DNA of 64,000 nt from Medicago truncatula. Lineage: Eukaryota; Streptophyta; Magnoliopsida; Fabales; Fabaceae. Numbering within the stretch: position 1 is the first letter of the stretch; every line of letters begins with the position of its first letter. The notes beneath the pieces are model-generated. The model did not search any database. It was not told the origin of the DNA and saw only the letters and a list, made by a program, of their open reading frames with translations. The position numbers and the translations under genes are program-made. This document shows, piece after piece, positions 1-64,000 of the stretch. The stretch lies in contig NC_053042.1 of assembly GCF_003473485.1 (NCBI RefSeq), forward strand, positions 52,291,762-52,355,761. The letters run 5' to 3'.

Positions 1-611
1 TTTTGTTACCATAAATTAAATGAGCAATGTAGTATATATAGATTTTGATTTCTCTGAGTATTGAGTATTAGTTTTGGTGAATGGTATAACAGTTCATAGT
101 TGGGGAGAATTATTCTAGTTAAGTCACTTCAAGAATATATTCTAAAAATTGATTATAGCTAATCAATTTAAAATTCCAGTGATATTGATTATAATATTTT
201 ATTATATTGATCAAACTAATTTTAGTGTTCATTTTATGAATTATTCATTTTTAGAATATCTAGTAGAATAGAAAATATAAGAAATAAAATAAAACAATGA
301 TAAATTTTAGTGACAACCACAACCGTAGGTAGAAGCCATAATGTATTTAAAATGGTCTCCTTAGAATTATTGTGTTTTGTTCGTAGGTAAATGTGAAAAG
401 CATGCAGTGACGACCATTTGACAATGATAGTTAGATTTAGCTACGAAATTTTTTCCTATAGTGACGGATTTTGGCTGTTACTACAAGTCAAATTTATTGT
501 AGCCATACAAAGAAAGTATGGGTTGAGCCCGGGTACGTGCCCAAACTAGCTGGATGTGTAATTCTGCCCTTGTCACTAACAACTTTCTAGTGAAAAGATC
601 ACGATCTCTTT
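1..611. other. Intergenic, no gene seen
   Basis: AT-rich spacer. No reading frame here resembles a known protein and no clear terminal repeats were found. Confidence 0.5.
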
Positions 612-762
612 GGAAGTTTTTTTTTTTTTTTTTGTCAAGTAGCCTAGTGGCTAAAGCTCACACAATTTAATTGTGAAAAAGTGGAGTGTTCGGGGTTCAA
701 ACCTCGGACCCTACATATAAAATGCAATATCCCTATCAACTGAGTTAAACTCACGGGGATAG
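612..762 (-). repeat. tRNA-derived SINE, minus strand
   Basis: Begins on the plus strand with a long T run (the SINE tail). The body matches the SINEs at 31319-31454 and 36405-36549 read in reverse: tail-side GTCAAGTAGCCTAGTGGCTA, a box-B-like GGTTCAAACC, then a box-A-like segment ending ACTCACGGGGAT. A clean target-site duplication was not found. Confidence 0.7.
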
Positions 763-984
763 TATTGTTTATTGTAATTGTAGCAAAGACTCTTTTTTTT
801 ATTTTATTTTATTTAACCATCCATGATTTCCATCAATTTAGATCCAACGATGGCAATCATTTCACGAGAGATTCGTGATTTTTTATTTCGCTATTAATAG
901 CAGTGCTGTAAAAAAATTGACTAAACTATGTATGTAAAAAATATGTCCATATTGTTTTTGTTAAGAAGCGTATCGACTAGAAAT

Positions 985-1085
985 TCACCTATTTTAGGTG
1001 AATAAATTGGATGTCTGGGTTCGAATCTGACCCATGTGTATATTATATAATGTCTCTGCTAATTGAACTAAGTTCGCCAGTTACA
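985..1085 (-). repeat. SINE remnant, minus strand
   Basis: Contains GGGTTCGAATCTGACCC (box B) and a box-A-like segment read on the minus strand as CGAACTTAGTTCAATTAGCA. The general plan is that of the other tRNA-derived SINEs in the window, but this copy is more diverged and its tail is not obvious. Confidence 0.5.
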
Positions 1086-1881
1086 CTACATATTTTAAAG
1101 CATTATTGGTTCAAGAATGCTATATAACTTTTTTTTTAACGGCTCGGGAATGATATAACTAAATCAAGAGATAAATTGATTTTAAATTTACAACTTCAAA
1201 GAAACGATTATTTGGGAAATTAATATCTGAAGAACACACTTCGTGTCCGTATGAAAACACTTTGGTTCATATGAAATTGAAAATGAAAATGAAAGGTGAG
1301 TGGTCTCATTTGATTGAAGCTCTTTAAGCAAGACACACACATTGATACAATTACAGCATGAAAGTTTAAATAAATTTCTCATTTCTGTTGAAAAAAATAA
1401 TATCCCCACATTTTTTTAGAATTATAATATTCCTCTAATTAGAGACAAATTTATAATGAAAAATCGACGGCAAAGAGTAAAAGAGTGATCTATGTACAAG
1501 AAAACATGGACATGGATGAATCGAAATCTTAAATAAATTTATGTTTATTTAAAAGGGAAATCTTAAATAACGTAGCATGTGTTTGTAGTAAATCTTCCAT
1601 AGATACACTCACGTAAAAGTAAAATATTGGATTGCGTTCTTTTTCAATCATTTTTGAAAGAATTAAAAGATTAAACGTATAATCCAAGTTTTTGTGAGGC
1701 TGAATGAAAGCTCTATAAATGGACTTGTGAGTTAATATACATTATTCTCTTCTCTTAACAAAAATACATTGTTAATGGATGGATATACTTAAATAGATAT
1801 GGACAAGGCTGTTTATGAGATTTTGATGGTCTACAAATGAACTTACAATTTGGATCCTAACTAATAAGTGTATATAAAAAA

Positions 1882-3109
1882 GGGTTAATTAAGTTTTTGG
1901 TCCTTATAAATATCTGTATTTTGATTTTAGTCCCTATAAAAACAAATCATACTTTTTAGTCCCTACAAAATTTTTCATTAGTGTTTTTAGTCCATGTTAA
2001 ATTAAAATTTGTTTAATTATGCTTAAACTTCTAAATTTTTGAAAGATTTTTTTACAGACATGTTCATAACATCGTAAGACACTCTTTTATAAAATATTTC
2101 AGTTTTTTAACATGTAATGAATTAAATATGAATTTTTCTAAAAGCCAAACTTTCAAGATTATATTAATGAAAAGGCTAAAATATGGTTTTAGTCCCGGCA
2201 AATATGTCTCGTTTTGGTTTTAGTCCCTGTAAAAAAAAAATTGTTTTTGGTCCCTGCAAAATTTTTTGTTTTTGAAAATAGTCCCTGGGACTATTTTCAA
2301 AAACAAAAAATTTTGCAGGGACCTTTTTAAAAAAACAAAATATTTTGCAGGGACCAAAAACTACAAAATGGGTTTAGTCATCATGTGCCACGTATGCAAA
2401 TCATCACAAAAATGGGGTCAGAGACTATTTTTAAAAACAAAAATTTTGTAGGACCAAAAACAAATTTTTATTTTTACAGTGACTAAAACCAAAACGAGAC
2501 ATATTTGCAGGGACTAAAACCATATTTTAGCCTAATGAAAATTTGGACCTAATAATAAAATTTTGAGCTAATTTTTTGCGGAGGAACTTTGTATAATGTT
2601 CTAAATAAGTATGTAAAAAATATGTTAAAAATTTAAAAGTTTAAGAACAATTAAGCAAATTTTAAATTTACAAGGACTAATAGTATGTGTCTGTCCCTGT
2701 TTAATTATACTTAAACTTTTATATTTTTAAATGATTTTTAATAGACATGTTAAGAACATTATAATAAGCTCTTTTATAAAAAAATTATAATTTTTTAACA
2801 TGTAATGAATTAAATATAATTTTTTAAACGCCAAAAATTCAAGATAAAACTAACGAAAATTTGGACCGAAAAATAAAATTTTGAGCAAAAATAAAATTTT
2901 TTAATGATTTTTTACACACTTGTTTAAAAAAAAATTATTTTTTAAACAAGTGTGTAAAAAATCATTAAAAAATTTAAAATTTTAATTTAACAGGGACTAA
3001 AAATACGTGCTGAAAAATTTTATAGGGAGCAAAATCTGTTAATTTTTTTTTTATGAGGACTAAAAACGAAATTCGATATATTTATAGAGACTAAAAACTT
3101 AATTAACTC
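1882..3109. mobile_element. MULE-type non-autonomous element with a nested MITE
   Basis: Starts GGGTTAATTAAGTTTTTGG and ends with the inverted form (CTTAATTAACT), like the complete 888-bp copy at 16637-17524. The internal sequence aligns with that copy along its length, except for an extra 359-bp insertion at 2174-2532. No coding capacity is visible. The flanking duplication is unclear because both flanks are A-rich. Mutator-like placement rests on the clean 9-bp duplication of the sister copy. Confidence 0.65.
2174..2532. mobile_element. 359-bp MULE-type MITE nested in an older element
   Basis: Terminal inverted repeats begin GGCTAAAATATGGTTTTAGT and end in the complement. It is flanked by a perfect 9-bp duplication TAATGAAAA (2165-2173 and 2533-2541). 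The sister copy of the host element near 16940 has a single uninterrupted TAATGAAAA, an empty site. The centre, around 2250-2322, is a long near-perfect palindrome about GTCCCTGGGAC, so the element can fold back. No protein is encoded. Confidence 0.85.
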
Positions 3110-3605
3110 TCTGAAAAAATTGAATTATTAAAATGTGAAGATAATTTTCTTGAAGATGATAATTTTTATTACGTTAGGAAAAGTCTTTAATATGTCATCT
3201 TTTAATTAAAATGTATATGGTTTTAGCATTTCCTAATTTTTTTATTTATTTAATGAACCCTTAATTTTATATTTTATGACCCAAATTTTAAATTTATTTT
3301 TTAGGACCTAGAACGGTCGTCCTCCTCACCCTGCCTTAAATACGGCTCTTAATATGAACATTAATATGAGCAGTGAAGATAAAAACAAAGAAAATTTCGT
3401 AACCCATAAAAATTCAATTTATTGATATGCTCCTGTATGAAGCGCAGTGGGTGAATTCAATTATTGATATGCTCCTGTATGAAGAAGTAGTTGGTGAATT
3501 GAATGTTCCATGTTTTGACACGTATCAAATTCCTGAGGCAGAGGAAATTATGAAGATATTGGACAAGATAAAATCTTAACACACGTAATACATCCGATTA
3601 TATTT
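3110..3605. other. Spacer with a short coding-like stretch
   Basis: Around 3425-3579 a reading frame ends ...EAEEIMKILDKIKS before a stop at about 3577. The segment ATTGATATGCTCCTGTATGA occurs twice about 47 bp apart. I do not recognise the family. It may be the last exon of a lost gene, or chance. Confidence 0.3.
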
Positions 3606-4453
3606 TTTTAAGAGATTAAAATGTAATTATATTACCTAATCAAAGTGTTATTCGTAACATATATATAAAGTATGGAAAATAGAAAAACTGAAACAAAAAA
3701 AGATAAAGAAAGAAATAATATTAACCGATGTCCAATATAGTAAATGGATTAAGCCATCAAATATGGTAGTTGAAAGAGAGATTTACTATTTTTACCTTTA
3801 ACCAAAAATAAGTAAGTGACTTAATCTTATCAACAATCTGATATGTCGAACATTCTTTGTCATTGAAAATTCTGCTATTTCTTTCTTTCCATATTTCCCC
3901 CACAGTAGCATACCAAATCAAATGCAAAATAGATTGTCGCACCTTAGAGCAATTGCCACCAACAAAACCAAACTGAGTGAGGTAATTCGCAAGCTCTCTA
4001 GGGATGACCGAGCAGACATCCAACCAACGATGAATAAAGTGTCAGACTTCCCCAAAAAGATGACAATGTAAAAATAAATCAGGGGAAGTTTCCAACGAAC
4101 CGCAGCCACCAACGCACAATCTAGCATCAGAGGAAAAAGAACGACCTTCATAGGAATATCCTTATGTCATAGATCCTTCGTAGGAACGCAGTGTCCGTAT
4201 GATGCTGATGAACCAGGATTTTATAACTTATAAGCACTCCTAACAGTGAAATCATGACTCGATTCCAGTGTCCAAAGCCACATATCCTCTTTATTAACCT
4301 GCAAAGTCACATTTTGAAGTAATAAACAAAGTTCTTCCACCAGATCCTCCTCCCACGCGAACAACCTCCGCCTCCACGTCCACGCCTCACCATCCCCCCA
4401 GCCTAACTTACACATATTAAACACATACACCTCATTAAGCAATGACAAATCAA
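3606..4453 (-). mobile_element. 5'-truncated LINE (L1-type), minus strand
   Basis: Minus-strand frames 4221-4457, 3918-4151 and 3757-4023 resemble the C-terminal end of a plant LINE reverse transcriptase ORF2: a segment ending SSHDFTVRSAYKL, then a zinc-binding RVT-type region and a tail with WKERNSRIF and LTYFWLKVK. The pieces lie in more than one frame, so the copy is decayed. A 16-bp duplication ACATCCGATTATATTT (3590-3605 and 4454-4469) brackets it, supporting target-primed insertion of a 5'-truncated copy. The 3' tail is only a short T run. Confidence 0.7.
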
Positions 4454-4615
4454 ACATCCGATTATATTTATAAGCAAAAAATAATTTTTTTTAAATTTAT
4501 TGAATACTTAATATATATCTAATCATATTTATAGACCAGATATATTAGTTATTCAATAAACTTAACAAGTTATCTTTTGCTTTCCTTCAAAAAAAAATAT
4601 TTTGCTTATAAATAT

Positions 4616-4810
4616 GGGTCATGTTAACCGGTGTCTACGGGGCACTGGTTAAGGAAACTAAAAAAAGATAGTTTTAAAATAAAAGTAACACTTTTTATAC
4701 TTTTGAAAAGTTAACAACACAAGTTGCAATGTAGTACTTATACTACATTTGACTCTTTAATCAGTGCCCCGGAAACACTGATTATCCTGAAGGCATTGAT
4801 TAACATCACC
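4616..4810. mobile_element. 195-bp MITE with 9-bp target duplication
   Basis: Starts GGGTCATGTTAACCGGTG and ends in a diverged inverted copy (GATTAACATCACC). The perfect 9-bp duplication TATAAATAT lies at 4607-4615 and 4811-4819, which fits the Mutator superfamily. Related copies or halves occur at 15131-15294, 32035-32215 and 32407-32530. Confidence 0.75.
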
Positions 4811-4819
4811 TATAAATAT

Positions 4820-5406
4820 AACCAAAGAATAATGTTTATTTTGATATTTTTTTTTGAAGGAAATGTTTATTTTGATATGTATAGAACAGGTGAATGTTGT
4901 TGATTTTTTTTTTTTTTTTTAGGGAAGGTGAATGTTGTTGAATTGAGTGGTCCATGTTTTGGTATTCATATCTAATGCACGGAAGCCACTTTTTTTTTTT
5001 TCTTTTTTTTTTAGTACATAGACGAAATGGATACGGTAGCCACTTTAAATTATGAAGATCTTTTTTTCTTTTTCTAACTGAAAATTGAAAAATTATGATG
5101 ATAATTGGGCAATGTGTATAGTAAATTGGCATGCACGAGTGATATGATTAAGTTTATTATTTTAGATTTTAATTAAAATTTGGAGTCTTAAACATTTCTA
5201 TTTAATACTCTTTTGGGGGAATCTAAGTCCACAAAATTTAGAGTCCTTGTACAATATAGTCCACGTAGTACATGAGTTAAGCCGGCCCTACACTTTGTGT
5301 GCATTTAACAACCTAGCTGATCATTATCAAAACAAAAATTCACATTTTAAATTGATTTGCTAAATGATTTATGTTATTTATATTATGAGTTAGAATCTGT
5401 TAATAC
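4820..5406. other. Intergenic, no gene seen
   Basis: Poly-T and poly-A rich spacer. No supported coding or terminal-repeat structure. Confidence 0.45.
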
Positions 5407-6135
5407 TAAGGTAATTAAAATCGGATCGGACGTTGAACCGGTGAAGGCATGGGTTCAAGGTTTAAGGGTTCGACTGGAGGTTCGACCGGGGTTTAACCGG
5501 TTATGATTAAATGTAATTTTAAAATTTAAATATATTATATAAATAATAATAAATAGAAAATAACAAAGTTTTTGTAACCTTATATCATTTAAAAAATAAT
5601 TTAGTATCAATTTTGAATCTCCCATGAACACGTTTTAAAAAGAAATAAGTTGTTTTTCTATATATAAGATATGTTGGACTGTTTAGTCTACCTATGAATA
5701 CTTTTGGCACCCTCTTGTATTTATATGGTTTTATTAGACTTTGAATACTTTTAGCCCAGGCCCATTTATCCTAACCCTAAAATACTAGATGAAAATGAGG
5801 AGCAGAATTCACTCAGCCGTCAGCCACTCAGTCTTCTCTTTATTCTTTGTTCTTCAAGTTCTTTGATAAAAAAAAAGTGCAATCTTCATTCTTTTTGTGC
5901 ATCTCTACCTACAGGCTACAGAAACATCGTTTTTGCTCGTTTTTTTCCTGGAAATAAACCAAAAAAACGGTTTAACCTGCTGAACCGCAAAACCTCCGGT
6001 TTTCCGGTTTTCTTCCGGTTTAGCGGTTTGTTCCCGGTTCTGTAGCAGAGCGGTTTTTATACGTTTCCGGACCGGAGATAGATCCGGTTCCCGGTTCAGC
6101 CGGTTGGACCGGCCGGTCCGGTTTTTATTACCTTG
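5407..6135. mobile_element. Non-autonomous hAT-type element, CCGGTT-rich ends
   Basis: Inverted ends TAAGGTAATTAAAATCGG and CCGGTTTTTATTACCTTG, flanked by a perfect 8-bp duplication GTTAATAC (5399-5406 and 6136-6143), the hallmark of hAT elements. Both subterminal regions carry many ACCGG/CCGGT motifs. The middle (about 5790-5930) looks like a captured transcript leader, but no transposase is encoded. Confidence 0.8.
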
Positions 6136-6143
6136 GTTAATAC

Positions 6144-7601
6144 CATACATTAAATTTCAACCATTATAATTATTTAATCTAATGATTCATATTGTGTCAA
6201 TAATAAATGAAAAAAACACATTAAGAAGTTAACCAGAGATTGTCACTATATGAGATATTCTTTAATTGGTAATTAATTTTTTTTATTATTAATATAATAT
6301 GCGTCGTTTGATAAAATAATTATAATTGTTGAGATTTGGTGTAAGTCCAATGACTTACACTTGATGTCAACATATTCTTACTCTATTAAAGATATATATG
6401 TATAAAAGAGAAAGAAAATATACTTTTACAAAATTACTCTTATTACGTTACAATAATATAAAGTGGAGGTTATTTATTTGAAAATAATGCTCTGATGTTA
6501 ATTTTTAGGAAAAATTAAGATTGCATTGAAAATCAAAATGTCATTTATTTCAGGGGAAATTGTGAGAAGTATTTGTGATTAGTCTATCATATTATCAATA
6601 AATGAGAGAATTAGGCCGACAAAATGTCTTCTTTGAAGTCTCTAGTTCATGAGCTAGCCTCTTGATTATGTGTTTATGTTTATGAATTGGGTGCTAATGT
6701 GACTCTTGCAAGGGTAGGTACGGTACATGCCCACACAAGGGTTACTGTAGCTCTCTCCTCTCTCTGCGTGTGAAGCGAGATGGATATTATATTAGAGTAT
6801 ATGTATATGTGTCGTATTAGGTCCTACTTCTTTCGTCCCATAATACTTGATACAGTTAACCTTATTACGCATGTCAATGTATAATTTTGAGCTTAAATAT
6901 CTTGAATAAAATATATTAGAAAAATTATGAAAATTTTTATATTTTAAAAATATTCATCGAAACAAATCTAACGACTTATATGATTATTTATGTTATATGA
7001 AGGAGTATATCTAAAGTGTGAGTTTTTACGTACTCATTAATTATCAGTAAATTTAAGGTATCAAATGAGTATGAATTCAATTTTCATCGGTATATTATTT
7101 TGAGTGAAATGAAAAAAAATGACATTCACAATAAAACATAAGATTATTCCATTAGGTCTTAATTATAAGCAAATATTCATTATTTAGATTTATTCAATAA
7201 CTAATTTATTTAGTCTAAAGCTTTTTTTTTAATTAGAGCCAAGATCTTTCAATTTTGCCATTAATTACCAAAGTTTTAGAAATATAAATACATGGACATC
7301 TGTAACTTTTCATAACTATAATAATGGAGTCCCCTCAAAAAAAAAAAACTATAATAATGGAGAGAAAAAATAGGGACAAAAAAGAGAGGATTCTAAGTTG
7401 CTTTTTTTCACTTGTAGTCAAAACCGACAAACCAACAAATAAACCACAATAAATATAAATATAAATATATATATACACTTTCAGGCAGAGTATATGCTTG
7501 TAAAACAATAGTTGTGTTCTTTTTCAATCCTCCCAGCCAGCGTTCCGTTTTGGATTTTGCATATAAAATAATAAATGTGATGTGAGATAGGATTTATTAA
7601 A
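6144..7601. other. Intergenic with a possible decayed Stowaway MITE
   Basis: At about 6825-7012, CTTCTTTCGTCCCATAATAC and a right end GAAGGAGTA resemble a degenerate Stowaway MITE. Otherwise AT-rich DNA with no gene. The segment 7480-7600 resembles 16090-16210 and 51005-51050, the upstream part of the dispersed UGT-relic module. Confidence 0.4.
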
Positions 7602-7675
7602 ACAATGACAATGAAATTAACCACATTTCCACTTGTGGACTCCATTTAACCACATTTCCACTTGTTTCCTTAAAG
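7602..7675 (-). pseudogene. Short UGT relic in a dispersed module
   Basis: ACTTGTGGACTCCATTTAAC followed by CACTTGTTTCCTTAAAGAA matches, on the minus strand, the cluster UGT region that encodes ...[18 protein letters not shown], just before the PSPG box. It is preceded by CAATGACAATGAAATTAACC, as in related copies near 16326 and 51054. Too short to be functional. Confidence 0.5.
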
Positions 7676-8229
7676 AACTAGGCCTTTTTTCTGGTAGAAC
7701 ATGTGGTATTCCGCATGACATGTGATCAGCACTCGGCAGTATGCATGGGTAGCATTTATACACTGAATATATACCATCAAACATGCTGTTCTAATTAAAT
7801 TTGAAGAAAGAAATATTAACTCTATTTTGTCAGAAAAGAAAATGATGGTGGAACTTACTATCCTTTTGTTGTGTATATTCACGCTCTAAAATAAATGGAG
7901 AGAAGATCTTCTTCCAATAAAGAGAGAAACTCTCTTCTTTTGGAGGCATAATAGTTTCTTCATTCTATAATAGTAATTAACATGTTCGTAAAAAAATTGT
8001 CTCCCAATAAGGACACTTTTAATTTTTAAGGTGATATTACTTAACATGTCCCTCTCAATTCAATATTTATAATTTTCAAAAATTCCTATATTTAGGAACG
8101 ACGATAATAATTTTTTTCTCAAAAAATATTAATGGGTGTCATTAGGGCATTGATTAAAGTAATAAAATAAATAAGAGCTACTCCATCGCTTTGTTCTTCA
8201 AATGCAAGAACATCATTTGTGTGAAGAAC

Positions 8230-8361
8230 TTTTATTTTTTAAAAAAAGTTAAATTAACCCACCCAAATTAACACGGGGAGAATCAAATTTGAAACCTTGA
8301 GAAGGAGCACACTCCCAGATTCCAAGTTAATACCACTAGACTAACTCAAATAGATTTAAAA
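8230..8361 (-). repeat. SINE (second family), minus strand
   Basis: The 9-bp duplication GTGAAGAAC lies at 8221-8229 and 8362-8370. The body matches the SINE inside the first UGT (12103-12238): AGTTAAATTAACCCACCCAA, then a box-B-like stretch and ACACTCCCAG. Reverse orientation: the tail lies at the left. Confidence 0.75.
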
Positions 8362-8370
8362 GTGAAGAAC

Positions 8371-8964
8371 ATAATTTTGATTCTAGTATTGTAGATGCTC
8401 TAAGTTTGCATCAAAAAATTATGTAATTATCGTTAAGATAAAAATAAAAACTTGTATTTTTAAGACAAATTTTTTATTAATAGATTCTTTATAAGCTATA
8501 AACTTAAAGCACTAGTTAACACAGCCATTATTTTTCGTGTTTGTTTTTGTTGATGTTGTAGTGACCACGTCAGCCGCTGGTATTGTTAGAGCAACTACTT
8601 CAACCGCTGGTATTATTGATGTTACATCAACTATTTCAGTACTGGTATTGATGTTATTTATATATACAGAAACAAAAAAAATTGACAGTCGTATTCGACC
8701 ATTTTTATTCTATATAGATTCCATCCAGTTATAACTTTTGTTTTTTCTTTGATTTTGGCTTGGATGAAATAAATATTAAATACTACATAAACTTTGTTTT
8801 GTAAAACCACTGTATTTTGTCTTAATTGTTTTGAATTTATCAAATGGCTGACCATTATATTTTGATCTAGTTGTAACTTGAATATATCAAATTGGTTATG
8901 CTTTTTTTTCAAAGAAAAGTGCTAAATATTTCGAGGCTTGTCAAGACGAATTGAAACAATGCAA

Positions 8965-9004
<40 letters not shown>

Positions 9005-10617
9005 CTGCCTGTTTTTTTAGTTGGATCTCCAAGTTTTTGGAATGCTCCGAATTCTACTTGAGCATCCAAATCTGCAAAAGTTATTTTTCATTGAATCATA
9101 TGAATCGATTTAGTAATAACGAAATTTCTGGTCTTTTAACTTTAGTGAATCACATGAAATTTTACGGAGACGGAATTGTTAGAGCGGATGTTCCTTTTTG
9201 AAGGACAGAATCGAAGTATAGTGTCGAAAGCCTTCGTATTTTAATACACATATTTAATTTATTCGGAGCTATTAGAGCGGGATCCACTTTGAGGAATATG
9301 AGTCGAAGCAATAACCAAAGAAACTTTAAACATTTGAGTTTGGTTGAAAGGAAAAAAAGTGCGGATAATATCTATCCTTAAATAGGAATCTGTATTGATA
9401 TATATATATCAATAAGGTGTACTGGTACTTTCCTACTTCAAAAATCTTTAAATTAATTATTATTTTTATGGAATAAAGAGCTATTTGTTGATATTTGTAT
9501 TTTAGAAAATGTCATTTCATTAGAAAAAACATCATTTCATTGTTTATAAAAATCATACTAATTTATTTTACATTTTATTGTAAAAAATAATCAAAATTCT
9601 CTATTATGAGTACTAAAAACTCAGAAAAATTAAATTTTATTTCGTCGACGTTTTTGGTTAATAAGATTTAATTATTATAATTATAGGTGATGGAAAACAA
9701 TTTTTCTCTTCAAAAATAACACATTTAACTATTAATTTATTGATTGGGTGTACCAATACACTCAAATTTTTGAGTGTACCATAGAATTTGCCATATATAT
9801 ATATTTGTTCTGCACATTGTTACATATACTAGCTGCCAACACATGTAAATGAGCTAAATCATAGATTACACAACACAAGCATGTTATGCCCATTTATCGT
9901 TATCCATTTTCGTGTGGATAGCTTGTGTGTCAGGGGTGATAGAATTTTGACTATTATTTTTTCCATCCTATTCATTTTTCCCGAAAATGTCACTATAAGT
10001 TTAGGATTCTATTATCCGAATACAATTTGGATGTGTTTGGATTATATCAAGATATTGTTTTTTAAGAATATCAAGGAATGCTGAAAACGAAAACACGAAC
10101 ATAAGCATTTGAATGAGATTTTGTTGTGATGCATTTGAAAGAGAACGATTTGTTGCGACACCTTTGAAGAAGATTAAATTACTGCAACGCATTTGACAAG
10201 CTGGACGCCGCGTGAGTTTAGGTTCCAACTTTCTATAACGTTTGGATAACATAAGGACAAACACAAATCTTTTTAAAAATATTAATGACCATAACATGTT
10301 AGAAATAACTAAACTACATTTTTAGTAAAACATAAAGGAAAATAATATTTGAGCAAAAAAATAAAATAATTTAAAGATCTTATTACAACTTTTTTAATTC
10401 AGTCTAAAAAACTTTTTTTCAAATATTTATAAATAGTTCAACAAAGACCTACAAATTAATAACTAGATTATTTCACACCATACCATATGAAAGGTGCAAA
10501 ATGCTGATCGTGGTCTTCAACTTTATGTGACAACAAACAAAACTTGCCTTTGTATACGGTTTATTACTTAGATCAACGATTGTTTAATTATTGTTTCTAT
10601 ATTCCCCTGCTACCACT
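8371..10617. other. Intergenic with (TA)n and unassigned DNA
   Basis: A TA microsatellite lies at about 8967-9000. At 9010-9400 the base composition is less AT-biased (for example GAGCGGGATCCACTTTGAGG), but I could not assign it to a gene or organelle. At 9758-9782 there is a small inverted repeat (GTGTACC...GGTACAC-like). The right end is the promoter of the first UGT. Confidence 0.35.
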
Positions 10618-10630
10618 ACTATATAAATTA
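10618..10630 (+). promoter_or_regulatory. TATA box of UGT at 10681
   Basis: ACTATATAAATTA lies about 55-60 bp upstream of the ATG, a normal distance for a plant gene with a leader of roughly 25-30 nt. Confidence 0.6.
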
Positions 10631-10680
10631 AAGCCCATTGTGAAGAAAAAAAGCATCCACCAAAGCCAAAGAAAAAGAAA

Positions 10681-12138
10681 ATGGGATCCGAAGCAAACAC
10701 TCATATCCTTCTTATCTCTTATCCAGCACAAGGACACATAAACCCTCTTCTTAGACTAGCAAAGTGTCTTGCTGCAAAGGGTGCTTCTGTCATCTTCATC
10801 ACAACAGAGAAAGCTGGCAAAGACATAAGAACTGTTAACAATATCATTGAAAAATCACTCACTTCAATTGGTGATGGTTCTCTTACTTTTGAGTTCTTAG
10901 ATGATGGTTTAGAAGATGATCATCCTCTTAGAGGAAATCTTTTAGGCTACATAGAACATCTCAAACTTGTTGGAAAACCCTTTGTTTCTCAAATGATCAA
11001 GAATCATGCTGATTCAAACAAACCATTTTCATGTATCATAAACAATCCTTTTGTTCCATGGGTTTGTGATGTAGCTGATGAACATGGTATTCCTTCTGCT
11101 TTGTTATGGATTCAATCAACTGCTGTTTTTTCTGCTTACTATAACTATTTCCACAAACTGGTACGTTTCCCTTCACAAACAGAACCTTATATTGATGTTC
11201 AATTACCTTTTCAAGTTCTTAAATACAATGAAATCCCAGATTTTCTTCATCCTTTTAGTCAATTTCCATTTCTAGGGACACTCATCTTAGAACAGTTTAA
11301 GAATTTGTCTAAAGTATTTTGTGTTTTAGTAGAAACCTATGAAGAACTAGAGCATGATTTCATTGACTATATTTCAAAAAAAACAATTTTCGTAAGACCC
11401 ATTGGTCCATTGTTTCACAATCCAAATATTAAAGGTGCAAAAAATATTCGTGGAGATTTTGTTAAGAGTGATGATTGTAATATTATAGAGTGGCTAAGCA
11501 CAAAGCCAAAAGGTTCTGTGGTTTATATTTCTTTTGGGTCTATTGTGTACATTCCACAAGAACAAGTGAATGAAATTGCATATGGGTTATTGGATTCTCA
11601 AGTATCGTTTTTGTGGGTATTAAAACCACCTTCGGAGGAATTAGGGCTAAAAGAACATAATTTGCCAGATGGGTTCTTAGAGGGAATAAGTGAGAGAGGA
11701 AAAGTGGTGAACTGGAGTCCACAAGAAGAAGTACTTGCTCATCCTTCAGTGGCATGCTTCATAACACATTGTGGTTGGAATTCATCAATGGAAGCACTTT
11801 CTTTGGGAGTTCCAATGTTGACATTTCCAGCATGGGGTGATCAAGTCACAAATGCAAAGTTCTTGGTAGATGTTTTTGGTGTAGGGATTAGATTGGGTTA
11901 TGGTATGATTGAAAATAAATTAGTAACAAGAGATGAGGTGAAAAAGTGTTTATTGGAAGCTACAACAGGGGAAAAAGCAGAGGAGTTGAAGAAAAATGCA
12001 ATGAAGTGGAAGAAGAAGGCGGATGAAGCAGTGGCCATTGGTGGATCCTCTGATCGGAATCTTGATGAATTTATGGAAGACATTCAGAACCGTTGCAATA
12101 TTTTTTTTGAAGAAGTTAAATTAGTCCACTCAAATTGA
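10681..12138 (+). CDS. UDP-glycosyltransferase, UGT84-like; SINE-derived C-terminus
   Basis: Single-exon 485-residue family-1 glycosyltransferase, expected to move glucose from UDP-glucose to a small acid or phenolic acceptor in the cytosol. The N-terminal Rossmann half has SYPAQGHINPLL with putative catalytic His19 and INNPFVPWVCD near residue 120. The C-terminal half has the PSPG box: [28 protein letters not shown], and a final GDQ whose Gln suggests glucose. The ATG lies just after an A-rich leader and aligns with the paralogs. It is closest to the copy at 45188 (shared IIEKS, LKLVGKPFVSQ and VLETY-type segments). Odd: after ...NRCNI the last 11 residues come from an inserted SINE, where the paralogs end in an NIQK-type tail. 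It is the only plus-strand full-length copy. Family call is firm; acceptor unknown. Confidence 0.93.
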   Translation: MGSEANTHILLISYPAQGHINPLLRLAKCLAAKGASVIFITTEKAGKDIRTVNNIIEKSLTSIGDGSLTFEFLDDGLEDDHPLRGNLLGYIEHLKLVGKPFVSQMIKNHADSNKPFSCIINNPFVPWVCDVADEHGIPSALLWIQSTAVFSAYYNYFHKLVRFPSQTEPYIDVQLPFQVLKYNEIPDFLHPFSQFPFLGTLILEQFKNLSKVFCVLVETYEELEHDFIDYISKKTIFVRPIGPLFHNPNIKGAKNIRGDFVKSDDCNIIEWLSTKPKGSVVYISFGSIVYIPQEQVNEIAYGLLDSQVSFLWVLKPPSEELGLKEHNLPDGFLEGISERGKVVNWSPQEEVLAHPSVACFITHCGWNSSMEALSLGVPMLTFPAWGDQVTNAKFLVDVFGVGIRLGYGMIENKLVTRDEVKKCLLEATTGEKAEELKKNAMKWKKKADEAVAIGGSSDRNLDEFMEDIQNRCNIFFEEVKLVHSN

Positions 12139-12238
12139 CACCGGAGATAATAGAACCTGAGATCTTGAGGAAAAACACACTCCCAAGTCTCAAGTCAATA
12201 CCACCATATCAACCTAAGTGGGTTACAGGAGAACTCTG
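12103..12238 (-). repeat. SINE inserted in the last codons of the UGT
   Basis: A T run followed by GAAGAAGTTAAATTAGTCCA and the rest of the SINE body also seen at 8230-8361. GCAATATT occurs on both sides (12095-12102 and 12239-12246). Right after the second copy, AATATTGAGAAGATGTAA would have completed the original end of the UGT (…CNINIEKM). Confidence 0.85.
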
Positions 12239-12264
12239 GCAATATTAATATTGAGAAGATGTAA

Positions 12265-14061
12265 TTTTATTTTTTATTTTTTGAATGATGAAGATGTAAT
12301 GTAATGTAAAGTTTCAATATGATAATTTGCCCTGTCTTTATTTGTTGCAGAAAATGGACAATTACCACACATTTCACATTTGTATGCAAAATCCAAATAG
12401 GATTAAGTTTTGGGTGGCATTTCACATGGGAAAGGCCAATTCTTTCCCACCATGGACAACTTTTGATCAACCATCAGATTTTAGAGTATATTACATGTTA
12501 CTATATGTCTCTCACACCGGATCTAATCATCTATCCTTTACACCTCATCTCCTTCTTTGTCCAAGTCCAACCACCACCACTAATGTTCATCATCATCTTC
12601 AATTTTTTATCATCATCATCCTCATTACTCAAACCCATCCAACATTTTTTCTGCTCAAACCCATTTTAACAAATACCTCATGCATCTAGTGTAAGCCTCT
12701 TGTTTGTTCTCTTTCGGCACAAGAAAATAAAAATAAAAAATCTTCATTCAAGTAAAAAGCTACTAGTACAGCAATGGAGTTTTCACTTTTTAGTTCTAGA
12801 ATCTGATGATTTTTTGCTAAAAAAAACTACTACAACAATGGAGTATTTTTTGAGATCTGGAATCTTATATTCAAATCTACAATGGCTTTAAAAAATAAAA
12901 GATATAAGTTTCTTCATTTCCGGTATGAATGATACCAATTCTCAAAACCAAATGCAAAAGCATTAACTGAATTCCTGTCTTTTATGACAGTCATGTATTG
13001 ATCAAGAAGCAAGAAGCAAGAACTTGTCATTTTGTTGATTTGTAAAATTCTCAAAATAAATTTTACAGATTTTACAAATAAAAAAGAAAGCCACATCTAA
13101 ATGAAATTATTTGTGTGTTTCTAAATTTCCAGTTCGAAAACAATTAATCTGTACATAAGCATGACCAACTTGGCCAGGAGGTGTGGTGTGGATTGTAGAG
13201 GTTGAGGATAAAGGGTGGTGGAAAGGGTAAAAGAAATAATCTAATGCTGGCAGTGTATGATAAGATTGTGTTCTTCAATTAATCTGACGACCAAAATTAA
13301 CTTTTTTATGGTGGGAAAGGATTCACCTTTCCCATGTGAACACACACCTAAGTTTTGTTAGGAGAGCATAGTAATAATTGTACCATGTAACTCTTTGGAC
13401 ATAACATCATGGAAACATAAATGATTGGGTACTATGATTCGATGATTTGTTGGTATATGGTCCCCGTGTCCCTTGTTTGTAAGTCATTTTGAATAAAAAT
13501 TCTCTAAATACTCCTTATTAATATTATTAAGTCTAAATACTCATTCCTTAATTTTAAGTGTATTCTAAAAAGGAAAATTCTATGTTGAAGTTATTAAAAT
13601 GACTTTTCTTGTGAAGTTAACAATATAACATCAAAAGTGTTGTGAGTAACACCCCACTGTTTGTACAGTGACATCAAAAGTTCAGTCCCCTTAGTATCAT
13701 CAATTCATCAGATTAACAAGAATACACTTAATCTAATTTTATCCTACTTTGTTTTAAGTGTAACACCCCACAAAGTGTAACACTCACATGATATCAGCAA
13801 CTCTGTTTGCATGTTAAAGATGCCAACGAATAAATAGTACCTGTATTACTATTGATCATTAATCAACAATTTTAAAATGAATCAAACATTAAGATTAAAA
13901 TTAACTTTTTCAGAAAAGTCAGTTTCATGACTGCACCGTAGAAGCTCCCTTCTAAAAATTCCTTCAAAAAAGTGTGTTTAAATTAAAAAAAAAATTGTCC
14001 TTAGGGAAAATTATATACCCCTTATTCATACGTATCTTGAAATATAAAAAGTTAACATTAA
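12265..14061. other. 3' flank and intergenic; large inverted repeat
   Basis: CACATGGGAAAGGCCAATTC at about 12424 pairs with an inverted copy at about 13300-13345, bracketing about 0.9 kb without a convincing gene. Several open frames of 60-120 codons at 12319-12891 overlap in different frames and resemble nothing known. TAACACCCCACTG/TAACACCCCACAA occur at about 13650 and 13763. No other structure seen. Confidence 0.4.
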
Positions 14062-14896
14062 GGGAAAATTACAGTCACCTCCAATCAAGTCTATTGAAAT
14101 CACACTGACACCCCCTCTAGTTTTAAATTTTACATTAATCTCCCTTAAGTTATCATGTAATAGACAAACACATCCCCTCATTATTAACACCGTTTAACTT
14201 TTTGTTGATATTTTTCTCACGGTCAGTTTCATCTCATGAACCTTCCCGATCACTGTCAAACAGAAAACTGCCGCCTCCAACAACGGTTGATAACAAACCT
14301 CGATCATTGCTTTCACTGCTTCGTCCTCTTTCCATCAACAAACGCAAATGCTAATGCCTTAAATTCCTAATCATGTTTTAGCATTTGTAATGGGTGCTCA
14401 TTCAACTAATGGTTGACAAGCCTTGACTTAGCCCTTGATTCTCGTGGTGCTATATATATTTGGATCGGTAAAAAATTGTAGTTCGATTATGCGTTGTAAT
14501 GCATGATCAGTAGCTACAGAGGTTATGCGTTATGCGAAAGAAAGGGCTCCAATTCTTTGCATTTGTGAAGATCAAGAGCCAATGGAGTTTTTGGTTGCTC
14601 TTACCAACCAGCAACCATTGTTTGGGAATTCTGATAAGGGATAGTCGATGGAGTAGGATGTTGATGAAAGAAGAAAGATTGATGATGATACGGAGACGGA
14701 GTGGTGAACACAACTTATTACCCGCCACCAACATTTCTGTTTGACGGTAGGTTAACGGAAATTAACTGTGTTAATAGTGAAGGGAGGTGATTGTGTATTA
14801 CAAAAAAACTTAAGGGAGGTTAGTGTATGTTTTTAAACTAAAGGGGGTGTTGGTGTCATTTCAACATATCTTAAGGGAGGTGATTGTAATTTTCCC
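14062..14896. mobile_element. 835-bp MULE-type non-autonomous element
   Basis: Ends GGGAAAATTACAGTCACCTC and its complement (AGGTGATTGTAATTTTCCC), flanked by a perfect 9-bp duplication TAACATTAA (14053-14061 and 14897-14905). The less AT-rich middle (about 14220-14740) may be captured host sequence, in Pack-MULE style, but I could not name its source. No intact protein. Confidence 0.85.
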
Positions 14897-14905
14897 TAAC
14901 ATTAA

Positions 14906-15130
14906 ATATATCTATTAACAAATGACAATTCACCATTAAAAAAAAACACAAAGGACAATTTGGTAAAACATACATACACTATGACAACTTTATTACTTCA
15001 CCCAATTTTTTTAATACTCCTGATTTTTTTAAATTAGTCTTATAAAAAGTGATGGTGGAAGTATAAGCTACGAGAGAAATTACGGGTGCATTTACTATTT
15101 TTCCATACATACCTCTTATTAAGTATAAGG
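14906..15130. other. Intergenic, nothing recognised
   Basis: AT-rich spacer between two MITE-type elements. Confidence 0.4.
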
Positions 15131-15294
15131 TCATGCTAACATACACCTGCACATGTTAAGGTATCTACATAAAAAAAAAAGTATTAATTGAGAAAAATTA
15201 AATTTCAATCTTTTGTAAAATAAATTGACACATTTTCCGATATAAAATTTCTATCTTTAGTACCTTAACATGTGCCTTTGTGTTAGCATTTCCC
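15131..15294. mobile_element. MITE related to the 4616 element
   Basis: Inverted ends GGTCATGCTAACATACACCT and a right end with TTAACATGTGCC...GTGTTAGCATTTCC. Flanks TAAGTATAA and AAAGTATAA form a near-perfect 9-bp duplication. No coding capacity. Confidence 0.65.
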
Positions 15295-16325
15295 TAAAGT
15301 ATAACTAATTTATCTTGGAGTATAAAAGCTAAAGATAGACACACTAATATACAAAGGGCATTTTAGGAAAATCAATCTGCACAATAGACACATTAAATTC
15401 ATTAAGCGAAAAAAGAAAAAGGTCGTTATACGTAGGGAGGAGGGAGTACGTGTTTCATAACAAAAGTCATATACTCCATTAAGGGTGTTTGCGGTGCAGT
15501 TTGAATCAATTTTAAAGCAAAAAATCTTTCAATTCAAAGATAATATTATATGTTGTTCGGTTCAATTTTCAATGACTAATTTAAGAAAATCGATCTGATC
15601 TAATTTAATGCGATTTATTTTGGATTAGTTTTTGGAAAAATGATTATAAATGTACAATAAAATAATCGGTTTGATGCAATGTATAATATATAATATGTTG
15701 GAACAAAGGTTCAACTTTTGTGTTAATTAAGAGAATAGAGAGAAAAGAGAATAAATTAGAGAGATTTCTATGAAGGAAAATTAGAGTAGTATATTGCTTT
15801 TGAAATCTTTGATTGTTTGCTACATTGTGCATATGTGAGAGACTATGCTATTTATATAGCAATACTTGTTACACAAGTTACTTCATTTACAAACTATCTC
15901 ATAACAACTTTTTTAACTAACTAAACTACTCCAACAAACTGAATTACACTTCTACCACAATATACTGTTTATAATCGGTTTGATGCACGATAAACTTCGT
16001 TTTATTTATTTTGTCGGAATATAATAATCGTTACATTGAATGCATGAGACTAAAGTATTCGTATAGTTTTTACACCAAGTTTCCCAAGCTTTTTCTTTTT
16101 TCTACAAAAAATATAGTCTGGGGAAAGAGTATATACTCGTAAAAGAAGATATATGCTTATTTGAAGAAGGATCTCCTGCGGTCCGTTTTGGATTTAGTAT
16201 ATGATGAATATGTGACAGGTTTGCTTTATTCAAAAAAAAAAAAAAGTGACAGGTTTGCTAATAAATTACGTCATTGTCCATTTGCTGTTAGAAAGACGAA
16301 GAATTAACATATTTTTTTGACAGAG
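15295..16325. other. Intergenic; no gene, module flank at right
   Basis: No supported coding region. From about 16090 to 16325 the sequence resembles 7480-7600 (for example CCGTTTTGGATTT), the left part of the dispersed UGT-relic module. Confidence 0.4.
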
Positions 16326-16432
16326 AAAGGCAATGAAATTAATCATATTGGTCGCGGTCCTTTACCTATTCTTGTGGACTCTATTTTGCCACATTTTCCC
16401 TCCCATATGTTTCCTCCTCCAAGAACACGTTA
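16326..16432 (-). pseudogene. Short UGT relic in a dispersed module
   Basis: GGCAATGAAATTAATCATAT, then TTCTTGTGGACTCTATTTTG and ATGTTTCCTCCTCCAAGAAC. The last two match the minus-strand UGT sequence preceding and opening the PSPG box (GFLEE...WSPQ). Similar modules lie at 7602 and 51054. Non-functional. Confidence 0.55.
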
Positions 16433-16636
16433 GGTAGGATATGTGGTATTTAATGGTGTTTTAAAAACCGAACCAATCTAAATTTAAAATTGTAAAAAAT
16501 CGTGCTTGATTTAGGTGTATTTGACCTAATTTTTCACTCAGCCGTTAGGTTTGGTTTGCGGTTTTTGTCTTATCCATCGAACTAACTTTATATATACAAT
16601 CAACTTTTTTTTTCTTTCTTTTACCAATTAACTTTA

Positions 16637-17524
16637 GGGTTAATTAAGTTTTTGGTCCCTATAAATATCTACAGTTTTGTTTTTAGTCCCAATAAAAATA
16701 AATCACACTTTTAGTCCCTAAGAAATTTTCTGTTAGTGTTTTTGTCCCTGTTAAATTAAAATTTGTTTAATTATACTTAAACTTCTAAAATTTTGAAAGA
16801 TTTTTTACATACATGTTCATAACATCATAAGACACTCTTTTATAAAATAAAAAAAATAAAAAAAAATTAGTTTTTTAACATGTAATGAATTAAATATGAT
16901 GAATTTTTCTAAAAGCCAAAATTTCAAGATTATATTAATGAAAATTTGGACCTAATAATAAAATTTTAAGTTACTTTTTTGCGGAGGAACTTTGTATAAT
17001 ATTCTAAGTAAGTATGTGAAAAATATGTTACAAATTTAAAAGTTTAAGCACAATTAAGCAAATTTTAATTTTAGAAGGACTAAAAGTATGTGTTGGTCCC
17101 TATTAAATTGAAATTTATTTAATTATACTTAAACTTTTATATTTTTAAATGATTTTTAACAGACATGTTAAGAACATTATAATAATCTCTTTTATAAAAA
17201 ATTAGAATTTTTTAACATGTAATGAATTAAATATAATTTTTTTAAAACGCCAAAAATTCAAGATAAAACTAACGAAAATTTGGACCTAAAAATAAAATTT
17301 TGAGCTAATTTATTGTGGCTGAACCTTTTATAATGTTTTAAACAAGTATGTAAAAAAATCATTAAAAAATTTAAAATTTTAAGCATAATTAAACAAATTT
17401 TAATTTAACAGGGACTAAAAACACAAACAGAAAATTTTATAGGGACTAAAAAGTGTGATTTATTTTTATAAGGACTAAAAACAAAACTGCAGATATTTAT
17501 AGGGACCAAAAACTTAATTAACCC
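16637..17524. mobile_element. 888-bp MULE-type element, clean copy
   Basis: Ends GGGTTAATTAAGTTTTTGGT and the exact complement, flanked by the 9-bp duplication TTAACTTTA (16628-16636 and 17525-17533). It aligns with the copy at 1882-3109 but lacks that copy's nested insertion. No protein encoded. Confidence 0.88.
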
Positions 17525-17533
17525 TTAACTTTA

Positions 17534-18241
17534 TACATACCATGTAATCGTTTTCAATCCATTAAAAGTATTTAAATTATTTCTCGATTGTCTCTCCAAC
17601 TCGACTGCCTCTCCTTAGTGACTCTATCCTAGAGGCTAATATAATCAAAATAGGTCATTCTAACAAATTAGTTAATTGTTGCCGCTAATATAATCAAAAT
17701 TGTTGACATATTTTTTAAATTGTGTGTTCTCTCGTAAAAAAAAATGAATCAGCCCAAACCTCGTTGGTTTGATTTAGTTTGTTATTCTTTTAAATTGTCA
17801 ATCAAATTACATGTTTTTTTTAGAGAAATGATATTTGAACATCCATTTTGTGACAACTTACTTTCTCTCTTATACTCACATTATTTTTTACTTTATCTCT
17901 CTATTGCTTTGATTTTCATGCAAATACATACTTTTTCTTTATAAATTATGGTTGTTTCATAAGTTGTCAATCAAATAATTTTCAAATAACACTCCTCTTT
18001 TTTTTTATTTTTTTATTATAATGATAAAATAACTTTTAATTTAAAATCGAATCAAAGTATATCACGAACACCTCTCGTATTCAATAGAAATTGGGAGGAG
18101 GAGCAACACTTACTAGACAGATGTTCAGAAATTTTCTTCGATTTAATTGTATATCGAAGAAGAGCTGAAGTAAGTAATATAGCATCTTTGTTCTAAATTT
18201 GCAATAAAAATATATTTTAAAATGGATGCGTTTTAAATTTT
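17534..18241. other. Intergenic, no gene seen
   Basis: AT-rich spacer. A 66-codon frame at 17744-17944 has no recognisable features. Confidence 0.4.
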
Positions 18242-18665
18242 AGGGTTAAATATGTTTTTAGTCCCTATAAATATGTCAACTTTTCGTTTTAGTATCTTTA
18301 AAATTTTCCTTCAACTTTTAGTCCCTATAAAATTTTCAATCTTCACTTTTGGTCCCTCTTTTAAAGTAAACTCATATCTAGAATTCATAGTTTTTAATAA
18401 AATTTTCTATAAAAATTCAAAATATTATAAGAATCATTTCAAAAAAAAATTAGAATTTTTTAAAAAATCATGAATTTAATATGAATTTTTATATTTTTTT
18501 ACGGTTAAAAATTCATATTTAATTTGTGTTTTGTTAAAAAATTCTAATTTTTTTTAAGAATTTATTTTAGAATATTTTACACATTTCTGTACAATTTTAT
18601 TAAAAAGTACAAAAATTAAATTAAAAATAGGGACCAAAAGTAGTAATTGAAAATTTCTTAGTCTT
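18242..18665. mobile_element. Truncated MITE, GGGTTAAATATG type
   Basis: Left end GGGTTAAATATGTTTTTAGT with the internal GGTCCCT/AGGGACC repeats typical of these elements. The right end lacks the expected full complement, so it appears truncated against lipase-derived sequence that starts about 40 bp further on. A matching right-end fragment occurs near 59150-59192. Confidence 0.55.
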
Positions 18666-18704
18666 TGCAATAACATACATTTAATAAATTTCTCATTCAT
18701 CTCA

Positions 18705-19466
18705 AGGGACAGTTTATATATTTTGCTGCCTTCACTCAACCAAGTCCAAAGATAGTAGAAAAAATTGAAGTTGCTGCGCTTCTATCTCCAATACCACACT
18801 TGGATCATGTTAGTGCACCTCTGGTGCTTAGATTGGTCAAGATGTAAATTGATCAGGTACTTTTTTTCTGCTTTCTATTGATTTCCACGGTTGAATTAGT
18901 AGCTAATTAATACGCAAATTATTACTGGTTTTATCCAGGTGATTCTGAGTTTCTTCTGCATATGTTTATTCATCCAAGTATTTCTAGTCTAGAAAATGTT
19001 CACTTTACTGTGATACATGTCTAAGTTGCAGTGACTCAATGTCATCCATTTACACGTTCATGTCTCTCAACAATGGTGTTAATTTTGTGTAGATTACATA
19101 AAAATACTCTTGGTAAATATATTCCACTATCAGCAGTGCTTATGTTGTGTATGGCATGCTATATCTTACCAAAGACCTTATATCTTTACAAAGAGCAATG
19201 GTAGGTTGACCACCCCATGTGGCATACACCCCTTGTACCAGCAGATGGGTGGAATAAAATTCGGTCACTCATCAAATATATCGAATAATTTCAAAGAGAC
19301 TGCCTTTTTAACTTCATCTAGAAATTGCTGAACGTACTTTTAAAGTTTTGATATCTTGAAAGCAATGATCATGTTGACTTCATTTTAAGCTTGCAAGCAA
19401 AACAAGATCTATATGACCCTATTATCAGTTTTTTCAAGTCGTTTGGGCAATTTAGTAGTATTTAAA
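18705..19466 (+). pseudogene. Degenerate lipase copy 1 (LIP1/MPL1-like)
   Basis: It matches pieces of the intact lipase at 23637-28974 in order. About 18705-18858 corresponds to exon 5 (TTTGCTGCCTTCACTCAACC, TTGGATCATGTTAGTGCACC). About 19022-19060 corresponds to exon 7 (CTAAGTTGCAGTGAC). About 19130-19330 is intron 8, and 19350-19466 is the end of exon 9 (TGACTTCATTTTAAGC...TTTAGTAGTATTTAA). Exons 1-4 are absent, most of exon 9 is deleted, and an in-frame stop appears in exon 5 (AAGATGTAAATT). Its 3' flank to about 19640 is also homologous to the intact gene's flank. It shares the exon-9 deletion junction with copy 2 at 51855, so both descend from one already broken copy. Confidence 0.85.
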
Positions 19467-19954
19467 GCTTGCTTCCTTCTACTAAGATGAATGTAATATA
19501 ACAATATATAGGCCCATGTATTATATTTACCCATATTGTCATGTTAAAACATTAAACATACAGTGGAGTCTGTCTACTTTGATCTTCTATTTATAAATAT
19601 GGTGATAACAGATCCCACTGAATTGGCTTAAAATCTCTTAGGTATTAGTATTTAATTAGTCTTTTGTTTCAAATTGTTATTCTATTGGAACCATAGATTC
19701 CTTTTGTTCTTTCTATTCTCAGTTCTTCTCTATAAATCTATATATTGTTAACAAAATTCTCTGTAGAATGGTATTAAAACAGAAGATATAAATTTATCAT
19801 TGCAATCACACTCTAGAACATAAAGGAAAGTTTATAGAGACAAGAATAGTAATTGAAGTGACTGTAAACTATCTGACATTCAAAATCAGCAGGATCGATA
19901 GGTTTGGTAAATCATACATATAACTAGCTTGCAGCACACACTAAAGGAATAACC
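19467..19954. other. Duplicated spacer downstream of lipase copy 1
   Basis: Corresponds to 52194-52369 plus 53252-53440, including CTCTGTAGAATG and CACTCTAGAACATAAAGG. AGGTATTAG at about 19641 is the empty site for the hAT element found at 52370 in the other copy. Confidence 0.7.
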
Positions 19955-20069
19955 ATCCACACCAGATGTGGTTTATCTTGAAAACTATGGTCATGTTGAG
20001 GCTCTGACCGACATCTTGATGCATTTATCCAAGACATTAAGAAACATTGCATTGTTAACATTCAGACGA
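19955..20069 (+). pseudogene. Chimeric scrap: lipase exon 9 joined to UGT C-terminus
   Basis: 19955-20001 matches lipase exon 9 (…[15 protein letters not shown]). From about 20002, GCTCTGACCGACATCTTGAT matches the end of the UGT at 53642 (GSSDRHLDAFIQDIKKH...), through the stop. Homology to that UGT's 3' untranslated region continues to about 20215. The UGT part is not in the lipase frame, so the 134-codon open frame from 19968 is not a meaningful fusion protein. It points to recombination between co-duplicated neighbours. Confidence 0.8.
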
Positions 20070-21017
20070 TGTAATATCATTCATTTCATTGTCCTTGTTG
20101 CACGTTCAAAACATCTATGCAGTTACATTTGTGTGTTAGCAGTTGTGTTGTGTTTTAAGAATTGTAATAAATTGGCAAGTTATGGAAATGGGGTCATTTG
20201 GTTATTTTGGAAGGGAATATCTTGTAAATTTACTAGTGTCAGCGTACTTTACTGGCTAGTTTCTCAGGAACTAATCATGGTTACATGTATGATTCCCTTC
20301 CTAATGCTTGTGCCTGATAGATGGTTCTATGTCCAGATATTCTTTGTTCTTAATTTTCAGGTTCTGCCATAGTAGCGAGAAAACTAGGAATTGAGTCGAA
20401 GTATTTGAACAAACTTATCGACACCAATAACAATCAATCAAGCTCTCTTTGACTGCTGCATTCCTGTGTGCGTTTTTGGTTTCCTTTTTCTTGGTTCGCA
20501 TCATCATTTTTTATCACCTTCATATTTTGTTTTCAGTTGTACCTTTGTCTCAACCCCATCCTATCAAGTCGATAAGAAGTGATAATGTTGTCACTTGCAG
20601 GTAGAATAAATCGACCAGATCCAAGAGTATAGTCGTCTCCTAAGTAATTATAAGTGACTGACATTATTTCGGCCAGTGAGTTTTTACTTAGGTAACTCAG
20701 CCTTGTAATTGTTACTACTCCTCAAACCAATTTTAATGGTGTTATCAGATCTTTGAGAAGCTTGGATCAAAGCTTATTTGATTTTCTAAATAGTTATAAA
20801 TACTGTCCATTCCCTGTGGATCAAAGCTAGCATATATCTGCTGATTATTCTTGAATGACCTACTTATAATTCCATGATAATATCTTCTTGTTGATTAAGA
20901 GCATTAACCATATATATAAAAAATAAAATAAAAAATCAATGACATGTGGTCTAACAACTTCTAAAAGAAGACCTGTGCTCTATTTTATTGGAAAAAAGGA
21001 CAACAAAATTTACCATA
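20070..21017. other. UGT 3' flank homology, then unassigned DNA
   Basis: 20070-20215 mirrors 53510-53640 in reverse. At 20361 a CAG acceptor-like site is followed by a frame reading SAIVARKLGIESKYLNKLID up to a stop near 20450, which could be the last exon of a lost gene I do not recognise. The rest is featureless. Confidence 0.45.
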
Positions 21018-22370
21018 TTACACCTTGTGAATGTTTACAACACCACGTTTTTTAATGTCTTCCATAAATGCATCAAGATTCCAATCAGAGGATCCACCAA
21101 CGGCCACTGCTTCCTCTGCCTCCTTCTTCCACTTCATTGCATTTTTCTTCAACTCCTCTGCTTTTTCCCCTGTTGTTGCTTCCAATAAGCACTTCTTCAC
21201 CTCATCTCTTGTTACCAACTTGTTTTCCATAAGACTATAACCCAATCTAATCCCTACACCAAAAACATCTATCAAAAACTTTGCATTTGTAAGGTGGTCA
21301 CCAAATGCTGGAAATGCCAACACTGGAACTCCTGAAGCAATTGCTTCCATCGTTGAATTCCAGCCACAATGTGTCACGAAACATGCCACCGAAGGATGAT
21401 CAAGTACTTCCTCTTGTGGACTCCACTTCACCACTTTTCCTCACTCACTTGTTTCCTCCAAGAACCCATCAGGCAAATGATCATGGTGTTTTTTCGCCCA
21501 CAAAAATTTGACTTTAGAATTTAATAACCCAAATGCAATTTCATGAGATGTAAACAACAGAACCTGTTGGCTTTGTGTGTAGCCACTCTATAATACTACA
21601 ATCATCATCGCTCTTAACAAAATCACCTCGAATATTGCTTGCTGCTTTTATTGTTGGGTTCTTGAACAGAGGACCAATGGGTCTAATGAGGACTGATTTT
21701 TTGGAAAGATAATCGATGAAATCATGCTCTAGTTCTTCATAGGTATCCGCTAATACACAAAATATTTTGGACAAGTTATTCATATGTGACGTGATGAGTG
21801 TCCCTAGAATTGGATAGGGATTAAAAGGATGTGTTAAATCTGGGATTTCATTGTATTTAAGGACTATAAAAGGCAAATGAACATCAATATAAGGTTCTGT
21901 TTCTGAAGGAAAAGGTACAAGTTTGTGGACATAGTTATAGTAAGTGGCGAAAACAGCACTAGAATTATTCCATGATAAAGCAGAAGGAATGTCATGTTCA
22001 AAAGCTACATCGCAAACCCATGGAAGAAAAGGATTGTATATGATACATGAAATTGGTTTACTTGAATCAGCATGATTCTTGATCATTTTAGAAAAAAAAA
22101 CTGCCTCCCAACAAGCTCAAGCTCTGCATGGTCAATGGAACCATCATCTAGTAAACAATGATCAAAGAACTCGAAAGTGAGGCAACCATCGCCTATTGGA
22201 GTTGCTAATTTGTTGGTGATTCGCATGTCTTTGCCTGCTTTCTCTGTTGTAGTAAAGATGACAGAGGCACCCTTTGCAGCAAGACATTTTCCTAGTCTAA
22301 GAAGAGGGTTTATGTGTCCTTGTGCTGGAAAAGAAACAAGTAGGATATGAAGGGGAACTTCGGATCCCAT
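21018..22370 (-). pseudogene. Decayed full-length UGT
   Basis: The N-terminus starts at 22370 with SFPAQGHINPLL. The frame is lost near 22085 at an expanded T run (GRQF region) and resumes as MIKNHADSSKP...VVYIS to 21541. There about 40 bp are missing compared with paralogs (the FGT...QEQVN segment). A nonsense codon at 21441-21443 replaces the Arg of SERGK. The frame then continues from 21434 through the PSPG box to ...VVNIHKV. At least three independent lesions make this a pseudogene. The PSPG box ends FGDH rather than FGDQ; His at that place is linked in some plant GTs to galactose use, but here it may simply be decay. It lies tail-side of the intact lipase, on the same strand. Confidence 0.9.
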
Positions 22371-23636
22371 TTTTCCTTTTCTTTTTCACAGTTGGAGAAA
22401 TGTATGGCAGGATAAATAACCTGGGGCAGAGGCATGAGCCCTTGCCATGTTTTTCATATGGCATGGAGTACATATGTAGTGTAAGATTAGAGTTCCTCTT
22501 ACATGTGTAAATGGCCTCTCGAATTTTCCAAGACATGTGTATATGACCTTGGGATATGGTTTTCAACACAATGATTTGAGCATCTACATGTATAACGGGA
22601 AATGTGTTTTTTTAAACAATTAGTATTTACACTTCCTAATGAAATATAGACTAAAACTAGTTCCCTACAAATAAAATAAACTAAAACTGGTTTGTATAAC
22701 GAGGAGTTTTTTTAATTAAATTAAAAAGATAATATTTTCTACTTCCTATCTAAACTAAAACTCGCTAACATAATGATGTGCTAGTATTAGGAACTATAAG
22801 AACACTTAGAAAGATACAATGTCATTGCAATTTGAATACTTAAGTTTAAGACCACTACCCAAACAACCAAGAAAATAAAAGCAGGTTGAATACTTCCCGT
22901 ATGCACTATTATACCCAAAAAAAAAAAAAATTGCATCACATGGACAGAATGATTTGAGTAAAATACGCAGTCTCATATTGTGCAAACACGACACCAATTT
23001 TGACAGCCACTTCTCCAAAAATGAAAAGCATTTACATTATTTTTTGAAACGGTCAATGTTCGTATGTTATGTTAATGGTTAATTTGTTAGTTTTTGATGA
23101 AGGTGGGAAGCGGACCTGAAATCACCCTTATCAATCCACATGTTACCTCTTTCACCACAGCCACCAAACCAATCATATCATATAATTGTAAACACAAATT
23201 GTTCACTAGGTAATTAGGATTTTTGCTTTACATCAATATTACTTTTATAACTATGAAACAAAGTTACGATAAAATAACAGAAATGCCTCAATAATTAATG
23301 ATATATGCTAACAGTATGGTAATGGCAAAGAAAATAGTATATAAAGGTACAGAAGTAATAACCTTCATATCAGTGGTGCACTCCATCCTTTCTACATCTT
23401 CACTGAGAATTTTTAACCTTTTTCCTCTATCATTCAATGGTTTGGAATCTATTTTTCCAAACAATGGTTTTAACTTCAACCAATCAATTAGTAGCAAACT
23501 AAGACAGTAAATACTTCTGTGGGATTTATCATCATCATATTTACAGACACAAGATCAAAGTGGACGGACTCCACTGTATGTTTAATGAATCTATAAATAG
23601 TTATATTACATTCATCGTAATGGAAGGAAGCAAGTT
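22371..23636. other. Spacer between lipase 3' end and the UGT pseudogene
   Basis: 23510-23636 is the lipase 3' flank shared with both lipase pseudogenes (AAACATACAGTGGAGTC-type block). 22371-22570 would be the pseudogene's promoter; no convincing minus-strand TATA box is seen. Nothing else recognised. Confidence 0.5.
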
Positions 23637-26600
23637 TTAAATACTACTAAATTTCCCCATTGACTTGAAGAAACTGATGATAGGGTCATAAAGATCTTGT
23701 TTTGCTTGCAAGCTTAAAATGAAGTCAATGTGACCATAGTTTTCAAGATAAACCACCTCAGGTGTGGATGGCAGTTCCTTGAGTGTGTGCTGGAAATCAG
23801 TTACATCTGCTAAAGCATCGTTTCCCCCATAAGCCATCAACAAAGGCAATGATCTGGGTATGCGGCTAAGGTCAAATTTTGGTGGTTTGAAATTGCCATA
23901 CTCTATCAGATTTTTAAGCTTTCCATAATCGTACTTGGAGAAGGTGCCTTTGCGGATCACTGGAGAACATATGATGAGGTCATCAGAGACATAACCATTA
24001 ACAAGAATAATAGCACGTCAATACTGATTTCTAAACCATCATACACAAAATGAAAGCTGGCTAGCCAAAGCAAATAACACAGTAAAAGTGGATAACCAAA
24101 CTCCAAATGTCCTTCTAGCAATTTATGAATAGAGTTTAAAAGACAGTCTGGTGGAAATAATTAGGTATTCAATGAACAGAAGAATTTTGTTCCACTTCCA
24201 CCCATATGCTGATTCATCAACCAGTAATTAATGGCAATTACTAACTAGTAACTTATCTTCGTACAAATATGGTCCTTGGCAAGATAAAGCATGTCATAAA
24301 CAACATAAGCATACATATCATGCTGATAATGAAATATATTTACCAAGAGAAAAAGAAACTACAGCGGAGCATGTTTAGATAATCTACTGGCAAGTTTGTA
24401 CCTAGAAATGACATTATAGGAAATCAATTGATACATCCTCCTCTCCTAAACACATAGTTGCAAGGATTTAAAAGATATGCATTGTCGGTGTAAATCAGTT
24501 TTATTTGACATTCAATAAATTTACTATTTGGCCACATCACCCCATTTTAATAACTGCATTTTGAAATTGACGGAATGACATGGAAAAAAAGAGACCTCTC
24601 ATTGGATGTTAGTGTAAAACTAATTACTAAGGTGGACATGTAGTAGACGATAATAGAATAAGCAAACTGGTACTAAGGTTGTCATGTAGAATAGAAAATG
24701 TAAAACTTTGTCTTTAAAGTTCAGACCTACTGAACATTATTACTTCCCCCAGCCCCCGTCCCTACAAAGTCCAATTTAAGGCTGCCTCATATCATACAAA
24801 CGTTATAACATTATCAAACATGATCAAAGGTAAATTTGTGATGGTAACAATCAGTAGTAGAATTCATAAATATGAGCAACAACATCAAACTACTATAGCT
24901 ATCTGTACCACTGCTAATTGAAAACAGCCCCAGTGAATAGTCAGAAAAGTCACAAAAATTCTCACATAAAGAAACCAATTAAAGATGACAGAATATGGAA
25001 CATACTCTGGAAAAGGTGGTTCAAGTTTTTGGAGGATGATGGGTGAGGTTCTTGTTCAAGATAATAAGCCACGCGTGACTCGTTGAAGCAACAATTCTTT
25101 CCTGTAATTTAATTTAATGTCATGAGAAGAAGCAGTAACAAAAAAAGAAAGCAAAACAAGAAATATTGCATAATTATTGATACATGCAGAATTGCCAAAA
25201 GGATTCCTAAGTTATTGATTCAAATGAGAGAGGAAGGTTTGTGAATCATGCTTAGGCAACCTATGAAGCACGGACACCTCTAGGACTAGGCGTGTCGCGG
25301 TGTCCGACACTCCCATGACACTCGTATGACACGCGTCGGACAACTAAGACCGGTGTCCTAAATAAAATTGTTTTTTTCTTTGCTTCGACACTCCTAGACC
25401 GGTGTCCGACACCTATAACACTCACACGAGCCATGTCAGACAACTCAAACAAATGTCTGAAACATTTTTTTTCTCTTGGTTCTACACACCGTAGATACAA
25501 GAGTTGCATATGTGTTGAGAAATGTTGATCAATTACGGGGTTATAGAAATTAAAGTTGATTACAACGTTTTTAGCTTTTTTGATAGTAGAAGAATAAATA
25601 AAGGTCAAATACTATGGTATCTTGTTTTAGAACTTTTTTCAATGAAATAAACTGCTCAAGTTAAATTCTTATGTATGAATTTTGATTTTCGTTTTAGAGA
25701 TAAATAAATTAATATATGTGTAGCGGTGATGGTGTCCTATATTTTTTACATCAATAATAGGATCTTGTGCACAATTCAGATCAGAGAGGGTGAGTAGGAC
25801 CGCAAAATCGTAAGATTTTTTACTTTTAAATCTAGATCATGATCAAGACAATGTGTTCGTAATTGCAATGGCATTCATGAAAGACAAAAGGCATTATGAG
25901 AAGAGTATAATTTAGATTGGAAAGTTAAGCACTATAAAAACAAAAAAATGGAATTCTACAAAGACTAGCATGATGTGAACTCAGTCAACTCCTTCTAAAC
26001 ACAGACATACATACAGAGCTAGTGTGAGAGACATGAACCTGTAATGGATGACAGCATGTCACTGCAACTTAGACGAGTATCACATAAGGAAATCAAGAGA
26101 TTGGTTTCCCAATCGCTGAAAATGAGTTAAGAAAAATACCCCGTTAAAATTTGGTAAGCTGGAAATACATGGATCAACATATGCAAAAGAAAAGGGGAAA
26201 AACAGGACAGAACGAAAACTGGAACCTTTTGAAATTCAGCTGATGAACACCCATTGTAGAAATCATCTGAACAAAAACAGCAATCATTTTCATATTACAT
26301 ATCAACTTTAACAGTTAAAGAAAACAGAAACTATAAAGCAACAACAAATACCTGATCAATGTGCATCTTTTCCATTCTTAGTACCAAAGGTGCACTAATA
26401 TGATCCAAGTATGAAATTGGAGACAGAAGAGCTGCAGCTTCAACCTTTTTTACTATATCCGGTTGAGTGAAGGCAGCAAAAGATATAATTGTCCCCTAAG
26501 ATGGATAAGATGTTTCTAAAATGTAAGCTATGGAAAATGCTGGTAGAATGTGAAAAGGATGATTTACAGGAAGCATAAATACCTGTGAATGCCCAACTAC

Positions 26601-28974
26601 AAATAACTTTGAGTTTGTCACTGAATTAATATAATTGATCATTTCCGCAAGATCATACAGGGCTAATTCTTGCCAGCTCCAATCCCAAAAATGCTACAAA
26701 AGGACAAATGCTAAATTAGTCATGCTCATCAGTTTTATTTTGGTAAAAATGAGGGGCCAAAGCACAAGTCACATCGTATCACTTTAGTCATGTTACAACA
26801 AACATGTAAAGTGTATAAAAAAACTCTGACTAGAATTCTTCGACAATGGTAGATATTAATAATATAAAAACGTTTGAACCTTATCAATATACAGCTAAAA
26901 ATGACATAATGAACCAACTGCTCAAGATCAAACAATAGCAATGATCTACCGAATAAAGCATTTCTTCTTTGTCCATTCTGTTCTCCCTTTTTGCGATCAT
27001 CATAAGTAATTCTTATAATATCAGAGGTAATAATGATGATCTACCGAATGAAGCATTCCTTCTTTGTCCATTCTGTTCAACCTTTTCAAACTAGTGCTGA
27101 AAATCAGCAGAGTCTATACTAAAATACTTCAATAGTGCTAATTAATATAAGTGAAAAAAGTTGGTGAAAACATTCAGAGGTGCCGTGTCAAAACTCAAAA
27201 ATATAAGATCACATACTAGCTTTCTCTAGTGTGACCTCATTTCTATTAGCAAATGGCAATTGTTTCCCTTAATAAATTTAGAACTTGTAGTATAAATATG
27301 AGTGATGATATCTGTACAACTATTTTGTGACAACTTTTGGGACAACCTTTTTTTCTCTTCTTTTGGGACAAAAACAATAGAGATAAAGAGGGGAAGAGAG
27401 AGAGAGAGAGAGAGTTGTCTCAAAATTTGTCCCAAAATGGTTGTACAAATATCATTTCTCTAAAAATATTTTCAAACATTACCAAATGAAAGTTTAATTG
27501 TTGATTTCATAACTTTAAAATTTCAGCAATGAAGTTTCAAATTCATTTTGCAATTTTGTGGAAAAAGAAGAAAACTAATTCAATATTTCTCCCATATGTT
27601 ACAATTGAAGAAAAAAAAAAACTATCACACATCTGCCACTCAGTGAGTTTTATAACATGAAGGATAAAGCAAACTGCTCACCTTATTCTTCTCTGATAAA
27701 GATTTATGCCCATGGCTCCAACGTGTTCCACGCACATTTCCTACCCAAACATCAAAACCTTGATCGGCAAGGATGAAGCCCAATGACTGTTCTGGTGTAT
27801 TTAGAAACCATGCATCACCTGCCTGATTGTATCAAATTGCACAACAAAAGACAAAAAACAATGTTGAGATTCAGTCAATTAGTTTCAAACTATAAAAGGA
27901 ATTTCACAATTCACACTAAAAAGAGTTAAAAACTCCACTTCCCCTAAAAAATGACAGAATATAGTACAAATTATTGCATACAAAGTGAATTTTGAACACC
28001 AATTCAAACACTGTCCAGAACTCTGTAAATATTAGTAGTGTCAAATTGATTTTGAATTAATTGATTTGTAAAATTGATTCTAGTCAAAGGTAAAATGAAT
28101 GGAAAGTGATTTATGTTTGGATACATTCATGTAAAGTGGGTTTAACGATAAATTCAATGGTAAAAATCAATTATAGAGACAAAAGCTTCAAATTCTAGGC
28201 TGAAGTTAGAATCAATTATGAGGCAAAACCAATTCTACTTGAGAACATCCAAACATGTCATAGTCAAATTCTTCACCTTGAGAATCAATTTTGTACCCTC
28301 CAAAAGTAGATCCAAACATACACTCAAGGGAGCTAGTTAAAAAATCTTGAAACATCCCACATTGAAATAGCAAGATATCAATGCCTTATTATACTTATAC
28401 ACTATGAAGCACATACACACACATGGACACTGACATGTGGACACCTATAATAATTTGAGAAAATAACGTAACTCACATGTGTTGATGTCAGACATCGGAC
28501 ACATCTTATATTAGAAGTGTCGGTGCTACAAAGATTATTATATAAAATTAAAAAAATTAAGAGCAGACAATGAAGTAAGTTAGTGCTAACCATGAAGAGG
28601 CCATGGAGAAGCAGAACTGGAGGACCTCGTTGTTGTTGTTGAGCAGAATAACGAATACGCGCAGAAGAAGAAGAAGAAGACACGCGCTGAAGACCTAACA
28701 AGAAACCATCCTTTGTTTCAATCTGAAAGTAATACAAAAATTAAAAGCGCCAATTAACAAGAAAACAGAAAGATATGAATTAGAAAAAGGATAATATTGA
28801 AGAAAAGTAGTAAATGTATACCACAAATTCGGAGCAAGGGTAACCGGCTGGAAGAATGAGTTCATCACAGAGAGTTGGTTGTTGTTTGGGGGGTGCGCTG
28901 CCGCCGTCGAAAGAGTGAGCGATGATTCCGAAGGATAAGAGTATGGCAATTGTCATCAACCAAACACTCCCCAT
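23637..28974 (-). CDS. Acid lipase, plant LIP1/MPL1-like, nine exons
   Basis: Exons: 28974-28822, 28722-28591, 27822-27682, 26693-26583, 26495-26352, 26266-26226, 26115-26039, 25101-25006, 23959-23637. All introns are GT-AG, all phases close, and the product is 405 residues, close to Arabidopsis LIP1 (about 393). It should hydrolyse acyl esters such as triacylglycerol. Start ATG 28974 gives a signal-peptide-like [16 protein letters not shown], then [11 protein letters not shown], the HGLF oxyanion segment (exon 2), [15 protein letters not shown], nucleophile Ser178 in GHSQG across the exon 4/5 junction, Asp346 in GGNDALAD and His375 in NYGHIDF. The frame continues 13 codons upstream only from a GTG, so ATG 28974 is preferred. 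It is a secretory-pathway protein by prediction. It sits alone among UGTs; broken copies at 18705 and 51855 show it duplicated with them. Confidence 0.9.
25256..25500. repeat. GTGTCCGACAC-rich repeat in lipase intron 7
   Basis: TATGAAGCACGGACACC begins a block with many (G)TGTCCGACAC and ACACTCGTATGACACG motifs. The related block in intron 1-2 territory at 28396-28540 shares the GAAGCAC...GACAC end. Probably a non-autonomous DNA element; the right end is not resolved. Confidence 0.4.
26945..27080. repeat. Short tandem duplication in lipase intron 3
   Basis: ATGATCTACCGAAT followed by AAGCAT(T)C...TTCTTTGTCCATTCTGTT occurs twice about 98 bp apart, near 26942 and 27039. A GA microsatellite follows at about 27388-27414. 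Confidence 0.6.
28396..28540. mobile_element. Small MITE in lipase intron 2
   Basis: Ends CTATGAAGCACATACAC and AGTGTCGGTGCTACAAAG are imperfect inverted repeats. It contains GGACACTGACATGTGGACAC. It lies within the intron and does not affect splice sites. Confidence 0.5.
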
Positions 28975-29030
28975 CCCCCAAGTTCTCTTTGATGATGATG
29001 ATGGTGGCAACACTCATCATTTGTAATCTA

Positions 29031-29040
29031 ATTTATACTA
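29031..29040 (-). promoter_or_regulatory. TATA box of the lipase gene
   Basis: The minus strand reads TAGTATAAAT about 57-65 bp upstream of ATG 28974. Out-of-frame ATGs at 29015-29020 are probably at or above the transcription start. Confidence 0.5.
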
Positions 29041-29504
29041 TCGGGTTCGATAGATTATCCATCGCTCCAACGCGCCACAATTGGCGCGTGTTCTGTAAAG
29101 CTACTAACTGTTTACTGTTAGGTGGTTGTTATCGTTTTGCTTGCTCAGATCTATATTTTACTTTGGGGTTACGTTTGGATGTTCTGATAGGAAAAGAAGG
29201 AAAAATGTCTTCAAATGAAAAGTTTAATTTTTCGTGTTAAAACCAAATTTGTTTTAGATGTTGGTAAAAATTAGTCATTTTATTTATTTATTTTTGGTAA
29301 CGTCATTTTATTTATTTGAAACAATGCTAAAAATTTTGTTAATCTGTCTGTTTATTTATTCTTTTCATAATAAAAATTATATTATTTATTTGAAACAATG
29401 CTAAAAAATTAAATGAATAGAGTACTACCAACACAAAATGAGTCTACCATGAAACTATACTTTTTTACAACATGTGAATTAAGTTTAAATTTTGGAAGTG
29501 TATA
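29041..29504. other. Intergenic upstream of lipase
   Basis: Promoter side of the lipase gene. No other structure recognised. Confidence 0.4.
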
Positions 29505-29650
29505 CTCCCTCTCTCTCGCTAATTATAATCAAATTAACTTTTTAGGTTCATTCAATCAATGATGTATGTGGTCTATAATATAAATCAAATACATCATTAA
29601 CTGAATGAACCTAAAAAGTCAAATTGACTTATAATTAAGAACGGAAGGAG
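29505..29650. mobile_element. Stowaway MITE (Tc1/mariner)
   Basis: CTCCCTCTCTCTCGCTAATT at the left and AATTAAGAACGGAAGGAG at the right, flanked by TA on both sides. Long internal complementarity (TTAGGTTCATTCA / TGAATGAACCTAA) and 146 bp length are typical of Stowaway. Confidence 0.85.
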
Positions 29651-30204
29651 TATGTATTTTGTATTTGATATGTCTTGAATATGATTATCGAGAGAATTTA
29701 AAGGAAATAAAAAATAATTGGAGTACTATTTTGAATGATGCTTAACATGAAGTAATGAAATCAAAGTTATTTGATTAAATTGTATTTACTCAATATTTTA
29801 TCCAATATTATTGGATACTTTTATTGAGAAAAATTAGTTTATTATAGAGTAGTATGATTTAATTATAGACCTAAATGTATATCTAAATGGTCAAAGAAAT
29901 ACGATTAGTAATTTAGTATAATTATAGATTAGTATGATTAATATGATTTAATTACATGAGAAAAGGAAAGAAAGAAAAGGACTACATCCATACAAAAGAC
30001 CGATAAGAGCATCAACTAAGGTTGAGGATAATCTACAAGAGGCTCTTGAAGCAAAATCAAATGACATGAGTTACTAGCTCACATTTTTGTTAGAACACCC
30101 ACACAGCACATTCACTTCACAAATGAAACTGAGACGGTCTCCCTTAACAAGTTGAACCACGTGTAACAAACCCAAAAAAAACACTCGCAATTTGTTTGTA
30201 ATGA

Positions 30205-30654
30205 TGTAATTGGGTAGAATGGAATGTGATATGTTCGGTTAGAACGGTTGAGTCGCAACGGTGGAAAAGAATGTTCCGATGATCGGGAACAGCTTCTGGT
30301 ATGGTGGCGATGAGTCTTCTGCGGTAGAACGAAAGGTGCCTGCAGGCACGTCAGCACTCTGACGCTCAAGTCAGTAATGGAACTGAAAGAGAGGATGTAA
30401 GAAGTGTTGTGTACCTTGAGGGTGAAACAAGTTCACCCTTATATAGGCGGGCTCGTGGCATAACCGTCTCCGTGTTATGCGGCGTGTGATTAGGAGCATG
30501 GAAAGACAAGTGTAGCGTGATCCCGACGAGGAGGCGTGCTCCGGTGTGACACGGTGCAGGCAAGTTGGTGTGCTCCCTTAAATGTGTAGCCTTAAGGCGG
30601 CGTATTATTGTACATATTTAGCCGTGTGAGTCGTCTTGTGACCGGTCCATAACA
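30205..30654 (-). mobile_element. Solo LTR of an LTR retrotransposon (fossil)
   Basis: Read on the minus strand, 450 bp start TGTTATGG and end ATTACA. A TATATAAGG promoter box lies mid-LTR, followed by TTGACT-like GACTTGAGCGTCAGAGTG, a motif common in plant LTRs. TAATGA flanks both ends. No internal coding region or second LTR is present, so it looks like the product of LTR-LTR recombination. Family is uncertain, perhaps Ty3. The sequence is not badly decayed, so it is moderately young. Confidence 0.6.
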
Positions 30655-30660
30655 TAATGA

Positions 30661-31318
30661 AAAATAAAATGGTAGATTATAAGTTTTCATTTTTTGTATA
30701 ATCGAGTTGGACATGATGAGATCCATGCCATCTAAGTTTTGGTGTAATGTATTTTTATTTTTTTTGGTCAGATTGGTGTAATGTATTCTAATTCTATATA
30801 GTATATATTTTATTGTTTATATATGAATAAATATGTAATAAAAAGTTATAATATAAATATTTTATTGATACCTTCAATCCACTTTGCAAACAATATAATA
30901 AATATTTTGTTGATAAAAAAAATATTGTAATATTCAAGACGCCTTTTTATTTTATTTTATTTTGGGTTGTCCAAAACGCCTCCTTAATTTCCTCTATTTT
31001 CATCCATGCATTTAATTTCCCCTAAAACGTCCCTAATCACTTCAAACACACTAAAAAAAATACCTCGTGAACGGGATGAGTTTGTTTCATGTACTGTATT
31101 TTTAATGCACATTCAAAACAGTTGTTGGAGGAAGTTTCATTGGACACAAGTGGACAATGCATACATAGTTGCTAGTAGAAATGGTTTCGGCCTTGCTCTG
31201 GGTCAAACATGAATTTTCCCTAATTAAGTTATTTATTTTTAATTAAATAAATAAGTGGTAATTACCCACTAAGTGCACATAGTGGTAATTATCCATTAAT
31301 TAGAAAATGGTCTTTATT
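30661..31318. other. Intergenic, no gene seen
   Basis: AT-rich. The 68-codon frame at 31006-31212 shows nothing recognisable. The right end carries the first copy of the SINE target duplication. Confidence 0.4.
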
Positions 31319-31454
31319 ATCCCCGTGAGCTTAGCTCAGTTGGTAGGGATATTGCATTTTATATGCAGGGGCTGGGGTTCGAACCCCAGACACCCCACTT
31401 CTCCACAATTAAACTGTGTGAGCTCTAGCCACTAGGCTACTTGACCAAAAAAAA
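31319..31454 (+). repeat. tRNA-derived SINE, intact-looking
   Basis: Box A TAGCTCAGTTGGTAG and box B GGGTTCGAACCCC, then a tail GACCAAAAAAAA. The perfect 17-bp duplication AGAAAATGGTCTTTATT lies at 31302-31318 and 31455-31471. A clean duplication and well-kept boxes indicate a young insertion. Confidence 0.92.
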
Positions 31455-31779
31455 AGAAAATGGTCTTTATTCTTTCCCTTAAATTTAGTAACTGCCCATT
31501 ATGATTGAGTGGAGGAGCAGTTTTGTTTTGCACGTTCAGTAACTTCTTGATGGCAGAAGTTATATAAAGGAGTGGAGTTCATTTGTTTTGGTTCCCTAAG
31601 CCTAACATCTCTATTCAAAAGACTTACACCATCAAAGTGAGATTGTGGAAGGTTTAGAAGAGCCTCAACTTCTTCAAGCAGGAGCAATGGCTGGAGGTAT
31701 GCCTTGATCCTTTAATTTAAGTTTCCGCTGTTTAAGTAGTTATTTCTTTTGTTCTTTATGAAATAACTTACAAAACAGT

Positions 31780-31865
31780 GAAAAAAGTTTTTTTTTTTTT
31801 GTTAGGGTTCGAACCCAAACCTTACATATATTATGCATTGTCCCTAACAATTGAACTACGAGGAC
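31780..31865 (-). repeat. Truncated SINE, minus strand
   Basis: T run then GGGTTCGAACCCAAACC and a short box-A side. ACAGTGAAAA occurs on both sides (about 31774 and 31864). Confidence 0.65.
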
Positions 31866-32034
31866 AGTGAAAATAGAATTAAGTTAATGTAAACCGATTC
31901 GTCTACTTTTCTTTTTGAGAGGGTTGTCTACTATATTTACATGTCTTTTTGAGAGGTCATCCTAACTGATAATAAAGGTACATATAAATTGATAATAACA
32001 AAAAAAAGTTTATCCTCCCTTCAAAAAAAAAAAG

Positions 32035-32215
32035 TTTATCCTATCTGTCTTTGGAGCACCGGTTAAGAAAACTAAAAAAGAAAATTACTATCAAACAAGA
32101 ATTTTTTTATAAATTGATTACAGAATTTTTAATTCAATAACTACCATATAATTTTTCTTTTTAGTATCTTTAATCGGTGCTCGAGAGTACGATCATATGG
32201 GCTAGCATTTCCAAA
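32035..32215. mobile_element. Degenerate MITE related to the 4616 family
   Basis: GGAGCACCGGTTAAGAAAAC at the left and TTTAATCGGTGCTCGAGAG...GCTAGCATTTCC at the right form imperfect inverted ends. No coding capacity. Confidence 0.5.
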
Positions 32216-32406
32216 AAGGAATATCGATGGAAACAAAAAAATCAACTAAAGGGAAAAGGAATATCGATTGTAAATTGAGTATTCAAAACCTATTATAACA
32301 TCACAGTTTCATATACTTTTAAGACATTTTTCTTTTTTGAGGGAATATACTTTTAAGACATATCATCGAACAATTTCCTTAATCGTTACTACATGAAATG
32401 TTTTTG

Positions 32407-32530
32407 GGTCATGTTAACTAACCAGTGTTTTAGGGACATCAGTTAAAGTATTTAAAAAAAATAAAATTAAAAAAGACAATTTTTTTTACTTTTGAAAAAT
32501 TAATTATACAGTTTTTGATGCAAAAATTAT
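32407..32530. mobile_element. Half of a 4616-type MITE abutting a truncated UGT
   Basis: GGTCATGTTAACTAACCAGT and the following A-rich internal part match the left half of the family. No right half exists: UGT-homologous sequence begins at about 32531. Confidence 0.55.
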
Positions 32531-33283
32531 TGCATTTGGATTCTTAAACGAAGGACCAATAGGTCTTATGGTGATTGATTTTTTTGAAATATAATCTATG
32601 AAATCATGCTCTAGTTCTTCATAGGTATCCACTAATACACAAAACACTTTAGACAAGTCCTTAAACTCTTCTAAGATGAGTTTACCTAGAAATGGAAATG
32701 GGAAAAAAGGATGTATAAAGTCTGAGATTTCATTGTATTTAAGAACTATAGAAGAATTGAGTTGAACATCAATATAAGGTTCTTCATTTGTAGGGAAAGA
32801 TGTTAATTTGTGGACATAGTTATAGTAAGTGGTGAAAACAGCAGCGGAATTAGTCCATGACAAAACAGAAGGAATATTGTGTTCATTAGCAACGTCACAA
32901 ACCCATGGAAAAAAATAGTTGTTTATGATACATGAAAATGGTTTGTTTGAATCGGCATGATTCTTTATCATTTGTGAAATAAAGTGTCTGCCAGCAACCT
33001 CAATTTCAGCATAGTGCTGAAGAGCTCTGAAGGCCGAACCACTGCCATCTGGTAAACCATCGTCAAAGAACTCGAAAGCGAAAGTACCATCACCAATTGG
33101 AGTTGCTAATTTGTCAATGATGTTGTTAGCAGCTCGCATGTTTTTGCCAGCCGTCTCTGTTGTGGTGAAGATAACAGTGGCACCCTTTGCAGCAAGATAC
33201 TTTCCTAGTCCAACAAGATGGTTTATGTGTCCTTGTGCTGGAAAAGAGACAAGGAGAAGCTTAATGGGATCTTCGTATGTCAT
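32504..33283 (-). pseudogene. N-terminal half of a UGT
   Basis: Starts at ATG 33283 and keeps SFPAQGHINHLVGLGKY and INNYFFPWVCD, and the acceptor-domain region to ...RPIGPSFKNPNA (homology ends at about 32531). It then runs into unrelated MITE-like DNA for ten codons to a stop at 32504. The nucleotide-sugar-binding half, including the PSPG box, is missing, so it cannot act as a UGT. It has the LNSSIVLKYNEI insertion shared with the copies at 53642 and 59249. A TATA-like CTATATATATC (minus) persists at about 33324-33334, so it may still be transcribed. Confidence 0.9.
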
Positions 33284-34851
33284 TTCCGTTTTCTTTGGTG
33301 TTTTTCTTCTTCATAGTCGGAGAGATATATATAGGACTTTTTTTTTTTGTTAAGAGAAACATTTTTTTTGTCAATTAACCTAGTAGCATAAAAACCTTTT
33401 TATACATATATAAAAAGGGTCTATGCTCAATTGTCCCTACACCTTACACCTGACTAATCATACCTCAATTTGGTTTATTATATATAAAGGGCGTAATGGT
33501 TCGGCTTGAATTGGTTTTTGGTAAAAAACAAAGTGTGAAATGATTCAACAATTCAATTTTCATTGTTTTTCAAAAAAGAAAAATATTGTTTTGTTTGGAT
33601 TGGTTCGATTGATCATTTTGTTTGGAAATACAATTAAAAAATATCATCTCCGTACAAATTTGTGTTTCATGCATACAACATACTCAAACATTTCATATTT
33701 TGTTTTTCATGTTCTCTATTTTTCAAACAACTTTATATACCTAAGAACATTCAAATATTTCATACATGCATGATCAGTTTATCCATTATTCTTCAAACAC
33801 AACTTCAGCAAACTTAAATATTTCAATCAATCCATGATTCACGCATCCATCATTCATCAAACACAAAAAAATTTAAAAAAAAACATCTTGAAATTAAAAC
33901 ATACGAAATATGGATGATCTCAACGGCGGTGAGGAACGATGTGTTAGATGGGGCTAGCGGTTAGGGTTTTTTTTATAGTACGAATGAAATTGAGTCTAAG
34001 TGATGAGATGAGTCTATGATGGAAGAAGAGAAGAAAAATCAGAAAAGAATGGATGCTATCTTTTATTAGAATTGTGAACACAACAATTACAGGAGTTGGT
34101 CATGGGAATTTATATAAAAGCAATGTGCAACGGTTCTACACAATCACATATGATAATTCCTAAAATATAGAGAAGTTGTTTCCTTTATTTGTGGAGCTAA
34201 ACATTCTGGTTAGTTGACTGATGTGAGCTGCAATTACAGCTCTTTAATCCTCCAACGACTCTCCAAGTATTGTGCCATTAATAAGAGATTTCTTTTTGAT
34301 ACAGTCTTGTGTTTCCTTTTCTGTCCAACATATATCATTATTATTGTCCAAGGACAAATGCATGTTGCTAATAAGAAGTTGAATGAATTAAGAAGTATTT
34401 TATGTCCTTCTTTAATTTAAGTTTAACCATAAGTGTGTATGATAAGGGACAATATTAGTAAAATGAGGAGTGTGGTTAGCATCGTTTCGGTTCATTGGAA
34501 AAAACTGAAAACCGAACCAAACTAGATAAGTTTAGGTTGATTTGGCGGACAATGTATACTTTTTTAATTTGTTTTGGATTTTCAATTTCATCGTTTTTTC
34601 TCTGAACTTTTTACACTTTAATTAAATGGTTAATTTAGATATGTTGAAAATTATAAACTTAGTTAATCATATAATTGAATTAAACACAATTTTGATCATA
34701 AATTAATTTAATTATCATTTCGATTGAATTAACCGTATTCAACCAAGTATCACATATGTGAGAAAAATATTTCTTTTTTTCTTTGAAATATAATAATCAT
34801 CGTGTTGCTTGCACGGGACCAGCAGTTTTACTTTTTTTTCTTAATTTTTTT
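33284..34851. other. Intergenic; weak repeats only
   Basis: A SINE-tail-like block at 33360-33450 (TTTTTTGTCAATTAACCTAG) is probably a fragment. GGTTCGGCTTGAATTGG at 33500 and GTTTCGGTTCATTGG at 34487 are similar GGTTCGGTT-type repeats. No gene found. Confidence 0.35.
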
Positions 34852-36182
34852 GGTTAATATGTCTTTACCCCTGTAATTTGATCGAGTTTCGGTTTACCCC
34901 CTATAAAAATAAAAGTTTAGATTCCAACCCTATAATATAAAGATTCTTCAAAAAACACCCCTATAATATTAAGATTCTCCACAAAATACCTCTGACCCCA
35001 TCCAGACGCTGATGTGGCACGCCACTGTGTAATTATTTTAATTTTAATTTTTTTTAAAACCTGACACACTGACTGTATAATTTTTTTTTTTAAAGGGTAC
35101 ACGTGGCATTTGTGATTTTAAAAAAAAAACATAAAAAATTAAATAAATTCTGGAAAAATTAATAAAAATGAAAAATATTCTGAAAATAAAAAAAAATAAC
35201 AAAAAAGTTAATTAAAATAAAAAATATGATTAAACAAATTAAAAAATTCTGGAAAATTTAATAAAATAAAAAATGATCTGAAAATTTTAATAAAAATGAA
35301 AAAGAATCTGGTAAAATGAAAAAAATTTGGAAAAATTAATAAAAATTTAAAAAGTTCTAGAAAATTTTAAAAAATAATAAAAAAAATCTGGAAAAAGTTA
35401 AAAATATGAGAAAAATATATATATTTCAAAAAATTTATATTTATGGAAAATTCAGGAACTTAATATATTTCGAAATTCATGAATATAATAAGAAAATACA
35501 TTTTATTTGTTTTAAAAAAAAGTTCAGATTTTTCTTTCAAAATTAAAAAGTTTGTTTTTTTTATTTTTTATACAAAAAATAAAAATATTGGAAAATATTT
35601 TAATAATTAAAAAAACATAACATTAGATCACGAAAAATAGAATTAAGGGCTTGTTATTCAATAGTATATAACATGACTTATATATCGGTATCAATCAAAA
35701 TTCATTGTATCTTGTTATTCATCTACATTATATTTTCGAATAAATAAAATTCTAGAAATAAATTTTCATAATCAAAATAACTATATAATATTATATTTTC
35801 AATTTTTTTATAATTTTAATTTAATCCAGAATTTTTTATTTTTTTTTAACTTTTTCCATATTTTTTTTTTCGTGATTTTTTTCTTAAATTTTCTAGATTT
35901 TTTAATTTTTTCAGATTTTTTTTCATTATTTTTTATTTTTAATAATTTTTCCAGAATTTATTATTTATAAAATAATAATAATACAGTCATCAGGCCACAT
36001 AATCAGATATGCACAGTTAGCATGCCACATCAGCTCGCCACGTTAGCAATTTTGTACAGTCACATAAGTCAGGGGCTAAAATCAAAGAATCTTATTTTAC
36101 AGGGTTGGAATCTAAACTTTTTTTTTTTACAGGGGGTAAACCGGAACTCGCCTAAATTACAGGGGGTAAATACATATTAACC
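34852..36182. mobile_element. 1.33-kb fold-back element, very AT-rich core
   Basis: Ends GGTTAATATGTCTTTACCCC and GGGGTAAATACATATTAACC. The inverted homology continues inward through TTTACCCCCT, AGATTCCAACCCTATAA and GATGTGGCA motifs for about 150 bp. The core (35100-35960) is near-pure A/T with recurring CTGGAAAA-TTAATAAAA-type units on the left and their complement on the right. T-rich flanks hide the duplication. Probably MULE-type or foldback. Confidence 0.7.
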
Positions 36183-36404
36183 CTTTTTTTTTTTTTATGA
36201 ACATGAGATTAAAATATTAGTTTTACTTAATTTAGAGCTTTGAGAAAGACTGATTAAAAAAAAATGAATGATATAAATGGAAAATGATCGGTGGGACTGG
36301 GAACCCAAAACCTTTGTTGAGACTTTCGATTTTAAAAGAGACGAGATAGAGAGAGTATTGTGATAAATGTATATGTTATTGATGTAATAGAAAGATAAAT
36401 AAAG
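36183..36404. other. Intergenic, nothing recognised
   Basis: Short AT-rich spacer. Confidence 0.4.
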
Positions 36405-36549
36405 ATATCTCCGTGAGCTTAGTTTAGCTGGTAGAGATATTGCATATTATATGCAGGGCCGGAGTTCGAACTTCGGATACTCCACTTTACCACAATTAAA
36501 TTGTGTGAGCTCTAGCCACTAGGCTACTTGACCCAAAAAAAAAAAAAAG
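36405..36549 (+). repeat. tRNA-derived SINE
   Basis: TCCGTGAGCTTAGTTTAGCT (box A side), GGAGTTCGAACTTCGGA (box B), TAGCCACTAGGCTACTTGAC and an A tail. Same family as 31319. An imperfect AGATAAA-type duplication flanks it. Confidence 0.85.
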
Positions 36550-36710
36550 ATAAAATCAAATACAAGATGGAAATCCACTTAGGCTGGCTTGGGACATCGT
36601 GTTTTTCACATGGTCGCGGATTCAACTATAGTACTCATTAATAATTTTGGTGGGCTAGTTTGAATTTTTTTTAATTCATTGTACTATATAAATATCGAGT
36701 TGAAAATAAA

Positions 36711-36717
<7 letters not shown>

Positions 36718-36791
<74 letters not shown>
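36718..36791. repeat. (TA)n microsatellite
   Basis: About 35 TA units. A shorter tract resumes at 37591-37616, so the next element is inserted in, or recombined at, this repeat. Confidence 0.95.
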
Positions 36792-36794
<3 letters not shown>

Positions 36795-37590
36795 ATAGGA
36801 TCAAATGACACCATGGTGTCAAAATTAGTTTGACACCAAATCTTATCCATTCATTTCATTTAATCCAAAGACTTAAAACTATCACCAACTTAATTAACAT
36901 ACATCAAATACTCCCTATCAACTAATTAAGAAACATATCTATCATCATTAATTCATAATCAATTAATACCTTCTTGTTTTTAGTAGATTCAACCCTTTTT
37001 ATTTTCCCCTAATTTTTTTCTTTTGGCCATAAGCACAAACTCAAACTTTATAATTTTTATAAAATCATGATAAATCTTAATTCAGTTAAACATGAGACAC
37101 AACGAGTCCTCTAAAAAAAAATTAGACCTATGAGTGACAAAATAATATAATTAGCATGAACAATTCAAGAATCATTTGTCGAGCTTATTGGTTTTTTTTT
37201 AATAAAATTTAATTAATTATTAAAAAAATATGAGTATATGAGATAAAGACAAAGAAATATCATTGATGGTGATGATGACTCAAACAACCATAGGTATTCA
37301 TTTTATAAAAAAGTTTAGAAAATAAGTTTGAGTATGATTATAGAAATCTGGGAAAATTTATAAATTTGGGGAAATAAAAAAGAGGAACAAATAAATTTGG
37401 GGAAATAAAAATGGAATGTTTGATTATAAATTAATGATGATAGATATTTTTCTTAAATAGGTGATAGAGAGTATTTGGTGTATATTAATTAATTTGGTGA
37501 TAGTTTTAAGTCTTTGGATTAAATAAAATGAAGGGATGAGATTTGGTGTCAAACTAATTTTGACACCATGGTGTCATTTGATCCTAACCC
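36792..37590. mobile_element. 799-bp long-TIR element inside a TA repeat
   Basis: Starts GGGATAGGATCAAATGACAC and ends in the complement. The inverted arms extend about 160-200 bp (TTAATCCAAAGACTTAAAAC, CACCAACTTAATTAAC, both mirrored at the right). Each arm contains the palindrome GACACCATGGTGTC. TATATATATA on both sides is the likely target. No protein. Confidence 0.8.
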
Positions 37591-37616
37591 TATATATATA
37601 TATATATATATATATT

Positions 37617-38507
37617 AAGAAGTACTCATATATATTGTCAAAAAAAGAAACACTTTTGTATTTTTACCATTTCATTCATATACTTAATTTTTTAATTTTT
37701 TTTTTGGTAGTTTATCTTAGGAGAAAACTTTGGTATATTCTTAGGTGCTTTTCGTATGCTTCTTAACTAAAAATATCATGATTTCCTCAAATCCATAATT
37801 TTCTCAAAGTTTGTTATATCTAAAAAATATGTATTTTTAGTTAAGAACCTACGAAAAGCACCTAAAAAATTGCCCCTAAATTTTCTCGTAATACTCCCTA
37901 TCTCCCGGAGGCCAAAGCTAAGCCAATGAGCCTAGGATTTTAAGCCTCTGAAAATTTTATCACGTTCCTCAACAACTACACCTTAATCACTACATTTTGT
38001 GTGAAGTGTGAATTATGCCTTTATATTTAAACTATAATCCATCACTTTTTCACATTTTTTTTCAAAGTATTTCAGAGAACAAAAGAGAATAAATTTCAAA
38101 TACAAATCAGAAAACTTTTAGTTTTTCGGCGTTTGTTTATTTTCAAAAACTTCTAAAAACATGGCAACATGTAAAAAAAAAAAGTTGTCTATTACCCTTT
38201 ACTAATATGGAGCCCGTGCCGAGGATGAATAAAGAAATAAATCACTATTAAAAAAATAATTTAGTTTTGGAGGTTTTTTTTTTTGAAGAAGAATTTAGTT
38301 TTGGAGGTTAATCTTCATGTATTGATGGTATAAATTATTTTACATTCAGTTAAATCATGTTAATTTTTTTTTTTTTGATATTTTAGGAACTAACTTAAAA
38401 AAGTGGTATCATGGTATAATTTGGTCGGACATATGTGTAAAAGATTTTTCTAGTATTAATATATACAAATTAAATCTTTGACTTTATGTTATAGCTTGAC
38501 CAAACGT
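37617..38507. other. Intergenic; small inverted repeat
   Basis: TTAGGTGCTTTTCGTA at 37741 is mirrored by ACGAAAAGCACCTAA at about 37850, probably a small MITE of about 130 bp. No gene. Confidence 0.4.
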
Positions 38508-39355
38508 CAGAGTCAGCCCTAGGCACAGGCCGGGGGTGTGATGGCCTAAGGCCCTTGTTAGTAGGGGCTCGATTTTTTTTTATGGAGGGGGTGTATATAG
38601 ATATATTTTGTTTATGGGGGTATATAATAAACTTCACATAAAAGCTCCAAATATTGACATGATGAAAAGTTGGGCTGAAGTCTGTTAATATTTTTTGCCT
38701 TTTAATACGATTTGCTATATGTACCACCGCATAACAAATATTTCTATATACACCCTTCCTATAATTTGTTTTTGGTTTTTCCTAATAATGTTCCAAAAAA
38801 ATTATTATCGAAGAAATTTGTGATATTATTTGGGCCCTTAGTTTATAATAATGTGCCTCACTGATATTAAAAATATTGGTGATATTTATTATCCAATAAA
38901 TTGGGATAATTTTCAAAACAAAACAAATTATATTTAGTATCTATGGTTCCTCTAAAAATTCTAACACTAATTTTATATCATGTATTATTGTTGTTATGAG
39001 TTTAACATTGAAGAATTTTGCATCTAAATGTTTAAAATTTAATTAATTGCGTGTTGATATACTTTTACTTTTTTGGTGTTATTATTCTTAGGTGCTAAAA
39101 TTTAGTCTATTTCGCATAATCTATTATATTGTTCTATACTTCTACGATATTTTATTTTGTGTTGGTGTATATAGATTATTTGATTTATTTTCAGATGTTG
39201 CTTAAAACAACATTTACTTGATAGTGGAAAGCGGAAAAAAAACTGAAGAGCTAATAAAATCACAATAATGAGCTAACAAATTTTATGATGTATCATTTAA
39301 GGGGCATTTTTCTCATATTATGCCTAAGGGTCCTAAAACTCTAGGAATGACCCTG
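38508..39355. mobile_element. 848-bp non-autonomous hAT element
   Basis: Ends CAGAGTCAGCCCTAGG and (complement) CAGGGTCATTCCTAGA. Perfect 8-bp duplication CCAAACGT (38500-38507 and 39356-39363). Internal GGCCTAAGGCCC. No transposase remains. Confidence 0.88.
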
Positions 39356-39405
39356 CCAAACGTACTGCTAATCATGAGAATAAAATGCATCGATAAAATT
39401 TTATA

Positions 39406-39500
39406 TAATTTTTTTTTGTGGTGGCCGGAGTTTGAACCCCGGACCTTGCATATTATTATGCATTGTCCATACAAACTGAGTTAAGCTCACGAAGATAAAT
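39406..39500 (-). repeat. Short SINE, minus strand
   Basis: TTTTTTTTGTGGTGGCCGGA, GTTTGAACCCCGGACC, then AACTGAGTTAAGCTCACG. A duplication like ATAAA(A)TTTTATATAATTT lies on both sides. Confidence 0.75.
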
Positions 39501-40547
39501 TTTATATAATTTGATACTATGATGCATAACTCTATATTTTTATAAAAATATAAAAAGTAATGAAATAAATAAAAGGATCACGGTTCATTATTACAGTCAT
39601 TTTAGTCACAATGTGACGAACTCAACTTTAAATCCCGTCCTAAGATAGGTAAACTATTTTTCTCCTATTTACTTAAAGAATATTGATCTTTTTAAATAAA
39701 AAGATGTTGATTATATTAATTGTATTAAAAAAGTTTATTCATAAGTATTCATCCCGGTGTATAAGGTTTTACTTATACTAACATTGCTAATTTTCAAATA
39801 AAAAGATGTTAATATTTTATTTTTACTAAAATATCAATTCATAGTAATTAAGATGATAGTGTTACTTCATATAAAAGGTTCAAGATTATTTTATAAAGTA
39901 GTAATTACAAATGGGGGTTGAGTCTAGTTGATTGGTGGAAAAACATATGATAATTTAAACCTTTCACGCTTCCAAACCTTTCATGCTTCTTAGTGTCTAA
40001 TTGGTTCAATAGAGATTTTAATGGAGGAAAGGGAGGAGATGAGAGATGTTTTAATTAAATATATGTTTGATTTAAAAGAGGGGAGATGAAGGAAGGGAAG
40101 GAGGTGGGAGATGAATCAAAACTTGGAATTTGATTTTGCTCCTATTTCAAAAAAGACAGTTGCTACTTATTATGAAATCTTCCGATTCAAAACTTTGAGA
40201 ACAACAAATAGATCAACCTAGTTTGGCAAGACAATGAACTAAAATGTGTTGTTATGTCTTCAATTGTCTCTATTTATTCCAATTTTGAGCAAGTTTTAGG
40301 ACAATTTGTATGGACAAAAAGATTTTCTGATAAACTAATTTAGCTACCCCTTATCAAGAAAGTTTTTTTTGAAATCAAGAGATATTTTAATTGTTGGTTT
40401 AATCTTCTTATTTCTAAACAAAACTTTGTTGCCCTAATTTTAACCTAATATTTTAGAAACTTTTCCCTCCTTCAAAACCTAACCATATTTCCTAATTCCC
40501 CTCCTCCAAACCCTAACCATGATTTCCTAACTTCACTCCTCCTAAAA
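39501..40547. other. Intergenic upstream of the B3-like gene
   Basis: Purine-rich block at 40020-40110 (GGAGGAAAGGGAGGAGATGA). No gene. CCTCCTCCAAACCCTAACCA motifs begin at about 40500 and lead into the tandem duplication. Confidence 0.4.
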
Positions 40548-40815
40548 CCTATCTAATTGATTTTCATAAACCATATCTCCTAACTCCCCTCCTCCAAACC
40601 CTCACCAATATATTTTAATCCTTTCTCCTAAACCGAAATCTCTTTTTAAAACCATACCTTTCTCTTAAACCGAAATTTCTAGCTATCTAATTGATTTCCA
40701 TAAACCATATTTCCAAACTCCCCTCCTCCAAACCCTCACCAATATATTTTAATCCTTTCTCTTAAACCGAAATCTCTTTTTAAAACCATACCTTTCTCTT
40801 AAACCGAAATTTCTT
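40548..40815. repeat. 134-bp tandem duplication in a probable leader
   Basis: CTATCTAATTGATT(T/C)TCATAAACC... through CTTAAACCGAAATTTCT is present twice head to tail (40548-40681, 40682-40815), with a diverged third piece upstream. It ends only 7 bp before the ATG at 40823. Confidence 0.85.
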
Positions 40816-40822
40816 AATCAAC

Positions 40823-41592
40823 ATGGCTTCCATACCTTTCAATCCCTTTCAATCTTTTGTAGGTCCGTTGGTGAAAAACCCTCTTTCCGATCTTGACAAA
40901 GCAATCAACAAGCTCAGACTGAAATACAGATCATATATCGTTGAATATGACATTGATGTTGTATGTGTTTTTTGCGAAATATACCTATTCTTAATTATTT
41001 GCATTCTATTTTATCAACGTTTGTGATGTTTTTGTTTGTTATTTTTTAGGGTGCAGTATGCTTGCCAAACATGTTTGGCGGTGATTTCGGAGATCAAATT
41101 GGACGCTATGCAATATTGACTGATCCTAAGTCCAACAAGTTTGAAGTATTGGTCGACAGAGTAAACGGAGCATTTTTTCTCACAAAGGGATGGAAAGCGA
41201 TTCGTGACTTTTACGGAATCGATCTTGGTGCCTGGATTACCTTGGTTTTTGTGGGTGACGGACAATTTGATATACAGTTGACTTTTATTCCTTTTCCGTT
41301 TAGTTGATATAAGTTACATGGATTTCTAATTTTGCAGATTCTACTTTACACCGGCAATGTTCCGCAGATGCTTGATACACTCTTAACAACTGTGAATATT
41401 ATCGATGATTGCGGTAACAGATGGGTTTGTGAGCTAACTTTTGCAACTTTTCCTTATGAACACTTCAAGATAGGACGGTGTTGGAATAGGTTTGTGGAAG
41501 CTCGCAGGCTCCGTGAAGGTGTGAAGATCAGAGGGGGTGCTCCGATGGTTGGGTCACATGATACCATCTACCTTGATGTTATTTACAATTAG
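40823..41592 (+). CDS. Small protein with B3-like segments, three exons
   Basis: Exon 1 40823-40960 (MASIPFNPFQSF..., ending YDIDV) uses donor GTATGT. Exon 2 begins at 41050 after TTTTTTAG. The only in-frame GT-AG solution I find ends exon 2 at 41250, with exon 3 at 41338-41592, giving about 197 residues. Two segments look like the core of plant B3 DNA-binding folds: FEVLVDRV...FFLTKGWKAIRDFYGIDLG and WVCELTF...FKIGRCWNRFVEARRLREG, each with the F.(L/I)..GW..F...L..G pattern. A role in DNA binding is only inferred. If the exon-2 frame is instead read past 41250 it gives VGDGQFDIQ, more B3-like but then out of frame, so the copy could be slightly damaged. It lies 1.8 kb upstream of a Helitron helicase remnant and may be inside that element. 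Confidence 0.55.
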
Positions 41593-41964
41593 TCCATGTT
41601 TAGATAAATTGTGCAACACCTTTCCACTTTGAATTTTAAGTTTTAGTTTCTTAGAGTTTTAGAACCATCTATTTTTTTGTCTTTGAATTTAGCAAATGTC
41701 CCTTGAATTTCATAAATAATTTAGCCTTGCTTGCTTTGGTTTTTGATTTATATATTTGTGTTTGTGCTGCTCAAACAATTTAGTAACGTGAATTTTGATA
41801 ACAAGGGAAACTTATATGTGTGTGTATGTTTTTGTGTTGCTAAATCAATTTAGTAGCATAGCTGTGTTACAGAAGCATTTTAGTAGCATAGCTTTTAGTA
41901 ACATTATTAGTAACAATTACTACCTTTTGGTGACACTTTTAGTAACATTATTACTAACAATTAC
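41593..41964. other. 3' flank with short repeats
   Basis: Repeats of TTTAGTAGCATAGCT and TTTTAGTAACATTATTA(C/G)TAACAATTACTA. No gene. Confidence 0.5.
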
Positions 41965-42892
41965 TAATCCTAATCTCTAAAATATGTTTTGGGTGGAAAC
42001 AAACTAAAATCCTAATTTCTCTCATTCAAGTAACTAAGAGATTTCATCAACATCTCTAAATTAACTTTTTGGTGCAAACAAATTAAAATCCTTATTTCTC
42101 TCATCCAAATAATTAGGGGATTTCATCCACATCTCTAAAATATGTTTTGGGTGGAAACAAACTAAAAATCCTAATTCATCTCATTCAAGTAACTACTAAA
42201 GATTTCATCCACATCTCTAAAATATGTTTTGGGTGGAAACAAACTAAAATCCTAATCCTAATTTCTCTCATTCAAGTAACTAAGAGATTTCATCCACATC
42301 TCTAAAGTAACTTTTTGGTGCAAACAAACTAAAATCCTTATTTCTCTCATTCAAATAATTAGGGGATTTCATCCACATCTCTAAAATATGTTTTGGGTGG
42401 AAACAAATTAAAAATCCTAATTCGTCTCATTCAAGTAACTACTAAAGATTTCATCCACATCTTTAAAATATGTTTTGGGTGGAAACAAACTAAAATCCTA
42501 ATCCTAATTTCTCTCATTAAAGTAACTAAGAGATTTCATCCACATCTCTAAACTAACTTTTTGGTGGAAACAAACTAAAATCCTTATTTCTCTCATTCAA
42601 ATAAGTAGGGGATTTCATCCACATCTCTAAAATATGTTTTGGGTGGAAAACAAACTAAAAATCCTAATTCTTCTCAATCAAGTAACTAAGAGATTTCATC
42701 CACGTACATCTCTAAAGTAACTTTTTGGTGGAAACAAACTAAAATCCTTATTTCTCTCATTCAAATAAGTAGGGGATTTCATCCCCATCTCTAAAATATG
42801 TTTTGGGTGGAAACAAACTAAAAATCCTAATTCCTCTCATTCAAGTAACTACTACACATTTCATCCACATCTCTAAAATATGTTTTGGCGAG
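41965..42892. repeat. Minisatellite, ~80-bp monomers in a three-monomer order
   Basis: About 11-12 monomers share ATTTCATCCACATCTCTAAA and GGTGGAAACAAACTAAAA. One type has AATATGTTTTGGG and TAAGAGATTTC, another AACTTTTTGGTG and TAGGGGATTTC, a third AATATGTTTTGGG and CTACTAAAGATTTC. They follow each other in that order, giving a higher-order period near 240-246 bp repeated about four times, with the last cycle lossy. Confidence 0.9.
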
Positions 42893-43389
42893 TCAACTAT
42901 GGTAATTCTTAAGTCAAAAAAAATGTCCCATCAAAAATATTAATTTCATTTTATTCATATTAATCTTTATCCAAAAATGTTGGGCATAATTTTATTCCAC
43001 TTCAACTACATCCCTTTGTTCTGCGCCCCCTCCCTATTTACATGCCAATTCTTAAGTAAAACAAAGTGCCCCATCAACATTATTAATTTCATTTTATTCA
43101 TATTAATCTTTATCCTAAAATGCTGGCCACTTCCTAATTTTGTTCCACTATTTTGTGCTTATCCTGATAACTAATACTCTTTATTGCTCAACCGACATAT
43201 CCTACTAACACGTATTGCACCTTTTTCCTATAAATATATCATAATCTATTAGCCAAACCATCTCAATCTAAATAAGCATCCTCTTTCTTGGAAAGGAAAA
43301 AACAAGCCAATGATGTCTTCCAAATACACTCCAATCTCAGCTGTTTCTGGAGGAAGAAAGAATCTCAAGATGTGTGTGCGAGTTGCTCA
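42893..43389. other. Spacer with a ~170-bp direct repeat
   Basis: ATTCTTAAGT(C/A)AAA...CCATCAA...TTTCATTTTATTCATATTAA occurs at about 42904 and 43048. TATAAATATATC lies at about 43231. No gene. Confidence 0.5.
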
Positions 43390-44031
43390 CATTTGGCGCC
43401 AAAGAATACCATTGTTGAACAGGTTAATGATTATGTGTTAGACTTGATTCATGGTGAAGAAAAAATCTATTTAAGTTACGATACACCTTATCATAAAAAC
43501 ATAGATGGTGACGCAGTAGATGACATCCACACTCCTGAATTCCTCAACACCATTGTGGTGTCTGGATTGCCAAATCATCGGTTGCGACTGAAAGTAGGAG
43601 CACGTGTCATGTTACTTAGGAACATGGATCAAAGTTTGGGCTTATGTAACGGTACGAGATTGATCATTACAAAGATGGGAAAATTTGTGCTCGAAGGACG
43701 GATAATATATGGTTCAAATATCGGTGAGAAGGTGTTTATTTCAAGGTTATCGCTAACACCATCTGATAATAGAATTCCTTTCAAATTTAAACGAAGGCAG
43801 TTTCCGATATCTGTCTCATTTGCAATGACTATTAACAAGAGTCAGGGTCAGTCGCTAGAACATGTTGGTGTCTACCTACTGTCTCCTATTTTTTCACATG
43901 GACAGTTGTACGTCGCAATATCACAGGTTACTTTGAGGGCTGGTTTAAAAATATTGATTAATGACGACGACAGCGATGATACCGATGTTGCATCAAATGT
44001 GGTCTATAGAGAAGTTTTCCGTAATGTGTAG
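43390..44031 (+). mobile_element. Helitron PIF1-type helicase, C-terminal fragment
   Basis: The reading frame gives NTIVEQVNDYVLDLI, VGARVMLLRNMDQSLGLCNG and then FAMTINKSQGQSLEHVGVYL plus HGQLYVAISQVT, the closing helicase motifs of the PIF1-like domain of plant Helitron Rep/helicase proteins. The upstream helicase motifs (Walker A and B) and the Rep domain are absent. The frame opens at 43288 without an ATG, so this is a truncated remnant ending at its natural stop at 44031. A Helitron 3' end lies 260 bp further on. Confidence 0.88.
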
Positions 44032-44267
44032 GACTTTTTGTGTACTATTCATTTTCTTACTTATTGAAACTATTTGCATGTCAACGAACTTCAATTTCCC
44101 TTTCAAAATTATATGTTATTTTAAAGTAACAGGAACTACATACTAGAATTATGGAACAATAACAAAGTCTTTGGTATTGACATTTTGCTTTCATTCACGA
44201 CAATTTTTAGATTCACGCGAACTACAGTGTCTTATTTTATAGTGAATATTATCTTTTTTAAATGACA

Positions 44268-44295
44268 CGTGCGTTAGCACGGGTCAATGGTCTAG
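44268..44295 (+). mobile_element. Helitron 3' terminus
   Basis: A stem-loop CGTGC-GTTA-GCACG (44268-44281) is followed after 10 nt by CTAG (44292-44295) and then T, as expected for Helitron 3' ends (hairpin plus CTRR, inserted between A and T). The 5' TC end was not located. Confidence 0.75.
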
Positions 44296-45187
44296 TAGTA
44301 GTTAATACTATCATTTTTGTTATTAAGTTCTTGAATGGGATTTCATCTTATCATTGGATAAGATAATTAAGGAACTTGCAGATCTTGAATTACCAACCAA
44401 CAATCTTCTATCGATAATCTGTGACAGGAAAAAAATCAAAATAAATTGGTGTTGGTGTATTGTTAAATCATAGATGGCATAGATATGTTAGATTTGGATA
44501 TTACTAGTCTATAAGTATTAAGAATATGTTTGGTTTGCAGAAGAATGTTTAAGGAAAGAAAGTGAAAGGAATGAAAGTATAAGGGAAGAATGATAGTAGA
44601 AACTAGAAAGTGAGAAGATATTTTTGATTGTTTGGTATAAGAGAAAGTGAATAAAAAGTGGAAGGAAAGAATGATGTGTACATTTGTAAAAGGACAAGTA
44701 CATCCTTGAAAAGTTTAATAAAATATTCTCACTTCAATCAGATCCATCTAAGTAATTTGGGAGAAACGAAATCCATTGTTCTTCAACCTCACGTTGTTTC
44801 CATGGCAACAAATCACAAAGAAAAATCATAACCAAAAAAAGTTGGATCAATAAGGTACAATCCAAGTAACAATAACTCATTAAATATCCTTGGAAAGACA
44901 TAAAATAACGATTACAAAAAGCACCAACATAAATAGGGTAATAGGGTGGCACTGGCACAACCATAAAATGTAACATTAAAGGACGACAATACAACATGAC
45001 CATAACTTAAAAGGTTAATGAAACAAGTGAAATAATATAACATAAAACACCAATTCAGAATCGTTGTTTTAGAAGTTCACGAGTCAAGTGGATTTCAAGA
45101 TTTCAATATAGATTTTATTTTTATTTTTTTAAATAAAAAATATCCAATTTGAAATCCGAATCATTGGGCAATCTTGGTTCTACTTTA
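44296..45187. other. Intergenic, no gene seen
   Basis: A purine-rich plus-strand stretch at 44530-44700 (GAAAGTGAAAGGAATGAAAG). The right end is the 3' flank of the UGT at 45188. Confidence 0.4.
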
Positions 45188-46627
45188 TCATGTCTTTTGA
45201 ATATTAACAGTGCCACATTTTTTGATGTCTTGCATAAATGCATCAAGATGCAGATCAGATGATCCACCTATGGCAACCGCATCCTCCGCTGCTTTCTTCC
45301 ACTTGATTGCATTTTTCTTCAACTCCTCTGCTTTTTCCCCAGCCATTGCTTCCAACAAGCACTTCTTCACCTCATCTCTTGTCACCAATTTATTTTCAGC
45401 ATGACTATAACCCAACCTAATCCCTACTCCAAAAACATCTACCAAGAATTTTGCATTTGTGACTTGATCACCCCATGCTGGAAATGTCAACATTGGAACT
45501 CCCAAAGAAAGTGCTTCCATTGATGAATTCCAACCACAATGTGTTATGAAGCATGCCACTGAAGGATGAGCAAGTACTTGTTCTTGTGGACTCCATTTTA
45601 CAACTTTTCCTCTCTCACTTGTTTCCTCTAAGAACCCATCTGGCAAACTATGTGGCTCTAGCCCAGCTTCCTTAACAGGTGGTTTTAATACCCACAAAAA
45701 CGATACTTGAGAATCCAATAACCCATATGCTATTTCATTCACTTGTTCTTGAGGAAGGTACACAACAGTACCAAAAGAAATATAAACCACAGAACCTTTT
45801 GTCTTTGAGTTTAGCCACTCTATAATATTACAATCATCACTCTTAACAAAATCACCACGGATATTGTTTGCACCTTTAATGTTTGGGTTGTTAAACAATG
45901 GACCAATGGGTCTTATGAGGATTGATTTGTTTGAAATATAGTCAATGAAATCATGCTCTAGTTCTTCATAGGTTTCTACTAAAACACAAAATACTTTAGA
46001 TAAATTCTTAATTTGTTCTAAGACGAGTGTCCCAAATGATAGAAATGTACTAAAAGGATGCAGAAAATCTGGGATTTCATTATGTTTAAGAACTACAAAA
46101 GGTAATTGAACATCAATATAAGGTTCTTCATTTGAAGGGAAACGTACCAGTTTGTGGAAATAGTTGTAGTAAGCGGTAAGAACAGCGGTGGATTGAACCC
46201 ATAATAAAACAGAAGGAATACCATGTTCATCAGCTACATCACAAACCCAAGGAAGAAAGGGATTATTTATGAGACATGAAATTGGTTTGTTTGACTCAGC
46301 ATGATTCTTGATCATTTGAGAAACAAAGGGTTTTCCAACAAGTTTGAGCTGTGCTATGTAGCCAGTAATATCTCCTCTAATAGGATCATCATCTTCTAAA
46401 CAATCATCAAAGAACTCAAAAGTGAGTGAACCATCACCAATTGGAGTGAATGATTTTTCAATGATGTTGTTAACAGTTCTTATGTCTTTTCCAGCTCTTT
46501 CTGTTGTGATGAAAATGACAGAAGCACCCTTTGCAGCAACACACTTTGCTAGACTAAGCAAAGGATTAATGTGTCCTTGTGCTGGATAAGAAATAAGGAG
46601 GACATGAATGGGAGCTTCCGATCTCAT
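45188..46627 (-). CDS. UDP-glycosyltransferase, UGT84-like
   Basis: Single exon, 479 residues, intact. SYPAQGHINPLL with putative catalytic His19; INNPFLPWVCD at about 120; PSPG box WSPQEQVLAHPSVACFITHC ... GWNSSMEALSLGVPM ... AWGDQ. The final Gln fits UDP-glucose. It ends KKCGTVNIQKT, the usual tail of this cluster, in contrast to its closest relative at 10681. The acceptor half carries the EKSFTPIGDG and YIAQLKLVGKPFVSQ features of the 10681 subgroup and lacks the NSS insertion of the 53642/59249 subgroup. Start chosen because the ATG gives alignment with all paralogs and follows a TATA box by 36-45 bp. Likely cytosolic; acceptor unknown. Confidence 0.95.
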   Translation of the reverse strand: MRSEAPIHVLLISYPAQGHINPLLSLAKCVAAKGASVIFITTERAGKDIRTVNNIIEKSFTPIGDGSLTFEFFDDCLEDDDPIRGDITGYIAQLKLVGKPFVSQMIKNHAESNKPISCLINNPFLPWVCDVADEHGIPSVLLWVQSTAVLTAYYNYFHKLVRFPSNEEPYIDVQLPFVVLKHNEIPDFLHPFSTFLSFGTLVLEQIKNLSKVFCVLVETYEELEHDFIDYISNKSILIRPIGPLFNNPNIKGANNIRGDFVKSDDCNIIEWLNSKTKGSVVYISFGTVVYLPQEQVNEIAYGLLDSQVSFLWVLKPPVKEAGLEPHSLPDGFLEETSERGKVVKWSPQEQVLAHPSVACFITHCGWNSSMEALSLGVPMLTFPAWGDQVTNAKFLVDVFGVGIRLGYSHAENKLVTRDEVKKCLLEAMAGEKAEELKKNAIKWKKAAEDAVAIGGSSDLHLDAFMQDIKKCGTVNIQKT

Positions 46628-48659
46628 TTTCTTCGATGATTTTTTTCAGTCAGAGATAATAGATTTTTATAATGGTAGCAGTGGGATACACTTTACTAAT
46701 TTTATGAACATGATAGAAATAATAATTATTTCGTGTCTCTCGTTAGAATAAAATATAATACTAGTTTTTTGAGTAGTAGTTAGAACGTAGAAGGGGAATA
46801 TATAATTGGATAAAGATTCATGGACACACTTCTAAACCATACACCTATACACACTTGCTACGTGGCAATTTTTTTTTTTCTTATTCCAACCATAAAATAA
46901 AATTAAAAGAAAATAAAAAACAGAAAATTTGTTATCTTTCTCTCTCTTTCTCCTTCCCCACCACACCTTTTTCCTCCCTCAGCACCACCCACTCCCTGAG
47001 AGTGCTCTCTTTCTATTCAACTCTCTCTCTCTCTCAAAGAGCTCTCTTTCTTCTCCGTTCACCCTCCGCCGCCTTCCGTCTCGTCCTCTCTCCACCCTTT
47101 CTTCTTTGATGGTGGATGATGATGGTGGGTAATGTTTTGGCGCCGGCGTTAGGGGTAGTGGGCAAATCTGAGTGTTAGGCGTCGGTGGTAAGGTGGTTGT
47201 ACAGATCTCAGCCTTTTGATGCCGGAGTTGGGATGGTGGTGTAGATCTGAGTGTTTGGCGCCGGAAACGGTGAGGAAAACGTTGGGATGGAAGAGTGGTT
47301 GTTGCTTTTTTATGTCGGAGTTGGGATTGAGGCGTAGATCCACTCCGTGTCGCTGTCGGAAGTGTGCCGGTGTGGTGGTCGGCCGTCGGTGGCCGGTGGC
47401 AGGAGGAGATGTCTGTGAGACAGAAGCCAAAGAGAAGAAGAGGGAAATGACTTGTATGTGCATGTTACTGAATTGCCCCTCATTTTTTGTAGTTGGACAA
47501 AATTGCCCCCAGTATAATGAATAAAAAATGCCATATAAAAGGTGTACATTGGGGGGTTGCCACATGGGGGTGTACACCAATCACTACTCATAATAATTTA
47601 CTACTGCTTTTTATGAATGGTGATATAGATAGTAATCATCTCGTTTCTCTCATTAGAATAAAAAAATAGTTATATGTTACTGCACTCAATCTCTTAATAA
47701 AAAACAAGAATAAATTCAAATTATCCATGTTAATAGCATAAAATAACAAAGTGCAAAAGCCTACGCATATGATTATATTTAACTTTTTGAAATATTCATG
47801 TTTTCGGATCTGCAACATGAATGACGCCAAAGTCATTGATTGGATCTGCACTGAATCGAAGCTAATATGACAATCTGAACTAAACAAATACATGAACGAA
47901 ACAATAAAGACAAACAACGTTGTACAAAGACGACGAACAAACCAACGTCGCGCTAAGGTAACGAACAAACCAACGTCGCACTAAGACAACAAACTTACAT
48001 AAAAAATAAAATCGATGTGAAATTCACTTATTTCAATAAAAGGGAAAGATAAAAATGAGTTGCAGATGTGATTTTGGGTCAAAAATTGACTCTAAATCAC
48101 CCCTTTTTGGTGGGTCACAAGAGAGAGAAAGAAAAAAGAGAGAGAGGATGTGAGTTTTCAACATTCAATAGTATTAAATTTTAAATTTTGTCATTCATTA
48201 TGATTCTATTCGAAATCTGAATCAATAGTTTATTCTCCGCAGTTGTGTGCAGATACTTGATTAAAAAATAAATTATTTTAGGAAATAAAGTTGAACAATT
48301 ATAACTTTTTTAAGTACTAAACATTTTTTTCGAAATTATAGTTGAACAACTACAAAAACATTATAACCATAAGCACTCATCTACTATTTCCACTTTCAAA
48401 TCACCCTAACAGAGTCGATAGACTCAGACGTAGACATTTATCCAACAAATTATCAAATCATTGAAGATTCACTCCAAAAACATATCAAATTATTTATTAC
48501 TTTATGCTTCTAATAAAATAACTACTACATTAAAAAAACTACTACATGAGCTCTCCACCTAATAAGCAGAGTACTTTCTCTTTTTGGAATTTTCATACCT
48601 AAATTTATTATCCCCTAGGATAGCACTTGGGTGAAATTGTTTCCCCTATGGGTAGTTTA
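46628..48659. other. Intergenic; gene-like GC-rich insert
   Basis: 46700-46750 and 47620-47665 are diverged direct copies (TTCGTGTCTCTCGTTAGAATAAAA / TTCTCTCATTAGAATAAAA). Between them, 46805-47590 has a different composition: CT-rich leader-like DNA then GC-rich GGCGCCGG-type DNA, with GGTGTACATTGGGGGGTTGC at the right, like a transposon carrying captured gene leader sequence. No intact protein. 47600-48659 is plain spacer. Confidence 0.45.
46663..46672 (-). promoter_or_regulatory. TATA box of UGT 45188-46627
   Basis: The minus strand reads TATAAAAATC about 36-45 bp upstream of the ATG, implying a very short leader. Confidence 0.5.
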
Positions 48660-50078
48660 TCATATCTTCTGAAAATTAACAGCGCCTTGTTTCGCAACTT
48701 CTTCGATAAATGCATCAAGATATCGGTCGGAGGATCCACCTACGGCAACTGCATCCTCCGCTGCCTTCTTCCACTTGATTGCATTTTTCTTCAACTCCTC
48801 TGCTTTTTCCCCTGTTGTAGCTTCCAACAAGCACTTCTTCACCTCATCTCTTGTTATCAATCTGTTTTCAGCTCCACTATAACCCAATCTAATCCCTACA
48901 CCAAAAACATCTACCAAGAACTTTGCATTTGTAGGTTGGTCACCAAATACTGGAAATGTTAACACTGGAACTCCTGAAGCAAGTGATTCAATCGTTGAAT
49001 TCCAACCACAATGGGTTATGAAACATGCCACTGAAGGATGAGCAAGTACTTGTTCTTGTGGACTCCATTTCACTACTTTTCCTCTCCCACTTGTTTCCTC
49101 CAAAAATCCATGAGGCAAATCATCATGCTTTTTCTTTGCCCATAAAAATGTGACTTGAGAATTCAATAACCCATATGCAATTTCATTCACTTGTTCTGGA
49201 GGAAGTTGCACAATAGTCCCAAAGGAAACATAAACCACAGAACCTTTTGGCTTTGAGTTTAGCCACTCTATAATAGTAGAATCATCAGTCTTAACAAAAT
49301 CACGACGAATATTACTTGCACCTATTATGTTTGGGTTGTTGAACACCGGACCAATTGGTCTTATGATGATTGACTTTTCCGAAATATAATCGATAAAATC
49401 AGGCTCTAGTTCTTCATAGGTATCCACAAATACACACAATGCTTTAGACAAATTCTTAATTTGTCCTAAAATGAGTGGGCCTAGAAAGGGATATGTATTA
49501 GAAGGATGCAGAAGAACAGGAATTTCACTGTGTTTAAGGACTACAGAAGGCAATTGAACATCAATACAAGGTTCTGTTTTTGAAGGGAAAGGCACCAGTT
49601 TGTGGAAATAGTTATAGTAACAAGTGAAAACAGCACTAGATTCATTAAACAAAATAGCAAAAGGAATTTTGTGTTCTGTGGCTACATCACAAACCCATGA
49701 AATGAAAATGTTGTTTATGATGCAAGAAATTGGTGTTTTTGACTCAGCATGATTTTTGATCAATTGGGAAACATATAGTTTCCCGACATGCTCAAGCTGT
49801 GATGTGTAGTCACCAAGACTTGTTCTCATGGGATCATCGTCTTTCAAACCATCGTCAAATAAATCAAAAGTGAGGAAACCCTTACCGATTGGAGTGGTTG
49901 TTTTGTTAGTTATGTTGTTAGCAGTTTCCATGTCTTTGCCAGCTTTCTGCGTTGTGGTGAAGATGACAGAAGAACCCTTTGCAGCAAGACACTTCCCTAG
50001 TTTAAGAAGAGAGTTTATATGTCCGTATGAAGGATAAGATACAAGGAGAATCTGAATGGGAGCTTCATTAGACGCCAT
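48660..50078 (-). CDS. UDP-glycosyltransferase, UGT84-like, diverged pocket
   Basis: Single exon, 472 residues from ATG 50078. An in-frame upstream extension to 50198 runs through the TATA box and is not coding. PSPG box intact: WSPQEQVLAHPSVACFITHC ... GWNSTIESLASGVPV ... FGDQ. Unusual for the cluster: SYPSYGHINSLL replaces S(Y/F)PAQGHINPLL (His20 kept), and INNIFISWVCD replaces INNPFxPWVCD. Also YDLPHGFLE with the KKKHDD loop shortened. These fall around the presumed catalytic and acceptor site, so substrate use may differ, or constraint is relaxed. The leader is closely related to that of 53642 (shared peptide-like readout RVQSQERKKKQ), indicating tandem duplication. Confidence 0.93.
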   Translation of the reverse strand: MASNEAPIQILLVSYPSYGHINSLLKLGKCLAAKGSSVIFTTTQKAGKDMETANNITNKTTTPIGKGFLTFDLFDDGLKDDDPMRTSLGDYTSQLEHVGKLYVSQLIKNHAESKTPISCIINNIFISWVCDVATEHKIPFAILFNESSAVFTCYYNYFHKLVPFPSKTEPCIDVQLPSVVLKHSEIPVLLHPSNTYPFLGPLILGQIKNLSKALCVFVDTYEELEPDFIDYISEKSIIIRPIGPVFNNPNIIGASNIRRDFVKTDDSTIIEWLNSKPKGSVVYVSFGTIVQLPPEQVNEIAYGLLNSQVTFLWAKKKHDDLPHGFLEETSGRGKVVKWSPQEQVLAHPSVACFITHCGWNSTIESLASGVPVLTFPVFGDQPTNAKFLVDVFGVGIRLGYSGAENRLITRDEVKKCLLEATTGEKAEELKKNAIKWKKAAEDAVAVGGSSDRYLDAFIEEVAKQGAVNFQKI

Positions 50079-50154
50079 TTTCCTTTTGTCTTGTTTCTTT
50101 TTCCTCTCTTGAGATTGCACTCGAAGATTCAATAATGATAGTAGGAGAATATCT

Positions 50155-50166
50155 CTATATATATAG
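50155..50166 (-). promoter_or_regulatory. TATA box of UGT 48660-50078
   Basis: CTATATATATAG about 77-88 bp upstream of the ATG. It has no counterpart in front of the sister gene at 53642. Confidence 0.6.
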
Positions 50167-51053
50167 TCTAACCAAGCATAAAGCAACAGCTCACTCATTT
50201 ACTGAATATGTAAATTTTGATTATTACTGAATATGTAAATTTTAAATATATTACACTACACTTCATTGACTCACAGCTCACTCATTTACTCTTTTTTTAA
50301 AGTAATAGTGTTAAATGCTTGATAAAGTAAATATATTTTTTAAAATAAATAGGGAAGAAAAAACTATTATTAATATCAGTGACATTAATTACTATTTTAC
50401 AACTATTTTCTCATATGAGATTTTAACTTCATCCAATTAAGGTTATCTGAATTGTGGACAAAGTAAATGTATAATTGCAGGGTGGGAGTTTGTCATTTTA
50501 GAGGTTGCTTGCTTTTTGGACATTATGTATTTTTTTTAGTTAATCTTGATTGGCTGATCATTTGGTTTGGTCTGTTGTAATATGCACATCATGTGATTAT
50601 TGATTCTTACAGCAATTTATTTTTGCTCTTTAAAAAAAATGTATAATTGGGATAAAGTCCTTAATATAACTTTAAAATTTACTCGCAGGTGACTCATTTA
50701 CTATTGTACGTTGGCTTTGATAGTACCTACTTGCAAGAGGGGGTTGGCCTTGAAATTCACTAACTCAATTTCCTGCCAGACATGATACATAATGATGACA
50801 TGTGAGGACTGAGGATTGTTAGCAGGGACCCCTCTAAAATGACATTCCAAGCTTTCTTGAAGATGTGTATAGTACATAGAATGGAGGTTGTGTCAGAAGA
50901 ACACTTGGATTAGAATGGGAATTGAATCTGATCATAACGGAGAGGTTGTGTGCAGTACATAGAATGGAGGATGAGTCAAAATGAATGTGTGCATTACATC
51001 CAACAAGATTTATATGCTAGTAAAACAATAGGTGTGCTCTCTTTTGCAACAAT
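50167..51053. other. Upstream spacer with repeated motif
   Basis: TAGTACATAGAATGGAGGTT at about 50870 and a second at about 50955. The block 50830-50930 is homologous to 55093-55200, directly in front of the UGT at 53642. No gene. Confidence 0.6.
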
Positions 51054-51122
51054 GACAATGAAATTAATCGTATTAATTGGTGTCGGTCCTTTACTTCTCG
51101 TGGACTCCATTTAATTTCCCAC
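51054..51122 (-). pseudogene. Short UGT relic in a dispersed module
   Basis: CAATGAAATTAATCGTATTA, GGTGTCGGTCCTTTACTTCT and CGTGGACTCCATTTAATTTC parallel 16326-16400. Only the WSPQ-proximal UGT portion is present. Confidence 0.45.
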
Positions 51123-51854
51123 GGGGAGGTTGGGTGCAGTAGATAGAATGAAGGTTGAGTCGAAGGACACTTTGATTGGAAAGAGGCTGATTACCAGGGG
51201 GAGGATGTGTGCATTACATAGAGTGTGCTTTTGTTGCTGTTAATTTTTACTTGCATTACATAACCCTTCCCCTCCAAGTGAAAATAGGCTGACAACAAAT
51301 TAAGAAAAACGTGAGTACGCAACTGTTTCACAATCGACAAATATCAGGGGTTAACAGTTCTTAGGGCAAGCAAAATGCTTCGTCCGGACATTGAAAATAG
51401 AGATTAAAATCTCCTTTACTAAGGACAAATCACACCTAGTGAGCAGATGTATTCTCCAAGCAATTTAGACGGATCACATAATCCTGCGAAACGGAGTGCC
51501 AAAATTGAATTTAAGCCTATTTTTAAATGTATCGTTGTATGCACGTAGGCCAGAGAAATGAATTTTACAATTTTTATGCTACATGTCAACCTTAGTGCTT
51601 GTTTGTTAATTATATTGTTGTCATTATATTGATGGTTGGTAGTATTGCTTATTATGTACAGACTTGCATTGGTTGACTTCCTATGATGCCAATTTTACGT
51701 ACAAACTTGCTAGTAGATTGCCTAAAGCGGAAATGCTAGATAGTAAGGCAAAATTTAAACGAAAAACAACGAACGAAGTTACTATGGATTTGTTATTACA
51801 TTTTTATTTCTATCCCATTACTTTATGGCCACTTTACTCTTGAATGGTTAGTGT
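51123..51854. other. Intergenic, nothing firm
   Basis: Two more weak copies of the TACATAGA-type motif lie at about 51135 and 51215. The remainder is unassigned. Confidence 0.4.
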
Positions 51855-52193
51855 TGTTGCTTATATTTTGTACGGCATGCTATATCTTACCAAAGACCTT
51901 ATATCTTTACAAACATAAGTTACTAGTTAGTAGTTAGCAACTGCCTTCAATTCCTGGTTGATATATCAGCAGATGGGTGGAATAAAATTCTGTCACTCAT
52001 CAAATATATCGAATAATTTCAAAGAGACTGCCTGTTTAAGTTCATCTAGAAATTGCTGAACGTACTTTTAAAGTTTTGTTATCTTGAAAGCAATGATCAT
52101 GTCGACTTCATTTTAAGCTTGCAAGCAAAGCAAGACCTTTATGACCCTATTATCAGTTTTTTAAAGTTATTTGGGCTAATTAGTAGTATTTAA
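51855..52193 (+). pseudogene. Degenerate lipase copy 2
   Basis: GGCATGCTATATCTTACCAA and GCAGATGGGTGGAATAAAAT match lipase intron 8. GAACGTACTTTTAAAG then TATCTTGAAAGCAATGATC...CATTTTAAGC...GTATTTAA match the same rearranged exon-9 end as copy 1 at 18705. It lacks exons 1-8. It is the partner of 19120-19466 in a segmental duplication. Confidence 0.82.
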
Positions 52194-52369
52194 AGCTTGC
52201 TTCCTTCCAATAAGATAAATATAATATAACAATATATAGGTCTATGCATTATATTACTCATTGTGATGTTAAAACATTAAACATACAGGGGAGTCTGTTC
52301 ACATTGATCTTCTGTTTTTAAAATGGTGATAGAAGATCCCACTGAATTGGCTTAAAATATCTTGGGTAT

Positions 52370-53243
52370 CAGGGCTGGCCCCGAGGGGGCGCAAGCAGCT
52401 CTAGCGAGCCGAGCCTCCAAAATTTGGGGGCCTAAATATTATTTTTTAAAATATAATACATGTAATTATTTAATATATACAAATGGCGTAAAAAATAAAT
52501 AAGTCAAACTGAAATGGCCAAGCGGTAGCAGCACAAACTGGTGGTATCCAAGTCCTGGGTTCAACACTCTGAATGTAGGTATTTTTTAAATTAGTACTTT
52601 TTTTTCCTTTTTTACTCTTTAATTAACCCCGGATCCGTTTTTCTTTAATTAATTTTTCTTTTTTAATTAATTATTTTTAGTATGAGAGGCCTTTTTGGTT
52701 TGGACATAATTTATTGTGGATTTGAGGCTCCTCAATCTTCTCTCCAATTCAACCAAATTGTCCTTAATATATTGGATTATATATTTAAAAATAAAAGCAC
52801 AATATCATTGTTTTCTTCTTATAATTTTTGCCTCATACTTATCGTATAAAATTATAAAGCACTAACAACAAATATTATAATTTTTCATTTGAAAGAAAAA
52901 ACATTATTTAGAATATCAATTTTTTTTTTTTTTTGTCTAGAAGTCCTAGCTCAACTGGCAAATGCCGAAATTGCAAGGCCGGACGTTATGACCCGGGTTC
53001 GAACCCGGGATCTCACAGTTGTGTGTGAGTTTATTTTCAGTGGATTACCACTTCATCTAAGACAAAAAAAAAAGAATATCAATTTTTTTGTGTTAGTTAC
53101 AATAATGACTTTTTTTTTTCTTTACGGATCTTATTTTTAATTTAAATTGATAATTGCTCTTTTAAAAAAAATTATGTTTTTATTTTATTAGGGGCCTATT
53201 TTTATATGAGAGCCGAGCCTCCAATTACTCAGGGACGGTCCTG
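52370..53243. mobile_element. 874-bp hAT element with proven empty site
   Basis: Ends CAGGGCTGGCCCCGAG and (complement) CAGGACCGTCCCTGAG. Perfect 8-bp duplication TTGGGTAT (52362-52369 and 53244-53251). The duplicated segment at about 19635-19650 lacks the element. Internal GAGCCGAGCCTCCAA is repeated in inverted subterminal positions. It contains a SINE and a second tRNA-like stretch (TGGCCAAGCGGTAGCA ... GGGTTCAACAC, 52513-52570). No transposase. Confidence 0.93.
52935..53072 (+). repeat. SINE nested in the hAT element
   Basis: TAGCTCAACTGGCAAATGCC (box A) and GACCCGGGTTCGAACCCGGG (box B), ending GACAAAAAAAAAA. The duplication AGAATATCAATTTTTTT lies at 52910-52926 and 53073-53089. The plus-strand frame 52889-53140 across it is incidental. 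Confidence 0.9.
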
Positions 53244-53641
53244 TTGGGTATTAGTATTTAGTATCAAATTATTATTCAATCTTTTGTAATTCTATTGGAG
53301 CCATGGACTCCTTTTGTTCTTTCTTTTCTCTCTTATTCTCTATAAATTTATATTGTTAACAAAATTTTCTGTAGAATGATCTTAAACAGGTGATATAGAT
53401 TTATCATAGCAATCACACTCTAGAACATAAAGGAAATTTTAGGAGGCGAATCAGACGATGATAGTAAATAGGATAGCATGGTCTCTCTCTTCCTATCCTT
53501 AATCCAAAATAACTGAATGACCCCATTTCCATAACTTGCCTATTTATTACAATTCATAAAACACACAACATAGCTGCTAACACAAAAATATAACTGCATG
53601 GATTTTCTGAATATGCAACGATGACAATGAAATTAACGATA

Positions 53642-55042
53642 TTACATCTTCTGAATATTACCAGTGCCATGTTTCTTAATGTCTTGGATAAATGCATCAA
53701 GATGTCGGTCCGAGGAACCACCGACTGCCATCGCATCCTCTGCTGCCGTCTTCCACTTCATTGCATTTTGTTTCAACCTCTCTGCTTTTTCCCCTGTTAT
53801 TGCTTCCAATAAGCACTTCTTCACCTCATCTCTTGTTACCAGTTTCTTATCACCATAACCCAATCTAATCCCAGCCCCAAAAACATCGACCAAGAACTTT
53901 GCGTTTGTAAGTTGGTCACCAAATGCAGGAAATGTCAACATTGGAACTCCTAAAGTAATTGCTTCCATCGATGAATTCCAACCACAATGGGTTATGAAAC
54001 ATGCCACTGAAGAATGAGCAAGTACTTGTTCTTGTGGACTCCATTTCACTACTTTTCCTCTCCCACTTGTTTCCTCCAAGAAGCCATCGGGGAAAACATG
54101 TTGTTTTAATACCCACAAAAACGAGACTTGAGAATTCAATAACCCATATGCAATTTCGTTAACTTGTTCTTGAGTATGATTCACAATAGTCCCAAAAGAA
54201 ATATAAACTACAGAACCTTTTGGCTTTGTGTTTAGCCACTCTATAATAGTAGAATCATCATTACTCTTAGTGAAATCACCAAGAGTATTGTTGCTTGCTC
54301 CATTTGCCTTTGGATTCTTAAACAAAGGACCAACATGTCTTATGGTGATTGATTTTTTTGAAATATAATCGATGAAATCATGCTCTAATTCTTCAAAGGT
54401 ATCCACTAATACACAAAACACTTTAGACATGTCCTTTATTTGTGCCGTGGTAAGTGTCCCTAGAATTGGAAATGGATTAAAAGGATGTATATAATCTGGG
54501 ATTTCGTTGTATTTAAGAACTATAGAAGAGTTGAGTTGAACATCAATGTAAGGTTCTTCATTTGATGGGAAAGGTACCAATTTGTGGACATAGTCATAGC
54601 AAACGGCAAAAACTGCACTGGAATTAGTCCATAATAAAGCAGAAGGAATATTGTGTTCAAAAGCTATATCACAAACCCATGGAAGAAATGGATTGTTTAT
54701 GACACATGAAATTGGTTTGTTTGAATCAGCATGATTCTTGATCATTTGAGAAACAAACTGTCTCCCAATACGCTCAAGTTCTGCATGGTTAACGGAACCA
54801 TTATCTAGTAAACTATGATCAAAGAACTCGAAAATGAGAGAACCATCACCTATCGGAGTTGCTAATTTGTTGGTGATGTCGTCAACAATTCCCATGTCTT
54901 TGCCAGCTTTCTCTGTTGTGGTGAAAATGACAGAGGCACCTTTTGCAGCAAGACACTTTCCTAGTCTAAGAAGAGGGTTTATGTGTCCTTGTGCTGGAAA
55001 AGAAACAAGGAGGATATGAATGGGAGCTTCATTAGACGCCAT
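53642..55042 (-). CDS. UDP-glycosyltransferase, UGT84-like
   Basis: Single exon, 466 residues from ATG 55042. Open frame continues to 55204, but this is leader: the same leader before 48660 is interrupted by a TATA box. SFPAQGHINPLL (His20), INNPFLPWVCD, PSPG box WSPQEQVLAHSSVACFITHC ... GWNSSMEAITLGVPM ... FGDQ, tail KKHGTGNIQKM. It carries the LNSSIVLKYNEIPD insertion and the ANGASNN loop shared with 59249. Its 3' end and flank reappear in the scrap at 20002-20215. Close to the gene, the region holding the TATA box in the tandem sister is missing, so expression may differ. Acceptor unknown. Confidence 0.95.
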   Translation of the reverse strand: MASNEAPIHILLVSFPAQGHINPLLRLGKCLAAKGASVIFTTTEKAGKDMGIVDDITNKLATPIGDGSLIFEFFDHSLLDNGSVNHAELERIGRQFVSQMIKNHADSNKPISCVINNPFLPWVCDIAFEHNIPSALLWTNSSAVFAVCYDYVHKLVPFPSNEEPYIDVQLNSSIVLKYNEIPDYIHPFNPFPILGTLTTAQIKDMSKVFCVLVDTFEELEHDFIDYISKKSITIRHVGPLFKNPKANGASNNTLGDFTKSNDDSTIIEWLNTKPKGSVVYISFGTIVNHTQEQVNEIAYGLLNSQVSFLWVLKQHVFPDGFLEETSGRGKVVKWSPQEQVLAHSSVACFITHCGWNSSMEAITLGVPMLTFPAFGDQLTNAKFLVDVFGAGIRLGYGDKKLVTRDEVKKCLLEAITGEKAERLKQNAMKWKTAAEDAMAVGGSSDRHLDAFIQDIKKHGTGNIQKM

Positions 55043-55461
55043 TTTCCTTTTGTTTTGTTTCTTTTTCCTCTCTTGAGATTGCACTCGAAGATTAGTAGGA
55101 ACACTATAAAATGGCATTCCAAAGGTTTCTTGAAGCTGTGTATAGTACATAGAATGGAGGTTGCGCCAGAAGGACACTTGGAATAGAAAGATGCTGATCT
55201 TCACATGGAGGTTGCGTCAAAATTAATGCGTGTATTATATACATTTATTTAATCTTACTAAAGAATTCCTAAATCATGCAAACTACGTTCTATGTACTGC
55301 ACACAACCTAATTTTGACAACCTCCATTCTATGTTTTACTTAAAAAAAAAAAGAGTAAATGACTGAGCTGTGAGTCAATGAAGTGTAATATAAAATATAA
55401 ACATAGTATGTACTAAAGTATTAAATCCCCCACCTAATTTGGTTTCTGCATATGTACGTTT
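55043..55461. other. Upstream region of UGT 53642
   Basis: 55043-55092 matches the leader of the 48660 gene. 55093-55200 instead matches 50830-50930, about 750 bp upstream of that gene. An inverted GTTCTATGTACTGCACACAA lies at about 55288. No minus-strand TATA box is evident. Confidence 0.6.
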
Positions 55462-56196
55462 TAGGGATGGCAATGGGTACCCAATGGGTAGGGTACTATA
55501 GTACCCATTTCCATACCTGCGTTTGTAAAAAATATCCGTACCCGACTCGTACCCTCGTGGGCAACAACTTTAGTGCCTTTCTCCATACTCTATGGGCACC
55601 TAAGTGTTCATACCCGCACCCATTACCCGCATTTTAATTATGAAAAGACAATAATAAAAACCCACAATTGAAATAAAATTATTATCCAAAAAATTTCAAA
55701 TCAACTCATAAAATAATATGAATCGTAGTATTTAGCAAAAAAAAAAACAATATGTATCGTAGTATTTTTCGGGTGCCCATTGGACTTGGATCCAATTGTC
55801 ATCCCTTTAGAAGTATAAGATTCAAGAAATAGTTACCTAGAAGCAGAAGAGATGGATAACAAAAAACAACAAAATGCAGGCATGCAGAAGAGATTCAACA
55901 CAGCAGAAGGTTAGGTTTATGTTACTATAATAAGCAATTTTTAGGTTTAGGTTTAAGCTTAAATAGTTAGGTAAATTAATTAATTAATATATAAATAATT
56001 TATTATATTATATAAATACATATGTGCGGGTTGCGGGGATGGGTAGTATAGTGCCCGTATCCGTGTCCGTACTCTTTTAAGTTTGCGGGTAATTACCCGG
56101 ACCCATGCCCATACCCATAAAAGCGGGGATTTACCCGACCCATTGCGGGTAATTTTTGCAGATGCCCATCGAACCTGGGTCTAATTGCCATGCCTA
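55462..56196. mobile_element. hAT-type element, apparently dimeric
   Basis: Ends TAGGGATGGCAATGGGTACC and (complement) TAGGCATGGCAATTAGACCC, with near-perfect 8-bp duplication GTACGTTT / GTACCTTT. A second right-end-like sequence GGATCCAATTGTCATCCCTT lies at about 55788-55807, suggesting a shorter element (55462 to about 55808) joined to another right half. GGGTACCC/TACCCG motifs throughout. No protein. Confidence 0.7.
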
Positions 56197-56204
56197 GTAC
56201 CTTT

Positions 56205-57564
56205 ATGTTTATAAGCTATACAATCTTATACTATAAAGAATTCCTAAATTAAGCATCAATCTATCTATTTGTCTCTTATAAAGCAATTACTTTGTGATGC
56301 TCACAAATAAGTAATATTTGTGTCCAGTGCATAGAATGGAGGTTACGTTGCGTCAGATGAATGTGTGTGTAGTACATAGGATTCCCCGCTCGCAGTCAAA
56401 TAGTGATTGCAGGTGAATGCCACCGAATTTCACTCAGTAATTTTTAGTATAGTGTTAAATCTGCATCATACGATTTCAACGAAAGAGTCTAATTTAATGC
56501 AGGGTATCCGGGTCCATGCTTTCAGTTTCAATAAGAGTTTTACAAGATGAACTTGCTAAATACATTCATTGATTTGTAATTCTTATATAAAGCCAATATT
56601 ATAAAATGAAGAAACTCGTTATTATTTTTAAAATTCCAATATTAATGTAATATTTGTTCATTTTATTTGCAAAAAAACCTTTAAAATATCCCCGTGTTCA
56701 TATATGTATGTACAAATGTTTTTTTTTTTTTTTTGAGGGAGGATTTACAAATGTTCATCATTGATAAATATTAAAAAAAAAATACAAAACAATATCGTAT
56801 AAAGTTTTTTTTTACGTATTATTGACAAAAGAAAAGAAAATATCTCATTCATCAGTAAAAGAAAATAGATAAAAAAAATGAATGAAAAAGAAAAGAAGAA
56901 AATAGTTAAAATAAATAATAGAAGGAAAATAGTTAAAATGGTGTTGCTTTGGATAAGGGGTTCAAATATGGTTTATGATCAAATATTATGACATAATTTG
57001 ATCAATGCATATAGTTTTAATGGGATAAGACTTGGTTTTTGGTTGGTGTTACTTTGGATATGGTGGCTGGTGAGGATTTGCATGTTGAGAATGCGAATGG
57101 ATAAAGTATGCCCAATTGCCCATGGCTTTGGAAAATATAGGGGGACCCAAATACCATTTTGGAAAAGAGAGCTAAAATTATAAGGATAAAGAAACTGATA
57201 ATAGTTACTTAGATGTTAGAGGAAGAAAGAATCAAGTGTCAAATCACAATCCCAGAATCATCTGTAACTGTTCCTTTGGTATTCCTGAATCTCAATAAAA
57301 CATTAGAAAATATGGCTGGTAGTGGTACGTCCAACAACATATCTTAAATATCCAAGACAGATAGAAAGAAAAAGAAAAAACAAATACATAATGAAGCTGA
57401 GAAGCATGGTAGTAATCATGTGGAAGGTAGTAATTCTGTTTATACAGGAGGACTGGACAAAATTGATATAGTTATATGCCCTGTTGTTAATGTTTAGAAA
57501 ACTAGCAATGAGGTCAATGGAGCAAAGTGAGAAGTTGAACAAGAATGATAACCAACTGAATATA
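56205..57564. other. Intergenic; one upstream-type motif
   Basis: CATAGAATGGAGGTTACGTT at about 56330 is another copy of the upstream motif. Frames at 56998 and 57303 have no recognisable features. A T run at 56718. Confidence 0.4.
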
Positions 57565-59053
57565 CAGTGGCGTTGTCAGGACCTTGGATTAGACGGTTCA
57601 ATTTTTTTTTGTTGAGCAAAGATATATTAATGCATTTCATTTATAAATAAAGAGTACAATATTCAATTGTAATAAAAAAAAATTCCAAACATAGTCTACG
57701 AATGTCTCCTACGGGGTTTAATGTTCTAAAATTGTTGAATAATCAACTCATCATCAATGTTGCTGTTGTAGTATGACTCAAAATTTGATGGATGGAGAAT
57801 ATTGTTGCTAAAAATATAAAAGATTTGTTTCAAATATATTTTGTGCTGAAAATATATTTATGGACAATAAATATATTTTTGTACCGTATGAAGAACGATT
57901 TGATGCACATATATTTTGAAAGGGAATATTATATTTTTGATGCAAATATTCTTTCATTGAAGAAAGAAAAAAAAAAAAAAAAAACGTATCTTCAGTGTAG
58001 TATTTGTTCCAAATTTATGAGTTATACTTTTACTATAAATATAGACCTTGAATCAGAGTAAACCTTAAGATAGAGGGGGAGGGGGTTGAAACAAGGGTTT
58101 AGAAAGGCAACAACAAAACTAGGGTTTATATAGAGTTTGTCTCTTTGGAACAAACACTAGGGTTTGAGGGTTGATTCACCTTGAGAAACACTATTAGGAT
58201 TGAGTCTCTTGGTTACCGGGAAGAGGCTGGGACTTTGGGTAGAATTAGGCGGGAGACTTATTCTTGTAACCCATTGATATCTCTTTTGTAACGTTACTCA
58301 TCATATAGTGGAACGGGTTACCCATTGATTTTTCATCGAATTCGCAACAGTTGCCGAACACATATCTCTCGGTATAAATTCATGAGACAATTGTTCATTA
58401 ATTCTTTTGAAAAAAAAAAAGGTCATTAATTTATCTTCCATTTTATTATTCAATTTAGTTTTCACAATCTTCATAGCAAAAGAGATTCCTATGAAGTTTC
58501 ATGTTGATTGAAGGAAATAACAAACTCCAAGTTTCCAGCACATATCATACAAACAAAGCTAATCTTTTACGAATCACTCCAAGAATCATATAAAGATTGC
58601 AAAACATAATTTCATAAACTTGCTTCAAACAAGGACTTCTTTTTTAAGTTCGCTACGATACGTTCTTGATATTTAGTGGCATTTTCACACATAAACATCA
58701 TAAGATCAGTCCATAGAATTCATTAGTGTAATCAACAAAACAACCACTCAATTTTGACTATATAAAACAACCATTACATATAAAACAAAAAATCAAAATA
58801 TTGATAATTTATTACAACTCTAATCAATTTCACAATACAAACCTATCATTAGTACCCCAAATTGCATATAGGTTAGAGAGAAGTTAACATGTGTAAATGA
58901 ATGAAGAGAAAGTTGTTTGGGTTTTTGACTAGCTGGTGCAAAAAAAATAAAATGAGGAGGTTCAAAATGCAAAAACAATAGGGATATATGTGAAAAAAAA
59001 TTAATTTGAGGGTTGGCAAATGCATCCCCTCACCGCAATGTGGCTCTGCCACT
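57565..59053. mobile_element. Degenerate hAT-like element, ~1.49 kb
   Basis: Left CAGTGGCGTTGTCAGGACCT and right end GCAATGTGGCTCTGCCAC (complement GTGGCAGAGCCACATTGC) are imperfect inverted ends of the CAGTGGCGGAGCC type. TGAATATA / TAAATATA flank it. Interior partly low complexity; no transposase seen. Confidence 0.5.
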
Positions 59054-59248
59054 AAATATAAGCAACCTAAGGTCGGTTTTAGTCGAAGAAACTATGATAC
59101 ATGCACAAAAATAGATAATGGAGCTCCCTAATATCGGTTGCTCTCTTATAAAAACTAAAACGAAAAGTTCGGGACTAAAAACATATTTAACTCTATTATT
59201 TTTTAAAACACACATAAATGCTAACATTACATAAATATAACTGCATTA

Positions 59249-60628
59249 TTAACAACGTTTGTGTTTCTTAATGTCTTCCATAAATGCATCAAGATGTCGG
59301 TCCGAGGAACCACCAACCGCCACTGCTTCCTCCGCCGCCTTTTTCAACTTGGTTGCATTTTTCTTCAACGTCTCTGCTTTTTCCCCTGTTGTAACTTCCA
59401 ATAAGCATTTCTTTAAATCATCTCTTCTTACCAGTTTCCTTTCACCACGAGCCAATCTAATCCCAACCCCATAAACATCAACCAAGAACTTTGCGTTTGT
59501 AAGTTGGTCACCAAATGTTGGAAATGTCAACATTGGAACTCCTAAAGTAAGTGCTTCCATTGATGAGTTCCAACCACAATGTGTTATGAAACATGCCACT
59601 GATGGATGAGCCAATACTTGTTCTTGTGGACTCCAATTCACTACTTTTCCTCTCCCACTTGTTTCCTCCAAGAATCCATACGGCAAATCATCATGTTGTT
59701 TCTTTGCCCACAAAAATGTGACTTGAGAATCCAATAACCCATATGCTATTTCATACACTAGTTCTTGAGGAAGATACACAACAGTACCAAAAGAAATATA
59801 AACCACAGAACCTTTTGGCTTTGTGTTTAGCCACTCTATAATATTACAATCATCATTGCTCTTAGTGAAATCACCAAGTATATTGTTGCTTGCTCCGTTT
59901 GCCTTTGGATTTTTAAACAAAGGACCAACGGGTCTTATGGCGATTGATTTTTCCGAAATATAATCGATGAAATCATGCTCTAATTCTTCAAAGGTATCCA
60001 CTAATACACAAAACACTTTAGACATGTCCTTTATCTGTGCCGTGGTGAGTGTCCCTAGAATTGGATATCTACAAAAAGGATGTATAAAATCTGGGATTTC
60101 ATTGTATTTAAGAACTATAGAAGAGTTGAGTTGAACATCAATATAAGGTTCTTCATTTGAAGGGAAAGGTAACAATTTGTGGACATAATCATAGCAAATG
60201 GTGAAAACAGCACTAGAATTAGTCCATAACAAAGCAGAAGGAATATTGTGTTCAAAAGCTATATCACTAACCCATGGAAAAAAAGGGTTGTTTATAATAC
60301 ATGAAATTGGTTTGTTCGAATCAGCATGATTCTTTATCATTTGAGAAATAAATTGTCTCCCAACAAGCTCAAGTTTTTTGTGGTGGTCAAGAGGGTGAGC
60401 ATAATCGGGTAAACCGTCATCAAAGAACTGGAACATTAGAGAACCATCACCAATTGGAGTAGCTAATTTGTTGGTGATTCGCATATTTTTGCCACCTTTT
60501 TCTGTTGTGATGAAGATGACAGAAGCACCCTTTGCAGCAAGACATTTACCTAGTCTAAGAAGAGGGTTTATGTGTCCTTGTGCTGGAAAAGAAACAAGGA
60601 GGATGTGAATTGAAGCTTCGGATGCCAT
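59249..60628 (-). CDS. UDP-glycosyltransferase, UGT84-like
   Basis: Single exon, 459 residues. SFPAQGHINPLL (His19), INNPFFPWVSD, PSPG box WSPQEQVLAHPSVACFITHC ... GWNSSMEALTLGVPM ... FGDQ. It belongs with 53642 (LNSSIVLKYNEIPDFIHPF, ANGASNN loop). Differences: WVSD instead of WVCD, VRRDDLKKCLLEV, and a shorter tail ending KKHKRC, where paralogs continue with an NIQK-type end. The tail change is at the very terminus, beyond the helix that packs on the N-terminal domain, so activity is probably kept. Its ATG follows a TATA box by about 50 bp. Acceptor unknown. Confidence 0.95.
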   Translation of the reverse strand: MASEASIHILLVSFPAQGHINPLLRLGKCLAAKGASVIFITTEKGGKNMRITNKLATPIGDGSLMFQFFDDGLPDYAHPLDHHKKLELVGRQFISQMIKNHADSNKPISCIINNPFFPWVSDIAFEHNIPSALLWTNSSAVFTICYDYVHKLLPFPSNEEPYIDVQLNSSIVLKYNEIPDFIHPFCRYPILGTLTTAQIKDMSKVFCVLVDTFEELEHDFIDYISEKSIAIRPVGPLFKNPKANGASNNILGDFTKSNDDCNIIEWLNTKPKGSVVYISFGTVVYLPQELVYEIAYGLLDSQVTFLWAKKQHDDLPYGFLEETSGRGKVVNWSPQEQVLAHPSVACFITHCGWNSSMEALTLGVPMLTFPTFGDQLTNAKFLVDVYGVGIRLARGERKLVRRDDLKKCLLEVTTGEKAETLKKNATKLKKAAEEAVAVGGSSDRHLDAFMEDIKKHKRC

Positions 60629-60675
60629 TTTTGTTTTTCTATTTCGGTGCTTTACTTCTCTACTGCTAGAGAGAG

Positions 60676-60683
60676 GTATATAG
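60676..60683 (-). promoter_or_regulatory. TATA box of UGT 59249-60628
   Basis: The minus strand reads CTATATAC about 48-55 bp upstream of the ATG. Confidence 0.5.
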
Positions 60684-62225
60684 CATGAGAATATACTTTT
60701 CCTATCCTCTTTTTTATTTTATTTTAGAGTAATGATATTTAAACAATCATTTAGTAATAATTTTATGATAATGTTAAGATTTTTTATCGATCAAAAATAA
60801 TAAAAAGAAAAAGAAAAAATAAAAATATAACATAACTATGAATGAAAATATTGTCTAAAATTGTCATAAAATAATTGTTCGAATATTATTTTAATTTGTT
60901 TTTTAGTATACAATAATGATCTTAGCTCTTAACTTTTGTATTTTTGTCTAATATAATAATCATAGAGTGGTTGTACCAAAAAATAATAATAATCATAGCG
61001 TGAGTTGTGGATGACAATAAAGTGGTAAGTTGATTTGGCGGTCAGCGGTCAACGGTCAAAGCAGGTGGATGTAGCTGGGTGCTCCTATTAAGGTCCTAGC
61101 CTTGAAATGTGACAACAATTTTGGAAGTTGATTAGGTCAAAAGTGCATTTTTTAAAGATTAATGGTCAAATTTGTTTTTTTTTGTCAAAATCACAAGTTT
61201 TAAAAAATTAAAGGACTAAAAATACATTTAAACAAGAATTTTATTATAACTTCAATTAACTGATGGAATTATCCCTTAATTAATTGATCATTGAATCAGA
61301 TATTAAATTTTTGAAAGGAAAAAAATAGTTTTTTCTTTATCCTTTAAAAAGTGTAGCAAATTAGATGAGTATATCTATACTTACTTTTTCATTAATTCAT
61401 TTATACTCTTAAACAATTTTTCTATGACAAAGATTGGTGTTGGTGTCATTAAAAAAAAATAAGAATTTAGATTATATTTTATTTTGTTATTTTGTTGGTG
61501 TCATTGAAATAAATAATGATGATTAGTTTGATTTGTTATAGATAATCACAATTTTTTTTATTTTTTTATGAACAATTTTTTTATGAGAGATAGAGAGAGA
61601 GAGAGAGAGAGGTGAGAGAGAGAGAAGGGAGAGAAGGGGGAGGGGGAGAGAGAGAAAGAATGGAAAAAAAAGAAATAATAGCTTTTAAAAGAAAAACAAT
61701 CCCAACAAATCTCATCTTTTCATGAAAGACTTTTTCTTGTTAAAATTACACTACAGAATCCCACAAAATCCAATTTATTAAACAATCTTTCGAAATTTGA
61801 ATAATTTTGAATACCACGTGACTTTTTTTAAGTGATGAAAAATGATTGAATACCTCAAAACTTTTTTAAAATGACAAAGAGTCTTGATTGAATATCACAA
61901 AACGTTTTTTAAATTACAAAATTTTTTGATTAAATACCTCAAAACCTTTTCATAATTAAAAAATCTTTTAAAATCCTATAATATCCTAATCCAATATATT
62001 CCCTTATTTTAATAAAAAAGTTATAGATGTGAGGGGAGAGTGTTGCCCATAAATATGGTCGTAAACTCTTATTTTATTTTTGGTCAAAAAGTGTTGCCCA
62101 TAAAATACTTGTTAATTGACAAAATATTAAAATATTGCATTGAGAGTCGTGTGTTTATTAATTTTTAAAAAGTTCAATTTTGAGATTCTTGTTTGCTTAG
62201 TTCAGTTACTACTCATAATGCATAT
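60684..62225. other. Intergenic with GA microsatellite
   Basis: GA-rich tract at about 61588-61652. Otherwise AT-rich and without recognised genes or elements. Confidence 0.5.
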
Positions 62226-62626
62226 GTCAAATGTAATTAAAAGTCTTTAAGTTTTTCGTTTTTTCTAAAATGGTCATTTAAGTTTCAAACAAGTCCTTTT
62301 AATTTTTGAATCGTTTCAAACAAGTCCTATTGTAGATAGCATAGTTGGTGATTGCTTCCTTGAACTCATCTTTGGTACCAAATCTGACTCCTAACATCCA
62401 CTTAAAATTAGTCATCTTTTTAGGCATGACAAATAATGGATAATGTTCTTTGTTGCTATCATCTGAATCATCACCATCATCCTCTAAATGGACTTGTTTG
62501 AAACGATTCAAAAACTAAAAGGACTTGTTTGGAACTTTTGAAACATAAAGGGCTTGTTTGGGTTGAAACTTAAAGGACCACAATAGAAAAAAACGAAAAA
62601 CTTAAAGACCTTTAGATGCATTTGAC
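62226..62626 (-). mobile_element. Small MULE derivative with transposase scrap
   Basis: Inverted arms of about 80-100 bp: GTCAAATGTAATTAAAAGTC at the left, and the complement of AAGACCTTTAGATGCATTTGAC at the right; both arms carry CTTTAAGTTTTTCGTTTTTT. The minus-strand frame 62299-62511 reads YPLFVMPKKMTNFKWMLGVR then FGTKDEFKEAITNYAIYNR, resembling the N-terminal region of plant MuDR-type transposases. Far too short to be active. Confidence 0.6.
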
Positions 62627-62918
62627 CTAATAAATAATATATATAAATTCGAGGTTAAAACTCCAGCTAAAAATAAAATTAAAAAATTCTTAAAAGTTAA
62701 AGAAGATTTTGTTTTGAAGACAAAATTTCAAAAAAAAATTCTTTTCAATATACTCCATAAGTTTGAGTACACCAGAACAAGACAAGACATTTCTCAATAA
62801 TTGTCTTAATAGTACACCATATATAACACAAAATAAAGAATTCAATAAAGACAAAATACGACAAAAGTGGTCACGATTATTTATGTGATGATAACAATCT
62901 TGTTGAATGATGACCACA
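62627..62918. other. 3' flank of the edge UGT
   Basis: AT-rich, no other feature. Confidence 0.4.
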
Positions 62919-64000
62919 TCAATTATTACTATCAATTGCAGTGACAAGAATTTCATCAACGAATCTTTGTATATTCCTGTCAGAAGAGCCACCATCAGCC
63001 ACCGCCTCCCTCGCCGCATGTTTCAGCTCCAACGCATTTTTCTTAAACACTTCAGACCTTTCTCCTCCAACAATTTCTTCAATGGCTCTTTCAACTTCAT
63101 CACTTTCAACAAACCCATCATTGTCCTGTTTCAACCGGATCCCCATACGAAAAACATCAGAAACAAGTGTTGCATTTGTTGGTTGATCAGTCCATTGTGG
63201 ATAACCAATCATAGGTACTCCTGCAGTTATAGCTTCCAATGTAGAATTCCATCCACAGTGTGTTAAGAAACACGCTATTGCAGGATGAACCAAAACCTTA
63301 GTTTGTGGACACCATGTAACAACCAATCCTTTCTCTTTTGTTTCTTCTAAGAATTTTTCAGACAGCTGAACTTTTTCAGCCCCAATATCATTACTCTTCA
63401 TCACCCAGAGAAAATATTTGTTACTGTTTTTCAATGCACTTGCTATGCTTTGCATTTGTTTTTCTGATAAAAAAATGAGACTTCCGAATGAAATATATAT
63501 AACTGAAGATGGTAGCTTTTGGTTAAGCCATTCCATGCAAGAATCTTGGGGAGTCCACATTTCAATTCCAACGTCTTGTTTTTGATCTTGACCTAGTAAT
63601 GAAGGTGGAACTAATGGGCCTACAGGTGTAATTGGGAAAATCTCAGCCATTGAATCAATGACATCTTTTTCCAATTCGTAGAAAGAATTTGCTAATACCC
63701 ATTTCAGTTTCTTCATGTCTTGGAACATTTCAGCTAAAACATCGGACATGGTTTTTATAGGATTTGATGGAAGAATAAAAGATGGAAGGTCTTGTGGTTT
63801 CAGCAATGGAAGACCGGGTAATTCCACGTCGATTTCGGGGTTTTCTAGGGTTGGAAACTGGTTGAGTTCGTTGTAGAAACGATAGTATATGGAGTAAAGG
63901 GTACAAGGTTGAATCCAAAGACAAGCACATGGGATATTCAATTCATAAGCCACGTTTGCTACCCAAGGAACAAAAGGGTTATTGATAATGCAAGCTAATT
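62919..64000 (-). CDS. UDP-glycosyltransferase, different clade, cut by the window edge
   Basis: The frame is open from the edge (LACIINNPFVPWVANVAYELN...) to a stop at 62919, about 360 residues, lacking the N-terminal His region beyond the window. PSPG box WCPQTKVLVHPAIACFLTHC ... GWNSTLEAITAGVPM ... QWTDQPTNA, final Gln. It is clearly less related to the five cluster copies (WCPQ not WSPQ, WTDQPTNA not GDQxTNA, tail VDEILVTAIDSNN), but INNPFVPWV and the (K)KNALELK..A.EAVADGGSSDRN tail still place it in the group L/UGT84-like neighbourhood; UGT83-type is an alternative. It appears intact as far as it can be seen. A GTG at 63953 is inside the gene and not a start. Confidence 0.9.
   Translation of the reverse strand, partial: LACIINNPFVPWVANVAYELNIPCACLWIQPCTLYSIYYRFYNELNQFPTLENPEIDVELPGLPLLKPQDLPSFILPSNPIKTMSDVLAEMFQDMKKLKWVLANSFYELEKDVIDSMAEIFPITPVGPLVPPSLLGQDQKQDVGIEMWTPQDSCMEWLNQKLPSSVIYISFGSLIFLSEKQMQSIASALKNSNKYFLWVMKSNDIGAEKVQLSEKFLEETKEKGLVVTWCPQTKVLVHPAIACFLTHCGWNSTLEAITAGVPMIGYPQWTDQPTNATLVSDVFRMGIRLKQDNDGFVESDEVERAIEEIVGGERSEVFKKNALELKHAAREAVADGGSSDRNIQRFVDEILVTAIDSNN

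Follow-up and report, generated by a model that had tools for sequence, protein, structure and literature searches.

An antisense SINE encodes the last residues of a UDP-glycosyltransferase reading frame in Medicago truncatula

How does a gene for a UDP-glycosyltransferase (UGT) come to end inside a SINE, and what might this have meant for the enzyme? The gene occupies positions 10681–12138 (plus strand) of the window, by which we mean the whole analysed stretch of 64,000 nucleotides of M. truncatula contig NC_053042.1 (C1:52291762-52355761, in a searched genome of 430 Mb and 42 contigs). It is a single open reading frame (ORF) of 485 codons, with no internal stop, whose translation ends ...DIQNRCNI FFEEVKLVHSN*. 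In other respects the protein has what a family-1 plant UGT should have: a UDPGT domain (Pfam match, E 3.2e-26), an intact frame, an intact N-terminal AQGHINP stretch and, at residues 345–388 (11713–11844, plus strand), an intact 44-residue UDP-sugar binding motif, read from the translation and a five-row alignment, that we take by name and pattern to be PSPG. The product is presumably a group L plant UGT, UGT84-like. Near full-length alignment and the intact PSPG motif are common to it and to the group L enzymes that are its best solved relatives (8inh, 8ie4 and 8i8z); unlike them, it has 11 C-terminal residues derived from a SINE. The alignment with 8inh, the best of the three (647 bits), covers residues 1–475, and among the 60 solved relatives shown no alignment goes past query residue 475. 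Two damaged UGT paralogues belong to the same cluster, one at 21036–22370, broken or partial, in three matching pieces of which two have an in-frame TGA, and one at 32531–33265, where the N-terminal half alone is present.

The element itself is easily recognized. Positions 12103–12224 hold a full-length minus-strand SINE of a dispersed family, made up of a 116-bp core (12109–12224) and a poly(A) tail, seen as T6 on the plus strand (12103–12108). With 12090–12266 as query, at least 39 further matches were found in the plant's own genome, 82–88% identical and spanning roughly query positions 8–139; this count is a lower bound, since scoring covered 40 of the 815 first-look candidates. Searched with at most two mismatches, a degenerate 30-mer taken from the SINE tail matched the genome 521 times, the window's own copy included (251 forward and 270 reverse), against no genomic match for the reversed control at the same tolerance. 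Copies elsewhere, on which the first-pass annotation had made its SINE depend, are thus numerous. We took 39 of these copies and the window's own with 120-bp flanks, trimmed the flanks by 60 and aligned everything into 40 rows, which are not all independent, since the cores of L065/L068 and of L077/L082 are identical. Both ends of the element are sharp and shared by these dispersed copies, the sense strand running from 5'-AACCCACTTGGG... (AACCCA...) to ...CTTCTTC and then A, and the rows show a 3' A tail, with flanking target-site duplications (TSDs) in 29 of the 39 other copies. The window core is 86.2% identical to the 40-row consensus; 13 of its 16 differences over 116 bp are transitions, and its distance of p = 0.138 lies in a range of 0.052–0.198 for all rows. 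Judged by eye against box motifs, the consensus stretches TGGCCTGGTGG and GGTTCGATTC may be A- and B-box-like, the latter being altered in the window copy (GGTTCTATTA). A core of about 120 bp, an A tail and TSDs are likewise the features of poly(A)-tailed tRNA-derived plant SINEs, those of legumes included, and the putative box-like stretches would be another. Legume families of this kind carry names such as FabaS. There is a second copy of the same SINE in the window at 8243–8349 (minus strand), more diverged (80.6% over 108 bp) and outside the listed ORFs of at least 150 codons.

Read on the gene strand, the A tail gives FF and the core EEVKLVHSN followed by TGA, so the SINE-derived coding part extends over 12103–12138 (plus strand). 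It had been proposed that the last 11 residues and the stop of the gene come from a minus-strand SINE, and both the translation and the 40-row alignment bear this out.

What the gene looked like before the insertion can still be read. The inserted segment, 12103–12246, is 144 bp long; this is a multiple of three, and hence the former gene end AATATTGAGAAGATGTAA (AAT ATT GAG AAG ATG TAA, or NIEKM*; 12247–12264, plus strand) is still in frame, behind four in-frame stops, namely the TGA of the SINE and three more. When 12103–12246 is removed and the flanks are joined, the frame ends ...DIQNRCNINIEKM (QNRCNINIEKM). L012, a SINE-free paralogue on chromosome 3, ends ...DIKNRGTINIHKM (KNRGTINIHKM). 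Its collinearity with the joined window extends across the insertion point and continues, gaps included, into the 3' flank; its AATATTCACAAGATGTAA corresponds to the remains of the old ending. The first-pass annotation was therefore right that the original NIEKM and TAA are legible at 12247–12264. The SINE-free arrangement that it had expected is also found, in paralogues: no SINE is present at the C-terminal site in any of the ten paralogous loci compared (L010–L018 and L031, nine with an intact ORF and L031 from a broken gene). When 30 UGT loci (L009–L038, some partial) were searched by blastn with the SINE consensus, the C-terminal position was matched in the window gene alone; weaker matches (71–74%) in L021, L023 and L032 fall in flanks.

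The endings of these ten loci are themselves variable. Five follow the pattern N-[IF]-[QH]-K-x and five do not, and none ends in a SINE; since half of them differ without any SINE, the end of the UGT protein turns over by several routes. The 3' ends that depart from the pattern are those of L010, L013, L014, L016 and L017. L010 is the nearest paralogue by sequence (dS 0.184); it lacks the SINE, yet it ends EDIKKIKMIAQ and does not show the old ending.

The traces left at the target site are less straightforward. An exact 8-bp repeat, GCAATATT, does bracket the SINE, as had been noticed earlier, but it is probably the core of a longer and diverged TSD. The automatic TSD finder gave this repeat a score of 8, with 14 bases left before the SINE, whereas 29 of the 39 other copies have a repeat scoring at least 10 at the SINE 5' end at an offset of –2 to +1; the window copy thus fails, as do 10 of the 39, and a TSD of 8 bp alone, which would leave those 14 bases unexplained, is the less likely reading. 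A longer pair, first spotted by eye and scored afterwards, has its probable left copy, still coding, at 12080–12102 (ACATTCAGAACCGTTGCAATATT) and its probable right copy, now non-coding, at 12225–12246 (ACAGGAGAACTCTGGCAATATT), both given on the plus strand. Their last 17 positions agree at 14, and the remainder aligns with one gap. The local score of the 22-bp right flank against the 60 bp upstream was reached in 15 of 5000 shuffles. For the part beyond GCAATATT (14–15 bp) the score was reached by 97 of 5000 shuffles and by 206 of 9141 window 14-mers, moderately above chance, and we regard a TSD of about 22 bp as probable, with moderate support. Given such a TSD, the SINE would end at 12224; of the extent 12103–12238 originally assigned to it the start stands, while the 14 bases 12225–12238 would belong to the second TSD copy. 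One base favours the longer pair: at a T/G mismatch between the two copies the right one shares its G with L012 (GTGGCA), which would fit a change in the coding copy after insertion. The insertion is apparently not recent, because the SINE is 13.8% from its consensus and, if the longer TSD is right, the TSD copies have diverged; a recent event is unlikely on both counts, though consensus distance may overstate age.

The SINE, its multiplicity, the SINE-free arrangement of the paralogues and the intact ORF are all plain at the DNA level. The account that we think very probable goes further: an antisense SINE insertion replaced the last five residues of the UGT by 11 residues and a stop, and the product is presumably transcribed, translated and tolerated. 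A tRNA-type SINE would have retroposed antisense into the UGT coding sequence, just before the last five codons NIEKM and their stop, duplicating its target, probably about 22 bp of it. The poly(A) tail and the SINE 3' end would then be read on the gene strand as FFEEVKLVHSN-stop, and the remainder of the SINE together with the old gene end would become 3' flank. Presumably the mRNA is made and is translated through the SINE tail to its TGA. Against the account count the failure of the window copy in the automatic TSD search, the moderate support for the longer repeat and the different ending of L010. As for the proposal that the SINE supplied the stop, the new C-terminus and the start of the 3' UTR, the residues and the stop are read directly from the element, and the 3' UTR would likely begin in it as well. 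Tolerance of the tail, rather than selection for it, seems the likeliest reading because the tail lies outside the region alignable with solved relatives, and because five of the ten SINE-free paralogues end otherwise. As a stretch of the protein that should be free to change, the tail would have been replaced at little cost. An AlphaFold2 model (from a five-row alignment of window UGTs) had a mean pLDDT of 41.2 and a pTM of 0.38, and we read nothing from it about the tail.

The main rival to a tail tolerated in a working enzyme assumes the identical insertion event in a gene on its way out: the SINE would have hit a copy already under relaxed constraint, an early pseudogene whose ORF is intact for want of time. 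We hold this to be possible but doubtful. A codon model of 10 paralogues (444 gap-free codons, SINE tail excluded) gave a single omega of 0.326. When the window gene was allowed its own ratio, its branch omega was 0.652 against a background of 0.318, which is in the direction of early decay, although the likelihood test is not significant (2x log-likelihood difference 3.27, p = 0.070); an omega fixed at 1 on this branch is not rejected either (2x log-likelihood difference 0.92). Own ratios below background were obtained for the branches of L010 (0.233, p = 0.18), L011 (0.164, p = 0.0067) and L012 (0.202, p = 0.024). Counting private changes, a cruder measure with shared sites left out, gives 28 non-synonymous to 7 synonymous for the window gene, or an omega of 1.09 that is not below neutral (p = 0.65) and is the highest of four branches, the other three having 0.24–0.43. 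The broken UGT paralogues of the same cluster also fit decay. Against it speak the 485 codons without a stop and the intact PSPG motif and AQGHINP stretch; in addition, the private-site count is perhaps distorted by exchange with cluster neighbours. Along alignment columns 1051–1200 the gene matches L011 (45188–46627) at 97% on the DNA level, compared with 76–93% in the other full blocks, which suggests sequence exchange between these neighbours, as after gene conversion. If this exchange is real, both the codon-model and the private-change counts are disturbed. Overall these values hint, without proof, that constraint on the window UGT may be relaxed.

It is improbable that the tail was recruited, that is, that FFEEVKLVHSN alters the localisation, stability or partners of the enzyme and is kept by selection. 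Such a role might be suggested by a frame that has stayed open up to the family-consensus TGA despite the 16 differences accumulated in the core. However, the SINE consensus itself reads EEAKLAHPN-TGA in this frame, and the window copy departs from it at three of its nine core codons, by one transition each; the same frame runs open to the same stop, exactly nine codons from the core edge, in 20 of the 39 other copies, which are not known to be coding. As the first stop falls at the same codon in so many copies, it is a feature of the SINE family whose use here needs no selection. A stop comes within nine codons of this frame in 31 of the 39 copies (3 of 39 have none in 20 codons), after four codons of the second antisense frame in all 39, and after two codons of the third in 36. 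From this mostly early closure comes a broader idea, in which the tail would be a selected part of the enzyme that changes its location or lifetime and the SINE family a ready-made antisense 'tail and stop' cassette; we give this slightly less credence still. Least credible of all is an assembly artefact, with the SINE brought from elsewhere or a chimeric junction: one assembly is the sole basis of our data, but the target repeat is present on both sides, the old ending keeps its exact register, and L012 is collinear, with gaps, over the 3' flank, features that one would not expect of a misjoin.

It should be noted that the first-pass annotation spoke of an exonisation, and in the narrow sense the word does not apply. 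It then denotes a new exon made from the sequence of an intronic element, and is so used in the part of PMC2194731 available to us; the accessible text of a study of the wheat Au SINE (PMC5787218) uses it more loosely. Here the SINE fell into an existing coding exon, and splice-based exonisation is rejected at the DNA level on account of an ORF continuous through the junction and by coding sequence flanking the site in the SINE-free paralogue. In the wheat study, as far as its accessible text goes, Au SINE is part of an exon in four cases, and transcripts that contain the SINE mostly have shorter coding sequences. Both that system and ours thus have a plant SINE inside exons of protein-coding genes. 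They differ in that the wheat cases are studied as splice variants with RNA evidence, while ours is known from DNA, has the SINE in the coding exon itself and has a slightly longer protein. Titles and abstract beginnings searched by us contained none that names this SINE family or this UGT gene, and the portion of PMC8825457 available to us makes no mention of Medicago.

Whether such a case is unusual, as had been claimed, can be answered in part. An ATG-started ORF of at least 80 codons enters the SINE from either side at one of 30 loci, the window's own; these loci, taken with 1.5-kb flanks, are the perfect pattern matches that come first in position (contigs C1–C3) among the 521 and hence not a random sample, and the count ignores introns. 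This favours rarity weakly. On the other side stand the variable tails of the paralogues and the wheat cases of a SINE in an exon, at least as the accessible part of that study describes them. The antisense SINE tail of this UGT is a fresh instance of an already known kind of change.

What sets the case apart is that it is unusually legible: the SINE, the duplication, the old ending and the SINE-free paralogues can all be read, and the protein end can be compared before and after the event. The change affects that end of the UGT protein which can best be spared, and it leaves views of UGT function as they were. It illustrates that an open frame can be ended by a short retroposon in antisense orientation at little cost.
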